A stretch of DNA of 64,000 nt, from contig CP065590.1 in the NCBI GenBank assembly GCA_016025055.1, positions 3,100,001-3,164,000 of the forward strand. Direction: 5' to 3'. Under the pieces are notes generated by a model. The model had not been told where the DNA came from. It worked only from the letters and a program-made list of their open reading frames with translations, and made no database searches. A program made the translations under genes and the position numbers. The stretch comes from Chryseobacterium indologenes. Lineage in GTDB: Bacteria > Bacteroidota > Bacteroidia > Flavobacteriales > Weeksellaceae. Below, piece after piece: positions 1 to 64,000 of this stretch (positions are counted from its first letter, which is position 1; every line of letters starts with the position of its first letter).

Positions 1-2
1 TT

Positions 3-50
3 TCTATTATTGCTGTTGTCATTAACAACAGTAAGGAAACGGCATTTTAA
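3..50 (+). CDS. partial leader peptide of a first ilv attenuator
   Basis: The window opens inside a short reading frame ending at TAA 48-50. Its last residues read SIIAVVINNSKETAF, so the start of the visible part is rich in Ile and Val. A second frame over the same bases (stop 52-54) is rich in Leu, so the translated frame cannot be settled without the missing start. The frame is followed by a terminator hairpin at 79-106, and bases 36-43 can pair with its left arm. This is the same layout as the complete leader peptide at 132-188. The peptide call is inference from codon content and position. Confidence 0.45.
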   Translation, partial: SIIAVVINNSKETAF

Positions 51-78
51 ATAGATTTTAAATTTAAATTATATACAG

Positions 79-106
79 GCCGTTTCAATTTGAAACGGCT
101 TTTTTT
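79..106 (+). terminator. intrinsic terminator, probable first attenuator
   Basis: The arms 79-87 (GCCGTTTCA) and 91-99 (TGAAACGGC) form a perfect 9-bp stem followed by seven T. An upstream segment at 36-43 (GAAACGGC) is exactly complementary to 79-86 and could form a competing antiterminator. It could instead simply end an upstream transcript, but the competing pairing and the Ile/Val-rich frame before it favour attenuation. Confidence 0.7.
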
Positions 107-131
107 ATTTTAATTTTTTATTGTACAAAGT

Positions 132-188
132 ATGTATCAGTTATTAAGCGTAGTTATTATCGTCATTATTATTCCCTTGCGTCTGTGA
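132..188 (+). CDS. ilv operon leader peptide
   Basis: An 18-codon frame encodes MYQLLSVVIIVIIIPLRL. Twelve of the 18 residues are Leu, Val or Ile, including a run of eight from Val7 to Ile14. It lies just upstream of a terminator and of ilvE. The UGA stop (186-188) sits inside the segment 183-190 that can pair with 224-231, so ribosome position would decide between antiterminator and terminator. This is the known architecture of ilv/leu attenuators in enterobacteria. No Shine-Dalgarno is visible, as is usual for flavobacteria. Confidence 0.8.
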   Translation: MYQLLSVVIIVIIIPLRL

Positions 189-250
189 GAAGGAAAGTGT
201 ATGACTTTACATATATCGGGCCCTCTCACAGCGTGAGAGGGCTTTTTTTT
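183..250 (+). promoter_or_regulatory. ilv transcription attenuator
   Basis: The terminator is a perfect 10-bp stem (220-229 GCCCTCTCAC with 233-242 GTGAGAGGGC, loop 230-232) followed by eight T. The antiterminator pairs 183-190 (CTGTGAGA) with 224-231 (TCTCACAG), which removes most of the left arm. A ribosome stalled on the Ile/Val codons at 150-173 should leave 183-190 free and allow read-through. A ribosome reaching the stop codon should cover it and let the terminator form. The structure is read directly from the sequence; the switching behaviour is inferred. Confidence 0.8.
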
Positions 251-283
251 ATTCCATTTGTTAATTTTTTAAACCAGTACAGC

Positions 284-1147
284 ATGTATTACAACGACGA
301 CACGGTCATCTATTTTAACGGTAACTTCAGAAAAGCAAAAGAAGCCGGAACCGATCTTTACGGGCAATCTCTTCACTACGGATACTCCGTTTTCGAAGGA
401 ATTAAATCTTACAGTACCGATAACGGAACGAAAATTTTTAAAGCAAAAGAACATTACGAAAGGTTAAAAAGATCCGCCGACCTGATGCATATTCCGTTTG
501 AATATTCTGTAGAGCAGCTTACAGATCTTACCTATGAACTTTTGGAGAAAAATGGATTTTCAGATGCTTATATCCGTCCGTTGGTGACCTGCTCACCCAA
601 TATGTCACTTTCAAAAGGGAAAGAATCTTACCTCTCCCTGTTAGCATGGGAATGGAATAACGGTTATCTGGCAGATAAAATGAAGATCGTGACTTCAGAA
701 TTTCAACGCCCGAATCCCAAAGCTTTTAAAGTGGAAGCCAAAGTAGGAGGGCATTATGTGAATTCGATCCTTGCTTGTCAGGATGCCAAAGACAAAGGCT
801 ACGATGAAGCTTTGGTTCTGGATGAAAACGGAAATGTTGCCGAAAGTTCAGGAGCCAATGTTTTCTATGAAAAAGACGGTACATTATTCACTCCCGCCAA
901 AGGAAGTATCCTTCCCGGAATTACCAGACAAACAGTGATGGAAATCTGTCATGAACTTCAGATCCCCGTGAAAGAAACATTCTTTAAACCCGAAGAAATG
1001 CGTGGTGCTGATGCAGGCTTTTTCTGTGGTACCGCAGCAGAAATTGTTGCTCTTGATTCATTGGATGATGTTTCCTTTACCAAAAATTGGGAAGATACGC
1101 TAAGTCATAAAGTACAGGAGGCTTATTTAAAATTAGTAAGATTTTAG
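284..1147 (+). CDS. ilvE: branched-chain amino acid aminotransferase
   Basis: This PLP fold-type IV enzyme transaminates Val, Leu and Ile with 2-oxoglutarate, the last step of their synthesis. The start ATG 284 gives a 287-residue protein beginning MYYNDDTVIYFNG. An upstream extension would read through the attenuator hairpin and is rejected. The catalytic Lys is K153 in EAKVGGHY, and NVAESSGANVF holds the phosphate-proximal Glu (E187). It is the first structural gene of the ilv operon, 33 bases after the attenuator T-run, and is followed by a 329-base gap before ilvD. Confidence 0.95.
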   Translation: MYYNDDTVIYFNGNFRKAKEAGTDLYGQSLHYGYSVFEGIKSYSTDNGTKIFKAKEHYERLKRSADLMHIPFEYSVEQLTDLTYELLEKNGFSDAYIRPLVTCSPNMSLSKGKESYLSLLAWEWNNGYLADKMKIVTSEFQRPNPKAFKVEAKVGGHYVNSILACQDAKDKGYDEALVLDENGNVAESSGANVFYEKDGTLFTPAKGSILPGITRQTVMEICHELQIPVKETFFKPEEMRGADAGFFCGTAAEIVALDSLDDVSFTKNWEDTLSHKVQEAYLKLVRF

Positions 1148-1476
1148 TCATTGTAGATTTTTAAAGTATAAGTATTTGATTGTTAATTTTTTATGTGTTA
1201 TTTATAAACGATTGAATATTGTAGTTTTCAATAAAATCGAAATTAAGGAAAATATGACAAGCTGTAGTTTTGAACCAAAATTTAGGAAAAAGCTTCATTG
1301 ATACGTTATGAAAATCTAAAACTTTCAAAATTTTACTGAGAAATAGACAACGCATGTAAGGAAACTCGGGGAATAGTAAAAAGAACCGGATTATAACGAA
1401 CGGATATAGATAGCTAGGGATTTGTTTAACGCTAACAGAACCTTATTTAGAGGAAGAAATAAAAAAAAGGATAAAT
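1148..1476 (+). other. gene-free stretch between ilvE and ilvD
   Basis: The 329 bases are AT-rich and hold no convincing reading frame, no strong hairpin with a T-run and no clear TANNTTTG promoter. Because no terminator is seen, read-through from ilvE into ilvD remains possible. An internal promoter cannot be excluded. Confidence 0.5.
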
Positions 1477-3156
1477 ATGTTGAATAAATATTCAAAAACA
1501 TTCACCCAAAATAATGAGCAGCCTGCTGCAAAAGCGATGTTGTATGGAATAGGCTTTTCAGAGGAAGATATGCAGAAGGCCCAGGTTGGCATTGCAAGTA
1601 TGGGATATGACGGAAATACCTGCAATATGCATTTAAATGATCTGGCAAAAGTAGTCAAAAAAGGAACCTGGAATCATGGTCTTGCTGGATTGATTTTTAA
1701 TACAATCGGCGTAAGTGACGGAATGAGTAACGGCACAGACGGAATGCGCTACTCACTGGTCAGCAGAGATGTCATTGCAGACAGTATAGAAGCAATTTGT
1801 GGAGCCCAGTATTATGATGGCGTCATTGCCTTACCGGGATGTGACAAAAATATGCCGGGCACGCTCATAGCGATGGGAAGACTCAACAGACCTTCGATCA
1901 TGGTCTATGGAGGAACAATCGCTCCGGGCTGTTATAAAGGAGAATCATTGAATATAGTTTCAGCATTTGAAGCGCTGGGAAAAAAAATTGCAGGGGAGAT
2001 CACGGATGAAGATTTTGAAGGAGTAATTAAAAACTCGTGTCCGGGAGCAGGAGCTTGCGGAGGAATGTATACAGCCAATACCATGGCTTCGGCCATAGAA
2101 GCACTGGGAATGAGCCTTCCGTACTCATCTTCAAACCCTGCCTTAAGTAAGGAAAAGAAAGAAGAATGTCTGGAGGCAGGAAAATATCTTAAAATATTAT
2201 TAGAAAAAGATATTAAACCTTCCGATATCATGACCCGAAAGGCTTTTGAAAATGCGCTTCGCTTAATTGTAATTCTTGGTGGAAGTACAAATGCCGTTTT
2301 ACATTTTATTGCTATGGCTAAAAGTGTCGGAGTATCCGTTACCCAGGATGATTTTCAGAAAATGAGCGATTGTACACCCGTTCTGGCAGATCTCAAACCA
2401 AGCGGAAAATATCTGATGCAGGATTTGCATGACCACGGAGGTACGCCGGCTGTCATGAAATATCTCCTGAAGGAAGGATTACTGCATGGAGACTGCCTTA
2501 CCGTCACCGGAAAAACAATAGCAGAAAATCTGGAAAATGTTCCTGATCTTGATTTTAGTCAGCAAAAAATTATAAGACCGCTTTCTCAACCTGTAAAAGA
2601 AACAGGACATCTCAGAATTTTATACGGAAATCTTGCAGAAAAGGGAAGTGTTGCAAAAATAACAGGGAAGGAAGGTGAGCGGTTCACCGGAAAAGCAAGG
2701 GTCTTTGACGGAGAAAAGAATCTGATCCAGGGTATTGGAGACGGAACAGTACAACATGGAGACGTGATTGTAATAAGGCATGAAGGCCCGAAAGGAGCTC
2801 CCGGAATGCCCGAAATGCTGAAACCAACAAGCGCACTGATCGGAGCCGGATTTGGAAACAGCGTAGCACTTATTACCGATGGCAGATTCAGTGGAGGAAC
2901 CCACGGTTTTGTAGTGGGTCATATTACTCCTGAAGCCCATGAAGGCGGATTGATTGCTTTCGTAGAGGACAATGATCTTATTGAAATCGATGCCGTAAAC
3001 AATACGATACAACTGAAAGTTTCAGAAGAAGAAATCGCTAAAAGAAGGGAAGGATGGCAAAAGCCTGAATTAAAAGTAAAAAAAGGACTGTTGTATAAAT
3101 ATGCTCTCACTGTATCATCAGCAGCTGAAGGTTGTGTAACAGACGAAATCATGTAA
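1477..3156 (+). CDS. ilvD: dihydroxy-acid dehydratase
   Basis: This cytoplasmic Fe-S enzyme dehydrates 2,3-dihydroxy-3-methylbutanoate and -pentanoate to the 2-oxo acids that IlvE aminates. The 559-residue length fits the IlvD/Edd family. Cluster-ligand Cys are visible at about 49 (NTCNMHL), 122 (PGCDKNMPG) and 194 ([11 protein letters not shown]). The C-terminal part has the [13 protein letters not shown] and [10 protein letters not shown] motifs. The end is separated by 11 bases from the ilvB start, consistent with co-transcription. Confidence 0.96.
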
Positions 3157-3167
3157 ATAAAAGAATA

Positions 3168-4892
3168 ATGACGAATTGGAATTTATCAACAGAAAAAGAG
3201 CTTAGCGGCAGTCGGATCATTCTTGAAGCTTTTCTTCAGGAAGGGGTGAAGACCATTTTCGGATATCCCGGAGGAGCTATCATTCCTATTTATGATGCCC
3301 TCTACGACTATAAAGATAAGCTTGAGCACATTCTGGTACGACACGAGCAGGCCGCAGTACACGCGGCGCAGGGGCTGGCAAGGGTTTCGGGAGAAGTCGG
3401 TGTGGTAATGGCAACCAGTGGCCCAGGTGCTACAAATCTGATAACAGGACTGGCAGATGCCTTACTCGATAATACACCAGTAGTCTGCATTACAGGACAG
3501 GTTTTCGAACACCTTCTGGGAACGGATGCTTTTCAGGAAATAGATGTGATGAATATCAGCAGCCCTGTGACCAAATGGAATTACCAGGTCACTGATGCCC
3601 GTGAGCTTCCGGAAGTCTTGGCCAAAGCATTTTATATTGCCAAATCAGGACGTCCGGGCCCGGTTTTAATTGATGTCACTAAAAACGCTCAGCTGCAAAC
3701 TGTTGAATACCAGGGATACACTCCTTGTGATTCTTTGAGAAGTTATAAGCCTGATCCGGTTCCGGATTCGGAAAGCATCGAAAAAGCCGCAGCTTTGATT
3801 AATGCCGCAAAGAAGCCGTTTGTAATTGCTGGTCAGGGAATTCTGTTGGGAAAAGCTGAAAAAGAATTCCTTCAGTTCGTCGAGAAATCAGGAATTCCGG
3901 TTGCCTGGACGGTGTTGGGAATGAGTGCTGTTCCCACTGATCATCCTCAGGCTGTAGGAATGGTGGGGATGCATGGAAACTATGGACCCAATGTCCTTTC
4001 TAATGAATGTGATGTATTGGTTGCCGTAGGAATGCGTTTTGACGACAGGGTTACAGGAAGGCTCGATCAATACGCCAAACAGGCAAAAATTATTCATTTT
4101 GATATTGATAAAGCTGAAATTAATAAAAATGTAAAAGCAGATGTACCGGTTCTTGGCAATTGTAAACATACGCTCCCTCTTCTTACTGAGTTGATCCAAA
4201 ATAGAGCACATCAGGATTGGCATACAAAATTTAAAGATTGCCATGAAGTGGAAAGTATTAATCTGATTCAGGATGAATTGTACCCTCGGGAAGGAGAAAT
4301 TACGATGGGGGAAGTGATCAGGTGTCTCAACGAAATGACTGCAGGAGAAGCAATTATTGTCACAGATGTAGGACAACATCAGATGGCTGCCTGCCGATAC
4401 TCAAGTTTTAAGTATTCCCGTACCAATGTCACAAGCGGGGGATTGGGAACAATGGGATTTTGTCTTCCGGCAGCAATTGGGGCCAGCTATGCAGCAAAAG
4501 GTCGCCCGGTGATAGCGATCATGGGAGATGGAGGTGCGCAGATGAATATCCAGGAGCTGGGAACAATCATGCAATATCATCCGGAGGTGAAAATTTTAAT
4601 CCTGAATAATTGCTATCTCGGTATGGTAAGACAGTGGCAGGAATTATTTCATGAAGAAAGATACTCTTCAGTAGATATTCAGAGTCCAGATTTTGTACAG
4701 GTCGCCAAAGGATATCATATTCAGGGAAAGAGAATTTCCCAAAGAGAAGATCTGGAAAACGGACTTCGTGAAATGCTTCATCACCACGGAACTTTTCTCC
4801 TTGAAGTCATGACAGGGAAAAAGCATAATGTATTTCCTATGATTCCCCAGGGAAAAAGTGTCTCAGAAATTGTATTGAGTAACAAATTTTAA
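3168..4892 (+). CDS. ilvB: acetolactate synthase, large subunit
   Basis: This ThDP- and FAD-dependent catalytic subunit condenses two pyruvates, or pyruvate with 2-oxobutyrate. The 574-residue protein from ATG 3168 shows the N-terminal FGYPGGAIIPIYDAL, the catalytic Glu in VRHEQAAVHAAQG, a central FAD-binding domain (GMVGMHGNYGPN) and the ThDP motif GDGGAQMN ending in NN. A longer in-frame start inside ilvD is possible but gives an atypical N-terminus. It pairs with the small subunit encoded downstream. Confidence 0.96.
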   Translation: MTNWNLSTEKELSGSRIILEAFLQEGVKTIFGYPGGAIIPIYDALYDYKDKLEHILVRHEQAAVHAAQGLARVSGEVGVVMATSGPGATNLITGLADALLDNTPVVCITGQVFEHLLGTDAFQEIDVMNISSPVTKWNYQVTDARELPEVLAKAFYIAKSGRPGPVLIDVTKNAQLQTVEYQGYTPCDSLRSYKPDPVPDSESIEKAAALINAAKKPFVIAGQGILLGKAEKEFLQFVEKSGIPVAWTVLGMSAVPTDHPQAVGMVGMHGNYGPNVLSNECDVLVAVGMRFDDRVTGRLDQYAKQAKIIHFDIDKAEINKNVKADVPVLGNCKHTLPLLTELIQNRAHQDWHTKFKDCHEVESINLIQDELYPREGEITMGEVIRCLNEMTAGEAIIVTDVGQHQMAACRYSSFKYSRTNVTSGGLGTMGFCLPAAIGASYAAKGRPVIAIMGDGGAQMNIQELGTIMQYHPEVKILILNNCYLGMVRQWQELFHEERYSSVDIQSPDFVQVAKGYHIQGKRISQREDLENGLREMLHHHGTFLLEVMTGKKHNVFPMIPQGKSVSEIVLSNKF

Positions 4893-4988
4893 AAAAGAAA
4901 AAGATGAAATCGCCATGACTGCATAACATAAACACTATGAAGGTGAAGCGATTCCATATGACTATTGAAAAACATTAAATATCTGCAT

Positions 4989-5270
4989 ATGAAAACAGAA
5001 CATAAAGAATATACCATCACAGCCTATACAGAAGATTATTTCGGATTGATCAGTCGTATCAATGCTATCTTTTCAAGAAGAAGGATTTCCATACAGACCT
5101 TTCATGTAGGACCTTCAGAAACAGAAACGGTGAAAAAGTTCATCATCGTCATCAGAGAAACTGAAGAATCTGTTCAGAAGATTACCCGTCAGATGGAAAA
5201 ACAGGTCGATGTACTGGAAGTGCATTATCACAAAAATCCACATTTCACAGCAATGGAATATGCCAGCTGA
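4989..5270 (+). CDS. ilvN: acetolactate synthase, small (regulatory) subunit, short form
   Basis: ATG 4989 gives a 93-residue protein consisting of one ACT domain (TITAYTEDYFGLISRINAIF, then RRISIQTFHVG). This domain normally binds valine and stimulates and feedback-inhibits the large subunit. A TTG at 4965 would add eight residues but is less likely. The C-terminal domain of the roughly 160-residue IlvH form is absent, so it resembles the short E. coli IlvN/IlvM type. Its position between ilvB and ilvC supports the assignment. Confidence 0.88.
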   Translation: MKTEHKEYTITAYTEDYFGLISRINAIFSRRRISIQTFHVGPSETETVKKFIIVIRETEESVQKITRQMEKQVDVLEVHYHKNPHFTAMEYAS

Positions 5271-5310
5271 ACGTAACAATGAAACATTTCAGTGGAGTTT
5301 AAAAGACGAA

Positions 5311-5371
5311 CACTTAAGCTTTTAGAAACCTTTGATTTTCGCCTTATTTAAAGTAAGGTGAAGCGCTTAAG
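5311..5371 (+). repeat. dispersed palindromic intergenic repeat, copy 1
   Basis: The block is bounded by CTTAAGC (5313-5319) and GCTTAAG (5365-5371) and contains a smaller inner hairpin of CCTTATTT with AAAGTAAGG. A diverged relative lies at about 7966-8023, sharing AAACCTTTGATTTTC and the flanking order of motifs. It sits in the 179-base gap between ilvN and ilvC and lacks a T-run, so it is not a standard terminator. Confidence 0.55.
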
Positions 5372-5449
5372 AAAAAAATGAATAGTGAAAAAATAAGATC
5401 AAAGAATCTTTATCATCAAAATAATATATAATAATTAAAATCAAGAAAA

Positions 5450-6496
5450 ATGGCAAAATTGAATTTTGGAGGAGTTGAAGAAAACGTAGTAACAAGAGAA
5501 GAGTTTCCATTACAAAAAGCCCAGGAGACCTTAAAAGATGAAGTGGTAGCCGTAATCGGATATGGAGTACAGGGACCGGGCCAGGCATTAAATCAGAAAG
5601 ATAACGGAATTAATGTCATTGTAGGACAGCGTAAAAATTCAAAATCATGGGATAAAGCAGTAGCAGACGGATTCGTACCGGGAGAAACCCTGTTCGAAAT
5701 TGAAGAAGCTTTACAAAAAGGAACCATTATCTGCTATCTTTTAAGTGATGCAGCACAAATTGAATACTGGCCAAAAGTAAAACAGCACCTTACACCTGGC
5801 AAAGCGTTATATTTCTCTCACGGTTTCGGAATTACATTCAATGAACGTACGGGAATCATTCCTCCTGCTGATGTTGATGTTTTTCTGGTAGCTCCTAAAG
5901 GTTCAGGAACTTCTTTGAGAAGAATGTTTCTTCAGGACAGAGGTTTGAACAGCAGTTTTGCCGTATATCAGGATGCCACAGGAAAAGCAAGGGAAAGAGT
6001 AACCGCTTTGGGGATTGCCATCGGAAGCGGATATTTATTTGAAACAGATTTTAAAAAAGAAGTATACAGCGACCTTGCAGGAGAAAGAGGAACATTGATG
6101 GGAGCTGTACAAGGAATATTTGCTGCCCAGTATGATGTGTTGAGAAAAAATGGACACAGTCCGTCAGAAGCATTTAACGAAACGGTAGAAGAACTTACCC
6201 AGTCTTTAATGCCATTGGTAGCGGAAAACGGAATGGACTGGATGTATGCGAATTGCAGTACAACCGCTCAGAGAGGAGCATTAGACTGGTGGAAACGCTT
6301 CAGAGACGCCACATCCCCTTTATTCGAGGAGCTATACGATAATGTTGCCAAAGGAAATGAAGCCCAAAGATCTATAGATAGCAACAGCAAACCTGACTAC
6401 AGAGAAAAACTGGAAGTCGAATTGACCGAGCTTAGAGACAGTGAAATGTGGCAGGCCGGAAAAACGGTCCGCAGCCTGCGACCGGAAAACAATTAA
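5450..6496 (+). CDS. ilvC: ketol-acid reductoisomerase
   Basis: This NADPH- and Mg-dependent enzyme isomerises and reduces acetolactate or acetohydroxybutyrate to the dihydroxy acid used by IlvD. At 348 residues it has class I length. The Rossmann motif is GYGVQGPGQALNQ, which differs from the common GYGSQGHA form and is probably a lineage variant. VAPKGSGTSLRR, YSDLAGERGTLMG and the C-terminal helical region follow in order. ATG 5450 follows an A-rich leader. Its stop is 14 bases before the ilvA start. Confidence 0.95.
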   Translation: MAKLNFGGVEENVVTREEFPLQKAQETLKDEVVAVIGYGVQGPGQALNQKDNGINVIVGQRKNSKSWDKAVADGFVPGETLFEIEEALQKGTIICYLLSDAAQIEYWPKVKQHLTPGKALYFSHGFGITFNERTGIIPPADVDVFLVAPKGSGTSLRRMFLQDRGLNSSFAVYQDATGKARERVTALGIAIGSGYLFETDFKKEVYSDLAGERGTLMGAVQGIFAAQYDVLRKNGHSPSEAFNETVEELTQSLMPLVAENGMDWMYANCSTTAQRGALDWWKRFRDATSPLFEELYDNVAKGNEAQRSIDSNSKPDYREKLEVELTELRDSEMWQAGKTVRSLRPENN

Positions 6497-6510
6497 TCAA
6501 TCGTAAAAAA

Positions 6511-7773
6511 ATGATGAAGGAAGAAATAAGCTCCTCCGTTTTGGAGAAGGTCTGCAATGCGGAGGAGCGTCTTAAGAATGTTATTGTAAAGACCCCTCTG
6601 GCAGTAAATGTAAACCTGTCATTTCTCTATCAGGCCAATATCATGTTTAAAAGAGAAGATCTTCAGCGGGTAAGGTCTTATAAAATCAGAGGAGCTTACA
6701 ATAAAATGGCTGGTATGTCTCCTGAAAGCCTGGCCAAAGGAGTGGTATGTGCGAGTGCAGGGAATCATGCCCAGGGAGTGGCGTTTGCCTGCCATACGAT
6801 GAAAGTGAAAGGAACGATCTTCATGCCTTTACCGACACCGGGACAAAAACTGGAGCAGGTAAGGATGTTTGGCGGTGAATATATTGACGTTGTTCTTTAC
6901 GGAGATACTTTCGATGAGGCTAAAGATGCTGCGTTGAGGTTTTGTAAAGATCACGATGGTGTATTTATTCATCCCTTTGATGATCCTGCGATTATTGAAG
7001 GTCAGGCAACAGTGGCACTGGAAATTCTTGACCAATCGGAGCATTCTGTAGATTATCTTTTCGTACCGGTAGGTGGAGGAGGGCTGGCAGCAGGAATTTG
7101 CTCCGTCTTCCGGGAGTTGTCCCCTAAAACAAAAATTATTGGCGTAGAACCTTCTGCCGCTGCCAGTATGAAAAAGGCAATGGAAAAAGGTAAACCGGTA
7201 TTGCTGGAGAAGATCAGCCGTTTTGTTGATGGAGCCGCGGTACAGCAAGTGGGAAACCTTACTTTCGAACGGTGCAAAGATGTACTGCACCAAATGGCTA
7301 CTGTAGATGAAGGATTGGTCTGCCAAACTATTTTGTCCTTATATAATAAGGATGCCATCGTCGTTGAACCTGCGGGAGCGCTTTCTGTTGCCGCATTGGA
7401 AAAGTATAAAGATGAATTAAAAGGTAAAAATGTAGTATGTGTGATCAGTGGAAGCAATAATGATATCACCCGTATGGAGGAAATTAAAGAAAAAGCTCTT
7501 TTGTATGCAGGATTGAAGCATTATTTTCTGGTCAGGTTTCCGCAGCGTCCGGGAGCACTCAAAACTTTTGTAATGGATGTACTGGGGCCTGATGATGATA
7601 TCACCTATTTTGAATACACCCAGAAAAACTCAAAAGAAAAAGGAATAGCTGTCGTAGGAATCGCTTTGAAACAAAACGGAGATTTTACACCATTGATCCA
7701 TAAAATGAAAAAGTACGATTTCTTTGTCAATTATCTGAACAATGACCCGTCTCTGATGAACCTTCTTATTTGA
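6511..7773 (+). CDS. ilvA: threonine dehydratase (biosynthetic)
   Basis: This PLP enzyme deaminates threonine to 2-oxobutyrate, the entry to isoleucine synthesis. ATG 6511 gives 420 residues. The PLP Lys lies in RSYKIRGAYNKM, the substrate loop is CASAGNHAQGVAF and the phosphate loop is GGGGLAAG. One C-terminal ACT-like regulatory domain begins near YFLVRFPQRPGALK, matching the short form with a single such domain rather than the 514-residue E. coli type. It is the last gene of the ilv operon. Confidence 0.95.
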   Translation: MMKEEISSSVLEKVCNAEERLKNVIVKTPLAVNVNLSFLYQANIMFKREDLQRVRSYKIRGAYNKMAGMSPESLAKGVVCASAGNHAQGVAFACHTMKVKGTIFMPLPTPGQKLEQVRMFGGEYIDVVLYGDTFDEAKDAALRFCKDHDGVFIHPFDDPAIIEGQATVALEILDQSEHSVDYLFVPVGGGGLAAGICSVFRELSPKTKIIGVEPSAAASMKKAMEKGKPVLLEKISRFVDGAAVQQVGNLTFERCKDVLHQMATVDEGLVCQTILSLYNKDAIVVEPAGALSVAALEKYKDELKGKNVVCVISGSNNDITRMEEIKEKALLYAGLKHYFLVRFPQRPGALKTFVMDVLGPDDDITYFEYTQKNSKEKGIAVVGIALKQNGDFTPLIHKMKKYDFFVNYLNNDPSLMNLLI

Positions 7774-7780
7774 GAAGGTT
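7759..7780 (+). other. hairpin spanning the ilvA stop codon
   Basis: AACCTTCT (7759-7766) pairs with AGAAGGTT (7773-7780) around the TGA stop. No T-run follows, so it is not an intrinsic terminator. It may stabilise the operon's 3' end or be incidental. Confidence 0.4.
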
Positions 7781-7822
7781 GCAAGCTGCAAGCTGGAAGC
7801 CGGGAGAGGGAAGTTGGAAGTA
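7781..7822 (+). repeat. degenerate 7-bp tandem repeat
   Basis: Six consecutive 7-mers follow directly after the ilvA hairpin: GCAAGCT, GCAAGCT, GGAAGCC, GGGAGAG, GGAAGTT and GGAAGTA. The 7-base period is clear and no reading frame is involved. Confidence 0.65.
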
Positions 7823-8263
7823 CTGTTAGGCGAAATACATTTTGGATGTTTGTAATTCCTGAAATGGATCAATACTAGTGCGCGAATCTCTGATTAAAAC
7901 TACAAAAGTCACAAAAGCTTTTGAATACTTAAGTTATTTAAAAGTGACAAACTTTGTGGATAGCAAGTTCACTAAAGTTTATGAAAACCTTTGATTTTCT
8001 TTTAAAGTGAGTTAACGCTATAGTCGCAAAGATCTTTTACTGAATTAAAAAAAAATTTCGCAAGGGCTTTCACTCAACTAATTGTCAATGATACTTTGCT
8101 GGGCAGAGCGCCTTAGCAAACGTAAAATAGGAGAATATACTCAGACACTTAGCGATCGTAGCGTTATAAAGCACAATTTTTATTGAAAAAAATCTGCGTT
8201 ATCTGCTTGATCTGCGAGGGGTTCATTCGGTTAGTTCAACGAAATTCTAAAAACACAATGATG
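7823..8263 (+). other. gene-free repeat-rich region downstream of ilvA
   Basis: No coding capacity is convincing here. At 7966-8023 there is a diverged relative of the 5311-5371 repeat. At 8108-8129 GCGCCTTAGCAAACG resembles GCGCCTTTGCGAACG at 16300-16313 in another intergenic repeat. The segment looks like accumulated remnants of dispersed intergenic repeats. A short frame at 8183-8455 runs through the terminator into the antisense of the peptidase gene and is not credible. Confidence 0.5.
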
Positions 8264-8297
8264 AAAAAAGCTTCACAAATTCTTGTGAAGCTTTTTT
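8264..8297. terminator. bidirectional intrinsic terminator
   Basis: A perfect 15-bp stem (8264-8278 with 8283-8297) with loop ATTC carries an A-run on one side and a T-run on the other. It ends the minus-strand M28 peptidase gene and can stop plus-strand transcripts from the ilv operon. Confidence 0.9.
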
Positions 8298-8299
8298 AT

Positions 8300-9769
8300 T
8301 TATCGTTCAAGCGAAAAGTTAGTAATAACCTTCGGACGTCCGGTCTCATTAGCTACTTTCCAGGATGTTCTGTACATCCATTCAGTCATTTTATAGAGCT
8401 TTTTATAATTGATGTTTTCAGATTCATCCTGTGGAGTATGGTACTGATCATGTAGCACACTGGTAAAGAAGATAGCAGGAATTCCGGCTTTAGCATAAGG
8501 AAGATGATCACTTCTGAAGTAAAAATATTCCGCATGATTCGGGGAGTCCCAATCTTTTAAATAGTTGAATTTTGTACTTTCATTATTAGCCTCTTCAGCC
8601 ATTTTTACCAATTCTTCAGAATTTTTATGAGGCGCGTTTCCACCCAGTAAAGCTGCTTCATTATTATCATTTCTTCCGATCATATCCCCATTCAGGACGG
8701 CTACAATTTTTTCTTTCGGAACAACAGGGTGGGCTACATGCCATCTCGATCCCAGCAGACCTCTTTCTTCAGCACCGTGGAACACAAACAGAATACTTCT
8801 TTTTCCCGGTTGCTTTTTGTAGGCTCTGGCCATAGCGAGCATGGCAACACAGGTACTGGCATTGTCATCAGCTCCGTTGTAGATGGTGTCATTTTTCACT
8901 GGATGTCTGATCCCGTCGTGATCCTGGTGTCCGCTTAATAAAACATATTCATCCTTAAGAACGGGATCTGTACCTTCTATTTTTCCGATGATATTGACCG
9001 AAGGATATTTGTAAGTTTCCGTAACGAGATTCAGGGAAACCTTAGGATTGCTTTTTACCCAATCTGCATTTTCTCTTTTGATCCATAGAACAGGGATATT
9101 CTGGGTTATTTTTTCCCGTAAACCTTCCACCCCATAGCTGCCTCTTGTCATTTGAGGAAGAACTTCGACCCAGCTTTTTTCAGAGATATCGTCGGTAATG
9201 AAGACAATTGCCCTGGCTCCCAGTTCATAGGCTTTGTTATAATACTTGTTTCGCACAAATCCGGGATATCTTCTTACAAAAAGGGTCATATCCTTATCTA
9301 TATTTTTATCGGAAGCGTTAACGGCAAGTACTTTCCCTTTAATGTTCAATGCGGAAAGGCCTTCGGGTTCTGTATTTCTGGCATAGACAATTTCAGCATC
9401 AAAAGCCGTATTTACTGGTTCCGCAACCAGAAAATCTTTCCATAATTTCAGGTTTTTATCACCAACCTTCAGACTGCTTTGAGGCGTGATCTGATGCCTG
9501 TACATTTCAAAAAACTGAAAGAAAGTTCCATGATCACCGGCGGGCTTCATTCCTGCTTCTTTAGCTTTATCTGCGAGCCACATCGATACTTTCAATTCAT
9601 CTAAAGTTCCTGCTTCACGGCCCCAGAACTGATCTGCAGCCAGTTCATACATATCCTTTCTGAGATCGGTTTCTTTGATGGCCGACACCAGAGGCTTTTT
9701 GTAATTCTGGGCATTTCCGATACTGAATAAAACTAAGCTCAGTACAGAAAAAATATAGTTTTTATTCAT
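8300..9769 (-). CDS. secreted M28-family zinc peptidase
   Basis: This predicted extracytoplasmic metallopeptidase of the aminopeptidase type has 489 residues. It has a signal peptide (MNKNYIFSVLSLVLFSIGNA), a protease-associated domain in the N-terminal half, and the M28 core with zinc or catalytic residues in LSGHQDHDG, GADDNAS, HGAEERGLLGS, NGDMIG and a late His (HDQYHTP). The substrate is unknown. It starts nine bases downstream of the small gene 9779-10015 on the same strand. Confidence 0.9.
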   Translation of the reverse strand: MNKNYIFSVLSLVLFSIGNAQNYKKPLVSAIKETDLRKDMYELAADQFWGREAGTLDELKVSMWLADKAKEAGMKPAGDHGTFFQFFEMYRHQITPQSSLKVGDKNLKLWKDFLVAEPVNTAFDAEIVYARNTEPEGLSALNIKGKVLAVNASDKNIDKDMTLFVRRYPGFVRNKYYNKAYELGARAIVFITDDISEKSWVEVLPQMTRGSYGVEGLREKITQNIPVLWIKRENADWVKSNPKVSLNLVTETYKYPSVNIIGKIEGTDPVLKDEYVLLSGHQDHDGIRHPVKNDTIYNGADDNASTCVAMLAMARAYKKQPGKRSILFVFHGAEERGLLGSRWHVAHPVVPKEKIVAVLNGDMIGRNDNNEAALLGGNAPHKNSEELVKMAEEANNESTKFNYLKDWDSPNHAEYFYFRSDHLPYAKAGIPAIFFTSVLHDQYHTPQDESENINYKKLYKMTEWMYRTSWKVANETGRPKVITNFSLER

Positions 9770-9778
9770 GGGCTTTCT

Positions 9779-10015
9779 TTAGTTCAGGTTAGCCAGTTTG
9801 TCTGAGAACTGCTTTGAGAATTCTTTTCTGTCTTCTTCCAGTTTTTCAGGATCAGAAGGCAAAACATAGTTAAAAAGGATTTTATCTTCGTTATCCAGGA
9901 AGATGATTTCCTTCTCATTTCCGTCAATCATTTGGGAGAAGATCGCCCACATGGAAGTGTCTTTTAATTTTAATAATTCAAAGAACTGTTCTGCTTTTAT
10001 TTCGATTTTTTGCAT
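9779..10015 (-). CDS. small conserved hypothetical protein
   Basis: ATG at 10015 gives 78 residues beginning MQKIEIKAEQFFELLKLKD. The frame is open further upstream, but that part overlaps the end of the DUF5686 gene and is unlikely. The protein is soluble, charged and mostly helical in appearance, without a signal peptide. I do not recognise the family. It lies between the DUF5686 gene and the M28 peptidase, all on the minus strand with short gaps, so it may be co-transcribed. Confidence 0.65.
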   Translation of the reverse strand: MQKIEIKAEQFFELLKLKDTSMWAIFSQMIDGNEKEIIFLDNEDKILFNYVLPSDPEKLEEDRKEFSKQFSDKLANLN

Positions 10016-10067
10016 GCGATGTTGTTGTATGATGAATAATATAATTGTTGAAAAAGGTATCTCGAGA

Positions 10068-12467
10068 CTAGAATTCCAGGAATTTAAGTTTAAACTGAAT
10101 GGCAAAATTCTGTCTGAAATCAGGAGTTGCGTAATATCCGACTCTATAAAAGAATCCAAGGTTGAAATAACTTGAAAGGAAATTGTTCCATTCCAGACCG
10201 ACTTCCTGATACAGGTGATCCAGTTTTTTAAATTTGAACTGGTGGTATTCAGGATGTTTCATATCTCCGATAGTTCCCCGAAGTACGAAATCAAAGCTGG
10301 AAACATTATGCCCGAAGCTTTTGAAATAGAAAGGAAGCCTATGGGTAAAATAATAGGCTACAAACCTGTCGTTATAATACTTCCCGCCTTCCAGTGTTGC
10401 AAAACCAAGGAAAGAGGTAAGGTTAAAATTAAAATCTTTACCCGGAGACGCAAGACCGTTCATCGTAAAGTTCTTCCATATCGGTGCTTCCCCGAAAACC
10501 ATCCCTCCGTACAATCTGAAACCTGTAGTTCCGATCGGGGTTTTAAAATTGTGAAGGAAAAGAGCATCAAAGCGGGAATAATTAAAGTTTCCTCCCAATG
10601 CTTTATAGCTTTGCTCGTAATTGAAATACAGCTCAGGATACTTCTGATCAATCAGAGATTTGCCCTGCGGCGTCATGATATTGGTAGAATTCGGAGAATA
10701 TTTTAACGTGAATAACGTATTAAAGTTTTTAAATGAAGATCCACCATTTCTAAACTGATAATCAAATTCAGCTTCTTCAATATTTCTTCTCACGGCAAAA
10801 GCCATGGTAAGTCCGTTGGTCACATCATTCAGATAAGAAAGGGAAGCCCCTTTAAAGTGATAATATCTATCATTATTAAGGTTATTCCCGAAATTCATCA
10901 TCCTCATTTTAAACGTCCACAGTCGCCGGTAGAATTCTCCGGAGGCCGTTACATCGTCATAAAATTCAAATCTGAAGAATGAATTTTTATCCAGTGTCGT
11001 CTTCATATCAAGCCCCATCCCATATTTCCACCTTCTGTCTTTAACTCCGTAGGCAAAATAGTAATCAGGAGAGAAATAGGGATTGAAATTTTCATTCATT
11101 TTGGCTTTTAATCCCAATCTGAAACCCTCATATGAGTTGTAGTTCACAATCTCATCAACGGCAAAATCTACAGAATTAACCCTGATTTGTCCGTTAAGAA
11201 GACCTGAGATGATCTGAGCTTTGCTGTCAATTTTATATTTTTTACCTAAACTGTCGATCGTTTTATAGGTATTCTTTTCTCTGTCAGTTAAAGGGTCTGT
11301 CCTGTAATACTCAAGGGAATGGCCATCAATACTTTTGATATCGAAAGTGTAGCCTTTGAAATCTTTTGGATTTTCTTCAATAGGAGATTGGAAGTCAAAA
11401 TATTTGGATGTCAGGAAGGCGTAGGTTCCGAAGCTTTTTTTATCCTTCTTGTCTTCACGGTCTTTATCGCCCATCGCCATTTTTCCCATTTTAAGCTTGG
11501 CGGTTTCATGAGCCAGGAACCATTTGTTATTATAAAATACCCAGGTACTGGTGATGATTCCGTCGTTCTTGTTTTTACTGAAATTTTCAATCTTTTTTAC
11601 TCCGTAGGTTTCAGTATCTACATAAATGGCACCTTTGTATTTCCTTTTCTTATCCATTTTTTTGTAATTCACTTCACGGAAGCGGATCACAAAGTTTTTT
11701 CGTCCGTCAAGCTCAATCGTATCTGAAAGAAAAAACCTGTAGAGCCCTCTGTTTTCCTGTTTAATCTGTTCAGGCACCACATCCCTGTTGCTTTGCTGCA
11801 GGGCGATCATTTCATAGACAGGTTGTTTCAGGCCGGAGATCCTGTTGTCCAGGATATTGATTTTTTCACCATATTTTTTTGAATATAAAAACTCCTGTGC
11901 TCTTTCCCAGAGGAAAAGTTTGCTTTTTGAAAATATCTTTCTTGCATTGCTGTTGTTTAATGAGTCTTTCTCCCTTTTTTTCTTGAAAAGGTTTAAATCA
12001 TTAAAATACTGCTTGAATTGTGTAAGGCTGTCCTGATCAATATCCAAAGATACTTTCTCATAAGATTTGTAGGAATAGGAACCTAAGCTCTTGGGAGAAT
12101 TCTGGCTGAACAGTTTATTTACTTTTTTAAGAATTTCCAGGGCTCGGGGATCACTTTTATCTTCAATGATTACCGTTTCAATAGCTGTGGTATTCTTCAG
12201 AGACTTTTTTACCAGTGATACTTCGAAACTGCTGTCTACTGACGCCGTTTCTTTCTGATACGTATCTGCTTCGATATCGATGTTTTTACAGGATGTCTTA
12301 AATTCAAGAATGCCCTGAACATTAGTATAGCCCAGAATACTGCCGTTACAGGATATCTTAACGTTGGAGACAGGCTTATTACTGGCATCATCAACAACTT
12401 TAATTTTCGATTGTGAATGACCCAAAAAGCAAAGTAAAAAAAATAGTAATGCTAAACCTCTTTTCAT
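10068..12467 (-). CDS. DUF5686 outer-membrane protein with carboxypeptidase-like regulatory domain
   Basis: The 799-residue protein starts with a signal peptide (MKRGLALLFFLLCFLGHSQ). A carboxypeptidase-regulatory-like beta domain follows (KIKVVDDASNKPVSNVKISCNG), then a long DUF5686 region with alternating aromatic segments, ending in IQFKLKFLEF with a terminal Phe typical of beta-barrels. Function of DUF5686 is unknown; an outer-membrane barrel related to TonB-dependent receptors is inferred. A TATTTTTG promoter-like element precedes it on the minus strand near 12485-12500. Confidence 0.8.
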   Translation of the reverse strand: MKRGLALLFFLLCFLGHSQSKIKVVDDASNKPVSNVKISCNGSILGYTNVQGILEFKTSCKNIDIEADTYQKETASVDSSFEVSLVKKSLKNTTAIETVIIEDKSDPRALEILKKVNKLFSQNSPKSLGSYSYKSYEKVSLDIDQDSLTQFKQYFNDLNLFKKKREKDSLNNSNARKIFSKSKLFLWERAQEFLYSKKYGEKINILDNRISGLKQPVYEMIALQQSNRDVVPEQIKQENRGLYRFFLSDTIELDGRKNFVIRFREVNYKKMDKKRKYKGAIYVDTETYGVKKIENFSKNKNDGIITSTWVFYNNKWFLAHETAKLKMGKMAMGDKDREDKKDKKSFGTYAFLTSKYFDFQSPIEENPKDFKGYTFDIKSIDGHSLEYYRTDPLTDREKNTYKTIDSLGKKYKIDSKAQIISGLLNGQIRVNSVDFAVDEIVNYNSYEGFRLGLKAKMNENFNPYFSPDYYFAYGVKDRRWKYGMGLDMKTTLDKNSFFRFEFYDDVTASGEFYRRLWTFKMRMMNFGNNLNNDRYYHFKGASLSYLNDVTNGLTMAFAVRRNIEEAEFDYQFRNGGSSFKNFNTLFTLKYSPNSTNIMTPQGKSLIDQKYPELYFNYEQSYKALGGNFNYSRFDALFLHNFKTPIGTTGFRLYGGMVFGEAPIWKNFTMNGLASPGKDFNFNLTSFLGFATLEGGKYYNDRFVAYYFTHRLPFYFKSFGHNVSSFDFVLRGTIGDMKHPEYHQFKFKKLDHLYQEVGLEWNNFLSSYFNLGFFYRVGYYATPDFRQNFAIQFKLKFLEF

Positions 12468-12668
12468 GTGAAAAAACTAGGTCAAAAATAATCATATTTA
12501 TTGTGCTGGAAAAGTTTTTAACATAGTATAACATTGATTTGATCTAATTTATCCATGGAAAAATTGAACCGGGAAAAATTGTATTGATGATACCGGCATT
12601 CTGGATTACAGAGATTAAAATCATCTTTTTTACCCGATCACCCGGCTTTCTGTTTACGGTTCCAACTT

Positions 12669-14483
12669 TTATCTGTCATCCAGCGCTTTCATAAAATCAA
12701 TAATATCATCAATTTCTTTATCGGTAAGCTGTAAAGGAGTATCTGAAAGGGTCTGATTCTCTACGGCAAATCCAAAACCTTTACCACCGCCTTTGTTATA
12801 AAAATTCATGATTTCTTTCAATGTTCTGTAACCTCCATTATGCATATAGGGAGCCGTTTTATTGATGTTTCTGAGGGTTGGTGTCTTAAAGGAATGCTGC
12901 AATGTAGCTACAGTTTCATGAAATTTTCCTCGCCCGGGATCCCGGTCAAAAATCCTATTATCCCCTTTGACGGCTACCCCAAGAACTTCCTGCTCCGTTT
13001 TTTTGAAGGTAGGAGGAACAGTTCCGTTGAATAAAGGAAGAAAATGGCATATAGCACACTGGGCTTTCCCGACAAAAAGATTGAAACCTCGTTTCTGGCT
13101 TTCTGTCATCGCCGATTTGTTTCCTCTCATATAATCATCAAAATTTGAGTTAAATGTGGCCAGGGAACGAATATAGCTTGCCAGTACATTCTGAAGTTGC
13201 CAGACTTCTGTTTTTTGAGTCTGATAGATTTTTTGGAAAGCTTCCTTATACTTTTTATCCTGATTAATTTTAGCAAGAATTACATTAAGGTTACCATGCA
13301 TTTCCTCCTTATTGGAAATCACATCAGAGCTTTGGCCCTCCAGGTCATCTTTTCGCATATCCCAAAACTGGCCGTGTTGAAAACCCGCGTAATTGAGGGA
13401 AGGAGCATTTCTTGCCAATTCTGCATTTTCAAGAGACATTGATCTCGCCAGGCCATCTGTGAATGCTTTCTCAGGAATATGACAGGTTGCACAGCTTCTG
13501 TTGTTATTGTTGGAGAGAATTTTATCATTAAAAAGCTGATGTCCGAGACGGGCTTTTTCATCCGAGTACGCAAATTCTTCTCCGGGAGTAAACGCATTAG
13601 GATTAAACGCATTTTTAGAAAAAAAAGTAGCCGCATTTTTATTCAGAGCAGTGGTCACCTCTACATCCTGAATCTGCTCCTGTTTTTTAAATTCCTGAAG
13701 TAAGGCTGTAATTTTATTGAGATGATCGGGAATGAAATTCACATAATCGAAGGTGTTTTTATCAGTGTTTTTCTTTAAAAAAGCATTGGCAGAGCTGATT
13801 TCTGAAACAATGGCTTGTAAAGATTTATCTTTTGACTGCTGAGTTGAAATCTGCTCTAAAGTGTGTTGTACCCCGCTAAGAGAGTAGGGGATTTCTTCTA
13901 AGAATGTACCGGAAACAGGGGTGTCAAAGCCAGAAATTCCTAAACTGGAAATTCTGAAAACCTCCTGTCTCAAAGCATCGAAAGCCTGGTTTTTACTTAC
14001 TGTAATAACCTGGAAATTCGTAGCGATCGTATTACTTTTATTGATTAATTTTCTGAGAAACCTGATTACTTCCTCTTTATTCTGTTTTTCATAGGGGTAG
14101 AACATTTCTTCCAAAACCTGCAAACCTTCAGGCTCTATTTCAGTATGCTCATCCATTTCAATCTCAGGAAGGGCAGCGCCATTGATGAATCTTGCCGAAT
14201 GAGGAAGGAAATATTCAACGGCCCATTCCATTTTTTTGTAGGTTTTTCGGAGATCCTGAAATTTTTGCTGAAGGGCCTTTTCGTCAGCATCTTTAGATAC
14301 CAGGCCAATCAATTCATTGATCTGTTTTTCAAATACGGAATTGTTGTTGAGGATTTCCTTTTTTACAGAGCCTAGATCTTCATATACAACCTGAGGTTTT
14401 TCATTCTTACAATAAGCCAATATGAAAAGAGCGGCTGCACAATATAAAAACAGAAGTATCGGATATTTTGAAAGTTTCTTCAT
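12669..14483 (-). CDS. di-haem cytochrome c peroxidase with extra helical N-terminal domain
   Basis: The 604-residue exported protein has two haem c sites, CATCH at 331-335 and CAICH at 476-480, in a CcpA/MauG-type C-terminal half (reduction of H2O2 or related oxidation in the periplasm). The N-terminus has a hydrophobic export signal ending in a Cys (ILAYCKNEK) that may be lipidated, although the lipobox is imperfect. Residues about 35-290 are helical with WAVEYFLPHSARFING and HTEIEPEGLQVLEE segments that faintly resemble imelysin proteins. It lies 65 bases after the PhoX-like gene. Confidence 0.85.
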   Translation of the reverse strand: MKKLSKYPILLFLYCAAALFILAYCKNEKPQVVYEDLGSVKKEILNNNSVFEKQINELIGLVSKDADEKALQQKFQDLRKTYKKMEWAVEYFLPHSARFINGAALPEIEMDEHTEIEPEGLQVLEEMFYPYEKQNKEEVIRFLRKLINKSNTIATNFQVITVSKNQAFDALRQEVFRISSLGISGFDTPVSGTFLEEIPYSLSGVQHTLEQISTQQSKDKSLQAIVSEISSANAFLKKNTDKNTFDYVNFIPDHLNKITALLQEFKKQEQIQDVEVTTALNKNAATFFSKNAFNPNAFTPGEEFAYSDEKARLGHQLFNDKILSNNNNRSCATCHIPEKAFTDGLARSMSLENAELARNAPSLNYAGFQHGQFWDMRKDDLEGQSSDVISNKEEMHGNLNVILAKINQDKKYKEAFQKIYQTQKTEVWQLQNVLASYIRSLATFNSNFDDYMRGNKSAMTESQKRGFNLFVGKAQCAICHFLPLFNGTVPPTFKKTEQEVLGVAVKGDNRIFDRDPGRGKFHETVATLQHSFKTPTLRNINKTAPYMHNGGYRTLKEIMNFYNKGGGKGFGFAVENQTLSDTPLQLTDKEIDDIIDFMKALDDR

Positions 14484-14548
14484 AGGTATGAAAAAGTATC
14501 AACAGAAGAATTTCCATTGATACTTTGAAGTTTTATGAGTAATTAAAG

Positions 14549-16024
14549 CTATTTTTCTACGTTTCTGATGATGACAACCTGTCCTCCTTCTTTGTTGATG
14601 TTCACTCCGGATCCGTCTGGATTTTTGAATTTATCCAACTGCCATGTATGCGAATGAATATTTACGGTAAAGGTGTTTGGAACTCCTATGATGTCAGAAA
14701 TATCTGTCATGGCACCAAATTCCCATGAACCGAATTTCTGAAGATCACCGGACTGGTTGTACGCTGTCTGCCATGCCTGATCATTTCTGTTGTGCTTCAT
14801 ATTCAACCATGGTTTGTATTGTTTTGTAGCAATATTAAGCTGCCAGATGTATGAATCATGATTAGCTCCTTTGTAGTAAGAGTCTCCGTCTTCCTGGATG
14901 TAAACGAAGTTTTCAGTTACACAAAGGTTATCAGGGTTGATCAGGTTATTACCAGGATTAGAATCTCCTTCAGCAACGACTTCCAGTTTTCCTGTCAGCA
15001 TATTATTGGAGTTAAGAACCAGTTTGTAGACTCTTCCCCACATTGTTAATCCCGGTTTTGGATTCACTCCATCGGACGATTCTCCGGTAGCGGTAAAATA
15101 GATTTCTCTTCCTTTTCCGGCTCCTTTTCTGTAATCTACATCTTCAACCCTTGAAAAGCGGATCGCTTTATTATTAATGTTTTTTTGGTTGATTTCGGCT
15201 CCTGTAAGATTCTTGGCGTTAGGAATTTCAACAAACTCTACATCGTAGCTGTTTCCTTTGGTCATATCAGTTTCCGTATAGTTGTCGTTGGTTCTTTTTA
15301 AAGCATATAATTTTCCGTTATCAAGGTCGCCTTGAATATCAGCTACATACATGATCAGCTGTCCTGCAGACTGGTGAGAAGAAGAATACGACTGATCTTC
15401 ACCAATAATAATATAAGATTTTCCGTTGGATACATCTTTAGGAAGCGGAACGGCATTTTCCATTGAAGCTTTTCCTAAAGCAGGCTTTACCCTCGATTTA
15501 TCCGAAGCCTGAGAAGCTGGTGCTAAGGGATTTAAAGCATGAACCATACTCTCTTCACCGGATTCGCCTGCAGTAAGGAATGCACTGAAACCGTGAGTTT
15601 GAGGAGTAGCCAGGGTAGCCGAGCATAATCTTGTTATGCCTCCTGTTCCGTTCAGAATATATTCACCTTTTACAGGTCTGAATGTTTTATCTAAATACAC
15701 TCTGGATACCGATTGCTTGATCTCATGGTTTGTGATCATCAGGTAACCGTCAGAGTTTGGATCTTTCATAATCCCCATTCCGTCCGGCTGACCACCAAAG
15801 ACAAAGTCAGGAGATCCGGGTAAAATGTCAGAACTTGAAATAAGAGTGGTAATGTTTAAGTTTTCAAAACCCTGCATAGCGTACACAAAAGCGGATTCTT
15901 TAGAAAAATTTTCAAGTTTAATCTGGTCATTAACCGGAGTGTTTCCGTCTCCGTTATCATCATTACAGCCTTGAAATACAAGAGCTGCAAATAACAGAGC
16001 ACCGATAGTTTTGTTAATTTTCAT
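14549..16024 (-). CDS. PhoX-like (DUF839) lipoprotein
   Basis: The 491-residue protein has a lipoprotein signal (LVFQGCNDD) and DUF839/PhoX-type beta-propeller motifs, for example FGGQPDGMGIM, TNHEIKQSVSRVYLD, GESGEESMVHALNP, IGEDQSYSSSHQSAGQ and INPDNLCVTEN. PhoX enzymes are Ca/Fe-dependent phosphatases, but many DUF839 proteins are uncharacterised, so phosphatase activity is inferred. It is followed on the same strand by the di-haem peroxidase gene, probably one transcript. Confidence 0.8.
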   Translation of the reverse strand: MKINKTIGALLFAALVFQGCNDDNGDGNTPVNDQIKLENFSKESAFVYAMQGFENLNITTLISSSDILPGSPDFVFGGQPDGMGIMKDPNSDGYLMITNHEIKQSVSRVYLDKTFRPVKGEYILNGTGGITRLCSATLATPQTHGFSAFLTAGESGEESMVHALNPLAPASQASDKSRVKPALGKASMENAVPLPKDVSNGKSYIIIGEDQSYSSSHQSAGQLIMYVADIQGDLDNGKLYALKRTNDNYTETDMTKGNSYDVEFVEIPNAKNLTGAEINQKNINNKAIRFSRVEDVDYRKGAGKGREIYFTATGESSDGVNPKPGLTMWGRVYKLVLNSNNMLTGKLEVVAEGDSNPGNNLINPDNLCVTENFVYIQEDGDSYYKGANHDSYIWQLNIATKQYKPWLNMKHNRNDQAWQTAYNQSGDLQKFGSWEFGAMTDISDIIGVPNTFTVNIHSHTWQLDKFKNPDGSGVNINKEGGQVVIIRNVEK

Positions 16025-16383
16025 AATTGTTTTTTGAATTTCGATTGAGACAAAACTAAAACTCTCGTGTTAACTGGACTTTACGAAGACAAAACAAATA
16101 GTTTAAGATTCGCTCATGGTTTGTTAAGCGAAGGTCAATAATTAGAATGGATATAAATAGAGAGACTTTGATGAATATCTGAATAATAAGGAATGCCCTA
16201 TTGTAACGCAGAGACGCTAAGACTTATAGATATCTGTTTTTTTGTTCGCAAAGGCATTCTATTTAGCAAAAAACGCAATCATTTCATGGCTGAGTGTAGC
16301 GCCTTTGCGAACGAAAATATCTATGATGATATGAGGGTTTCTTGCGTCCTTAGCGTTAAATAAAAGATAATAGTTAAAACTAA
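16025..16383. other. gene-free region holding a palindromic intergenic repeat
   Basis: No gene is supported between the start of the PhoX-like gene and the alaS terminator. A TAGTTTTG promoter-like element on the minus strand is near 16051-16058. The rest is dominated by the palindromic repeat described at 16204-16358. Confidence 0.5.
16204..16358. repeat. palindromic intergenic repeat element
   Basis: The inner arms GTTCGCAAAGGC (16244-16255) and GCCTTTGCGAAC (16301-16312) are perfect inverted repeats, extended outward by AGATAT/ATATCT. The outer boundaries TAACGCAGAGACGCTAAG and CTTGCGTCCTTAGCGTTA are partly complementary. No transposase is encoded. A related fragment lies at 8108-8160. 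Confidence 0.65.
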
Positions 16384-16414
16384 AACAGGCTGTCTCAAAA
16401 TGAAACAGCCTGTT
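16384..16414 (-). terminator. alaS terminator
   Basis: AACAGGCTGT (16384-16393) pairs with ACAGCCTGTT (16405-16414). Read on the minus strand, the stem is followed by a T-rich tract complementary to 16374-16383. It lies 26 bases after the alaS stop. Confidence 0.8.
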
Positions 16415-16440
16415 CTAATATTTATAAAAGGTATTCTATT

Positions 16441-19044
16441 TTAGATATTCAACGCTTTTTGATAAGCGTTTTCTAATCCTTCAAGGTTTTTACCGCCTGC
16501 AGTTGCAAAACCTGGGTTTCCACCACCACCACCTTGGATTTCTTTTGCAAGATCCTTTACGATAGCGCCAGCCTGATAATCAGCAGCCAGATCATCAGAA
16601 ACTCCAACAGTAATCATTGGTTTTCCGTCCGCATCAGAAAGAATGATCGTTACAGAAGCAGGTATTTCTCTCTTCAGCTGGAAAACGATATCTTTTACAG
16701 ATCCAGCATCCAAAGATGTTTTCTTCACTAAAAGCTGTTTGTTTCCTTTTTGCTCGTAAGCATTCTTCCAGTCGCTGATTTCTCCTTTTGCTTTTTCTTT
16801 CTTCAGAGCGTCTACTTCAGCCTTTAAAGAAGCATTTTCCTCGATTAGTTTCTCGATAGATCTTACAACGTCTTTAGATTTTAACAACTGGGAAAGTTCA
16901 GCCATTTGTTTTTCAATATTGTTGAAGTATTCCTCAGATTTATCTCCGGAAATAGCCTCAATTCTTCTGATTCCTGCTGCAGCAGAACCTTCGGAAACAA
17001 TTTTGAAATGACCGATTTCGCTGGTATTTTTCACGTGAGTTCCTCCACAAAGTTCTTTTGAACTTCCAAACTGGATCATTCTTACGTTATCACCATATTT
17101 CTCACCAAATAAAGCCATTGCTCCTTTCTCTAAAGCTTCCTGAATAGGGATGCTTCTGAATTCCTGTAAAGCAATGCTCGCTTTGATTTTTTTATTGACT
17201 TTATCTTCAATTAAAGCAAGCTCCTCTTCATTGATTTTATTGAAGTGAGAGAAGTCAAAACGTAAATAATCAGGCCCTACATAAGATCCTTTCTGCTCTA
17301 CGTGCGTTCCCAAAACTTCCCGTAATACCTCATGCAGAAGGTGAGTCACAGAGTGATTTCCCTGTGAATTTTTTCTTTCCGTTGCATTCACACGAGCGTA
17401 GAAAAGAGCACCTGCATCTTTCGGAAGACCGTTGATTAATGAAATAATTAATCCGTTTTCTTTCTTGGTTTCCAGTACTTCGAAGCTGTCGGCAGCATTT
17501 TCCAATACTCCTTTATCACCAACCTGTCCTCCTCCTTCAGGATAGAATGGGGAACTGCTCAGGACAACCTGATAAAATTCTCCGTCTTTATTTTCTACTT
17601 TTCTGTATCTTGTAATATAAGTTTCAGACTCAATCTGGTCATACCCGACAAATGTTTCCGGTTTTTCTTCCAGCACAACCCAGTCGTATACTTTCTGAGC
17701 AGAATCAGATTTTGAACGCTGTTTCTGTTTTTCCATTTCAGCATTAAATCCAGCTTCATCAATGGTTAATCCTTTTTCCTCAGCAATAATTCTTGTTAAG
17801 TCATCAGGGAAGCCATAAGTATCGTATAGTTCAAAAACTTCTTCGCTAGGCAATACTTTCTGATTGTCAGCAATTGTTTGTTGAATTAATTTTTCAACCC
17901 TGATCAGTCCGTTTTCAATTGTTTTTAAGAATGATTCTTCTTCACTTTTGATCACTTCTGTTACCAGTTTTCCTTGTTTTCCAAGTTCAGGGAAGAAGCT
18001 ACCCATTTGTTCCTGAAGAACGGCCACCAATTTGTAAAGGAAAGGTTCTTTCATATTTAAAAATCGATAAGAATAAGAAATCCCTCTTCTCAAAATTCTT
18101 CTGATAACATAACCAGCTCCTCCGTTGGAAGGTAATTGGCCGTCTGCAATGGCAAAAGAAACCGCTCTGATGTGATCGACAACTACACGAATTGCAATAT
18201 CTTTTTCATCTTCTAAAATTCCGGTATACTTCTTTCCTGACAGTTCTTCCACTTTAGCGATTAACGGAGTGAAAACATCAGTGTCATAGTTGGACGATTT
18301 CCCTTGAAGTGCCATACAAAGACGTTCGAAGCCCATCCCGGTATCTACATGCTGAGCAGGTAATTTTTCCAGAGATCCATCTGCTTTTCTGTTAAATTCC
18401 ATGAAAACGAGATTCCAGACCTCCACCACTTGTGGATGATCGTTGTTCACCAATTCCAAACCAGAAACTTTAGCTTTTTCTTCCGGAGTTCTTAAATCGA
18501 TATGAATTTCCGAGCAAGGTCCACAAGGTCCGCTTGCACCCATTTCCCAGAAGTTATCTTTTTTATTTCCGTTGATGATTCTGTCTTCTGAAATATGAGA
18601 TTTCCAGAAATCAAAGGCATCCTGATCCCTGTTAAGGTTCTCAGAAGCATCACCTTCAAAAATTGTAACATATAAATTTTCTTTTGGAATTCCGTATACT
18701 TCAGTCAGTAATTCCCAGGCAAAAGCAATAGCCTCTTTTTTGAAGTAATCCCCGAAAGACCAGTTTCCCAGCATCTCAAACATGGTGTGGTGATAGGTAT
18801 CTCTACCCACATCATCCAAATCATTGTGCTTTCCTGAAACTCTCAGACACTTTTGTGTATCGGCAATTCTAGGGGCGGTAGGCGTTTTGTAGCCTAGGAA
18901 AAAGTCTTTGAACTGCGTCATTCCTGAGTTGGAAAACATAAGGGTAGGATCGTCTTTCAGCACGATAGGCGCCGAAGGAACAATAAGGTGATCCTTACTT
19001 TTAAAATAATCTAAAAATTTTTGACGTATCTCTTGTGATGTCAT
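16441..19044 (-). CDS. alaS: alanyl-tRNA synthetase
   Basis: This class II synthetase charges tRNA-Ala. The 867-residue protein has the aminoacylation core at the N-terminus ([19 protein letters not shown], then [16 protein letters not shown]) and an editing domain with the zinc motifs [11 protein letters not shown] and CGGTHV. The C-terminal DHHA1-type domain has [15 protein letters not shown]. Length and domain order match the bacterial family. It appears to be monocistronic. Confidence 0.97.
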
Positions 19045-19346
19045 AGTATTGCTTTTGCTTTTTTAAATATCAAATTTTGATAAGATGCAAATTTAGGATT
19101 TTTAGGCGATTTAATATCTACTATTTGATATTTTCAAGTACGTTTTATCAAATATCTGACCTCATAGTCAATCATCGTTTTTTTTATAATTGGTTATCGG
19201 CCATAAGGAATAGATTTTTATGTTTATAGAAACCTGTTAGGTTGGTAAAATTGAAACATAACAGGTAAGGAGTTAATTAAAACAGCAATTCCGGACTTTA
19301 ATTCTACAATAAAAAAAATCTTATCTTCGTTTATAATTTCCTTGTG
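19045..19346. other. divergent intergenic region between alaS and the sigma factor gene
   Basis: The 302 bases are AT-rich. They contain TAAATTTG on the minus strand near 19088-19095, a possible -7 element for alaS, the palindrome-like AACCTGTTAGGTT near 19229-19241 and a second ACAGGT copy. No gene is seen. Confidence 0.45.
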
Positions 19347-19901
19347 ATGATGAAAAATGAAATTCTTAAAAGTTGGATAGAACAGTATTCCGGGGCACTA
19401 TTGAAAAGAGCGCTCTATATGCTTTCCAACAAAGAAGATGCCCAGGATGTAGTGCAGGAAGTTTTTCTGGCTGCATTTTCAGCATATGATTCTTTCGAAG
19501 GAAACAGCCAGCCGCTGACCTGGCTGATGGGTATTATGAACAGAAAAATTGCAGACTTTTACCGTAAAAAATATAAATCTGAGCCTAATATACGGCTTGA
19601 TCATTTTTTTGATGAAACAGGTTCATGGAAAAATAACGATGTTTTAAACGATTGGAATGTTTCGGGAAAAGAATCTGAATTGCTGGATGATCAGGACTTC
19701 AATAAAACATTGGAGGAATGTATCGAAGAATTGCCGTCCAGGTGGAAGATTCTATTAAAAATGTATTACATCGAAGAGAAAAAAGCACCCGAAGTCAGTC
19801 AGGAATTAGATGTTTCTACGACTAACCTATGGAAGATCTTACAGAGGAGCCGCATGCAGCTGAGAGAATGTCTTGAATTTAACTGGTTCTCAAACAGATA
19901 A
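19347..19901 (+). CDS. ECF-type RNA polymerase sigma factor
   Basis: The 184-residue protein has sigma region 2 (LYMLSNKEDAQDVVQEVFLA, then WLMGIMNRKIADFYRKK) and region 4 (LPSRWKILLKMYYIEEKKAP, then LDVSTTNLWKILQRSRMQLR). Regions 1 and 3 are absent, as in extracytoplasmic-function sigma factors. ATG 19347 or 19350 is preferred over the GTG at 19344. A zinc-type anti-sigma candidate starts nine bases downstream, followed by redox-related genes, suggesting an oxidative-stress sigma factor. Confidence 0.9.
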   Translation: MMKNEILKSWIEQYSGALLKRALYMLSNKEDAQDVVQEVFLAAFSAYDSFEGNSQPLTWLMGIMNRKIADFYRKKYKSEPNIRLDHFFDETGSWKNNDVLNDWNVSGKESELLDDQDFNKTLEECIEELPSRWKILLKMYYIEEKKAPEVSQELDVSTTNLWKILQRSRMQLRECLEFNWFSNR

Positions 19902-19910
19902 TGATTTAAA

Positions 19911-20180
19911 ATGATACGAAGAATTTTACATATTTTATTCTTACCATGCAGTGAAGCTACTTTACTGATGGAAAAGCGGAATGCCAGTTCTATTTCTCCA
20001 AAAGAGGACAGGAAACTGAGCATGCACCTGATGATTTGTAAATGGTGTAAGATGTATAACAAAAAACTGAAAGTACTGGATAAGGTATTTAAAAAGACCT
20101 TATCCAAAAATACAGCTGAAATAAATGACGTTGAAATTCAGGATTTTAAAGATAAAATGATTAAAAAATTAGATTTTTAA
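19911..20180 (+). CDS. probable zinc-binding anti-sigma factor
   Basis: The 89-residue protein carries H39-x3-C43-x2-C46 within HLMICKWCKMY, the HxxxCxxC signature of ZAS/zf-HC2 anti-sigma factors, plus C13. No transmembrane helix is seen, so a soluble anti-sigma is expected. In ZAS proteins this motif can sense oxidants by releasing zinc. The role as partner of the adjacent sigma factor is inferred from position and motif. Confidence 0.75.
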   Translation: MIRRILHILFLPCSEATLLMEKRNASSISPKEDRKLSMHLMICKWCKMYNKKLKVLDKVFKKTLSKNTAEINDVEIQDFKDKMIKKLDF

Positions 20181-20217
20181 GAAAAATTTTGTCAGGATTT
20201 TGAAACAGCTCCGACTA

Positions 20218-20225
20218 TACTTTTG
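20218..20225 (+). promoter_or_regulatory. possible -7 promoter element before the DUF417 gene
   Basis: TACTTTTG matches the Bacteroidetes TANNTTTG element, 38 bases before the DUF417 start in an 83-base gap. No correctly spaced TTG is present upstream, so it may be fortuitous, or a sigma-factor-dependent promoter may lie here. Confidence 0.3.
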
Positions 20226-20263
20226 AAAAACAACATAAGTATTCATTCAAAATCTTAAAAAAT

Positions 20264-20713
20264 ATGGTCGGAACTCAAAACACTTCAAACAAGAATGCAA
20301 CGTATCAGTCAGGATACTATATTTCGCTTTTCGGAGCAGCTCTTATCTTACTGTGGATAGGTATTTTCAAATTTACTCCTACTGAGGCAGCAGGAATAAA
20401 ACCTTTGGTCGAAAACCATTTTCTGACCTTTTTCGTATATAAGATTATGAGCGTCCAGACAGTGTCAAATCTTATCGGAGCGATAGAAATTATCATTGCC
20501 TTACTTCTCATATTTAGTGCGAAATTTGCTGTATTAAAAAGATATGCAGGAATAGGAATGGTGGTAACATTTACGGTGACGTTAAGCTATCTCTTTACAA
20601 CTCCCGGAATGTGGAAAATAGTAGATGGAGTTCCGGTAACGGACTTCTTTATCGTCAAAGACCTTATGTTTTTAGGATTTGGACTGATTCTGCTCCAAAA
20701 TAAAAAGTCATGA
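20264..20713 (+). CDS. DUF417 membrane protein (RclC/YkgB-like)
   Basis: The 149-residue protein has about four membrane helices (YISLFGAALILLWIGIFKFT, TVSNLIGAIEIIIALLLIF, MVVTFTVTLSYLF, FLGFGLILL). The IGIFKFTPTEAAGI segment is characteristic of DUF417. In E. coli the relative RclC belongs to a reactive-chlorine response. Its stop TGA overlaps the ATG at 20710 of the MsrAB gene (ATGA), so the two are probably translationally coupled. Confidence 0.85.
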   Translation: MVGTQNTSNKNATYQSGYYISLFGAALILLWIGIFKFTPTEAAGIKPLVENHFLTFFVYKIMSVQTVSNLIGAIEIIIALLLIFSAKFAVLKRYAGIGMVVTFTVTLSYLFTTPGMWKIVDGVPVTDFFIVKDLMFLGFGLILLQNKKS

Positions 20714-21823
20714 ATAAAAAGAATAAAATGAAAAATATACTCATTGTGCTCGGAATCGTTCTGGGTATAGCAGTTTTTGCTGCAGGATCGGGGCTTTTTA
20801 AAAAAAAATAAGCCTACACAGGTAAAAGAAGAAAAACAGGAAATTATGGATATTAAAAATGCTAGAGAAATTTATTTTGCAGGCGGATGTTTTTGGGGAA
20901 CAGAACATTTCTTTCAACAAATTCGTGGAGTAGTAGGTACAGAAGTAGGATATGCCAACGGAAATACTCAGAACCCAACCTATGAAGAAGTGGTAAGCCA
21001 TACGACAGGCTTTGCGGAAACGGTAAAAGTAAAATACGATCCTGAACAGGTGGATTTAAAACTGTTGATTGACCTTTATTTTAAAACCATTGATCCCACC
21101 AGTAAAGATCAACAGGGAAATGACAGAGGAAATCAATACAGAACAGGAATTTACTTTACGGACAAAACTGATGAAGCGGTTGTAAAGAATGAAGTTCAGA
21201 AATTGTCTAAAAATTATAGTAAACCAATTCTGGTAGAAACAATTCCTTTGAAAAATTTCTACAAAGCAGAAGATTATCACCAGGATTATCTGGATAAAAA
21301 TCCGGGAGGCTACTGCCACATAGAACCGGGACTTTTTGAAATGGCGAAGAAAGCCAATCCGCTTCCGAAAGCAACAACCTACCAGAAGCAGGATAAAAAA
21401 GTCTTAAAAGAAAAATTATCTGCAGAACAATATAATGTCACTCAGGAAAATGGTACGGAGAGACCTTTCCAGAATGAATACTGGAATGAAACCCGCGAAG
21501 GAATCTATGTAGACATTACCACAGGGGAACCTCTGTTTGTATCAACGGATAAGTTTGAGTCAGGCTGCGGATGGCCGAGCTTTTCAAAACCGATTACCAA
21601 AAGTCTGATTAACGAAAAGCTGGATCGTACCCACGGAATGGACAGGGTAGAGGTAAGAAGTAAAACGGGAGATGCCCATCTGGGACACGTTTTTACAGAT
21701 GGCCCTCAGGATAAAGGAGGACTTCGTTATTGCATCAACAGTGCCTCTCTGAAATTTATTCCAAAAGCGGAAATGGAATCTAAAGGATACGGAAAATATC
21801 TTCCGTTGTTAGATAAAAAGTAA
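20710..21823 (+). CDS. msrAB: MsrA-MsrB methionine sulfoxide reductase fusion with N-terminal anchor, frameshifted
   Basis: The N-terminal frame (ATG 20710 or 20728) encodes a hydrophobic signal/anchor, [16 protein letters not shown], then hits TAA after an A9 run at 20800-20808. Removing one A joins it to MsrA (GGCFWGTEH) and MsrB ([15 protein letters not shown], catalytic Cys in [11 protein letters not shown]), a 370-residue extracytoplasmic enzyme repairing both sulfoxide epimers. Without the shift, translation could begin at ATG 20847 as a cytoplasmic form. A sequence error is likeliest, though an A9 tract could also slip in vivo. Confidence 0.85.
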
Positions 21824-21831
21824 TGTGAAAG

Positions 21832-21858
21832 AAGGCTGCCGATCGGCAGCCTTTTATT
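21832..21858. terminator. bidirectional terminator after msrAB
   Basis: AAGGCTGCC (21832-21840) pairs with GGCAGCCTT (21845-21853) around loop GATC, followed by a short T-run. It sits between the convergent msrAB and the membrane-protein gene. Confidence 0.85.
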
Positions 21859-21863
21859 CTGAA

Positions 21864-22493
21864 TTAATGCTGCAGTTGAAATCTTTCTTTGATACTGAGC
21901 ATTGAGAGGTTTAAAAATAAAAGAAATCCAAAAACAAAATAATATACATTTTGGGGAAGGATCGTAAACATTGACTGCATTTTTTCAAAAAAATCAGGTT
22001 TATATTCAGTAATGAGAACATCATTACAAAGTAAGCATTCATATTCAGATTCTTTTACATTGGGATCTTTGTAAAGTACGGTAGCAAAAATATGTCCCGT
22101 TTTTTCCATATCAACGGCATATTGTTCATGATTCGATATATTCATGTCATTTAAAACAGATACAAAATCACCATAAGTATTATCATTGTTTAAAATAAAC
22201 TCAATTCCTGTATTTTTCTCATTTTTCTTTTGGAGATTTTTTAGTTCAGAAACATATAGCTTTGAATGATCTTTGGCAGTTCCGGGAAGTATATTTATTT
22301 TTTTATATTCCCAATTTCTATAGGGTTCAAAAGTAACATAGAGAGATGAGGTTTCTTTTCTGACTTTTGCCGGAAGTCCAATATCTACTACTGAAACATT
22401 AATTTCTTCAAATTTTTGATTTCCATAGTACCAAAATAATAATGGAATCAGAATCGCACTGATAAGTCCAGGGACATAATATATTTTCCTCAC
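21864..22493 (-). CDS. unrecognised two-helix membrane protein
   Basis: The 209-residue protein has an N-terminal helix (YYVPGLISAILIPLLFWYYG), a soluble domain of about 150 residues probably outside the inner membrane, and a C-terminal helix (YYFVFGFLLFLNLSML). The segment FILNNDNTYGDFVSVLNDMN faintly recalls ExbD/TolR periplasmic domains, but the topology differs, so no function is assigned. Two Cys lie in ECLLCND. It is transcribed alone, convergent with msrAB. Confidence 0.65.
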   Translation of the reverse strand: MRKIYYVPGLISAILIPLLFWYYGNQKFEEINVSVVDIGLPAKVRKETSSLYVTFEPYRNWEYKKINILPGTAKDHSKLYVSELKNLQKKNEKNTGIEFILNNDNTYGDFVSVLNDMNISNHEQYAVDMEKTGHIFATVLYKDPNVKESEYECLLCNDVLITEYKPDFFEKMQSMFTILPQNVYYFVFGFLLFLNLSMLSIKERFQLQH

Positions 22494-22606
22494 TTAGTTT
22501 TTTGATAAAAATAATAAAAAAATATACCTAGAAAACAGGAGTTAAAACACATGAAATTATATCTAATTTTATAATCCTAAGATCACATCAAAAAAATAAA
22601 TAACCC

Positions 22607-23602
22607 ATGAAAATATTTAAATGGATAAAAAAATTACTCCCGATAGTACTGGCTATCCTTATTTTTGGGTTAATTATCGGTTTTGTTTTTGAAAGAATCT
22701 CCCGCTCAAAGGCAGATACAATTCAGCCTAATGGTCAGCTTGTAGAAGTTGAAGGTCACCAAATGCATTATCTGAAAAAAGGAACCGCTGGTCCCACCTT
22801 TGTTTTTGAAACAGCTTTTGACCCTGCAGGGCATCTGCAGTGGTATCATATCCAACAGGAACTACCTGATACCTTTACTACTTTTTCTTATGACAGATCA
22901 GGAATTTTGTGGAGCGAAAGAGGCCAAGCACCCAAAACCGGTGAAGAGACGGCTGAAGAACTTCATACATTATTGGAGAAAGCAAGAGCTCCCAAGCCTT
23001 ATGTGCTTGTTGGTCATTCTTTTGGAGGAACATTGGTTAGGTTTTTTGTTAATAAATATCCAAAAGATGTTGCCGGTATTATTTTAGTCGAGAGCCAGTG
23101 TCCGGATGATAAAAAATACCTTTCGCCTGAACTATATACTCTCGTTAACCAGGGGTTGCCGGGAGGATTGCTGAAATTTGCCAGTACTTTCGGACTGGCG
23201 AGACTGATGTTTAAGAATATGTTTCCTCCACAACCACAGTACAAATATCAGAATTCCATAATGCCTGCATTGATACACAAAAGTGCTTATGGCGTACTTG
23301 AAGAGCAGGATCAGATGAGTGCTGTTAAAAAAGAGGCCACGAAAATAAAGTCCTTCGGTGCGATTCCGCTCTATGTGATTACAGCAGGTGATACAACACG
23401 ATTTGATGCTTTTATTAAGGATCCGAAATTAAAAAATGAAATGCTTGGAGCATGGGATAAAATGCAGAAAGATCTGTTGAAAATGTCTACAGATAGCAAA
23501 CAGGTTATCGCTACATCAAGTGGACATTATATTAATCAGGATCAACCAATAATTATTGAGAATGCAATTAAAGACATGTATAAAAAGGTAACAGCACCTT
23601 AA
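22607..23602 (+). CDS. membrane-anchored alpha/beta hydrolase
   Basis: The 331-residue protein has an N-terminal membrane anchor (LLPIVLAILIFGLIIGFVF) and an alpha/beta-hydrolase fold. The nucleophile elbow is GHSFGG, the acid is probably in the ITAGDTTRFD region and a late His lies in SSGHYINQDQP. The substrate cannot be deduced. The gene stands alone, with 124 bases before the AAA ATPase gene on the same strand. Confidence 0.85.
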   Translation: MKIFKWIKKLLPIVLAILIFGLIIGFVFERISRSKADTIQPNGQLVEVEGHQMHYLKKGTAGPTFVFETAFDPAGHLQWYHIQQELPDTFTTFSYDRSGILWSERGQAPKTGEETAEELHTLLEKARAPKPYVLVGHSFGGTLVRFFVNKYPKDVAGIILVESQCPDDKKYLSPELYTLVNQGLPGGLLKFASTFGLARLMFKNMFPPQPQYKYQNSIMPALIHKSAYGVLEEQDQMSAVKKEATKIKSFGAIPLYVITAGDTTRFDAFIKDPKLKNEMLGAWDKMQKDLLKMSTDSKQVIATSSGHYINQDQPIIIENAIKDMYKKVTAP

Positions 23603-23726
23603 TAGTTCAGTATTCCCGTAAGTTCTTTGCCCATCAATTGTATGATGATACTTTTCAAAAAGAATGTCAGTTTTCATAACATCTTTAAGATTAAAATATT
23701 AAATTTGATAGAACTAATAAGGATTT

Positions 23727-25085
23727 ATGAAGTTAATCGAACTGGCAGAAGAACTAAAGGTATCTGCAGAAGCTATAAAACAATTTATACAGGATTTTGA
23801 CCTTGAATTGGTAGACTGTATCAGTACCAATTTCGAAGTAAAGGAGGATTTTGAAAAATTTGCCCGTGAGAATCTGGATTTTTTAAGGTTGTATGAAAAA
23901 GATCTTGATAAAAATAAAACGGTAGAGCAGATTGCAGAAGTTATCAATCAGCCTAAAGAGAAAGTAGAAAAAGCCATAAAAGAGAACAATCCCAATATTT
24001 TTGATAACGGTTTCTTTAAATCTTCGATCTCAAGTTATGGGATTGATCATAAAATAGGTGGTAATTATCAGTTTGTCTACGACTATTTCGGGCATAAAAC
24101 AAGCCTGCAGAAAAGAGATTTTATAGGATACAGGGATCTTTTCTTCTACACTTCATCTGTGCTTGAACCTTTTTTAAATCCTCAGCAGATCAAAGACTGG
24201 GGGATCAATAAACCTGCGGGAATTGTATTGTACGGTCCTCCCGGAAGCGGAAAGATTTTCTGGGCCAATAAAATTGCTGAAATCATAGGCTATCAATTTA
24301 AAGAAGTTAAAAAACATTATTTAGGAACTTCCTTTGTGGATGGAAATGAGGTTAACTTCAGCGATTTTCTGCTGTCTATGCTCAAAGAAAATAAAATACT
24401 TCTTTTTCTTGATGATTTTGATGAAATTATGATGCAGAGAAAGGCAGAAACCGATGTTGCTTCCTGCAATCTTGAAGTACAGGAGCTTATTCTTCATTAT
24501 ATCGCCAAATTTGAAAAAGAAAATGTGTTGATGGTGGGATCTGCCAATTCTGTATCAGAAATTGACGAAGAGATTCTTGCTCCCGGAAGATTTGATGTCA
24601 TGATTCCGGTCTTTCCTCCCAATGCGTCAGAGCGTTCAGAAATTATCCTATACGCGATGACCCGCGGCCTTGAAGAAGATTCATTGTTATATAAAATTCT
24701 TAAAAATAATAAAGCCGATAAAGTTCCGTTCTGGCAGGACATTGCTTCAAAAATGAAAGTTTTTAGCAATACGATGTTAATTGATTTTACCCAAAGCCTC
24801 AAAAAGAGAATCAAAAACCTGTATCAGAAAAACAGAAATGAAAAGCTTAAAATTGATCAGAACCTTCTCAATGCGGCTCTGAGAGATGCTGCAGGAAAGC
24901 TTACCGGCGAATATCTCGATCAGGTAGCCCGGTTTTTAGCCGATGTCGTGATCAATAACTTTGATGAATTTCAGTTCAGAATCAAAGCACTCAAGACAGA
25001 ACTGGAAACCTATAAAGTCGTTGAGGAACCCAGAAGGGCAATCGGTTTCTCCCACAACGAAGAAGAGGAAAATAAAAAGAAGTAA
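23727..25085 (+). CDS. AAA-family ATPase with atypical P-loop
   Basis: The 452-residue protein has a helical N-terminal part (1-85) resembling the small IF2 N-terminal domain (LIELAEELKVSAEAIKQFI). A linker is followed by an AAA core with Walker A GPPGSGKI at 170-177, Walker B ILLFLDDFDE near 224-233, a sensor-1 region MVGSAN and LAPGRFD for the arginine finger. Walker A has Ile where Thr/Ser normally contacts Mg-ATP. The function is unknown. The FAD oxidoreductase begins 26 bases downstream. Confidence 0.8.
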   Translation: MKLIELAEELKVSAEAIKQFIQDFDLELVDCISTNFEVKEDFEKFARENLDFLRLYEKDLDKNKTVEQIAEVINQPKEKVEKAIKENNPNIFDNGFFKSSISSYGIDHKIGGNYQFVYDYFGHKTSLQKRDFIGYRDLFFYTSSVLEPFLNPQQIKDWGINKPAGIVLYGPPGSGKIFWANKIAEIIGYQFKEVKKHYLGTSFVDGNEVNFSDFLLSMLKENKILLFLDDFDEIMMQRKAETDVASCNLEVQELILHYIAKFEKENVLMVGSANSVSEIDEEILAPGRFDVMIPVFPPNASERSEIILYAMTRGLEEDSLLYKILKNNKADKVPFWQDIASKMKVFSNTMLIDFTQSLKKRIKNLYQKNRNEKLKIDQNLLNAALRDAAGKLTGEYLDQVARFLADVVINNFDEFQFRIKALKTELETYKVVEEPRRAIGFSHNEEEENKKK

Positions 25086-25111
25086 AGAATTAATCTACTG
25101 CTCCATTACTC

Positions 25112-26227
25112 ATGAACAGCATCTGGGAACTTGAGACTTTTTACCGGAAGAGAAATATAACCATTGTAGGATCCGGATTTTCCGGACTCTGGACGGCGAT
25201 CTCCCTTAAAGAAAAGTTTCCTGAAAAATCAGTTTTAGTGATTGAAAGAAATCATATTCCTTTAGGCGCTTCCACAAGAAATGCAGGTTTTGCCTGCTTC
25301 GGCAGTCTTACAGAAGTGATTGCCGATTCTCAGAAAATGGGTTGGGATAAAACATTGGAGCTGATCAGGATGAGGTTTGAAGGACTTCAGAAAATCAGAC
25401 ACTATTTTACAAGGGATGAAATAGATTTTGAACTTGACGGAGGCTATGAAATTTTGAATGATGATCAGCCTTTACAATATCTTGATTCCGTCAATGAACA
25501 ATTGAAATCTATAACAGGATCAGATCATACCTATACTCTCACCCAGAATAAAATCAGTGAATTCGGGCTCGGAAAGTCTCGGTTTCTCATTGAAAATGCC
25601 TGTGAAGGAAGCCTGCATTCCGGTAAGTTGTTGCAGAAACTTCTTGAAAAATGCCACGAACTCAAAGTTGAATTTTTATTTGGGACAGAGGTGAAGACCA
25701 TTGAAGAAAAAGCGGATGAGATGCAAATTTTCCTTTCAAATGATCTTACATTGAAATCTGACCGGCTGATCTACTGTACGAATGCTTTTAGTGACAGATT
25801 TTTGAAAAATGAAGAAATAATTCCGGCTCGCGGGCAGATTATTTTAACAGAGCCTGTTGAAGATTTAAAATTAAAAGGAACATTCCACTATGATGAAGGC
25901 TTCTATTATTTCCGGAATCTGGGAGACAGAGTATTGCTGGGAGGTGGAAGAAATCAGGATTTCAAAACCGAAGAGACTGCAGCATTTGAAACCACTGAAT
26001 TTCTGCAGAATCATTTAGAAAATTTTTTGAGAGAAGTCATTCTACCGGGCAAAGAAGTAGATATTGCTCTCCGATGGTCAGGAATTATGGCGATGGGCTC
26101 AGAAAAAATACCTATTGTAAAGCAAGTTTCTGAAAGACAGTTTTGTGCGGTAAGACTCTCCGGAATGGGAGTTGCCCTGGCTCCAAAGATTGGAGAGATG
26201 GTTGCTGAGATGATAAACATTATATGA
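25112..26227 (+). CDS. FAD-dependent oxidoreductase (DAO family)
   Basis: The 371-residue protein has an N-terminal dinucleotide-binding motif (ITIVGSGFSGLWTAISLKE), the LGASTRNAGFACFG segment common in D-amino-acid oxidase/glycine oxidase-like enzymes, and a C-terminal FAD-contact region (RLSGMGVALAPKIGEM). The substrate is unknown; an amine or amino acid oxidase is likely. It is probably co-transcribed with the preceding AAA ATPase gene. Confidence 0.85.
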   Translation: MNSIWELETFYRKRNITIVGSGFSGLWTAISLKEKFPEKSVLVIERNHIPLGASTRNAGFACFGSLTEVIADSQKMGWDKTLELIRMRFEGLQKIRHYFTRDEIDFELDGGYEILNDDQPLQYLDSVNEQLKSITGSDHTYTLTQNKISEFGLGKSRFLIENACEGSLHSGKLLQKLLEKCHELKVEFLFGTEVKTIEEKADEMQIFLSNDLTLKSDRLIYCTNAFSDRFLKNEEIIPARGQIILTEPVEDLKLKGTFHYDEGFYYFRNLGDRVLLGGGRNQDFKTEETAAFETTEFLQNHLENFLREVILPGKEVDIALRWSGIMAMGSEKIPIVKQVSERQFCAVRLSGMGVALAPKIGEMVAEMINII

Positions 26228-26234
26228 CGGAGAG

Positions 26235-26264
26235 TAGATAATAGACAGATAGATAATAGACGGG
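26235..26264 (+). repeat. two-copy 15-bp tandem repeat
   Basis: TAGATAATAGACAGA (26235-26249) is followed directly by TAGATAATAGACGGG (26250-26264), immediately after the oxidoreductase stop. There is no coding content. Confidence 0.6.
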
Positions 26265-26379
26265 GAGATTATCACACTCTCACACGCTGCAACACTCTTA
26301 TTCTCGAACCCGCCAACTCTCTCAATCAACCCCTTTCCACTCCAAAAGAAATCCTTATTTTTGCAAAAAGAAAATATTC

Positions 26380-27491
26380 GTGATCAACAACGACCAGATA
26401 AAAGACGTTCAATCCAGAATTGAAGACTTGCACAGATACCTTCAGATTGACAAAAAAAGATAGAAATTGCCAATGATGATGAAAAAACGGCGGCACCGGA
26501 GTTTTGGGATAATCCCAAAACAGCGGAAACATTTCTGAAGCAGCTTCGTTCCAAGAAAAAATGGGTAGAAGACTACGAAGAAATCAACACTCAGTTTGAA
26601 GACCTTCAGGTTTTGGCAGATTTTGCCAAAGAAGATCCCGATTCTGAAAAGGAATTGGATGAAACCTTTCCGCAATTGGTTGAAAAAATCGAGGACCTGG
26701 AATTTAAAAACATGCTTTCCAATGAAGGCGACGAGCTTTCTGCGGTTCTTCAGATTACTGCCGGTGCCGGTGGTACAGAAAGCTGCGACTGGGCTTCCAT
26801 GCTGATGAGAATGTATACGATGTGGGCAGATAAGCAGGGATATAAAATCCGTGAACTGAATTTCCAGGAAGGAGATGTAGCAGGAGTAAAAACAGTGACC
26901 TTAGAAATTGAAGGCGAATATGCCTTCGGATATTTAAAAGGAGAAAACGGAGTGCACAGGTTGGTAAGAATTTCCCCTTTTGACAGTAATGCTAAAAGAC
27001 ACACGAGTTTCGTTTCCGTATACGTGTATCCTCTGGTGGATGATACGATTGAAATCAATATTAATCCGGCAGATATCAGCTTTGAAACAATGAGGTCTTC
27101 CGGAGCAGGAGGGCAGAACGTAAACAAAGTGGAAACAGCAGTACGTCTTCGCCACGCACCTACAGGAATTATCATTGAAAACTCCGAATCCCGTTCGCAG
27201 CTTCAGAATAAGGAAAAAGCGATGCAGCTCCTTCGTTCGAGACTTTATGAAATGGAACTTGAAGAACGTATGAAGGCCAGAAATGAAATTGAAGCCAATA
27301 AAATGAAAATCGAGTGGGGAAGCCAGATCAGAAACTATGTCATGCACCCTTACAAACTGGTAAAAGATGTACGCTCAGGCCATGAGACCTCAGATGTGGA
27401 TGCCGTGATGAACGGAAATCTCACTCCTTTCCTGAAAGCCTTCCTGATGGCTGATGGTACAGCGGTTTCCGATGATGATCTTGATCTATAA
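26380..27491 (+). CDS. prfB: peptide chain release factor 2, frameshifted
   Basis: RF2 releases peptides at UGA and UAA. The GTG at 26380 opens a frame ([20 protein letters not shown]) that ends at TAG 26461 after an A7 run at 26452-26458. Adding one A joins it to the rest, giving 370 residues with the GGQ loop in [13 protein letters not shown]. Many bacteria have a programmed +1 shift at CTT-TGA here, but this copy has CTT-CAG, a -1 relation and a UAG stop, which RF1 reads. A sequence error is therefore the best explanation. A TATTTTTG element lies at 26356-26363. Confidence 0.88.
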
Positions 27492-27533
27492 AATATCATG
27501 TCTGAATTTTAGTTAAAATCTTATAATTAATTT

Positions 27534-27562
27534 TTGTTTCAGACATTTTAGACTTATTTTTG
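27534..27562 (+). promoter_or_regulatory. Bacteroidetes-type promoter for the dedA gene
   Basis: TTG at 27534-27536 and TATTTTTG at 27555-27562 are separated by 18 bases, matching the flavobacterial TTG-N17-23-TANNTTTG consensus. The dedA start lies 16 bases further on, giving a very short leader. Confidence 0.65.
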
Positions 27563-27578
27563 TTGGACATCGATATAT

Positions 27579-28276
27579 ATGGAAGATTTCAATAGCTGGA
27601 AGGATTTGTTAAACCCTGAATTTTATATTAAAATGGGAGGGTTTTGGTTGATTTTATTTATTGTTTTTGCTGAAACGGGTCTTTTTGTAGGGTTTTTCTT
27701 ACCTGGAGATTCATTATTATTCGTTTCAGGAATTTATGCTGTTGAAATCATCAAAGAGACATTTGGCTCCACAGGGAGCGATTTCCTTGATACGACACTC
27801 TTAGCTTCTGGAGTTGCCTTAGCGGCAATCGTTGGAAATGAAGTAGGATATTATTTTGGAAGAAAGGCCGGACCTGCTTTATACAAGAGACCGGATTCAA
27901 TGCTTTTTAAGAAAAAATATTTGTATCAGGCTCATGATTTCTTTGAAAAACATGGGGCATTAGCCATTATTATGGCAAGATTCTTACCGGTCGTGAGAAC
28001 ATTTACCCCGATCGTGGCAGGGATTGTAAAAATGGATAAAAAAGAGTTCCTGAGAGATAACGTGATCGGAGCTGTTTTATGGTCTTTTATTTTAATCTTT
28101 GCGGGTCATTACCTTGACAAGCTGTTTATGGAACAGTTTGGAATCAATTTAAAAGAAAAACTGGAATACATCATTATTGTTATCGTGCTTGTGACTACAC
28201 TTCCGGTGATTATCAAATTTATGTTCGGAAAAAAGAGGATCTCTCTAAATATGAGAATAAAGATTTTGAACAATAA
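27579..28276 (+). CDS. DedA-family membrane protein, frameshifted near its end
   Basis: This DedA/VTT-type inner-membrane protein is probably involved in lipid or membrane homeostasis. It shows ETGLFVGFFLPGDSLLF, EVGYYFGRKAGP, the hallmark FLPVVRTFTPIVAG and a C-terminal helix pair. As written, the frame runs on to 28343 through the terminator. One extra A in the A6 run at 28229-28234 would instead end the protein at TAA 28274-28276 (tail FGKKEDLSKYENKDFEQ, 232 residues), just before that terminator, which supports the correction. Confidence 0.85.
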
Positions 28277-28289
28277 AATTAAAAATACA

Positions 28290-28319
28290 AATAGCCTGCA
28301 TTTAGCAGGTTATTTTTTT
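28290..28319. terminator. terminator between dedA and a convergent esterase gene
   Basis: AATAGCCTGC (28290-28299) pairs with GCAGGTTATT (28305-28314), with one G-T wobble, followed by T's. It overlaps the last codons and stop of the minus-strand esterase gene. Confidence 0.8.
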
Positions 28320-29179
28320 ATCCATTCCAGAATATTCGGATAGATAATACTGTCTCTTTTCCTTTTGCTGAACAGTCTCGGTACATGCCCTGTTCTTTCC
28401 ATGAAGACAAATTTGTGCGGTATATTCATACTGGTGAGAGCAGAATCCATAGCGATTCCCTGATGCTGATTCACAAGAAAATCCTTATTTCCCTGAAATA
28501 ACAGTGTAGGAACATAGGTAATATTGGCAATAGGGCTGGCTTCTCTAAAAGCTTCAGAAACATTCTTCCGGTCAAAAGGGATTCCAACCACTTTCTGAAT
28601 CGTGGGTGAAGTATATTTGGAGTAAAAAGATTTTAAATAGTCGTGGCTGTAGAAATCGGTCGGGCCACTCAGGGAAATGATTTTTTTGATCTGATGAGGA
28701 TGTTTGTATCCGTATAAAAGAGCAAGATGCCCACCGGCACTTTCTCCCAGAATAATATAATTGTTGGGAAGAAGCTCTGCTTTTTCAGTTAAAGAATTAA
28801 AACGGTCAATGGCCGAGCTGATATCTTCTAGCTGTTGTTTATAGGTTATTTTCTTTTTTTTCGAAACCAGGCGATAGTTCATATTGATACTGGGGATATT
28901 ATTCTTAAAAAGCATTTTCTGAACCTGAATCATGTGTTCTTTTTTACCTAAAGTCCATGCACCTCCGTGTACGATAAGCAGTACCGGAGAATCTACAGGA
29001 TACTCCTTCGGCAGAAAAATATCCATTTTCTGTCTTTTATGGTCTCCGTATTTTAAATTATAGATTTTTTGCTGACCGCTGGGGCCTACCCAAACTCTGA
29101 ATTTCGTATTGCAGGACTGCAGTATGAAGCCAATGCATCCCATAACGAAAAAATGATACCTGAGAATGAGTTTTTTCAT
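28310..29179 (-). CDS. lipoprotein alpha/beta hydrolase (esterase)
   Basis: The 289-residue protein has a lipoprotein signal (GFILQSCNTK), the oxyanion motif VHGGAWTLG and nucleophile GESAGGH. The acid is near FQGNKDFLV and a late His lies in RTGHVPRLF. This is the BD-FAE/hormone-sensitive-lipase-like arrangement. The substrate is unknown. Its stop lies within the shared terminator with dedA. Confidence 0.87.
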   Translation of the reverse strand: MKKLILRYHFFVMGCIGFILQSCNTKFRVWVGPSGQQKIYNLKYGDHKRQKMDIFLPKEYPVDSPVLLIVHGGAWTLGKKEHMIQVQKMLFKNNIPSINMNYRLVSKKKKITYKQQLEDISSAIDRFNSLTEKAELLPNNYIILGESAGGHLALLYGYKHPHQIKKIISLSGPTDFYSHDYLKSFYSKYTSPTIQKVVGIPFDRKNVSEAFREASPIANITYVPTLLFQGNKDFLVNQHQGIAMDSALTSMNIPHKFVFMERTGHVPRLFSKRKRDSIIYPNILEWIKK

Positions 29180-29202
29180 AAGGTAAAAATAAAGAAATAT
29201 TA

Positions 29203-29691
29203 TTACAATTCTTTATTCAAAGCCATTGCGTAGTTGCAGACAGATCGGTTGTATCTGGGCAAATGATGAGAAAGGGCTTTTAAACTTAATGATAATGCTT
29301 CCTTATGTTTTCCGGCTGAAGAAAGAGAAAGAGCTAAAAATGCGTCTACTGCATCATTCAGCTCATCAGAATAATTTGCTTTTTCTTCTCTTAGAATATG
29401 AATGCTTTCCTCTGTTTTTCCATTGTTTCTTAATGTACTTGCCAGCTGTATTCTTGCCCTCCTTCTCCGCAATCCCGATAATCCGGCGTTTATTGCGGCT
29501 CTGTACAAAGGTTCCGCTTCTTTTTCATGTCCCGTTGAGTCATAGGCGCATGCCATTTCGAAGTCAGCAATAGCCTGTGGAACTGAAAATACATTCATAT
29601 GCTCTCTGATCTCTTGAATAAACTCTTCGCTGCGAATACTGCCAAGTCTCAGCCATATATCCTGCAACAGGATTTCCCAGTTTTCATCCAT
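29203..29691 (-). CDS. tetratricopeptide-repeat protein
   Basis: ATG at 29691 (MDENWEILLQDIW) gives 162 residues. A longer frame to 29889 overlaps the DUF808 gene start and is unlikely. TPR-like helices are visible, for example ADFEMACAYDSTGHEKEAEP, RIQLASTLRNNGKTEESIHI and LALSLSSAGKHKEALSLSL. It is a cytoplasmic protein-interaction scaffold with unknown partner. It lies 23 bases upstream of the esterase gene on the same strand. Confidence 0.75.
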   Translation of the reverse strand: MDENWEILLQDIWLRLGSIRSEEFIQEIREHMNVFSVPQAIADFEMACAYDSTGHEKEAEPLYRAAINAGLSGLRRRRARIQLASTLRNNGKTEESIHILREEKANYSDELNDAVDAFLALSLSSAGKHKEALSLSLKALSHHLPRYNRSVCNYAMALNKEL

Positions 29692-29846
29692 TGAATAGAT
29701 TTTAAACAAAGATATAAAATATTGAAACTGAAGTATTACTTTATTGTTCGCATAATTTTCAAAATTATTGTCAATTTGTGAATCCGAAAACGGAATTAAA
29801 TATTTATTTTTGTTGAACTTAACAAAGATTAAAAAATTATTAAAAT

Positions 29847-30728
29847 ATGGCATCAGGCTTTTTTGCAATTTTAGACGATATTGCAGCATTGATGGATGAT
29901 GTAGCAGTTACCAGTAAGATCGCTACCCAGAAAACAGCAGGTATTTTAGGGGATGACCTGGCTGTGAATGCAGAAAAAGCCACGGGCTTTCTTTCTTCAA
30001 GAGAACTTCCTGTTTTATGGGCAATTACCAAAGGGTCTTTTATTAATAAACTGATTATTCTTCCTATAGCATTTCTCTTGAACTGGTTGTACAAACCGGC
30101 TATTGAGATGATTCTTATTCTCGGAGGCTTATATCTTGCGTTCGAAGGAGTAGAAAAAATCATTGAATTCTTATTTCATCGTTCCAAAAAAGGACATGAA
30201 GTAATCAAAGAAAGTACGGAAGAAGAAAATTCAGAAGTTTCTGAGAAAGCTAAAATAAATTCAGCGATCAGAACCGATTTTATTTTATCTATTGAAATTG
30301 TAATTATTGCCCTGGGAACGGTAATCCAGCAGGAACATCCGCTTCTTACACAGATTCTTACCGTAACTTTTGTTTCATTTATTGCGACAGTAGGGGTGTA
30401 CGGAATTGTTGCCCTTATTGTAAGAATGGATGACGCGGGCTTTAGCTTAATCAGAAAAAGCCATGATAAAGGTTTCTTTTCAAAGCTTGGGCATTTACTG
30501 GTGAAAGCATTACCGGTAATTATTAAACTGTTGGGAATCGTAGGAACAATTGCCTTAATATTAGTTTCCGGAGGTATTTTCGCTCACAATATTCATTATT
30601 TGCATGACCTTCTTCCAAGCTGGCCATCAACGCTTAAAGAGTTTACATTCGGAATTATAGGCGGATTGGCTGCAGTGGCTGTGTTCACCGTAGGAAAAGC
30701 AATCTATTCGTTGGTAGCAAAGAAATAA
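29847..30728 (+). CDS. DUF808 inner-membrane protein (YedI-like)
   Basis: The 293-residue protein begins with the typical DUF808 segment FFAILDDIAALMDDVAVTSK, followed by KTAGILGDDLAVNAEKATGF, and has five or six membrane helices. The function of DUF808/YedI is not established. A TATTTTTG-like element lies near 29804-29811 but without a well-spaced TTG. A strong terminator follows. Confidence 0.88.
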   Translation: MASGFFAILDDIAALMDDVAVTSKIATQKTAGILGDDLAVNAEKATGFLSSRELPVLWAITKGSFINKLIILPIAFLLNWLYKPAIEMILILGGLYLAFEGVEKIIEFLFHRSKKGHEVIKESTEEENSEVSEKAKINSAIRTDFILSIEIVIIALGTVIQQEHPLLTQILTVTFVSFIATVGVYGIVALIVRMDDAGFSLIRKSHDKGFFSKLGHLLVKALPVIIKLLGIVGTIALILVSGGIFAHNIHYLHDLLPSWPSTLKEFTFGIIGGLAAVAVFTVGKAIYSLVAKK

Positions 30729-30753
30729 AAACAGAATTAGAATTAAATAACCA

Positions 30754-30787
30754 AAAAACCTGTATTCGAAAGAATGCAGGTTTTTTA
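30754..30787 (+). terminator. terminator of the DUF808 gene, GAAA tetraloop
   Basis: A 15-bp stem (30754-30768 with 30773-30787, one G-T wobble) closes a GAAA tetraloop and ends in a T6 run. Confidence 0.92.
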
Positions 30788-30825
30788 TGGTCTGGCTTAA
30801 AGGTCATTTTGAAACTTTAAACACA

Positions 30826-30855
30826 AAAAAGAGACTTGTAAAAGTCTCTTTTTTA
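30826..30855. terminator. dnaJ terminator
   Basis: A perfect 13-bp stem (30826-30838 with 30843-30855) with loop GTAA lies just after the minus-strand dnaJ stop, with A- and T-runs on the two sides. Confidence 0.9.
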
Positions 30856-30857
30856 TA

Positions 30858-31977
30858 TTAATTGAATAAATCTTTTACTTTATCAAAAAAAGTTTTTTCC
30901 TTTCCGGACGGTTCTGCAACCATTTCTCCGCTGGACATCTGATTTTCGAAGAAGTCTTTTTGCTCTTTTGTAAGCTTTTGTGGAGTCCAGACATTGATAT
31001 GAATAAACATATCACCTTTTCCATAGCTGTCAATACTTGGAAGTCCCTTTCCGGCAAGTCTTAAGATCTTTCCGGACTGTGTTCCCGGATCAACCGTAAT
31101 TTTTACTTTTCCGCCTACTGTAGGAATTTCTTTTTTAGTTCCTAAAGCTGCTTCAGCAAATGAAATGTACAATTCCTGGTGAAGATTATCGCCTTCTCTT
31201 TTGATCGTTTGGTCAACCTCTTCTTCAATAATCACCAATAGATCCCCAGGAGTTCCTCCAAAAGGAGCATCATTTCCTTTTCCTCTTACATTAAGCTGGA
31301 TTCCGTCTCTTGCTCCTGCAGGAATATTGATGGTGATTTCTTCCTCATCTTTTATCAGACCCTGTGCATTAGCGCCGGCTGGAATTTTATCAGCAACTTT
31401 TCCGATTCCCTGACATGTGGAACATGTTGTTTGAGTTTGCATCTGACCAAACATGGTATTCATTACTTTTAATTGAACACCGGAACCGTTACAGGTAGGA
31501 CATGTTTTTGAAGTTGCCCCTTCGGCCATCTTCATTTTTTTTTACTTTAATGGTCTTGTGAGTTCCGTTTACCATTTCCTCAAGATTCAGCTTGATTCTG
31601 ATTCGTAAATTAGAACCTTTCACCTGCTGGCGTCCGCCGCCGCCAAAGCCGCCTCCTCCGAAGCTACCGCCGAAAATATCTCCAAACTGGCTGAAAATAT
31701 CCTCCATGTTCATTCCGCCTCCGAAGCCACCGCCTCCGAAGCCGCCGTTTCCACCCATTCCTGCGTGGCCGAACTGGTCGTATCTGGCGCGTTTCTGATC
31801 GTCGCTTAATACCTCATAGGCCTCAGCTGCTTCTTTGAATTTTTCTTCAGCCTCTTTGTCACCGGGATTTTTATCCGGGTGATATTTGATGGCCATTTTA
31901 CGGTATGACTTCTTTATTTCGTCGGCTGATGCAGATTTACTGATCTCAAGAACCTCGTAATAATCTCTTTTTGACAT
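30858..31977 (-). CDS. dnaJ: chaperone DnaJ, frameshifted
   Basis: This co-chaperone stimulates DnaK ATPase. It has an N-terminal J domain with the HPD motif (KYHPDKNPG), a Gly/Phe-rich linker (31620-31760), a zinc domain ([16 protein letters not shown]) and a C-terminal substrate domain. As written the frame breaks at a T9 run (31535-31543, A9 on the coding strand). Removing one base restores 372 residues. Two of the usual four CxxCxGxG repeats are visible in the recovered part. It lies 101 bases downstream of grpE. Confidence 0.9.
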
Positions 31978-31991
31978 GACAATTTTATAAT

Positions 31992-32077
31992 TGATTATTG
32001 ATAAATGATAAAAGATACTTTAAAATTTAATAAGTGAATATTCATCCATTATCACTCATCATTTATCATTTATGAAT
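31992..32077. repeat. TGATAAA heptad repeats in the grpE-dnaJ gap
   Basis: TGATTAT, TGATAAA, TGATAAA (31992-32012) are consecutive 7-mers. The complementary phrase ATCATTTATCATTTAT occurs at 32058-32073, so the two ends can form a long imperfect stem. Confidence 0.5.
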
Positions 32078-32078
32078 T

Positions 32079-32614
32079 TTAGTTTCCTGTTACTACTTTT
32101 GCAAAACGAATCACTTTATCATTTAAAGTATATCCCGTTTCAATAACGTCTACGATTTTTCCTTTTAAATCTTCTGATGGAGCAGGAATTTGAGTGATAG
32201 CCTCATGGAAATCAACGTTAAAGCTGTCACCAGCTTTTACTTCCATTGCTTTCAGTCCTTTTTCAGTAAGTTTATTTTTGAATTTCTGATAGATCAATTC
32301 TACTCCTTGCAAATCAGCCGGATTTCCGTTTTTAGCGATTTCTTTTAATGCTCTTTCGAAATCATCTAAAACACCCAGCATAGAAACCATCATGTCCTGA
32401 TTGGCATACTGGAAAAATTCCATCTTTTCTTTAGATGTTCTTTTTTATAGTTTTCGAACTCAGCATACAGTCTGATGTAACGGTCTTTTTCTTCTGCCAA
32501 AAGTTCTTCCGCAGAAGGAGTCGCTGTCACATTGTCCTGAGACGTTGCTTCGTTCTGAACGTTGTTTTCTTCCTGATTATTGATGCTTTCTTCGTTAATA
32601 TCCTGGTTTTCCAT
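32079..32614 (-). CDS. grpE: nucleotide exchange factor GrpE, frameshifted
   Basis: GrpE releases ADP from DnaK. The acidic, disordered N-terminus (MENQDINEESINNQEENN) is followed by a coiled-coil segment (EEKDRYIRLYAEFENYKK) and the beta-wing domain (GDSFNVDFHEAITQIPAP). The frame breaks at a T6 run (32441-32446). One more A on the coding strand restores NYKKRTSKEKMEFFQYAN and a 178-residue protein of normal length. It precedes dnaJ on the same strand. Confidence 0.9.
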
Positions 32615-32741
32615 AATTCAATATTTATTTACTGAATTGTTTGACAAAAGGTCTGCCAAATAAAAAAATCAGGACATTAAGTCAGAAAATGAAAATTCAG
32701 GGTAAAAATTGAAAGTTGAAGTTGAAAATTTCTGATACTTT

Positions 32742-34079
32742 TTATTGTTCACCTGTGAATGTCTGATAGAGCAGATAAAGGTTTAAAACAATGATGATAG
32801 CAGAGATAATCCAGACACAGATTTTCAGGAAAGGTTTATTCACAAATTCTCCCATCTTCGCTTTATCATTGGTAAACATCACCAAAGGAACAACGGCAAA
32901 ACTCAATTGCATCGATAAAATGACCTGACTTAAAACCAATAATTCTGTGGTGCCTTTTTCGCCATATAGAATAGCCACAATTAATGCGGGAACAACGGCG
33001 ATAAGTCTGGTGATTAATCTCCTTAACCATGGTTTTAATCTGATATTCAGAAAACCCTCCATTACGATTTGTCCGGCAAGAGTCCCGGTAAGTGTAGAAT
33101 TTTGTCCTGAAGCTAATAAAGCGATAGCAAATGCAATACTTGCCATGGAGGCCCCTAAAATAGGAGTCAACATTTTATAAGCGTCATGAATGTCTGCAAC
33201 ATGCTCGTTGCCTGTCGTATGGAATGTGGCAGCAGATAAGATTAATATGGCTCCGTTGATGAAAAAAGCCAGCATCAATGATACGGTACTGTCTAAAGTC
33301 GCAAATTTGATCGCCTCTTTTTTCCCCTCCCTGTCACGGGTATAATCACGGGTCTGAATAATACTGCTGTGGAGGTACAGGTTGTGAGGCATGACGGTAG
33401 CTCCCAGAATTCCAATGGCGATGTAAAGCATAGCCGGATTCTGTATAACTTCTTTCTGAGGAACCAGTCCTCCCAGGATTTCATTGACAGCGGGTTTTGA
33501 AATGACAATTTCATAAGCAAAACAAGCGAGAATAATGAAAATAAGACCACCTACAATACTTTCTATCCACCTGAAACCTTTAGCCTGAAGCAAAAGGATG
33601 ACCAAAACATCTACGGTGGTGATGACAATTCCCCAGGTGAGAGGAATGTGAAAAAGAAGGTTGAGTGCAATGGCGGATCCAATAACTTCTGCAAGGTCAC
33701 AGGCGGCAATGGCTATTTCACACAAGATCCAAAGAATAAAATTAGTGGTCGGGCTAAAGTGGTCTCTGCAGGCTTGTGCCAAATCTCTTTCTGTAGCCAC
33801 TCCAAGTTTTACCGACAAATGCTGTAAAACCATGGCAAAAATATTAGAAATCAGGATCACTGAAAGTAGAGTGTACCCGAACTGCGCCCCTCCGGCAATG
33901 TCGGTAGCCCAGTTTCCGGGATCCATATATCCTACGGCAATCATTAAACCAGGGCCTGTAAATGCCAGATATTTCCTCCAGAATGATCCGTTTTTGGGAA
34001 CTTTTATGGAAGAATAAACCTCTGATAGAGAATGATCTGTTTTATCTTGTCGCCATGCGCTTTTTAAATTGAAACTCAT
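32742..34079 (-). CDS. Nramp-family divalent metal transporter
   Basis: This proton-coupled Mn/Fe importer has 445 residues and about eleven helices. The metal-binding motif DPGNWATD in helix 1 and the MPHNLYLHSS motif in helix 6 are both intact, as required for transport. MntH is the probable orthologue. It lies upstream of no other minus-strand partner except grpE-dnaJ, 127 bases away. Confidence 0.93.
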   Translation of the reverse strand: MSFNLKSAWRQDKTDHSLSEVYSSIKVPKNGSFWRKYLAFTGPGLMIAVGYMDPGNWATDIAGGAQFGYTLLSVILISNIFAMVLQHLSVKLGVATERDLAQACRDHFSPTTNFILWILCEIAIAACDLAEVIGSAIALNLLFHIPLTWGIVITTVDVLVILLLQAKGFRWIESIVGGLIFIILACFAYEIVISKPAVNEILGGLVPQKEVIQNPAMLYIAIGILGATVMPHNLYLHSSIIQTRDYTRDREGKKEAIKFATLDSTVSLMLAFFINGAILILSAATFHTTGNEHVADIHDAYKMLTPILGASMASIAFAIALLASGQNSTLTGTLAGQIVMEGFLNIRLKPWLRRLITRLIAVVPALIVAILYGEKGTTELLVLSQVILSMQLSFAVVPLVMFTNDKAKMGEFVNKPFLKICVWIISAIIIVLNLYLLYQTFTGEQ

Positions 34080-34144
34080 AAATGTTAGAAATGACTAACA
34101 AATTTAATTAAATAAATGTAAACACAAAAATCAGAGCATGAAAA

Positions 34145-34170
34145 AATCCCGGAAAATGCTTTCCGGGATT
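34145..34170 (-). terminator. terminator of the DUF937-OmpA gene
   Basis: AATCCCGGAAA (34145-34155) pairs with TTTCCGGGATT (34160-34170), followed on the minus strand by a T-run. Confidence 0.88.
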
Positions 34171-34192
34171 CTATTTTTATTGATTCTAAAGA

Positions 34193-35530
34193 TTATTTTG
34201 AGAATCTTACAGACATTTTTCTGTCAGAAGCTCTTTCAGCATCAGAAGCTTTAGCATCTACAGTAGCAAATTTGCTTCCGTATCCTTCAGCTCCAAGTAC
34301 TTGTGCTCCAACGCCTGCTTTAGCTAAAGCAGCTTTGATAAAGTCTGCTCTTGCCTGAGATAATTTTACGTTGGAAGCTTCGTTTCCTGTTTTATCAGTA
34401 TATCCGCCGATTTTGATTTTAGCGTCAGGGAAAGCCTTTAGGATAGCCACTAGGTTATCCAATTGTCCTTGCGAACCAGCTTCCAGTTCAGTAGAACTTC
34501 CCATTTTGAAGTTTACATGATCAAAATCGTACCATTTATCCTTCAAAGCTGAATCATCAGCGGCATTTTTATAACCGTCAGATTTCAGGAAAGCAATCAT
34601 CTGATCTTCCATTCCACCTTTATAACCTTTTAACATTACACCGTTCAGATCAATGTTTTCATCGGTTCTTGTTGCAGGTGTTGCGGTAGAAGTTGATGGA
34701 GCTGTTGTGGCAGAAGAGTCAACACCGGACGCTGCAGTTCCTGTAGAATCAGTGGTCGTCGTCGTTGTAGTGGTCGTCTGCTTTTTCTCGCACTGTTTCC
34801 ATAAGAAATACCCGGCTGCAATTAACAATAAAAGCGGAAGTAACCATTTCCAGATTGACCCTCCGCCTTGATTGTTATTATTGTTGTTATTGAATTGCTC
34901 TCTGATTTCTCTTGCTCCTTCTGAAACATTTTCTCTGGCTGTTGCAACACCTTCAGAGATATTGTCTTTAGCCGTGGAAGTTACTGAAGAAACAGTTTCT
35001 TTAGCCTGTCCAAACCAATTCTCAGCTCCTAATCCAAAAGAAGCTAAAGAAAGACCTGCCGGCAATAGAGAAGAAATAATGCCTTTCTGGTCATTCAGTA
35101 AGCTGGAAATACCCGAAGCACCCAAATTGTTGTCTGCTGCGTATTTTCCTACAGTGCCTACTGTAGCCCCGGTCACCAGGTTTAACAAAGAACCTGCAGA
35201 ATTGTTGCTGATTCCTGAAAAACTGGCAATGGAATTTACTAATCCTCCTACCTTATCTCCAAAAAGAGTAGTTAGCAAGTTGGTAATAATAGGGTTACTG
35301 GAAGATCCTCCTAATAAATTCCCTAAAATACCACTTGAAGAGGCTTTCGTAATAGCATCCACAACACCAGGATTGTTTGCGTTATTGGCCAATCCACCTA
35401 CAACAGCAGGTAATAAGCCACCAATTGCTTTAGAAATTCCGGATTCGCTTTCTCCAAACTGTGATGCAGCCTGTGAAACCAAAGCGGGACCTAATTGTCC
35501 TTTAATTAAATCAATGACATTTAAAGACAT
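34193..35530 (-). CDS. DUF937 and OmpA domain protein
   Basis: The 445-residue protein has an N-terminal DUF937 (YidB-like) domain rich in Gly, Asn and Ser (about 1-180), a helical linker and one membrane helix (WKWLLPLLLLIAAGYFLW). A Thr/Ser-rich spacer with a run of nine Thr leads to a C-terminal OmpA peptidoglycan-binding domain (KIGGYTDKTGNEASNVKLSQ). No cleavable signal is seen, so the DUF937 part would be cytoplasmic and the OmpA part periplasmic. The function is unknown. Confidence 0.85.
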   Translation of the reverse strand: MSLNVIDLIKGQLGPALVSQAASQFGESESGISKAIGGLLPAVVGGLANNANNPGVVDAITKASSSGILGNLLGGSSSNPIITNLLTTLFGDKVGGLVNSIASFSGISNNSAGSLLNLVTGATVGTVGKYAADNNLGASGISSLLNDQKGIISSLLPAGLSLASFGLGAENWFGQAKETVSSVTSTAKDNISEGVATARENVSEGAREIREQFNNNNNNNQGGGSIWKWLLPLLLLIAAGYFLWKQCEKKQTTTTTTTTTDSTGTAASGVDSSATTAPSTSTATPATRTDENIDLNGVMLKGYKGGMEDQMIAFLKSDGYKNAADDSALKDKWYDFDHVNFKMGSSTELEAGSQGQLDNLVAILKAFPDAKIKIGGYTDKTGNEASNVKLSQARADFIKAALAKAGVGAQVLGAEGYGSKFATVDAKASDAERASDRKMSVRFSK

Positions 35531-35646
35531 AATAAATTTTTTTAGATTAATGTTGAGATAAATTTAAAAAAAAATCTGTCCAAATGTCACTTTTTTTTGA
35601 ATATTTCTTTAAAAAATAATGAAGTTTTTAAAAATCACTAAATTTA

Positions 35647-37122
35647 TTAGTAAGCTTTTGCGAATAATACACGTCTTTTTGATGGTTTTCCGGAAACCAA
35701 AGAAATACCTTCTTCTACATCATTATCCAGAGGAATACATCTGATGGTAGCTTTGGTTTCGTCTTTTATTTGCTCTTCTTCTTCTGCAGTACCATCCCAA
35801 TGTGCATAGATGAAGCCTCCTTTTTCTTCTAAAACCTTTTTAAATTCTTCATAGGTATCCACTTTTGTGATGTTTTCTTTTCTGTAATTGAAGGCTTTAT
35901 TGTAAATATCCTGTTGGATTGTTTTTAATAATTCTTCAATATAAGAATCGATTCCCTCAATAGAACGCACTTCTTTGGTAAGATTGTCTCTTCTTGCAAT
36001 TTCTACAGAATTGTTTTCAAGATCTCTTGGGCCCATAGCGATTCTTACAGGAACACCTTTCAATTCATATTCTGCAAATTTCCAACCTGGTTTGTTCTGA
36101 GTATCATCATCAAATTTAACAGAAATACCTTTTGCTTTAAGCTTAGCCTGAATATCCAGTGCCACTTCGCTGATCTGGTTCAGCTGCTCTTCACCTTTAA
36201 AGATAGGAACTATAACGACCTGAATCGGCGCAAGGGTCGGTGGCAATACCAATCCGAAATCGTCAGAATGCGTCATGATCAAAGCTCCCATCAGACGGGT
36301 AGACGTTCCCCATGAGGTTGCCCAAGCATATTCCTGTTTTCCTTCTCTGTTGGTAAATTTTACGTCAAATGCTTTTGCAAAATTCTGACCCAGGAAGTGA
36401 GAAGTCCCTGCCTGAAGTGCTTTTCCGTCCTGCATTAATGCTTCAATACAATACGTTTCATCTGCACCGGCAAATCTTTCCGATGGAGTTTTCAATCCCT
36501 TAACAACAGGCATAGCCATGAATTTTTCTGCAAAATCAGCATATACATCATTCATTTTTTCTGCTTCTTCCACTGCTTCTTCTTTCGTAGCATGAGCAGT
36601 GTGACCTTCCTGCCACAAAAATTCTGCTGTTCTTAGGAACAAACGGGTTCTCATCTCCCAACGCACAACATTTGCCCATTGATTGATCAATATCGGTAAA
36701 TCTCTATAAGATTGAATCCAGTTTTTGTAAGTATTCCAGATGATTGCTTCAGAAGTAGGACGAACGATCAGCTCTTCTTCCAATTTTGCATCAGGGTCCA
36801 CGATAAGTTTATGAGGATTATCAGGATCTGTTTTTAGTCTGTAGTGCGTTACTACAGCACATTCTTTTGCAAAACCTTCTGCATTTTTTTCCTCGGCCTC
36901 AAATAAGCTTTTGGGCACAAAAAGCGGGAAGTATGCATTAACGTGACCAGTTTCTTTGAATCTTTTGTCCATTTCATCACGCATTTTTTCCCAGATTGCA
37001 TAGCCGTATGGTTTGATGACCATAGATCCACGCACTCCTGAATTTTCAGCTAAGTCAGCTTTTACAACCAGCTCATTATACCATTTGCTGTAATCTTCGC
37101 TTCTTGAGGTTAATTTTGCCAT
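35647..37122 (-). CDS. proS: prolyl-tRNA synthetase (eukaryote/archaeal-like form)
   Basis: This class II synthetase charges tRNA-Pro. The 491-residue length, the motif-2 region [20 protein letters not shown], the [20 protein letters not shown] segment and the anticodon-binding domain ([11 protein letters not shown]) match the short ProS type that lacks the bacterial editing insertion. It ends in a Tyr (AKAY), as is common in this form. Confidence 0.96.
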
Positions 37123-37171
37123 TATCTTTTAAAATTTTTTTAACTTTTGTACAATATTGTTATCTAAAAAT

Positions 37172-37198
37172 AAAAATCTATTTTTGATAGATTTTTTT
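37172..37198. terminator. terminator-like hairpin in a divergent promoter region
   Basis: AAAAATCTAT (37172-37181) pairs with ATAGATTTTT (37187-37196), followed by T's. It lies between proS (minus) and the Gly/Trp lipoprotein gene (plus), that is, upstream of both. It may insulate the two genes or sit in a 5' leader. Confidence 0.55.
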
Positions 37199-37266
37199 AC
37201 CGGTATTTTGGTACATTTTTGGTACAGATTGCAAATATAATTTAAATTAAAAATTTTTACGTTATC

Positions 37267-38403
37267 ATGAAAAGAAATATACATAAAAATTTGCTTGGCT
37301 TGCTAAGGTCTAAAGGGATTTTAGCAATATCAGGCGGATTATTGCTTATGTCTTGTGGTGCTCAGATGGGAGGGTATAGCGAGACAGATGGGGTATATTA
37401 TGACCCCAACAAGGATACGCTGCCCGAAGGAGTAATCATTAATGGTGGCGGAAACAGAGTAGGCGAATATTACGACTACTATCAGGATTCTAATATAATC
37501 CAGAATGCACAAACAAATTCAAGAGAACAACAAAATAAATATAATGAATGGGGAGGAACTGATCTGGGCTGGAGCGGAAATGCAACAGACTCTGATTGGG
37601 GCTTATATGCTGGATCTCAAACCAATTATTACGACAATTCATGGGGATGGGGATCTCCATGGGGCTGGTATGGCGGTTATAGCCCATACTGGGGTATGAA
37701 CCGCGGCTGGGGCTGGGGTCTTGGCATGTCCTGGGGTTGGGGCGGATCATTCGGCTGGGGCTGGGGAGGCTCTTTCGGATGGGGAAGCCCGTACTGGGGA
37801 TATTCTCCTTATTGGGGTGGATATTATGATCCGTTCTGGGGAGGATACTACGGTAACCCATATTGGGGATATGGTGGCGGTTATTGGGGTCACAATTACT
37901 ACAACAGACCCTATCACATGAGAAGTGGATCTACAGGAGGTTTTGTTGGAAATCCGGGTATCGGTAGTGCAGTGTATAGAACGAATACTGCCAATACAGG
38001 TTCCGGATTCAGAAACGGAAATAATAATAGCGGTGGTTTCAGAGATGGTAGCTCAGGAGGATTCAGAAACGGAAATTCAGGAGGATTCAGAGATGGAAAT
38101 TCCGGAGGTTTCAGAGATGGAAATTCCGGCGGATTCAGACAAGGAAACTCTGGTGGCTTCAGAGACGGTAATTCCGGAGGTTTCAGACAAGGAAACTCGG
38201 GAGGATTCCGTAATTCTGTACCGCAATCAAGACCGGATTATAATTATCAGCAGCCAAGAAACAACGGCGGGTTCAGATCTATGGATTCCGGTGGTTTCAG
38301 ATCCGGTAGCGGCTTCGGCGGTGGCGGAGGCGGCGGCTTCAGAGGTGGCTCCGGTGGTGGAGGCGGTGGCTTCAGATCAGGTGGTAGCGGTGGCTTCAGA
38401 TAA
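37267..38403 (+). CDS. Gly/Trp-rich repeat lipoprotein
   Basis: The 378-residue protein has a lipoprotein signal ending LLLMSCGAQ. A central region is dominated by Trp, Gly, Tyr and Ser (residues about 115-225). Then come eight 8-residue repeats of the form GGFRDGNS (DNA 38032-38214) and a Gly/Arg/Phe tail. I know of no enzymatic domain. The composition suggests a low-complexity, surface-exposed structural protein. The OmpP1/FadL-type gene follows after 29 bases, so the two may be co-transcribed. Confidence 0.75.
   Translation: MKRNIHKNLLGLLRSKGILAISGGLLLMSCGAQMGGYSETDGVYYDPNKDTLPEGVIINGGGNRVGEYYDYYQDSNIIQNAQTNSREQQNKYNEWGGTDLGWSGNATDSDWGLYAGSQTNYYDNSWGWGSPWGWYGGYSPYWGMNRGWGWGLGMSWGWGGSFGWGWGGSFGWGSPYWGYSPYWGGYYDPFWGGYYGNPYWGYGGGYWGHNYYNRPYHMRSGSTGGFVGNPGIGSAVYRTNTANTGSGFRNGNNNSGGFRDGSSGGFRNGNSGGFRDGNSGGFRDGNSGGFRQGNSGGFRDGNSGGFRQGNSGGFRNSVPQSRPDYNYQQPRNNGGFRSMDSGGFRSGSGFGGGGGGGFRGGSGGGGGGFRSGGSGGFR
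38032..38214 (+). repeat. 24-bp coding tandem repeat
   Basis: Eight in-frame 24-base units encode GGFR-[DNQ]-G-[NS]-S variants within the lipoprotein gene. The unit length keeps the frame, so copy-number changes would be tolerated. Confidence 0.8.
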
Positions 38404-38432
38404 TATAAAATCTAATAAACTATAAAAAAATA

Positions 38433-39839
38433 ATGTTAAAAAAGTCTTTAGTATTCATGAGTATTTCTGCTGCATTTTTTGCGCAGGCTCAGGATGTCTC
38501 TGTGATAAGAAATACTGTTGAAGTGTACTCGGGTTCTCCTATGGTAGGATCAGCAAAGTTTAATGCGATGGCCGGTGCAAATGGTGCTTTAGGAGGTGAT
38601 GCTAACTCGCTTCTTACCAACCCGGCAGGTTTAGGGGTTGCTATTTCCGGGGAGGTTTCTGGAACTTTATCTATTTCAGGAAACAAAAATAGCAGTTCAT
38701 TAGGTGGGGCTACAGTAGATTATACCAAGACCAAAGGTGATTTGGGGAATGCAGGAGGGGTGATCGCTTTTCCGCTGATGACGGAAACAGCCTGGAAGTT
38801 TATTAATATCGGGATCAATTTTTCAAACCAATCTTTAGATAACGTGATACAATCTCCGGGAAATGCTACTATTACAGCCGACTTACCGGATGGACAAGCT
38901 GCATTAGCCGGACATGCCTACTCAAGATACGGAAACCTTTCGAAAATGAGTTTTGGGGTTGGAGCAAATTACAATCACAATCTCTATATCGGTGCCGGAT
39001 TTAATTTCTTAAGTGCTTCGGTTGATCAATATGATGAATTGGCATTCCGAATGTTGAATAACAACGCTGTTGATTTTTTTAGTAAGCAGGACAGTCCTTA
39101 TTCTGAAAGATCTTCAGGATTTTCAGCTTCATTAGGGGTGATTGGAAAATTAAGCCCTAATTTCAGATTGGGAGCATCCCTTGAAACACCCACTTTCTGG
39201 AATATAGACAGAACGTTTACTTTCTATAATCATCCTACTTATGGTAACGGCTCGGCGGCTGAAAGCAGGAAATATACTTCCCCGCTTAAGGCGACCGTGA
39301 GTGCCGCATTTGTAGCAAACAAAAACTTCTCCTTAAACGTAGATTATACTTTAGGACTTACAAAACCTGATTACAAGGTATATGGAAATCCTGAAAGAGA
39401 ATTGAATGATTTCTTTAAAGACAATTACAAAAATATGTCTGAAGTGAGAGTAGGTGCAGAATACAGACTACAACAGTTCAGACTGAGAGGTGGATATTCA
39501 TATTTGTCTAATCCTGTAGATGCTATTAATATTACAAGATTTGATAACAGTACGGGCATTAAAGGTGATGAAACTTACAACAATCTTATGTTGAGTGACC
39601 GAAACCTTATTTCATTCGGTATCGGGTATGATTTCAAATCATTCTATATTGATGCTTCATACCAGAATATAACTTCCAAATACAATAATCCTTTTATGAG
39701 AGGTGTAGCCGGAAGCAATTTTGATTCAGCATATTATTCAATAGATTCAAAATCTGTGTATGAAAATGATGCGTATGCAGTCAGTAACGTGAAAAACAGT
39801 AGAAATAATTTCTTCCTGACCGTAGGCTGGAAATTCTAA
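38433..39839 (+). CDS. OmpP1/FadL-type outer-membrane protein
   Basis: The 468-residue protein has a signal peptide (LVFMSISAAFFAQAQ) and the family's N-terminal hatch motif (NAMAGANGALGGDANSLLTN, then PAGL). Amphipathic beta strands follow, ending in a terminal Phe (TVGWKF). FadL relatives transport hydrophobic molecules across the outer membrane, but the substrate here is unknown. The last 59 bases of this locus, including the stop codon, are repeated exactly 1,746 bases downstream. Confidence 0.87.
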   Translation: MLKKSLVFMSISAAFFAQAQDVSVIRNTVEVYSGSPMVGSAKFNAMAGANGALGGDANSLLTNPAGLGVAISGEVSGTLSISGNKNSSSLGGATVDYTKTKGDLGNAGGVIAFPLMTETAWKFINIGINFSNQSLDNVIQSPGNATITADLPDGQAALAGHAYSRYGNLSKMSFGVGANYNHNLYIGAGFNFLSASVDQYDELAFRMLNNNAVDFFSKQDSPYSERSSGFSASLGVIGKLSPNFRLGASLETPTFWNIDRTFTFYNHPTYGNGSAAESRKYTSPLKATVSAAFVANKNFSLNVDYTLGLTKPDYKVYGNPERELNDFFKDNYKNMSEVRVGAEYRLQQFRLRGGYSYLSNPVDAINITRFDNSTGIKGDETYNNLMLSDRNLISFGIGYDFKSFYIDASYQNITSKYNNPFMRGVAGSNFDSAYYSIDSKSVYENDAYAVSNVKNSRNNFFLTVGWKF

Positions 39840-39865
39840 ATTTTACTTATAATATCAAAATAAAG
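39807..39865 (+). repeat. 59-bp direct repeat, left copy
   Basis: This stretch covers the last 11 codons of the OmpP1 gene (NFFLTVGWKF plus stop) and 26 bases beyond. It is identical to 41553-41611. Confidence 0.95.
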
Positions 39866-39885
39866 CTCCGATCTCGGAGCTTTTT
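39862..39885 (+). terminator. terminator after the OmpP1-type gene
   Basis: AAAGCTCCGA (39862-39871) pairs with TCGGAGCTTT (39874-39883) and a T-run follows. Confidence 0.88.
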
Positions 39886-40282
39886 GTTTGTTTATGAATT
39901 TATACAGTTAGTTAGCAAAAATATTAATTCATCATTTTGCAATGACGAATATTTTAAATCATTTTTAGAATAAATTTTATATATAAAATGATTTAACAAT
40001 GAGATATTTAAACTTTTATTCAGATGGTTCAGTTTTTTCTCTAGTATTGTATACTTTCTTTGCTTTACAGATAATAGAAGATATAAAAATCCTTCTAAAT
40101 AAGATTGTGTCTTCTGCTTAATAAGGATATCAGAGTCGTTATAGGAAATACAACTTTATTTAAAAAGGAAAATTGCTTCCAATGTATTCCTAGAGATTGG
40201 TAATTTTTTAATTGTATTTCCAACTGCCATATAAAGTACTTGTCATCTGGTTGTGCAGAGAGAAAAATCATACTATTAAATT
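39886..40282. other. AT-rich gene-free stretch inside the direct-repeat cassette
   Basis: No convincing gene is seen. A 40-codon frame at 39999-40121 (MRYLNFYSDG at its start, then a hydrophobic stretch) is the only one starting with ATG of note, with no support beyond being open. The base composition is visibly more AT-rich than the flanking genes. Confidence 0.45.
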
Positions 40283-41104
40283 TTATTTTAATAAATCAAT
40301 TTCAATGATATTATTATCTTTTAAAACTATTTCTTTTCGTTCTGATTCTAAATTTTTTATTATTTGTGAAGGAGTAATTATATTTCCGGATTGATCAGTA
40401 TAACTAACTAATTTTCCTTCATTAAATAATTGTCTTATATCTTTAATAGGATCTTCTCTATATTCTTTAAATAATTTTATATATTTTTTTTGATCGATTT
40501 CTATGGTTTTTTTTGATTGGTTTACTTCAGGATAGATAAAATCTTCTGATAATGATTTAATTCCCTTTAGTGCAAATGAGTGGCTTTTTGTCTCATCCTC
40601 TATTTTCAAAATTAAGCCTGGAAGTCCATGAAATTTGTATGGCCCATCTTGAATTGGCACTTGTGGGGTGAACCATGCTATCCATTTCCTACCTGCAAAA
40701 TCGAGAGTTGCTTTTTGTACTTCAAAGTTTTCTAGCTTTTCTTTTTCCTTCAAAATTTGCCATTTTTGTACTCTATCATCTGAAATTTTATATTTTTCAA
40801 TATAAAATTTTGTAAAAAGAAAGACTTTGTAATCAGGATAAGTTTTAATGATGCGTTGATCAATTTTACCTTCAATGGGCATTGTCATTTTTCCTGATTT
40901 TGCATCTTCAATCATTATAGAATCATTAACAAAAGAGCTGCGGCTATAATATACTGAACCTTTTGGAGAAGTATCCAAATACATTATTTCCATATTTATA
41001 TCTGAGCAATTTGTTGAATCCGGTATAAAATGATACTCATAAATAAATCTTTTATTTTGAGCATTAAGACTTAAGATTAAAAAAAGTAAAATAAATTTCA
41101 TCAT
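40283..41104 (-). CDS. GLPGLI-family secreted protein
   Basis: The 273-residue protein has a signal peptide (MMKFILLFLILSLNAQ) and the defining motif in KFHGLPGLILKIED, preceded by the conserved GRKWIAWFTPQVPIQDGPYK. The molecular function of the family is not known; it is confined to Bacteroidetes and often multicopy. The gene is more AT-rich than its neighbours and lies inside the region bounded by 59-bp direct repeats. A candidate double-glycine peptide gene lies upstream on the same strand. Confidence 0.88.
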   Translation of the reverse strand: MMKFILLFLILSLNAQNKRFIYEYHFIPDSTNCSDINMEIMYLDTSPKGSVYYSRSSFVNDSIMIEDAKSGKMTMPIEGKIDQRIIKTYPDYKVFLFTKFYIEKYKISDDRVQKWQILKEKEKLENFEVQKATLDFAGRKWIAWFTPQVPIQDGPYKFHGLPGLILKIEDETKSHSFALKGIKSLSEDFIYPEVNQSKKTIEIDQKKYIKLFKEYREDPIKDIRQLFNEGKLVSYTDQSGNIITPSQIIKNLESERKEIVLKDNNIIEIDLLK

Positions 41105-41243
41105 TATTGTCGCTTCTTTAATAAATTAAAGAGGGAGATTTGTCATCCCACTCCATCTAATTTTCTTTAACAAGGAGCCGGTCAAGCTCCGGTTACATCC
41201 TCAAGCTGGAATAGCATTTATTCATGTACTACAATCATTTCCA

Positions 41244-41381
41244 TTACAACACATATAACTCCTTCTTCATTACCGGTTCCTGGAGATGTAGGAGGGCTCC
41301 ACCAAAAATATTTCCTAACTCAACTCTGGATAGAGGTTTTGAACCTTGTAGGTGTTCCTGTTTCAGTTTAATTTTTTGCAT
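41244..41381 (-). CDS. candidate double-glycine leader peptide
   Basis: ATG at 41381 opens a 45-codon frame with the leader pattern LSRVELGNIFGG at residues 17-28. It matches the classic positions of exported peptide precursors: Leu -12, Glu -8, Leu -7, Ile -4, Gly-Gly -2/-1. The residues after GG (ALLHLQEP...) look arbitrary. A one-base shift just after GG would give a different, more plausible core starting SPPTSPGTGNEEG and ending at 41218. Given the other indels here, that reading deserves testing. It is followed on the same strand by the GLPGLI gene. Confidence 0.45.
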   Translation of the reverse strand: MQKIKLKQEHLQGSKPLSRVELGNIFGGALLHLQEPVMKKELYVL

Positions 41382-41552
41382 GCTTTTTGAATTTTAAATT
41401 TGGAATTTATGTTATTATAGCTTTTTAAAAGTATTAATAATAATTCAAAATGTAAAGAAATGTTTTGTTGTTTTTTTAGAATAAAAAGTATTTAAACTAT
41501 TGATAAGTAGAATATTGATTTTTTTTCTTAAAGGTAAAAAAACAAAAGAAAC

Positions 41553-41611
41553 AATTTCTTCCTGACCGTAGGCTGGAAATTCTAAATTTTACTTATAATA
41601 TCAAAATAAAG
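41553..41611 (+). repeat. 59-bp direct repeat, right copy
   Basis: The sequence is identical to 39807-39865. The similarity continues imperfectly upstream to about 41535, where the bases still read KNKRN-NFFLTVGWKF against KNSRN-NFFLTVGWKF in the intact gene. This copy is thus a displaced 3' end of the OmpP1-type gene. Confidence 0.95.
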
Positions 41612-41640
41612 AGGCTGCCTTTTGAGACAGCCTCTTTATT
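41605..41640. terminator. terminator of the susCD genes
   Basis: AATAAAGAGGCTG (41605-41617) pairs with CAGCCTCTTTATT (41628-41640). A and T tracts flank the stem on both sides. It ends the minus-strand SusD gene. Confidence 0.88.
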
Positions 41641-41651
41641 TTTTGTAAGAG

Positions 41652-43304
41652 TTAATCCGGATTCTGCACCAGGTTCGGTTGGATCTGGATCTGTTGTTCC
41701 GGAATATATTCTATAATTCTATTGTTTGTGTAAGGAACGGTGTAGAATGGATTATTTCCATTCAGGTGAGTTCCGGGATAATTTCTGTTGAGATCTAATT
41801 TATTCCTGAAAATATCATATTTACGTTGAGCTTCAAAGGCCATTTCAAGTCTTCTTTCTTCCAGGACTATGTCTAAGGCGGTCTGGCCTGCCGGAAGAGA
41901 AGTGTAGGCAGGAATTCCTGCTCTGGTTCTGATGATATTGACATCAGCCAATGCAGAAGTCGTTACTCCTTTTTTGGCCAATGCCTCCGCTCTGTTCAGG
42001 TACATCTCTGCCAATCTTAAAATAACCGGCGACCATAATTGTGGAATACCTTCCTGTAATGAGCACTTTAAAATATAGAATTTAGGATATCCATTCCTCT
42101 TATCCATATCATTATCCAAATTGACATAGACTTTGGTATTACCCGAGTTCATAAAATAATAATTTGTCTTATTAGGGAGTACTTCCGGATAGATCTGATA
42201 ATTCACATTATTCATGCTGAAATAGGTATTACCGCCTTGCTGAAAGGTCTTCTGGAAACTATAATTATAAGTTATTCCTCCAGAAGCGTTGGTTCCCTGT
42301 TGTACCCAATAAGCAACGGGTGTCAAAGGGGTAGTGTATTTGGGAGAGATAAATTTCAACCTTGCATCCTGAGGATTTTTGTTGATGAGATCAAGATAAG
42401 AAGAAGATGCATACATCTCTCCCCAGCCTACATTTTGAATAGTGGCATACATTGATCCTATGGTATACCATCCGTCGCTGTAATCGCCATCCCTGTTGTA
42501 TTTAAACGCGAAGATCGTTTCTTTGTTGGTTTCCGGTGTTTTGGTCGCATAAGAAGGAAGTTCAGCATTAGATAATAATGAGTACTTCCCTGAATTAATC
42601 ACCTTATCTGCATATTCAATGGCTTTATCATTATTTTCCATATAAAGATATACGCGGGAAAGCAGTGCCTGAGCGGCCCGTTTAGAGGCATAAATATTGT
42701 CTTTATTGATTGTCATGAGTTGTTCTGCTTTTTGCAGGTCATTGACTATCTGATCGTAAATCTGCCCAACTGTTGCCCTTGGTGGCAAATCGTTCACGTC
42801 ATCAGAAGTTTTCAGCGGTACTCCCGGATTGCCGGTTCCCTGATTGTAAGGTTTGCCAAATACATTGACCAGGGAGAAGTATACATAAGCCCTCAGGAAA
42901 TAATTCTCTCCGATCAATTGATCCGTTGTGGCATCTTTTCCTTCAGAAGTTTTTAAAATTACCCTGTTGCACCCAATAATTGACTTATAGCCTGCATTCC
43001 ATATGACATTGGAGCGCCCGTTATTTTTAATACTTCTGTAATTATAATAATAGAAAAACTGATCGGTGGTCGTTCCGCTGATATCGATATTATCTCCGCC
43101 ATACTCACCAATTCTGTAAAGATTATTGAAAAAGCCTCCTCCGGATGCATCTCCCTTCAAAAGGGCGTAATTTCCAAGGGTAATGGTTTGTAAGCCTGTA
43201 GGATCGGTCAGTATGACTTCGGATTCCCGAGAATCATAAGGTGAGAGATCTGTACTACAAGATGTTATAGTTAATAATAGTAATGGTAAGAATATTTTTT
43301 TCAT
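41652..43304 (-). CDS. SusD/RagB-family nutrient-binding lipoprotein
   Basis: The 550-residue surface lipoprotein (signal LLLLTITSCSTD) has the SusD helical TPR-like fold. Visible segments are NVIWNAGYKSIIGCNRVI, FLRAYVYFSLVNVFG, AAQALLSRVYLYMENNDKAI and the C-terminal RLAEMYLNRAEALAKKG with EERRLEMAFEAQRKYDIFR. It caps the SusC channel encoded 12 bases upstream. The ligand (glycan, peptide or other) cannot be told, since no degradative enzymes are adjacent. Confidence 0.93.
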   Translation of the reverse strand: MKKIFLPLLLLTITSCSTDLSPYDSRESEVILTDPTGLQTITLGNYALLKGDASGGGFFNNLYRIGEYGGDNIDISGTTTDQFFYYYNYRSIKNNGRSNVIWNAGYKSIIGCNRVILKTSEGKDATTDQLIGENYFLRAYVYFSLVNVFGKPYNQGTGNPGVPLKTSDDVNDLPPRATVGQIYDQIVNDLQKAEQLMTINKDNIYASKRAAQALLSRVYLYMENNDKAIEYADKVINSGKYSLLSNAELPSYATKTPETNKETIFAFKYNRDGDYSDGWYTIGSMYATIQNVGWGEMYASSSYLDLINKNPQDARLKFISPKYTTPLTPVAYWVQQGTNASGGITYNYSFQKTFQQGGNTYFSMNNVNYQIYPEVLPNKTNYYFMNSGNTKVYVNLDNDMDKRNGYPKFYILKCSLQEGIPQLWSPVILRLAEMYLNRAEALAKKGVTTSALADVNIIRTRAGIPAYTSLPAGQTALDIVLEERRLEMAFEAQRKYDIFRNKLDLNRNYPGTHLNGNNPFYTVPYTNNRIIEYIPEQQIQIQPNLVQNPD

Positions 43305-43316
43305 GATTTTTACATT

Positions 43317-46075
43317 TTAAAAAGAAAAGTTAAGGCCTAAAGAAAATCTTCTCGGAATAGGATAAATTGCTCCCGCATTTCCCGAATACGGATTGCCATC
43401 CCGTTTATCTGCATCAGAAGGACCCACTTCCGGATCGACCCCTGAGAACTTGGTAATTGTAAATAGATTTTCTCCCATGACATATATACTTAAAGACCGG
43501 ACATGGAGCTTTTCCGTTAAAGACTGAGGAAAATTATATCCGAGCCTCAAAGATCTAAGCTTGACATAGCTGGCGTCTTCCAAGTACCGGGAAGAAGGTT
43601 TATTTGTCAACGTATTGTTGTTAAAAATGGGAAGCGGATGTGTGGCTACATCTCCAGGTTTTTCCCATCTGTTCCAGTCATTTTTTAATACCATCTGGTT
43701 GTAATACGGATAAGCACCATCCGAATCAAATAATTCCCTGTATGAGTTATAAATCTGTCCTCCCTGTGAGAAGTAGACATTAGCGTTAAGGTAAAAGTTA
43801 TTGATGCTCAGATTTGTAGTGAAAGACCCGTAATAATCCGGTGTAGCTGCGCCTACAATCTGTAAGGTTGCCTGATTGTAATTGGAGGTAATGCTTTTGC
43901 TGCCGTCAGCATTTACGACTTCCCATTGCGCTGCACCGTTGTCGGGATTTACGCCCATCCATTTTCTCATATAGAAAGAAGTGACATCATTGCCTGCGAT
44001 TGCCACCTGGTTATTAGACAACAGCTGTATACTGTTATTTATGGTTGACAGGACTCTGTTTTTGTAGGTACTTACATTAAAACCTACATCCCAGTTGACG
44101 CTTTGGGATTTAATAAGGGCATAATTGAAATTAAATTCCCATCCTTCATTCTTTACATCTCCCACATTCAGATATTGTCTGTCAACCCCGGTTAATGAAG
44201 GAAGGGTAACCAGCACCAATAAGTTTCTGGTTTTATTATTGAAATAATCCACATTGATACTTAATCTGTTATTAAAAGCTCTGATATCCGTACCAATATT
44301 ATTCTGATAAATAGATTCCCAGGTGAGATCCTTATTACCCAGTTGATTCCATGTTGCTCCGATTTGCCCGTTATATATCTGTGTTAAAGCATACAGGTCC
44401 TGCCATCCGTAATTGGGGCTGGGCGTATTTCCTACAAGTCCTCTGCTTGCCCTGAGCTTCCACTCGTTAATTTGCTTTACCTGGAAAAAGTTTTCTTTGT
44501 GAATATTCCATCCCAGACTATATGAATAAAATAAACCATTTTTCTTACTCGTACCGAATGCAGACGAAGATTCGCTTCTTAAAGATCCCTGGACAAAATA
44601 TTTTTTATCATATACATATTCGGCATTGAATAAAAATGCATTGAAGGCCCTGTCGTATTTTTTTCCAGACGGCTTCTGCCCTGTGATAGCTCCGTTATCG
44701 AAGATTTCTGCTCCCGGAACAATGGCATATACGCCTGCTTTGGATATTTTATACATTCTGTCAGTATATTCGTATGCCGCTAAAGCATTGACATTATGCA
44801 CGCCAAAATCCTTGTCAAACCTCAGCATGTGGTTAAAGAATTTGCTGACATCTTTCACATAAGATTCTGCCAGTCCGCCCTTATTACTGTTTCCTGAGAT
44901 AGATCTGGGATCTGTATAATACATATCATCATAGTTTTTGTATGTGATATTATTAGTAGTGACAAACTTGAGATAATCTGTAAGCTTAATTTCCGCATCA
45001 AAATTTCCGATAAGGTCTAATTGGTTGCTCTTACCGTAATTCCATTGCAGGTCGTACAAGTAATTGCTATAATCTCTCCCATACCATTTTCCGGTATAGG
45101 CATCATCAAGTCTGATAAGATCCCCGTTCTGGTCTCTTGGGTTGTCCCAAGGCATATTGAGGTACATCTGCTCAAGAGAACCCTGCCTGTCTTTTTTTGC
45201 AGTATACGACAGGCTGAGTTTTGGTTTTAAAATTAGCCAGGGTTTTACTGTTTGTTCGTGGTTAATTCTGAAGGACAATCTGTTATAATCATAGTTTTTT
45301 ACCGTTCCGCTTTCGTCATAATAATTCCCCGAAATATAGGTTTTTGAATTTTCAGAGCCTCCTCTGAAGTCTATTGTATAATTTTGCACAGCTCCTGTCT
45401 GGGTGCCGTCTTTCAGCCAGTTGTAGCCGGGATTTCTCAGTTCCCCGGGAATGGTCGGTGCATTTTTTAATGAAGTGAAGTAATCATATAGCTGAGTGCC
45501 ATCCATCAATTTAAAACGCCCGTTACTAAATGTATTAAACGAATTATTTAATGAAATAGTAAGAGAGCTTTTGCCTGAAATTCCGGCTTTTGTGAAAACC
45601 TGCACAATTCCGTTCGCTCCGCGGGAACCATATAGGGCCGTTGAAGTTGCGTCTTTTAAAATATTAATACTTTCAATCTGGTTTGGATCAAGATTAGGTA
45701 CTCCATTCATCATCACACCATCTACAACCCATAAAGCCTGGCTGGGACCATTAATTGTTGAGGTTCCTCTGATTTTCACGCTTGCTGTAGAGCCGGGGCT
45801 GCCGCCTCCCGGCAATATTTGGGCGCCTGCAGCTTTTCCCTGTAAGAGACCTGCAACATCAGGAGTGTTGGAATCTTTGAGCTTTTTGTCTGAAATAACC
45901 GAAACGGCCGCCGTAAGGCTGGATCTTTTTGTGTTTTATATCCGATAACGACGATATCTTCAATTTGTTTCGATTTAAGAGAGTCTTTTTCCTTGGTGTT
46001 CTGTGAATATAGCAATCCGGGTACTGCTATAAAAAAAGGGCCTACTTTTCTGAACAAGTAAGTTTGTTTTTTCAT
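43317..46075 (-). CDS. SusC/RagA-family TonB-dependent receptor, frameshifted
   Basis: This outer-membrane channel energised by TonB works with SusD. The short N-terminal part (signal, then IEDIVVIGYKTQK as TonB box) and the plug plus 22-strand barrel (VDGVMMNGVPNLDPNQIESI in the plug; end RRFSLGLNFSF) are separated by a frame break at the T5 run 45926-45930. One extra A on the coding strand restores 919 residues. The usual N-terminal carboxypeptidase-like domain of SusC proteins is missing. Confidence 0.9.
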
Positions 46076-46230
46076 ATATATGATTTGTTATTTCAGCTAA
46101 TATATGAAAAAAACACACTTTAGTGATTTTAATATGTTAAATGGTGTTAATTAATTGTATTTTTTATATCACTATAGATGGATACACATAAACTAACGGG
46201 ATTTGTTGAGTTGTACTGATATAATCTGAA

Positions 46231-46265
46231 ACAATATACCCTCTAAAATGTAGAGGGTATATTGT
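46231..46265. terminator. terminator of the ZIP transporter gene
   Basis: A perfect 15-bp stem pairs 46231-46245 with 46251-46265 around loop AAATG. T-rich flanks lie on both strands. Confidence 0.88.
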
Positions 46266-46286
46266 TTTATAATTGTTATTATATAT

Positions 46287-47009
46287 CTAATGTGGAACCT
46301 GGGGATGCTGGTGGAAAAGGTGCATTAGTAATGCGAGAGTAACTCCCAGTACAACCAATCCGATCTTTATCCAGTCGATATTGTGATTTTTATTGCTTTC
46401 AAAAATAATCACTGATGAGATGTGGAGGAATATTCCACCCACAATAGCCAGGAAATATGGCTGCAAATCAGGATTAAAATAATTCCCTAATAACATTCCC
46501 ATCGGCGAAGCCAAGGCAAATAAGGCTACGATGAGCAGGGAAGGATACGAAGAACTTTTTGAATCTTTTTTCCCATTGAATAAAAATGCTCCCAGAATGA
46601 ATGATATCGGCAAATTATGAAATACTATTCCCAGCAGATAAGGAGATACTTCATGTTGTTCATTTGCTAAAGGGATTCCTTCAATAAAAGCATGAACAAA
46701 TAAGCCTACCATCAAAGCAACCGGCAGGATATTGTGTTCGTTATGATGGTGGAAGTGTCCGTGTTCAAATCCCTTGGTCAATGCTTCAAGGATCATCTGT
46801 AACAAAACACCTATAATAACGAAAACGCCAAGATTACTGCCTTCCCCTGATGTGTAAACTTGGGGAAAAACTTCATTAAGGCAGATGGTAATCAGAAAGC
46901 CGGCACTTAATATCAATAGATTTTTAGCCAGTTTTTCCTTTTTACCAAAGTGTTTTCCAAGAAAGACTCCTGAAATGACACTTAAAATCAGTAAAAGTAC
47001 TGCTATCAT
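46287..47009 (-). CDS. ZIP-family metal transporter
   Basis: The 240-residue protein has eight predicted helices, a His-rich cytoplasmic loop (HGHFHHHNEH) between helices 3 and 4, and the conserved metal-binding helices 4 and 5 (GLFVHAFIEGIPLA and VFHNLPISFILGAFL). It probably imports Zn or Fe. Its ATG overlaps the stop of the methyltransferase gene (TAATG), indicating translational coupling. Confidence 0.9.
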   Translation of the reverse strand: MIAVLLLILSVISGVFLGKHFGKKEKLAKNLLILSAGFLITICLNEVFPQVYTSGEGSNLGVFVIIGVLLQMILEALTKGFEHGHFHHHNEHNILPVALMVGLFVHAFIEGIPLANEQHEVSPYLLGIVFHNLPISFILGAFLFNGKKDSKSSSYPSLLIVALFALASPMGMLLGNYFNPDLQPYFLAIVGGIFLHISSVIIFESNKNHNIDWIKIGLVVLGVTLALLMHLFHQHPQVPH

Positions 47010-47734
47010 TATTTTTTCTTAAATAAATTGATACAACGCGGAGAGGTTTCTTTTTCAAATTCGTTCAGCTGATAATCTCCCCAGATTTTTACCCTTTCAA
47101 ACCCACATTCGGAGGCATATACATTGATCGCTTCCAGAGTGTGAAGTTTTACTTTTTCAAAGAAATGAAAAGGTTTCCCGTCAGCTTCAAAACGGATATC
47201 TTTGATCACGTGTCTTCCTTCAATCTTCTTAAGGATTCTGAAATCAATCTCACCACGGGTAATGATCGTTTCCGGAACCAGTGTTTTTCTTACATATTCT
47301 TCATTCAGGTAGTCAAGGACAAAGTATCCTCCGGGTTTCAACACATCGTAAACCGATTGGAATACTTTTTTATCATCATTTTCATTGTTAAAATATCCGA
47401 AACTTGTAAATAAATTGAATACAGCATCCATAGGGTCTGCATCAATCGGATTTCTCATATCGTGAACTTCAAAAATCAGGGTCTGATTTTCATATTGCTT
47501 GTCTGATTCAATACTTTGTCTCGAAAGGTCAAGTCCCAGTACATCGTATCCTAATTTGTTGAGAAAAACTGAATGTCTTCCCTTACCACAGGCAAGATCT
47601 ATGATTTTAGACTGAGGCGGAAGCTGAAGGTCCGCAGTCAGTTTTGTAATGAAGTTTTCCGCTTCCGTATAATCTCTATTGCTATAGAGTAAATGATAAT
47701 AAGGGGTATCAAACCAAGATTCAAACCATTCCAT
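47009..47734 (-). CDS. SAM-dependent class I methyltransferase
   Basis: The 241-residue protein has the SAM-binding motif IIDLACGKGRHSVFLNKLGY, motif II YDVLGLDLSRQSIE and an acidic/aromatic central region (MDAVFNLFTSFGYF). The substrate is unknown; a small molecule is likely. It is coupled to the ZIP transporter gene downstream. Confidence 0.85.
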   Translation of the reverse strand: MEWFESWFDTPYYHLLYSNRDYTEAENFITKLTADLQLPPQSKIIDLACGKGRHSVFLNKLGYDVLGLDLSRQSIESDKQYENQTLIFEVHDMRNPIDADPMDAVFNLFTSFGYFNNENDDKKVFQSVYDVLKPGGYFVLDYLNEEYVRKTLVPETIITRGEIDFRILKKIEGRHVIKDIRFEADGKPFHFFEKVKLHTLEAINVYASECGFERVKIWGDYQLNEFEKETSPRCINLFKKK

Positions 47735-47738
47735 AATG

Positions 47739-47771
47739 CAAAAATAACTAAATTTGTGCGGTTAAAAGCAA
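47739..47771 (-). promoter_or_regulatory. promoter of the methyltransferase-ZIP operon
   Basis: On the minus strand TTG (47769-47771) and TATTTTTG (47739-47746) are 22 bases apart, inside the flavobacterial spacing range. The start codon lies only four bases beyond, so the mRNA may be leaderless or nearly so. Confidence 0.6.
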
Positions 47772-47871
47772 AGTATTTTATAACATGGCAAGATTGAAAA
47801 ATTCAATTAATTTATAGTATTTAATACTAATGCCGTGATTGTTAAAACTTTAAATCTTTTAATTATTACTT

Positions 47872-49041
47872 ATGGATACAGAAAATTTAAAAATACAGAT
47901 AAAAACATTCTTCGGACTGGAACAAATTCTGGCTGAAGAAATCAAAAAACTGGGAGGAAGAAACGTTGAAATTAAAAACAGGGCGGTAAATTGTGAAGGA
48001 GACCTTGGTTTTCTTTATAAAATCAATTATTCAGCACGAACAGCATTGAAGATTCTTGTGCCGATCCACGAATTTAAAGCTTTTAACCAACATCAGTTTT
48101 ATGACCGTTTGTTCAAGTTTGACTGGTCAGAGTTTATGGATGTAGACCAGTCTTTTTCTATTGATGCTACCGTAAATTCTGAGACTTTCAAACATTCTCA
48201 GTTTGTAACATTGAAAATGAAAGATGCTATTGTTGATTATTTTCAGGACAAATTCAAGAGACGCCCGAATGTTGAAACAAGAAACCCTGATATCAAATTT
48301 CACCTTCATATTGACAGAGAATTGGTAATGATTTCGATGGACTCTTCCGGAGATCCTTTATTCAAAAGAGGGTACAGAAGAGAGCAGGGAGAAGCACCTA
48401 TCAACGAAGTTCTGGCCAGCGGAATGCTTCAGCTTGCAGGCTGGGACGGAAAAGGGAATTTCCTTGACCCAATGTGCGGTTCCGGTACCTTATTGATTGA
48501 AGCGGCTATGATTGCCATGGACCTTCCGGCGCAGCTCTTCAGAAAAAGATTCGGATTCCAGAACTGGAAAAATTATGACGCGGAACTGTTTTCGAAAATA
48601 AAAGAATTCAGGGTCAACAGAATCAGACAGTTTGACGGAAAAATCGTAGGATATGACATTGATGCACGAATGCTGAACGCAGCAAGAATGAATGTGGAAG
48701 CCGCAGAGATGGAAGATGTTATTGAAATCAAAAAACAAAATTTCTTTGATTCTAAAAAGGAACTTTTCCCTTTATTAATGGTGTTTAACCCTCCATATGA
48801 TGAGAGAATTTCTATTAATGATGATGATTTCTATAAGAAGATAGGGGATACCTTTAAAACCCACTATCCCAATACCCTTGCATGGTTGATTTCATCTGAC
48901 CTGGAAGCTGTGAAAAAGATCGGTCTGCGTCCGTCAAGAAAAATCAAACTTTTTAACGGAAAATTAGAGACGAGATTCTTACAGTATGAAATGTATGAAG
49001 GGACGAAGAAGGTGCATAAATTAGAAGATAAGAATAATTAA
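47872..49041 (+). CDS. THUMP-domain class I RNA methyltransferase (RlmL-like)
   Basis: The 389-residue protein has an N-terminal ferredoxin-like/THUMP region (FFGLEQILAEEIKKLGGRNV), the SAM motif FLDPMCGSGTLLIEAAM and the N-methyltransferase motif VFNPPYDERI. It matches the RlmL family that methylates guanine N2 in 23S rRNA (m2G2445 in E. coli). The second (RlmK) half of the E. coli fusion is absent. Confidence 0.9.
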   Translation: MDTENLKIQIKTFFGLEQILAEEIKKLGGRNVEIKNRAVNCEGDLGFLYKINYSARTALKILVPIHEFKAFNQHQFYDRLFKFDWSEFMDVDQSFSIDATVNSETFKHSQFVTLKMKDAIVDYFQDKFKRRPNVETRNPDIKFHLHIDRELVMISMDSSGDPLFKRGYRREQGEAPINEVLASGMLQLAGWDGKGNFLDPMCGSGTLLIEAAMIAMDLPAQLFRKRFGFQNWKNYDAELFSKIKEFRVNRIRQFDGKIVGYDIDARMLNAARMNVEAAEMEDVIEIKKQNFFDSKKELFPLLMVFNPPYDERISINDDDFYKKIGDTFKTHYPNTLAWLISSDLEAVKKIGLRPSRKIKLFNGKLETRFLQYEMYEGTKKVHKLEDKNN

Positions 49042-49057
49042 TAGCTTAAAATAATAT

Positions 49058-49474
49058 ATGTCCTGGAGTTTTCTTGATGTATTGGAAGGAGCTTTGAGCA
49101 TCCTTGAGTTATTCGGTTCAAAGTCAGCTCCTGAAGGAAAAAGCCTTAATTATGATGAGAGCGTTCAAAAGAAATCTTCTGTGCGATCAAAATATTTTAC
49201 AGAGAAAGCCAGTGCAGGATTTATTCTTGTATCTGTCGTTCTCTTTTTTATTGCTTTTCATAGACCATTCCGCGCAGAAGATCAAATGCAGGCTATAATG
49301 GGAGCTTCACTGATAGGAGTTATCATTTCTGCATTATTTTTCTTTGTTTTGCATGTCATGGAGCTTTATTATTTTAAAAGTGCTTTTCAATGGCTTCTCT
49401 TTAGTTGTTCTGTGATTGTATTTTCTATTGCGTTGGTGCTATGTATCTATTATAAATCAGAAGTGTTTATTTAA
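49058..49474 (+). CDS. unrecognised small membrane protein
   Basis: The 138-residue protein has a soluble N-terminus of about 50 residues followed by three hydrophobic helices (FILVSVVLFFIAF, IMGASLIGVIISALFFFVLHV, WLLFSCSVIVFSIALVLCIY). I do not recognise the family. It starts 16 bases after the RlmL-like gene and is probably in the same transcript. Confidence 0.6.
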   Translation: MSWSFLDVLEGALSILELFGSKSAPEGKSLNYDESVQKKSSVRSKYFTEKASAGFILVSVVLFFIAFHRPFRAEDQMQAIMGASLIGVIISALFFFVLHVMELYYFKSAFQWLLFSCSVIVFSIALVLCIYYKSEVFI

Positions 49475-49558
49475 GAAGATAAAGTTAATTTCTCCGAATA
49501 AGCTGTTAAACTGTTTGCTGGTTTTTCTGCGAATAAGTAATTTTGAAAAATTTTCAAT

Positions 49559-50563
49559 TTGAATCCTAGTATTTCCATTGTTGTTGCTATTTACAACCGA
49601 AAAGATGAGCTTTTCGAGTTGCTGACTTCTCTTACCCGGCAGACAGATAAAGAATTTGAGATCATTATCGTTGATGACGGTTCTCTGATTGATCTGAAAC
49701 CCACCATCAGGAATTTTGAAGAAATTCTTGATATAAAGTATTTCAGGAAAGATAATTCCGGGCCGGGACTCAGTAGAAATTATGGAGCGGCAAGAGCTGA
49801 AAATGACTGGCTGGTATTCGTAGACAGTGATGTGATCGTTGAAAAAGACTATATTGAACACATTAAAAGTGATATCCTGGCTATACCTTGTGATGCATTT
49901 GGGGGTGCTGATAAAGCCCATAAAGGGTTTAACCTGATGCAAAAAGCTATTTCGTATTCGATGACCTCGGTATTTACTACAGGCGGAATCCGGGGCAGTA
50001 AAAAAGCGGTTTCAAAGTTTCAGCCCAGAAGTTTTAATATGGGCGTTAAAAAGTCAGTATTTGAAAAAGTAGGAGGTTTTTCTGAGATGCGGATAGGAGA
50101 AGATCCTGATTTATCAATGACGCTCTGGGAAAATGGTTTTACTACCGCTTTTTTTGACAATATTGCAGTATATCACAAGCGTAGGGTAGACTTTGGAAAA
50201 TTTTCAAAGCAGGTGTATCAGTTTGGCTGCGCAAGACCAATTCTTAACCAAAGGCATCCGGATTATGTGAAGATTTCTTTTGCATTTCCTACTTTGTTTA
50301 TGCTGGGCTATATTCTAGGCTTTATTGAGTATTTTGTGCTGGGAAGAGGTATTATCCTTGCCTTCTATGGCTTGTATACATTTCTGGTGCTTTTCCATGC
50401 TCTATGGATTACTAAAAATATAAGCATTGCCGGAATGGCGGTGATTTCCACTTATATTCAAATGTTTTCATACGGATACGGATTTTTAAAATCCTGGATC
50501 TTGTTGAATGTTTTGAAAATGAAACCCGAGGAAGCTTTCCCTCATCACTACCATAAAAAATAA
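49559..50563 (+). CDS. membrane-associated family 2 glycosyltransferase
   Basis: The 334-residue protein has the GT2 fold: SISIVVAIYNRKDEL, IIIVDDGS, VFVDSDVIV and the acceptor-side GEDPDLSMTLWENG. About three C-terminal helices (LFMLGYILGFIEYFVLG, GIILAFYGLYTFLVLFHALW) suggest transfer to a lipid or surface glycan. No ATG is available near the conserved start, so the TTG at 49559 is the likeliest initiation codon. Confidence 0.87.
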   Translation: MNPSISIVVAIYNRKDELFELLTSLTRQTDKEFEIIIVDDGSLIDLKPTIRNFEEILDIKYFRKDNSGPGLSRNYGAARAENDWLVFVDSDVIVEKDYIEHIKSDILAIPCDAFGGADKAHKGFNLMQKAISYSMTSVFTTGGIRGSKKAVSKFQPRSFNMGVKKSVFEKVGGFSEMRIGEDPDLSMTLWENGFTTAFFDNIAVYHKRRVDFGKFSKQVYQFGCARPILNQRHPDYVKISFAFPTLFMLGYILGFIEYFVLGRGIILAFYGLYTFLVLFHALWITKNISIAGMAVISTYIQMFSYGYGFLKSWILLNVLKMKPEEAFPHHYHKK

Positions 50564-50568
50564 ATAAA

Positions 50569-50593
50569 AAGGTTGCCCCAAAAGAGCAACCTT
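50569..50593 (-). terminator. terminator of the gamma-lyase-like gene
   Basis: AAGGTTGC (50569-50576) pairs with GCAACCTT (50586-50593). A T-run follows on the minus strand. Confidence 0.75.
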
Positions 50594-50609
50594 AACTGTA
50601 CAATAAAAT

Positions 50610-51836
50610 TTAAAATATAGAAATATTTTCATGGCTGAGCACGCCTGTTTTCAGCATGCATTCTTTCATTTTTTGATAAGTTCTCTCGATATCATGATCC
50701 AGACCGATGGAGAATCTGATCAGGCCATCAGAAATACCTATGGATTCACGTTCTTCTTCCGGGATCTCTGATGAGGTCGATTTTCCGGAACATGAGAATA
50801 ATGTTTTATAAAAACCTAAACTTACTGCGAGATAACCGAGATTTTCTGTCTGCATCATCTCCATCAGTTCGTTGGCTTTTTCGGTTGTACCTGCATCCAG
50901 GGTCAATAAACCTCCGTATCCGTATTCCTCATGAAGCATGCTTTTCATCAGTTCATGATTTTTATGGGAAGGTAAGCCCGGATATGATACTTTCAGTCCG
51001 TCTTTTTCGAACCTCTCCGCAAGATACATGGCATTGTGGCTGTGCTGTTTAATTCTGATGTGAAGGGTTCTGAGGTTTTTTAAAATACTGGAAGACCTTA
51101 AGCTGTCCATCGTAGGTCCCAAAAGCATACAAGCGCCGGAGTTTACATTTTTGGTATTGTCAATAAATGCCTGTGTACTGCAATACACACCACCCACCGT
51201 GTCACTGCTTCCGTTGATGAATTTTGTTAGACTGTGAATCACAACATCAGCTCCAAACAGGGTTGGGGAAATAGAAAGGGGTGAAAAAGTATTGTCAACA
51301 ATTAATTGTAAATTATGTTTTTTACAAATTTCAGATAGCCTTCTCAGGTCGGCTACTTCAAGAAGCGGGTTGCTGACACTTTCGCAGTAGATAACTTTTG
51401 TATGAGGACTTATAGCGTTTTCAATGCTCTCAAAATTATTGATATCTACAAAAGTAGTAGACACATTAAATTGTGGGAGAAAGTTTTTAAGGAAAGCATA
51501 GGTTCCACCATATATTGTTCTGCTTGAAATAATATGGTCACCACTTTTGCATACCTGCATCAACACAGAAGTAATAGCACCCATTCCGGAGGCGGTTACA
51601 TTTGCAGATTCTGTATTTTCCATTTTAGCCAGTGCCTGTGCCAGATAGAGATTCATAGGAGATGAATGTCTGGAATAAAGATAGCATCCTTCGGCATTGC
51701 CTTCAAAAGTATCAAACATTGTCTTTGCAGAAAGGAATGTGTAGGTAGAACTGTCAGAAATTGAAGGATTCACTCCTCCAAATTCACCAAAATATTGTAG
51801 ATCCTGGATTTCGTTGGCTGCATTAAAGTTTTCCAT
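50610..51836 (-). CDS. Cys/Met-metabolism PLP enzyme, methionine gamma-lyase-like
   Basis: The 408-residue protein has fold type I PLP-enzyme motifs of the trans-sulfuration family: YSRHSSPMNLYLAQALAKME, VTASGMGAITS, the PLP Lys in VIHSLTKFINGSSD, and VDNTFSPL. Methionine gamma-lyase (releasing methanethiol, 2-oxobutyrate and ammonia) is the best guess; cystathionine lyase or synthase activity is not excluded. A divergent Lrp-type regulator starts 158 bases away and probably controls it. Confidence 0.85.
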   Translation of the reverse strand: MENFNAANEIQDLQYFGEFGGVNPSISDSSTYTFLSAKTMFDTFEGNAEGCYLYSRHSSPMNLYLAQALAKMENTESANVTASGMGAITSVLMQVCKSGDHIISSRTIYGGTYAFLKNFLPQFNVSTTFVDINNFESIENAISPHTKVIYCESVSNPLLEVADLRRLSEICKKHNLQLIVDNTFSPLSISPTLFGADVVIHSLTKFINGSSDTVGGVYCSTQAFIDNTKNVNSGACMLLGPTMDSLRSSSILKNLRTLHIRIKQHSHNAMYLAERFEKDGLKVSYPGLPSHKNHELMKSMLHEEYGYGGLLTLDAGTTEKANELMEMMQTENLGYLAVSLGFYKTLFSCSGKSTSSEIPEEERESIGISDGLIRFSIGLDHDIERTYQKMKECMLKTGVLSHENISIF

Positions 51837-51994
51837 ATAAATCTGTTTTTATTTTATCCGCCTAATTTGCGCTATTTTCCTAATAATTACAATGTAAATT
51901 TGAATTTATAGAATATAAAACTGTAAATTTTTGTTTATTTAGAAAATATATTTGGTATATTCGATATTATTAATTTTTTACCAAAAAATAATCT

Positions 51995-52452
51995 ATGGAA
52001 CTTGATGAAACTGATAAGAAACTGCTTCTGTTTTTACAGGAAGACTGTAAACAAACCACCAAAGAGCTGTCCGGAAAGCTTGCGTTGTCTGTGACAGCTG
52101 TTTATGAACGTGTAAAAAAGCTTGAGCATTCGGGAGTTATCTCTAAATATGTCGCGCTGCTCGATAAGAATAAAATAGACCGGAATTTTATTGTTTTATG
52201 CCACGTAAAATTGACACAGCACAAAAAGAATTTGTTCTACAGTTTGAAAGAGAAGTAATGAATCTGCTGGAAGTGACAGAATGTTTTCATGTGAGCGGTG
52301 ATTACGATTATATCCTTAAAATAGGAGTGAAGAATATTGAAGATTACCGGAATTTTATGCTGACGAAATTAACAACACTTCAGCATATAGCCAGTACACA
52401 CAGCTCTTTTATGATTTCTGAAGTGAAAAATACTACTGCAATTGTATTATAA
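51995..52452 (+). CDS. Lrp/AsnC-family regulator, frameshifted
   Basis: The N-terminal helix-turn-helix (DETDKKLLLFLQEDCKQTTK, SVTAVYERVKKLEHSGVI) and the C-terminal RAM ligand-binding domain (VTECFHVSGDYDYILKIGVK) lie in different frames. One extra A in the A5 run at 52223-52227 (52226 region) joins them as CHVKLTQHKKEFVLQFEREV, giving 152 residues of normal length. It is divergent from the methionine gamma-lyase-like gene, so a methionine- or amino-acid-responsive regulator of that gene is inferred. Confidence 0.88.
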
Positions 52453-52518
52453 TTCATTCATAAAAAAACTTCCCAAATCTAAATTTTGAGAAGTTGAATT
52501 TTATTGTATTAAAAATTT

Positions 52519-53547
52519 TTATACCAGTACACCGTTTTTCGATGCAATAGGTTCCGGAAGGTCTGTTTCTCCGCCCATTTGAAGCAGGTCAATCTCAATC
52601 GTTCTGCATATCGAAAGCATCGGAACATCAAACATCAGTCCTGCAAAAGGGTTTTCTGAGTAGTCTCCCACCAGTTCCATAATAATATAGATCCATCCGA
52701 TAATGATACAGAAAGGGATGGATGTCCAGATTCCCCAGTCTCCCAGCTTGGCAAATTCATTCACTAATCCTAGCGGAAGGAGCAGGATAAACAGGATGTT
52801 GAAAACAAATGCTGTACTTGCAAATTGTCTTGGGGAAGGAAATTTTTTAATTCTTTCGGCCTGTCCCTGGAATCCATAGAAATCATTCAGTGCGTTTTGA
52901 AGCTGGGTCTGATTGAAATCGGTTATAGCATTCATATTTTTAAGCTCATTGATGTCTTTTGCCTGCTGAGAAATCAGATAAGTGGCAAAATTTTTATACT
53001 GGCTCTTCAGGTCATATTCTTCCTCTGACAGATATTTGTGCAGGAAGATAGGAGCTCTTCCGTAATCAGGGAAGCCGGCTTTGATGAGTCTGTTTCTTCT
53101 TAAGTCGATGTTTCCAAATTTATTTTCACTGCTGATGTGTTCCCATTCGGTTGGAACCAAAAGCTGCTCACGGAAGGTGTACAGCCAAGCAATATGACGA
53201 TTGACAATTCTTTTTTTCCGGTCTTCCAGGTCAAAAATACCAATTTCTTCATTTTTAGTATCAAAAGCATAGACCATTGAGGCAAATGAACGGCTGGAAT
53301 TTACAATGCCTCCCCAGATTTTTCTGGCTTCCCAAAGTCTGTCGTAAGCCTGATTGTTCTTAAAACCAACAAGAAATGCCTCAGCAGTACCTATCAATGC
53401 AACGGGAACCCATGGAATAGTCATCCATTGCCAGTTGAAAAAATAGAAGAGCACCGCTATCAGTGTACACCAGATAGAGATTAAGATAAGATGAGCGCCT
53501 GATAAATTAAGAACCTGTTTAAAATTGACGTATTTTGTAGTGATCAT
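52519..53547 (-). CDS. bestrophin-family (UPF0187) channel protein
   Basis: The 342-residue protein has membrane helices near the N-terminus (LILISIWCTLIAVLFYFF) and in the C-terminal half (FVFNILFILLLPLGL, IWTSIPFCIIIGWIYIIME). The family segments LIGTAEAFLVGFKNNQAYDR and LWEARKIWGGIVNSSRSFA are present. Bacterial bestrophins form pentameric ion channels. The physiological role is unknown. It stands alone. Confidence 0.88.
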   Translation of the reverse strand: MITTKYVNFKQVLNLSGAHLILISIWCTLIAVLFYFFNWQWMTIPWVPVALIGTAEAFLVGFKNNQAYDRLWEARKIWGGIVNSSRSFASMVYAFDTKNEEIGIFDLEDRKKRIVNRHIAWLYTFREQLLVPTEWEHISSENKFGNIDLRRNRLIKAGFPDYGRAPIFLHKYLSEEEYDLKSQYKNFATYLISQQAKDINELKNMNAITDFNQTQLQNALNDFYGFQGQAERIKKFPSPRQFASTAFVFNILFILLLPLGLVNEFAKLGDWGIWTSIPFCIIIGWIYIIMELVGDYSENPFAGLMFDVPMLSICRTIEIDLLQMGGETDLPEPIASKNGVLV

Positions 53548-53700
53548 AAAAGATGAATGTGTTTTGGGATTGCCGACAAAATGAATACCAAACTACAGGA
53601 GTATGGGCAGAGTATGTCTGCGAAATGAGGGGCGGTTAATTTTTTTTCGTTGTAATCTGTTAACATTGAGATTGATAATCCTGAATAAAAGTAATAAAAA

Positions 53701-53724
53701 AACCTCTAAGAATTTTTAGAGGTT
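53701..53724 (-). terminator. terminator of the E1 gene
   Basis: AACCTCTAA (53701-53709) pairs with TTAGAGGTT (53716-53724), with a T-run on the minus strand. Confidence 0.85.
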
Positions 53725-53743
53725 GAAATTTTTATTTAAAATT

Positions 53744-55814
53744 TTATTGCTGTAGCATTTCTTCAATCTTTTTACTGAGTTTTTCCGCATTGGGAAGCAT
53801 TTCTTTTTCAAGGATAAGATTGATAGGAACGGCAGGAACATCAAGGGATCCCATTGTTTCTACCGGGGCATCAAGGTATTTGAAGCAGTTTTTCGAAATA
53901 CGGTGTGCAAATGCTTCCGCAAAAGAATTAGTAAGCTGCTCTTCAGTAAGAACTATGCATTTTCCGTGAGCTTTTACTCTTTCAAAAACAAGTTCTTCAT
54001 CCAGCGGAATCAGAGTCCTTAAATCGATCACTTCAACTCTTCCATTGAAATTTCTGGCAGCTTCTTTTGCCCAGTAAACTCCCATTCCGTACGTTACAAC
54101 CAATAAAGTTCTTCCTTTTTCAGTTTCATTTTTATCGGCTTCGATGATAACTTTACCTTTTCCGAACGGAAGAACGTAATCTTCTGCCGGTTCGATAGTT
54201 TTAGCATCTTCCGTTCCCGGTACCTTACTCCAGTATAAACCTTTGTGTTCCAGCATGATTACCGGATTCGGGTCGTAGTAAGCTGCTTTTAACAGACCTT
54301 TGAAGTCGGCCGCATTACTCGGATATGCTATTTTTATTCCTTTTATATTCGCAAGAATGCTTTCAACACTTCCACTATGGTAAGGTCCGCCGCCGCCATA
54401 AGCTCCGATCGGAACACGGATGATATTGCTCACAGGGAATTTTCCACCACTTAAATAGCTGGATTTTGAAATCTCAGTAATAAGCTGGTTGATTCCCGGA
54501 TAAATATAGTCGGCAAACTGAACTTCTACAATAGGTTTTAATCCTACGGCACTCATCCCGGCTGTGGAGCCGATGATATATGCTTCCTGGATTGCGGTAT
54601 TGAAAACCCTTTTGCTTCCGAATTTTTTCCTAAAGTCACTGTTTCACGGAAAACGCCACCGATTCTTTCTCCGACATCTTGTCCGTAAAGAAGAGCTTCA
54701 GGATGCTTCCACATCAATTCCTGTATGGCGTGAATAGCAGCATCTACCATGACGATCTTTTCGCCATTGGCAGGCTCACGTATTCCTGTCTCCTCGGTAA
54801 TTGGCGTCGGAGCAAATACATGTTGCATTACAGTTTCAGGCTTCGGATCTTCAGCATTTTTAGCTCTTTCAAAAGCTTCTTCAGCTTCAAGACGTGCTTT
54901 TTGGTGATCTGCTTCAACAGATCTTCATCAACTCCTGAATCAAGTAGTTGTTTTCTTAGAATTTCTCCCGGATCCTTCGCCCTGTGTTTGGTTAAATCCT
55001 CTTCATCTCTATAAAATTCTCTTCGGACTCCGGATGTATGGTGACCGATAAGTACTGTTTTTGCACAGACAACCAACGGTTTTCTTTCTGTTCTCACGAA
55101 GTCTACCGCTTTTTTCATCGCTTCATAGCTTTCTGCGAAATCAGTTCCATCCACCCGCATTCTGCTTAATCCGTTGAATCCGGATACAAAATCATATGCA
55201 TCGCAGGTTCTTGCTTCTTCCTTTGTTACGGAAATTCCCCATTCATTATCCTGAACAAGGAAAATAATAGGAAGTTGATGTAAGGCTGCAAATTGTAAAG
55301 CTTCGCTTACTTCACCTTCTGTCACTGAATTATCTCCAAGGCTGCAAACGACAACCGGATTGTTTTCAAACTGTTGAAGATTAAAGTCCTGGATATACTT
55401 TAATCCCTGTGCAACCCCTGTTGTAGGGATTGTTTGCATTCCTGTAGCGGAACTCTGGTGAATGATCTTTGGTTTATTTTCATCCCTGCTTGAAGGGTGA
55501 GAGTAGTAAGACCTTCCTCCTGAAAATGGATCGTCAGCTTTAGCCAGCAATTGAAGCATAAGTTGATAAGGCTCAAATCCTATCCCTAAAAGAATACTTT
55601 CATCCCTGTAATAAGGAGATACCCAGTCTTCTTTTTTCAATTGATATGCTGTGGCAAGCTGAATGGCTTCATGGCCTCTTGAGGTGCTGTGGACGTATTT
55701 GCAAACATTTCGGTTTTCTTCATAAATGTCTGCCATAGCCTTGGCAAGCATCATATGATTGTACGCTTTAAGTAAAATATCCTGAGAAACTTTTTCGTGA
55801 AGTGCATTTTCCAT
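53744..55814 (-). CDS. fused 2-oxoacid dehydrogenase E1 (alpha-beta), two frameshifts
   Basis: This ThDP-dependent E1 component decarboxylates a 2-oxo acid, probably branched-chain, for an E2 lipoyl complex. From ATG 55814 (MENALHEK), the alpha part has the ThDP motif SLGDNSVTEGE...VQDN and the beta part has YGQDVGERIGGVF and the C-terminal transketolase domain. Frames break at T5 (54898-54902) and T6 (54623-54628). One A added at each on the coding strand restores 690 residues, the size of the fused Bacteroidetes form. Substrate preference is inferred only. Confidence 0.88.
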
Positions 55815-55982
55815 AGAAAGCAAATATACATTAAAAAAACAAAATACTAACAACTGTTAGTATTTTGTTCGTTTTGTCGTATTAAATGCCTGATATTCTT
55901 TGATAAAAAGTAAAAAAAGGCCTTTCTGTCGATCATTTTTTATAATTTTCTGTGCAAATTTCAGGATGTTGTTTAAAAAAAA

Positions 55983-56008
55983 GCGATATCGGTACTAGCC
56001 GATATCGC
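55983..56008 (-). terminator. terminator of the subtilase gene
   Basis: GCGATATCGG (55983-55992) pairs with CCGATATCGC (55999-56008). Read on the minus strand it is followed by a T7 run. Confidence 0.88.
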
Positions 56009-56034
56009 ATATCAATTTTATGTGCGGAAAATGA

Positions 56035-58176
56035 TTATTCCTTGATTACTTTCTTGGAAATTGTTTCTTTTCCTGTTTTTACTTCAATGATGTATACTCC
56101 TTTTGTGTAAGCAGATAAATCAAGAGGTTCCTTATCGTTGTTTACCACTCCGTTTTGTAATTTCTTACCTGATAGATCATATACCGTGAAGGTTGATTTT
56201 TTAGGAGCTTTCAGGATATTCGTAACATCTTTTGTGATGGAAGGAGCAATAGCAAGCTCATTGAATACGCTGGTTTTCGTATCCTGAGTCCCTAATACCT
56301 GATTGAAGCCGGTAACAATAATTGAATAATCCTGAGGAGCTGTAGCACTTGGTGTGGCATTATTCTTTAATGTTCCTTTGTGTGATATTTCAATTTTGTA
56401 GGTTCTTCCTGCTACAGGAGCGTCTATAACGACTTGCTCTACGTTGTCTACCGTGTTGTCTCCTTTAATCGCCGGAGTCATCGGACTAGTGGCGTTTAGC
56501 TTCCAAGGCAGATATACTGTATTTGTAGTTACATCAGTGATTTTAAGATCCAGGTCATTAACCAGTCTTGATGCTCTGTTGTTGTATGCATCATCCCAGG
56601 ATACGCCGGCTGCCGGTAATTTGTACTCAGGGTCAATCCATGAGATGGTAACTTTAATTGGAGTATCACCTGTCGCTAAGATATTTTTCGTGTTTACAGC
56701 TCCGTTATTTAATGTTTCATTATTGAAAATTACCGTATTGTTAGATTTTCCTACTAATAATTCAGCTCCTTTTTTAGCATCGATGAAACCCCATCCGAAC
56801 CATGGATCCGGGCCTACATTTCCAGCTTCTGCAGCAGAGTGGATCATTAATGTTTTCGCAGCAGCAGCATTTAATTCCGCATTGTTGAATAATTGCTTAT
56901 TGATCTGTGTCCAAAGACCGATTACCCCTGTAACGACCGGTGCTGAATAAGAAGTTCCGTCTCCAACTGTTAAGCTTTGGCTACCTGTAGTATCCTCTGC
57001 TGTAGAAGCGCTTCCTACACCTGTTCCTACTGCTGTAATATCCGGTTTGATTCCTCCGTCATCTCTAGGACCCGCGCTGCTGTAATTTGAATGAACGACA
57101 TCTCCGGGAACGGTATATCTTCCTGAATTGGCTGTAATGATATCTGTAGCACCTACTACGATAATATTTTTTGCCAAAGAACCAGGTCCGATACAGTCAA
57201 ATCCTTGAGAACAGTTGGTTGTTGGTTTTGTGTCTGTGGCAGCAAATGCAACAGGAGCGTTGTTATTATCTGTATAATAGGTAGGTAATGGAGTCGGAGT
57301 TGGATAATCAGGGCCATATCCAAAATAATTTCCTGATGACTTTACTATGATATACGTTGGATTATTATAGACAATAGCGTCATAATTCTGATCATTAATA
57401 AAGTAAGTTCCTTGTAGGTCCATTGAAGTATTCGGACTGTCAAATATACCACCCCAAACCCATGCGTTGGATCCGTTTACTGTTTTTACATCCCAACCTG
57501 CGTTTACACCATATGAATGGTTTGAAATCTTAGGCTGTGCAGTCAGTATCTTTTGGAATACTGTACTGGTAGCAGTTTCTCCAGGTAGTATTGAGCTTCG
57601 GAAAGCATAAGAGTCAATAGTTGAATTTTTTGCTATCCCCTGAAAATTAATTGTTTTGGTAGTTCCATTGGTAAAGGTTACTGTCTGGGTATAAGGTTTA
57701 GCTCCAATAAATCCTGAAACCGAAGTGGCATGAGCAGAATAGTTCATTGTACTTGCTTCCTTATTGGTAATTCTGTTGGTTGCGTTATTAAAGAAAACAT
57801 GTCCCGCAAAAGCTCTTCCACCGTCAAATATTGTGTACTTAATATTTTCACCATTGAAAGACCCTGTCAGGCCGGTTACCGTCCCATTTTGAAGAAAATC
57901 AGAATTTGAATTTTTGATCTGATCCATATCTTCATTTTTGTTAAATAATGGCTTCCCATCTGGCGTAAATCCAACTAAAGTAGATTTTTGTTCTTCAATT
58001 TCCTGCTGAACTTTTAAATCTCTACTAGTGTTTCCGTAGCGTTTTGCCGCATAATTATCAAATTTTGCGTTGTTTTCCCGGTTCTGTTTCGCAAACTCTC
58101 TTTTTAGTCCTTCATTGTTTTGCGCACTTATCAATGTGATGGCTAAAGTGCTGATCAAAAGTAAATGTTTCTTCAT
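56035..58176 (-). CDS. secreted subtilisin-like (S8) protease with T9SS sorting domain
   Basis: The 713-residue protein has a signal peptide (KHLLLISTLAITLISAQ) and the S8 triad: Asp near 118 (YTIFDGG), His near 149 (SAHATSVSGF) and Ser near 410 (GTSYSAPVVTG). A jelly-roll-like domain follows, then a type A type IX secretion C-terminal domain (FTVYDLSGKKLQNGVV, ending ETISKKVIKE). Export to the surface or medium by the T9SS is therefore expected. No adjacent partner gene. Confidence 0.93.
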   Translation of the reverse strand: MKKHLLLISTLAITLISAQNNEGLKREFAKQNRENNAKFDNYAAKRYGNTSRDLKVQQEIEEQKSTLVGFTPDGKPLFNKNEDMDQIKNSNSDFLQNGTVTGLTGSFNGENIKYTIFDGGRAFAGHVFFNNATNRITNKEASTMNYSAHATSVSGFIGAKPYTQTVTFTNGTTKTINFQGIAKNSTIDSYAFRSSILPGETATSTVFQKILTAQPKISNHSYGVNAGWDVKTVNGSNAWVWGGIFDSPNTSMDLQGTYFINDQNYDAIVYNNPTYIIVKSSGNYFGYGPDYPTPTPLPTYYTDNNNAPVAFAATDTKPTTNCSQGFDCIGPGSLAKNIIVVGATDIITANSGRYTVPGDVVHSNYSSAGPRDDGGIKPDITAVGTGVGSASTAEDTTGSQSLTVGDGTSYSAPVVTGVIGLWTQINKQLFNNAELNAAAAKTLMIHSAAEAGNVGPDPWFGWGFIDAKKGAELLVGKSNNTVIFNNETLNNGAVNTKNILATGDTPIKVTISWIDPEYKLPAAGVSWDDAYNNRASRLVNDLDLKITDVTTNTVYLPWKLNATSPMTPAIKGDNTVDNVEQVVIDAPVAGRTYKIEISHKGTLKNNATPSATAPQDYSIIVTGFNQVLGTQDTKTSVFNELAIAPSITKDVTNILKAPKKSTFTVYDLSGKKLQNGVVNNDKEPLDLSAYTKGVYIIEVKTGKETISKKVIKE

Positions 58177-58442
58177 AATGGTTGTTGAATATTTAAAAAA
58201 TGTAATTTGTCAAATGTATGGCAAAATATTTTAAAATCGAATATTTTCATTAAATAATTCTAATTTTTTATTGTTAAAGTTTAAAACGTTTATAGATTGG
58301 AGTTATTTTGTTTTTTATAATCTCATGGTTGTTATTAGAGATTTCATAATTTTATAGATACGGTCTATATCTCAATTAAAGTATTAATTAGAAAAAATGA
58401 AGTAACTTTACATTCTATTTCCTAAAAAAGTTAGAAAATTAT

Positions 58443-61400
58443 ATGTATTTAATTTTTGACACAGAAACAACCGGTTTACCAAAAATTTCAACGCTCCGCT
58501 TTCAGATTCGGATAACTGGCCCAGAATGGTTCAGATTGCATGGCAGTTACATGATGATGATGGGAACCTGATCGAAAACCAGGATTATATTATAAAACCT
58601 GAAGGATATGATATTCCCTTTAACGCAGCAAGAATTCACGGGATTACTACCAAGATTGCCAATGAAGAAGGTCGTGATCTTGAAGAAATCCTTAAGGAGT
58701 TTTCTGAAGTACTGAACAGAGTAAGGGTAGTATCCGGACACAATGTTGAGTTTGACTACAATATCGTAGGTGCAGAATTTTACAGAAAAAATATAAAAGA
58801 TAACCTCCAGGAAAAACCAAGAGCAGACACCATGATTCTTGGAACTGATTATTGTCAGTTAGGCGGTGGGCGTGGAGGCCGCTATAAGTCTCCTAAACTT
58901 GAAGAGCTTTATGAGAAGCTTTATGGTCATAAATTTGATGAAGCACACAATGCTGCGGCCGATGTAAATGCTACAGCAAGAGCTTTCTTTGAGATGATGA
59001 GGATTGGTGTCGTTCCCGCTGAGGTACTCAAGATTTCTGAAGACCAGCTGGCTTATTTCAAAAGCCTCTATCCGGACCCGATAAAGCCTTTTAATATTGT
59101 TGTCAGAAGACAGGTTGCTGATTTTAATAATAAAAAGAAACAACAGGATTTCGGGAGTATTGATGAAATTGACTTAGGTAAATATTTCAATTTTGACAAT
59201 CATAGTGTGTTCTCAACATTGATGGCGACTACAAGCATCAACGATTTGATTAAAAAAGCTTCTGATGATAACTTTCCTGCCGTAGGAATGGTGGATCTCG
59301 GAAATATGATGGGAGCTTTTAAATTCGTTTCTGCAGTAGAGGCGGCCAATGGAGACAGGGCAAAAAAACATAAAGAATATTTAGCAAAAAAACAGGAGGC
59401 CGAAGAAAACGGATTGGAATTTAATGAAGAAGAACCGCTTTCCGAACCGTTGATTCCTGTTGTAGGTTGTGAGTTTTATATCTCAGAACGTTACGAACAG
59501 AAGCAGTTTACCAAAGATGATCCGGATAGAAGAACGCAGGTGGTACTTTTGGCAAAAGATTTTAACGGATACAAGAATTTAGCAAAACTTTCAAGTATCG
59601 GTTTCCTGAAAGGTTTCTATTTTGGGGTACCAAGGATCAGCCGTGAACTGATTGCTCAGTATAAAGAAGGTGTCATTGCCCTTACTTCAGGAATTCACGG
59701 CGACATTCCTGATGCGATATTAAATACCGGTGAACAGAAAGGGGAAGAGCTTTTCAAATGGTGGAGCGATACTTTTGGAGAAGACTTTTATGTTCAGCTT
59801 CAAAATCATAAGCTGCCGGAAGAAGAGCATTTGAACGAAGTTTTATTATATCTTGCTGATAAATATAATGTTAAAATATTAGCGCAGAACGAAACCTATT
59901 ATTCTAATAAGGACGATGCGAATATCCAGGATATTGTAAGCTGTATCAAAGATGGTGAAAAATTAACAACCCCTATCGGAAAAGGATTTGGTAAAAGGAG
60001 AGGGCTGACTACAGGAGAGTATTACATTAAAAATTCTGATGAAATAAAAGAAGCTTTTCTTGCTTATCCTGATGCATTTGAAGCCTATGATGAATTTTTT
60101 GCGAAGTTTAAACCTTATACTTTAAAAAGAGATGTCCTCCTTCCTAAATTTGATATTCCTGAAGAATTTATCCATGCAGAAGATGATATAGATGGAGGTA
60201 AAAGAGGGGAGATGGCTTATCTTACCCATCTTACCTATGAAGGTGCAAAAAAAAGATATGTTGATACAGGGATTACCGATGAAATTAAAGAACGTCTTGA
60301 TTTCGAACTGGAAGTTATTGCTAACACCGGATATCCGGGATATTTCTTAATTGTACAGGATTTTTGTAATGAAGCCCGTAATATGGGGGTGTGGGTCGGT
60401 CCCGGAAGGGGATCGGCTGCAGGATCCGCAGTAGCTTACTGTATCGGAATTACGAATGTTGATCCCATTAAATATGACCTCCTATTTGAGAGATTCCTGA
60501 ATCCGGAAAGGATTTCGATGCCGGATATTGATATCGATTTTGATGATGAGGGAAGAGATCGTGTAATCAAGTGGGTCATTGAAAAATATGGACAAAGTCA
60601 GGTCGCTCAGATCATTACTTATTCGGTTCTTGGGGGGAAATCGGCTATTAAAGATGCCGGAAGGGTTCTTGATGTTCCGATTCCGGATACCAATAATATT
60701 GCCAAGCTTATTCCTTCAACGCCAGGGATGAATATTGCGAAAGCACTCGCAAAATATGAAAAACTGAAACCTGAAGAACAGATGCTCGTTGATGAGATGA
60801 GGTATGTTCTTAATAGTCCTGATGACTCACGTCACGGAGTGCTGGCAAGTGCCAAGAAGATGGAAGGATGTATCAGGAATACCGGTATCCATGCCTGTGG
60901 AGTTATCATTACTCCGGAGGATGTAAGTAATCTGGTACCTGTAACCATAGCAGCGAAAGATGCTGATATTCTCGTTTCACAATTCGATAACTCGGTAGCG
61001 GAAAGCGCGGGACTCCTGAAGATGGACTTTTTAGGTCTTAGAACTCTTACAATCATCAAAGATGCCTTGAAGCTCGTTAAAGCAAGGTATGGTGTTGATA
61101 TTGACCCGGATCTTATTCCGTTGGATGATGCCAAAACCTATCAGTTGTTTAAAGAGGGAAGAACGGTTGGGATCTTCCAGTACGAAAGTCCCGGAATGCA
61201 GAAGTACATGCGTGAGCTTAAGCCTACGGTTTTTGCCGATCTTATCGCCATGAATGCCTTGTATCGTCCCGGTCCGATTAAATATATCCCGAACTTTATT
61301 AACAGGAAGCACGGGATTGAAGAGATCGTCTATGATTTACCGGAAACAGAAGAATATTTAAAGGAAACATACGGAATTACCGTATATCAGGAGCAGGTAA

Positions 61401-63108
61401 TGCTTCTGTCTCAGAAATTAGCCAACTTTACGAAAGGTGAAGCCGATACCCTGAGAAAAGCGATGGGTAAGAAACAGATCGATGTCCTGAACAAGATGTA
61501 TCCTAAATTCATTGAAGGAGGGAGAAAAAATAACCTCAATGAAGAAAGGCTCGAGAAAATATGGAACGACTGGAAAGCCTTTGCAGAATATGCCTTCAAT
61601 AAATCTCACTCGACCTGTTATGCGTTTATTGCCTATCAGACCGCATTTTTAAAAGCAAATTATCCTGCAGAATATATGGCGAGTGTGATGAGTAATAACA
61701 TCAACAACACCGACTCCATTACCATGTTTATGGAAGACTGTAAAAGTATGGGCGTAGACGTTCTTGGGCCGGATGTGAATGAATCTCAGTACAAATTCTC
61801 TGTAAACGAAAAAGGGCAGGTTCGTTTTGGCTTAGGAGCCATCAAAGGGATTGGTGAAGGTCCGAGTGAGGCCATTACAAAAGAAAGAGAAAACGGAAGG
61901 TTTAAAAATATCTATGATTTCTTTGAGAGAATCCTACCTTCCCAGATGAATAAAAGAGTGGCAGAAAGTTTAGTGCTGGCAGGAGCTTTTGATGAATTGG
62001 ACTCTTTCCACAGAGGCCAGTATTTTGATATCGATATGGCCGGAAAAACAAATCTGGAACGATTGATAAGATACGGACAGAGCTTTCAGGAAAGTAAAAA
62101 TGAAATGGAACATTCCCTGTTCGCCGATTTTGCTGAGGAAGTTCAGATCGAACAGCCTAAACTGGCCCCTTGTCCTGAATGGCCTAATATGCATAAACTT
62201 AATAAAGAAAAGGAAATCATTGGTTTCTATCTTTCTGCCCATCCATTGGATGAATTTAAATTCCAGTTTCAGTTTATGCAGGGGCAGCTTTCAAAAAAAG
62301 CGGTGCTGGAAAAGGATGTAGAGGCTAAAGTATCACCGGATGAAACTCCTGTTTTGGAGCCGGATTCACAAGATGATACCGTGGATCTCGTTGAGATTGT
62401 TTCCGATGAATTGCCAACCGGGGAAGAAGAGGTGGTGGAAGAAGTTACCAAAAAAGCAGAGCCTAAAGGAAACTTTATGTTTCTGAACCTTGATGAGGTG
62501 GATGCTTATAAAGAACAGGCTTTTGCCAATAAGCAGGAAGAGCTGTTTGAAGAAAAAAGAAAGACTGGAAGACCATTCAGAAAGAAAGAGAAAATGGCGG
62601 TGGCGGAAAAGAATATACTGTAGCCGGGCTGATTACCGAATATGTGGTAAAAGATGGTTTCAGAAGCGGTGAAAAAGTAGCATTTGTGACGCTGGAAGAT
62701 TATTCAGGTTCATATTCTTTCCGTTTAGGAGACAGAGATTATATGAGATTGAAGGAAAAGCTCGAGGTGCAGAGATTTGTTATTTTTAAAATAAAATTTG
62801 CCCAGGTAAAAGATGGAAGGGTTTTCGTGAATGTAAATGATGTCATAGAACTTCAGGAAGCCTTCGAAAGGTTTGCGAAAAGTATTTCATTGGTGATGGA
62901 TGTGATGGATGTACGACCTGAAGACCTGGATTTTTTCAGAACAGTTCTTGACAGAAATAAAGGAAATCAAAAACTGAAGTTCTTCATTAAAAATATAGAA
63001 GATGATTCTCATATTGAAGTGCAGTCAATGAAACATTCTGTAGACCTGAATGGAGATTTGATTAAAGAAATTCAACTGCTGAACAAGTATGAGTTCTATC
63101 TGAATTGA
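58443..63108 (+). CDS. dnaE: DNA polymerase III alpha with fused proofreading exonuclease, two frameshifts
   Basis: This is the replicative polymerase. The N-terminal DnaQ-like exonuclease has FDTETTGLP, GHNVEFDYNIVG and HNAAADVNATARAF. A PHP domain (NHSVFSTLMATTSINDL) and the polymerase core follow (GRGSAAGSAVAY; catalytic Asp in MPDIDIDFDDEGRD), then an OB-fold region near the C-terminus. Frames break at A5 (58481-58485) and at 62591-62594. Adding one A at each gives a continuous 1,555-residue protein beginning MYLIFDTETTGLPKNFNAPL. Exonuclease-polymerase fusion is typical of Bacteroidetes. Confidence 0.92.
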
Positions 63109-63132
63109 TCAGTAGGAATCTATAAATATCTG

Positions 63133-63159
63133 AAAAAGTGGCTTTTTGCCACTTTTTTT
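63133..63159 (+). terminator. dnaE terminator
   Basis: AAAAAGTGGC (63133-63142) pairs with GCCACTTTTT (63148-63157) and T's follow. Confidence 0.88.
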
Positions 63160-63432
63160 ATGCCGTAATGTAAGTTCAAAGCAACTTTTTTATTATGTTA
63201 AATTGGTAGACTGTTGGTTGGGATCTTAATTTTTGTTTCATATTAACTTATTGTATTCCAATTGTTTAAAAAAATAAATCTATTGATTAAATAATTAATA
63301 AAATTAAATATTTGTTTAAATTTCATTAAAAATAATGTTGTTTTATTGAATAATATTTACTCATTTTAACTTATTTGTGATTTTGGATTAATTATTTTTT
63401 TACATTTATCCCCTAATTTTATTTTTACATGT
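63160..63432 (+). other. AT-rich leader region before the last gene
   Basis: No gene is seen in this stretch. It is very AT-rich and probably contains the promoter of the secreted-protein gene, but no well-spaced TTG/TANNTTTG pair could be fixed. Confidence 0.4.
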
Positions 63433-64000
63433 ATGAAAAAACTTCTACTATCGTGTATGATGTCACTGGGAATTGGGGCATCAGCACAAATTTTAGTTAA
63501 TGAAGGGTTCGAAGGTTCAAGCTTACCTTCCGGTTGGACAAGCACCAACGGGGCAGGGACTACTCTGGCAGCAGGAGGTTACGGATCAAGTGCCGGAACC
63601 GCTTGTCAGGGAACTAAGGCCGTGTACAAGAATATTTATGACGGTGTACCAAGTTGGAATATGGTGTATACTTCTACAGCTTCCAATGCTACAGCGCTTA
63701 ATTATTCTTTTAAATATCTCGCCAAGGGATATAACAGCACTGCCATAATTGATGGAACGGTAGCAGCGGATTATTCCGTAGATAATGGTGCAACCTGGGT
63801 CACTATCCTTAGCCCGCTGGCGATTAGTGGATCTGCCAATACCATCATACCCTGTACTACAGTTTCCGGATCAATTCCTGCAGGAACGATTCCTGCAGGT
63901 GCAGGTTTTAAACTTAGGCTCAAAAGTACAGCAGTAGGTACCGGTGATTTTTATATGGGATTTGACGATGTTCAGCTTACCCAGGATATAATAAGCCCGC
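63433..64000 (+). CDS. secreted adhesin-like protein, partial at window end
   Basis: The frame opens at ATG 63433 and runs past the window end (at least 189 residues). It has a signal peptide (KKLLLSCMMSLGIGASAQ). The mature start NEGFEGSSLPSGWTSTNG is typical of choice-of-anchor J / cleaved-adhesin-like jelly-roll domains found in type IX secreted proteins, continuing to FYMGFDDVQLTQD. A T9SS sorting domain would be expected at the unseen C-terminus. The specific function cannot be told. Confidence 0.75.
   Translation, partial: MKKLLLSCMMSLGIGASAQILVNEGFEGSSLPSGWTSTNGAGTTLAAGGYGSSAGTACQGTKAVYKNIYDGVPSWNMVYTSTASNATALNYSFKYLAKGYNSTAIIDGTVAADYSVDNGATWVTILSPLAISGSANTIIPCTTVSGSIPAGTIPAGAGFKLRLKSTAVGTGDFYMGFDDVQLTQDIISP

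Follow-up and report, generated by a model that had tools for sequence, protein, structure and literature searches.

Does the branched-chain amino acid (ilv) operon of Chryseobacterium indologenes stand under the control of two leader-peptide attenuators arranged one behind the other, and do both of them read the same amino acids? Leader-peptide transcription attenuators are classically known from the ilv, leu, trp and his operons of enterobacteria, where single switches belong to the textbook, and a comparative study of attenuators is said to have been made by Vitreschak and colleagues. A conserved serial pair has, unlike such single switches, rarely been described and would give tighter control. 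Here, we analyze a window of 64 kb (the whole stretch of 64,000 nucleotides, G000:C1:3100001-3164000) lying in one contig of a 4.92 Mb genome, together with its upstream flank and the ilv loci of relatives. We consider it highly probable, from sequence evidence, that one promoter is followed, ahead of the ilv operon, by two complete ribosome-mediated attenuators in series, which would sense the same amino acids.

Layout of the ilv leader region

The preceding gene, folP (dihydropteroate synthase), ends at L002:4916 and is separated by 84 nt from base 1 of the window. The forward strand, on which all features lie, then presents a promoter, leader 1, terminator 1, leader 2, terminator 2 and the genes ilvE-D-B-(N)-C-A, in this order. 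The promoter box TACATTTG, which is of the Bacteroidota type, is located outside the window at L002:4955-4962. It is followed by the 27-codon ORF of leader peptide 1 (MNFTNQKNIIVISIIAVVINNSKETAF), whose ATG at L002:4967 precedes base 1 by 34 nt and whose 3' part fills positions 1-50 of the window, with the stop codon at 48-50. Hairpin P1, in the control-codon region, spans 12-32 (12-19 with 25-32); in the predicted fold it is extended by pairing of 1-5 with 35-39, which includes the start of antiterminator segment 1 and is protector-like. This segment (GAAACGGC, 36-43) pairs at 8 of 8 positions with 79-86 in terminator 1 (77-101), a hairpin with a T run. Unit 2 is complete as well. Leader peptide 2 (MYQLLSVVIIVIIIPLRL) is encoded by 18 codons plus TGA (132-188, TGA at 186-188), the protector-like hairpin P2 (162-205) includes part of antiterminator segment 2, and this segment (CTGTGAGA, 183-190) runs across the leader stop codon and pairs at 8 of 8 positions with 224-231 in terminator 2 (218-244), again a hairpin with a T run.

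These elements are observed directly, and they bear out a sequence-only reading of this stretch that had proposed two leader-peptide attenuators in series ahead of the ilv operon, the second one complete: every element lies where that reading had placed it. It had described the first frame as Ile/Val-rich or Leu-rich. Of the two, the Ile/Val frame stands, as it has an ATG and an N..VIS motif in 52/52 judged loci; the Leu-rich frame falls, being without an ATG or GTG ahead of its Leu run.

The operon begins with the branched-chain transaminase gene ilvE (284-1147, TIGR01122), followed by ilvD for dihydroxy-acid dehydratase (1477-3156, TIGR00110), ilvB for the large subunit of acetolactate synthase (ORF limits 3132-4892, TIGR00118; the true start is probably slightly downstream of 3132), ilvC for ketol-acid reductoisomerase (5450-6496, TIGR00465) and ilvA for threonine ammonia-lyase (ORF limits 6448-7773, TIGR02079), all with family matches above the cut-off. 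The ORF at 4965-5270, for which an NCBIfam match at E 1e-20 was not found, we take from its position and size to be probably ilvN, encoding the small subunit.

Searching the 64 kb with Rfam at the gathering score gave no match, and hence no riboswitch aptamer or amino-acid leader family; in window 1-1480 only sub-threshold matches to families with unrelated, non-riboswitch names were obtained and discarded. The region may work like a tandem riboswitch but, because a match to an aptamer class is absent from the Rfam search, it is not a member of that group. It shares with classical attenuators, as far as the available accounts describe them, an ORF with control codons, a protector-like hairpin, an antiterminator segment at the stop codon, an intrinsic terminator and the pathway operon downstream. 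It differs from them in having two complete units in series and a gap of only four bases between promoter box and ATG1. This four-base gap recurs in 49/52 loci (L002:4955-4969 and relatives), and given its length the leader 1 message may be leaderless or nearly so.

Proposed mechanism and amino acid signals

From this layout we infer translation of the leaders, stalling, termination and a multiplicative output. RNA polymerase would make leader 1 first. When charged Ile- or Val-tRNA is scarce, a ribosome would stall in the Ile/Val run of leader 1 and leave 36-43 free to pair with 79-86, by which terminator 1 would be abolished; a ribosome at the stop codon would cover 36-43, and terminator 1 would form. 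Only transcripts past terminator 1 would meet leader 2, where the decision would be repeated with 183-190, 224-231 and terminator 2. Because there is a single promoter box, a transcript would have to pass both gates, and because the gates stand in series and both would read Ile/Val, basal read-through should multiply and the response should steepen.

The spacing of the elements is compatible with this scheme. A ribosome occupies 12-15 nt from its P site, according to the accessible part of a study on Salmonella (PMC3641672). When the final three residues of each leader are left out, the distance from the last Ile/Val codon to the start of the antiterminator segment is 15 nt in 45 of the 49 unit-1 leaders scored (3, 19, 19 and 28 nt in the other four) and 12-14 nt in 52/52 unit-2 leaders, the value varying with the position at which pairing begins. 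A ribosome whose A site holds the last Ile codon of leader 1 should leave 36-43 free, since the segment starts 15 nt beyond; for unit 2, the distance of 12-14 nt implies that a stall one codon earlier than the last Ile would free the segment. In both units, a ribosome that has reached the stop codon would, by the same geometry, cover the antiterminator segment.

Both peptides are dominated by conserved branched-chain residues. Leader 1 has 9 Ile/Val in its 27 codons, and in all 49 leaders of 27 residues V11, I12, S13 and V18 are invariant, with I9 kept in 48, V17 in 45 and I19 in 43 (Val in the remaining 6). It has no conserved Leu, except at the very end in part of the loci. In leader 2, the 47 leaders of 18 residues share V7, I9, I10, V11, I12, I13, I14, P15 and L16 without exception, and I8 is kept in 46 of them; Leu occurs early at 4-5, where position 5 is variable (31/47), and at 16. 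Both units should therefore read Ile and Val, as far as codon content indicates, with a possible lean of unit 1 to valine (V17 V18 I19) and of unit 2 to isoleucine (I12 I13 I14).

It is tempting to go further and assign different signals to the two units, mainly valine to unit 1 and mainly isoleucine or leucine to unit 2, with a combined response as in the mgtCBR leader. The codons nearest the decision point do differ, V17 V18 I19 (45, 49 and 43 of 49) against I12 I13 I14 (47/47 each), and Leu16 of leader 2 is invariant. However, each peptide contains several Ile plus several Val codons, and by geometry a stall at any of these should free the segment, so we regard such a division of labour as unlikely, although it is the strongest of the competing explanations. 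Leucine sensing in particular is not favoured, because a stall at Leu16 would by geometry cover antiterminator segment 2 and because a stall as early as Leu4/Leu5 could allow the protector P2 to form. The suggestion of the sequence-only reading that the pair might sense Leu first and then Ile/Val has consequently lost ground: both peptides are Ile/Val-rich, and the conserved Leu codons are where a stall should not help.

Evidence on the independence of the two units

The preferred reading of two switches for the same amino acids requires that unit 1 is more than an accident of the sequence. Against it stands the view that only unit 2 regulates: hairpin 1 would end the transcript of folP, or a short non-coding RNA, and the ORF of leader 1 would have arisen by chance. 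A position after folP is indeed right for a folP terminator, and terminator 1 is the weaker hairpin (-14.5 vs -20.2 kcal/mol for terminator 2). For detection, a unit had to combine an intrinsic terminator with a short ORF ahead of it in which 10 codons include at least 6 I/L/V. Chance does produce such combinations at a low rate: among 1000 dinucleotide-preserving shuffles of the folP-ilvE gap, in which the native sequence has two units, 27 gave one, 973 none and none gave two. Applied to both strands of the 64 kb window at this low threshold, the detector made 14 calls. Unit 2 stands out with 9 I/L/V in 10, as against 6 or 7 in each of the other 13; unit 1 is not callable in this run because its ORF starts upstream of base 1. 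A scan of window 1-8300 gave 12 terminator-like sites, compared with a mean of 6.5 (sd 3.0) in shuffles, and ranked terminators 1 and 2 at the top. The predicted RNA folds of both regions are more stable than those of shuffled sequences, by 4.9 sd for 1-110 (0/200 as low) and by 2.8 sd for 133-255 (2/200 as low).

A bystander role of hairpin 1 is contradicted by the promoter box and ATG1, which stand between it and folP. The box TANNTTTG precedes ATG1 by 12 nt in 49/52 Chryseobacterium loci, and none of the 52 has it in the 60 nt ahead of ATG2. On this count a promoter box between terminator 1 and ATG2 was rejected, and one clade hardly has space for it. A promoter consensus TAnnTTTG has been described for Flavobacterium psychrophilum, according to the available part of that study (PMC9723704). 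At L074 (2570-3003), unlike in Chryseobacterium, a possible second promoter box of this type (TAAATTTG) is seen by eye before the second leader.

Conservation and co-occurrence of the units were observed directly. A scan of named genomes yielded 80 ilvE loci, 53 of which form the main Chryseobacterium clade (52 named loci plus the window), and both leaders are encoded in 52/52 judged loci of this clade. ORF lengths vary by multiples of 3 (63, 66 or 84 nt in unit 1; 54, 57, 60 or 63 nt in unit 2), unlike the stop-to-terminator spacers, which vary by single bases. Unit 1 has also kept an antiterminator segment of its own, with pairing in 95.7% of cells. At genus level, the exact unit-2 pattern occurs in 82/173 genomes, and an exact search for both leader cores matched 80/173, with 0 hits for a reversed control pattern. 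The two lists share 79 of the 82 unit-2 genomes, and the three outside the second list nevertheless have leader 1: G045 and G119 deviate from the pattern by one base, and leader 2 of G094 is longer. Leader 1 thus accompanies the exact type of unit 2 in 82/82 genomes. Together with the box, its own conserved ATG and the conserved ORF, this led us to reject the tail of folP, a possibility that the sequence-only reading had itself considered for the first frame, and likewise a plain terminator as an account of unit 1. We therefore judge regulation by unit 2 alone to be improbable.

The pair is not universal. Among 20 further genus loci picked from the ranking of ilvE matches (identity 83% for G119 and 55-75% for the others), 13 have one unit, four have two and three have none, with the detector threshold lowered to 5 and a weak call at L262 discarded; the pair is dispensable there, which counts against our interpretation, as does terminator 1 of L011 and L103 (one species), which has a mismatch and falls below the detector limit. 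Antiterminator segments were not found in the distal units of L057, L068 and L070 or in the proximal unit of L073. The 53rd locus of the main clade, L027, may differ from the others. Its ilvE is 90% identical, its contig ends 114 nt before ilvE, and the residue (1-113) is without the usual terminator 2 or unit-2 sequence; by eye it contains a hairpin of another sequence, below the detector limit. Two of the four two-unit loci, L263 (G052) and L264 (G165), have an ilvE only 55% identical to that of the window and a distal terminator nearly the same as that of L066 and L068. Their sequences suggest that the operon was transferred together with its own tandem leader.

Conservation of pairing is clear, and covariation is firm for P1 only and in part for T1, the stem of terminator 1, as assessed with a shuffle control that ignores relatedness and is weakened by this. 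P1 is paired in 93.8% of cells, and both its score and its number of doubly changed cells were reached by 0/500 shuffles; its three doubly changed pairs were reached by 66/500, and slid versions score lower. For T1, 99.8% of cells are paired, five sequences have A-U in place of G-C, and 0/500 shuffles reached the covariation score, but the count of doubly changed pairs was reached by 237/500 and the structure slid by 2 columns scores slightly higher. As a whole the covariation is thin and mixed, which counts against our interpretation. The P1 extension is 98.1% paired, has no changes on both sides and is still 95.4% paired when slid by one; antiterminator 1 has no excess of covariation (score reached by 103/500 shuffles); antiterminator 2 is 90.4% paired with a modest signal in one pair (5/500) and scores higher than in its true register when slid 1-3 columns toward the 3' end; P2 is 95.2% paired, with no change on both sides. 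The sequence-only reading had proposed a comparison of relatives for covarying stems; covariation is present in P1 and partly in T1, with little or no excess elsewhere. In the clade L037/L050/L059, scored as mostly unpaired for P1, the region is rewritten to ACTATTG...CAATAGT or a close form and, by eye, could still form a hairpin.

Each antiterminator segment prefers the terminator of its own unit (duplex energies of -14.2 and -13.7 kcal/mol) over that of the other (-5.7 and -4.9 kcal/mol), which makes the two switches orthogonal, a property shown here by duplex calculation. A single composite RNA in which both regions fold jointly, for instance as one long-range switch, is very improbable despite the short distance of 81 nt from stop 1 to ATG2, in view of this weak cross-pairing and of relatives with single units that by eye resemble either the proximal (L251-L257) or the distal type (L138-L142, L144-L149).

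Stacked units in Bacteroidota and related systems

Elsewhere in this genome, one terminator and a His-rich leader (MKPIFLALHHYYHHLC) lie in the 450 nt upstream of hisG (L245), and one terminator and a leader with three consecutive Trp codons in those upstream of the trpE match (L247). The 450 nt before the leuA match yielded no terminator at the detector limit and no such leader. The hisG family match is above the curated cut-off, and leuA and trpE are the best matches below it. Among ilv, his, trp and leu, only ilv is doubled, because two terminators lie in the folP-ilvE gap as compared to one or none elsewhere. A separate element of ~100-150 bases is present in the ilvE-ilvD gap (window 1148-1310), with matches in 52/80 named ilv loci and a second copy directly before the leuA match of this genome (L243/L271; 80% identity along 97 bases, with 10 bases left between its end and the match). 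The predicted fold is hardly more stable than that of shuffles (z -0.6 and -1.1), which makes a shared promoter or protein-binding site likelier than a structured RNA.

Outside the main Chryseobacterium clade, the detector assigned three units to 2, two to 11, one to 13 and none to 2 of 28 named loci. Calls dropped as spurious before tandem loci were counted were those ~560-670 nt upstream of ilvE in L007, L008, L017 and L023, and the first call in L082. Inspection by eye adds a second, distal unit at L074. At L082 (Myroides), where one of two calls was spurious, a near-identical second copy of the proximal unit lies beside a run of N marking an assembly gap. An ilvD match is present in 275/392 genomes of the phylum, and 127 upstream regions were taken from the matches listed, with genus members excluded (27 delivered as loci and 100 fetched). 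Two or three units occur in 7/127 of these regions (L153, L157, L164, L173, L174, L184, L213), which again argues for a dispensable pair; 54/127 gave no detector call, some of them being misses, such as L180, which has a leader and terminator by eye; the remainder have one unit, with doubtful calls in L117, L120, L228 and L237. L116-L142 cover just 1.5 kb before ilvD, so that in some of them a distal unit may escape notice, and spurious calls far upstream or at other genes were dropped in L143, L165, L184 (the first of three), L204 and L240 (extras).

Three stacked units are seen in L066 (Aequorivita) and L068/L153 (Flavobacterium; L153 probably derives from the same genome as L068), the last two being very similar. 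Units 2 and 3 are 93.3% and 84.9% identical in L066 and L068, and this high identity of adjacent units points to local duplication as a way of adding units. First and later units are only 50.7-57.8% identical in these loci and 55.0% in the window (global alignment). Such identity of 50-58% between distal and proximal units is probably little above the chance level of A+T-rich sequence, and the two types are anciently diverged or unrelated.

Clues for leader-peptide attenuation of amino-acid operons have been reported for Flavobacterium psychrophilum, with a list of 64 structured leaders in the supplement, as far as the available part of that source extends (PMC9723704). These clues and the recurrence of tandem copies in Bacteroidota temper the view of the sequence-only reading that the arrangement is unusual in a flavobacterium, which remains apt in that such copies are a minority. 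Within the part of the open-licence literature surveyed, we found neither a description of tandem leader-peptide attenuators for ilv operons or from Bacteroidota nor a biosynthetic operon under serial leader-peptide attenuators that respond to the same signal; an earlier notice elsewhere is possible.

The closest known systems, compared here on the basis of the accessible parts of their descriptions, each share some features with the ilv leader. The tandem attenuators of Salmonella mgtCBR respond to ATP and proline and were called a singular example in 2012 (PMC3641672). They likewise have two short ORFs in one leader, one per attenuator, but their stem-loops do not resemble intrinsic terminators, of which there are two here, so the ilv leader is not of the mgtCBR type; mgtCBR reads two different signals, and both ilv peptides carry Ile and Val codons. 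The mefA/msrD operon also has two attenuators, described as a 'double-lock', the second consisting of a leader peptide and an intrinsic terminator (PMC10314930). There, in contrast to the ilv operon, stalling is drug-induced and the second attenuator controls msrD alone, so that the two do not form one leader. The rimP-leader of some Gammaproteobacteria has a second terminator in tandem (PMC2965389) and resembles our region in its two serial terminators, the upstream one with a potential antiterminator, but the accessible description does not present it as an amino-acid leader-peptide system. Tandem riboswitches for the same ligand have been termed pseudo-cooperative (PMC9481103); they too are two complete switches with the same input in series, with a steeper output expected, but the sensor here would be a translating ribosome and not an aptamer.

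A broader proposal, to which we give slightly less than an even chance, is that stacked attenuators, two and sometimes three, on ilv operons of Bacteroidota are a deliberate and long-kept architecture, built from an old distal/proximal pair and local duplications, in which the number of units tunes the repression floor and the steepness of the response. The prediction for the pair is numerical, as basal read-through and induction ratio should both multiply. By way of illustration, a single switch with 10% read-through when off and 80% when on would as a pair give 1% and 64%, i.e., a 64-fold instead of an 8-fold ratio. The effective Hill number rises only slightly when computed with a normalised saturating model (1.12-1.15 vs 1.00), so that the pair is expected mainly to lower the floor and enlarge the ratio rather than to act as a sharp switch. 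If two same-signal switches in series are the correct interpretation, the pair would be the ribosome-read counterpart of pseudo-cooperative tandem riboswitches. It would then pose a testable question: does evolution multiply whole ribosome-read switches as it does riboswitches? The system is suited to this question, as its units are short and orthogonal and as relatives have zero detected, one, two or three of them before one operon.
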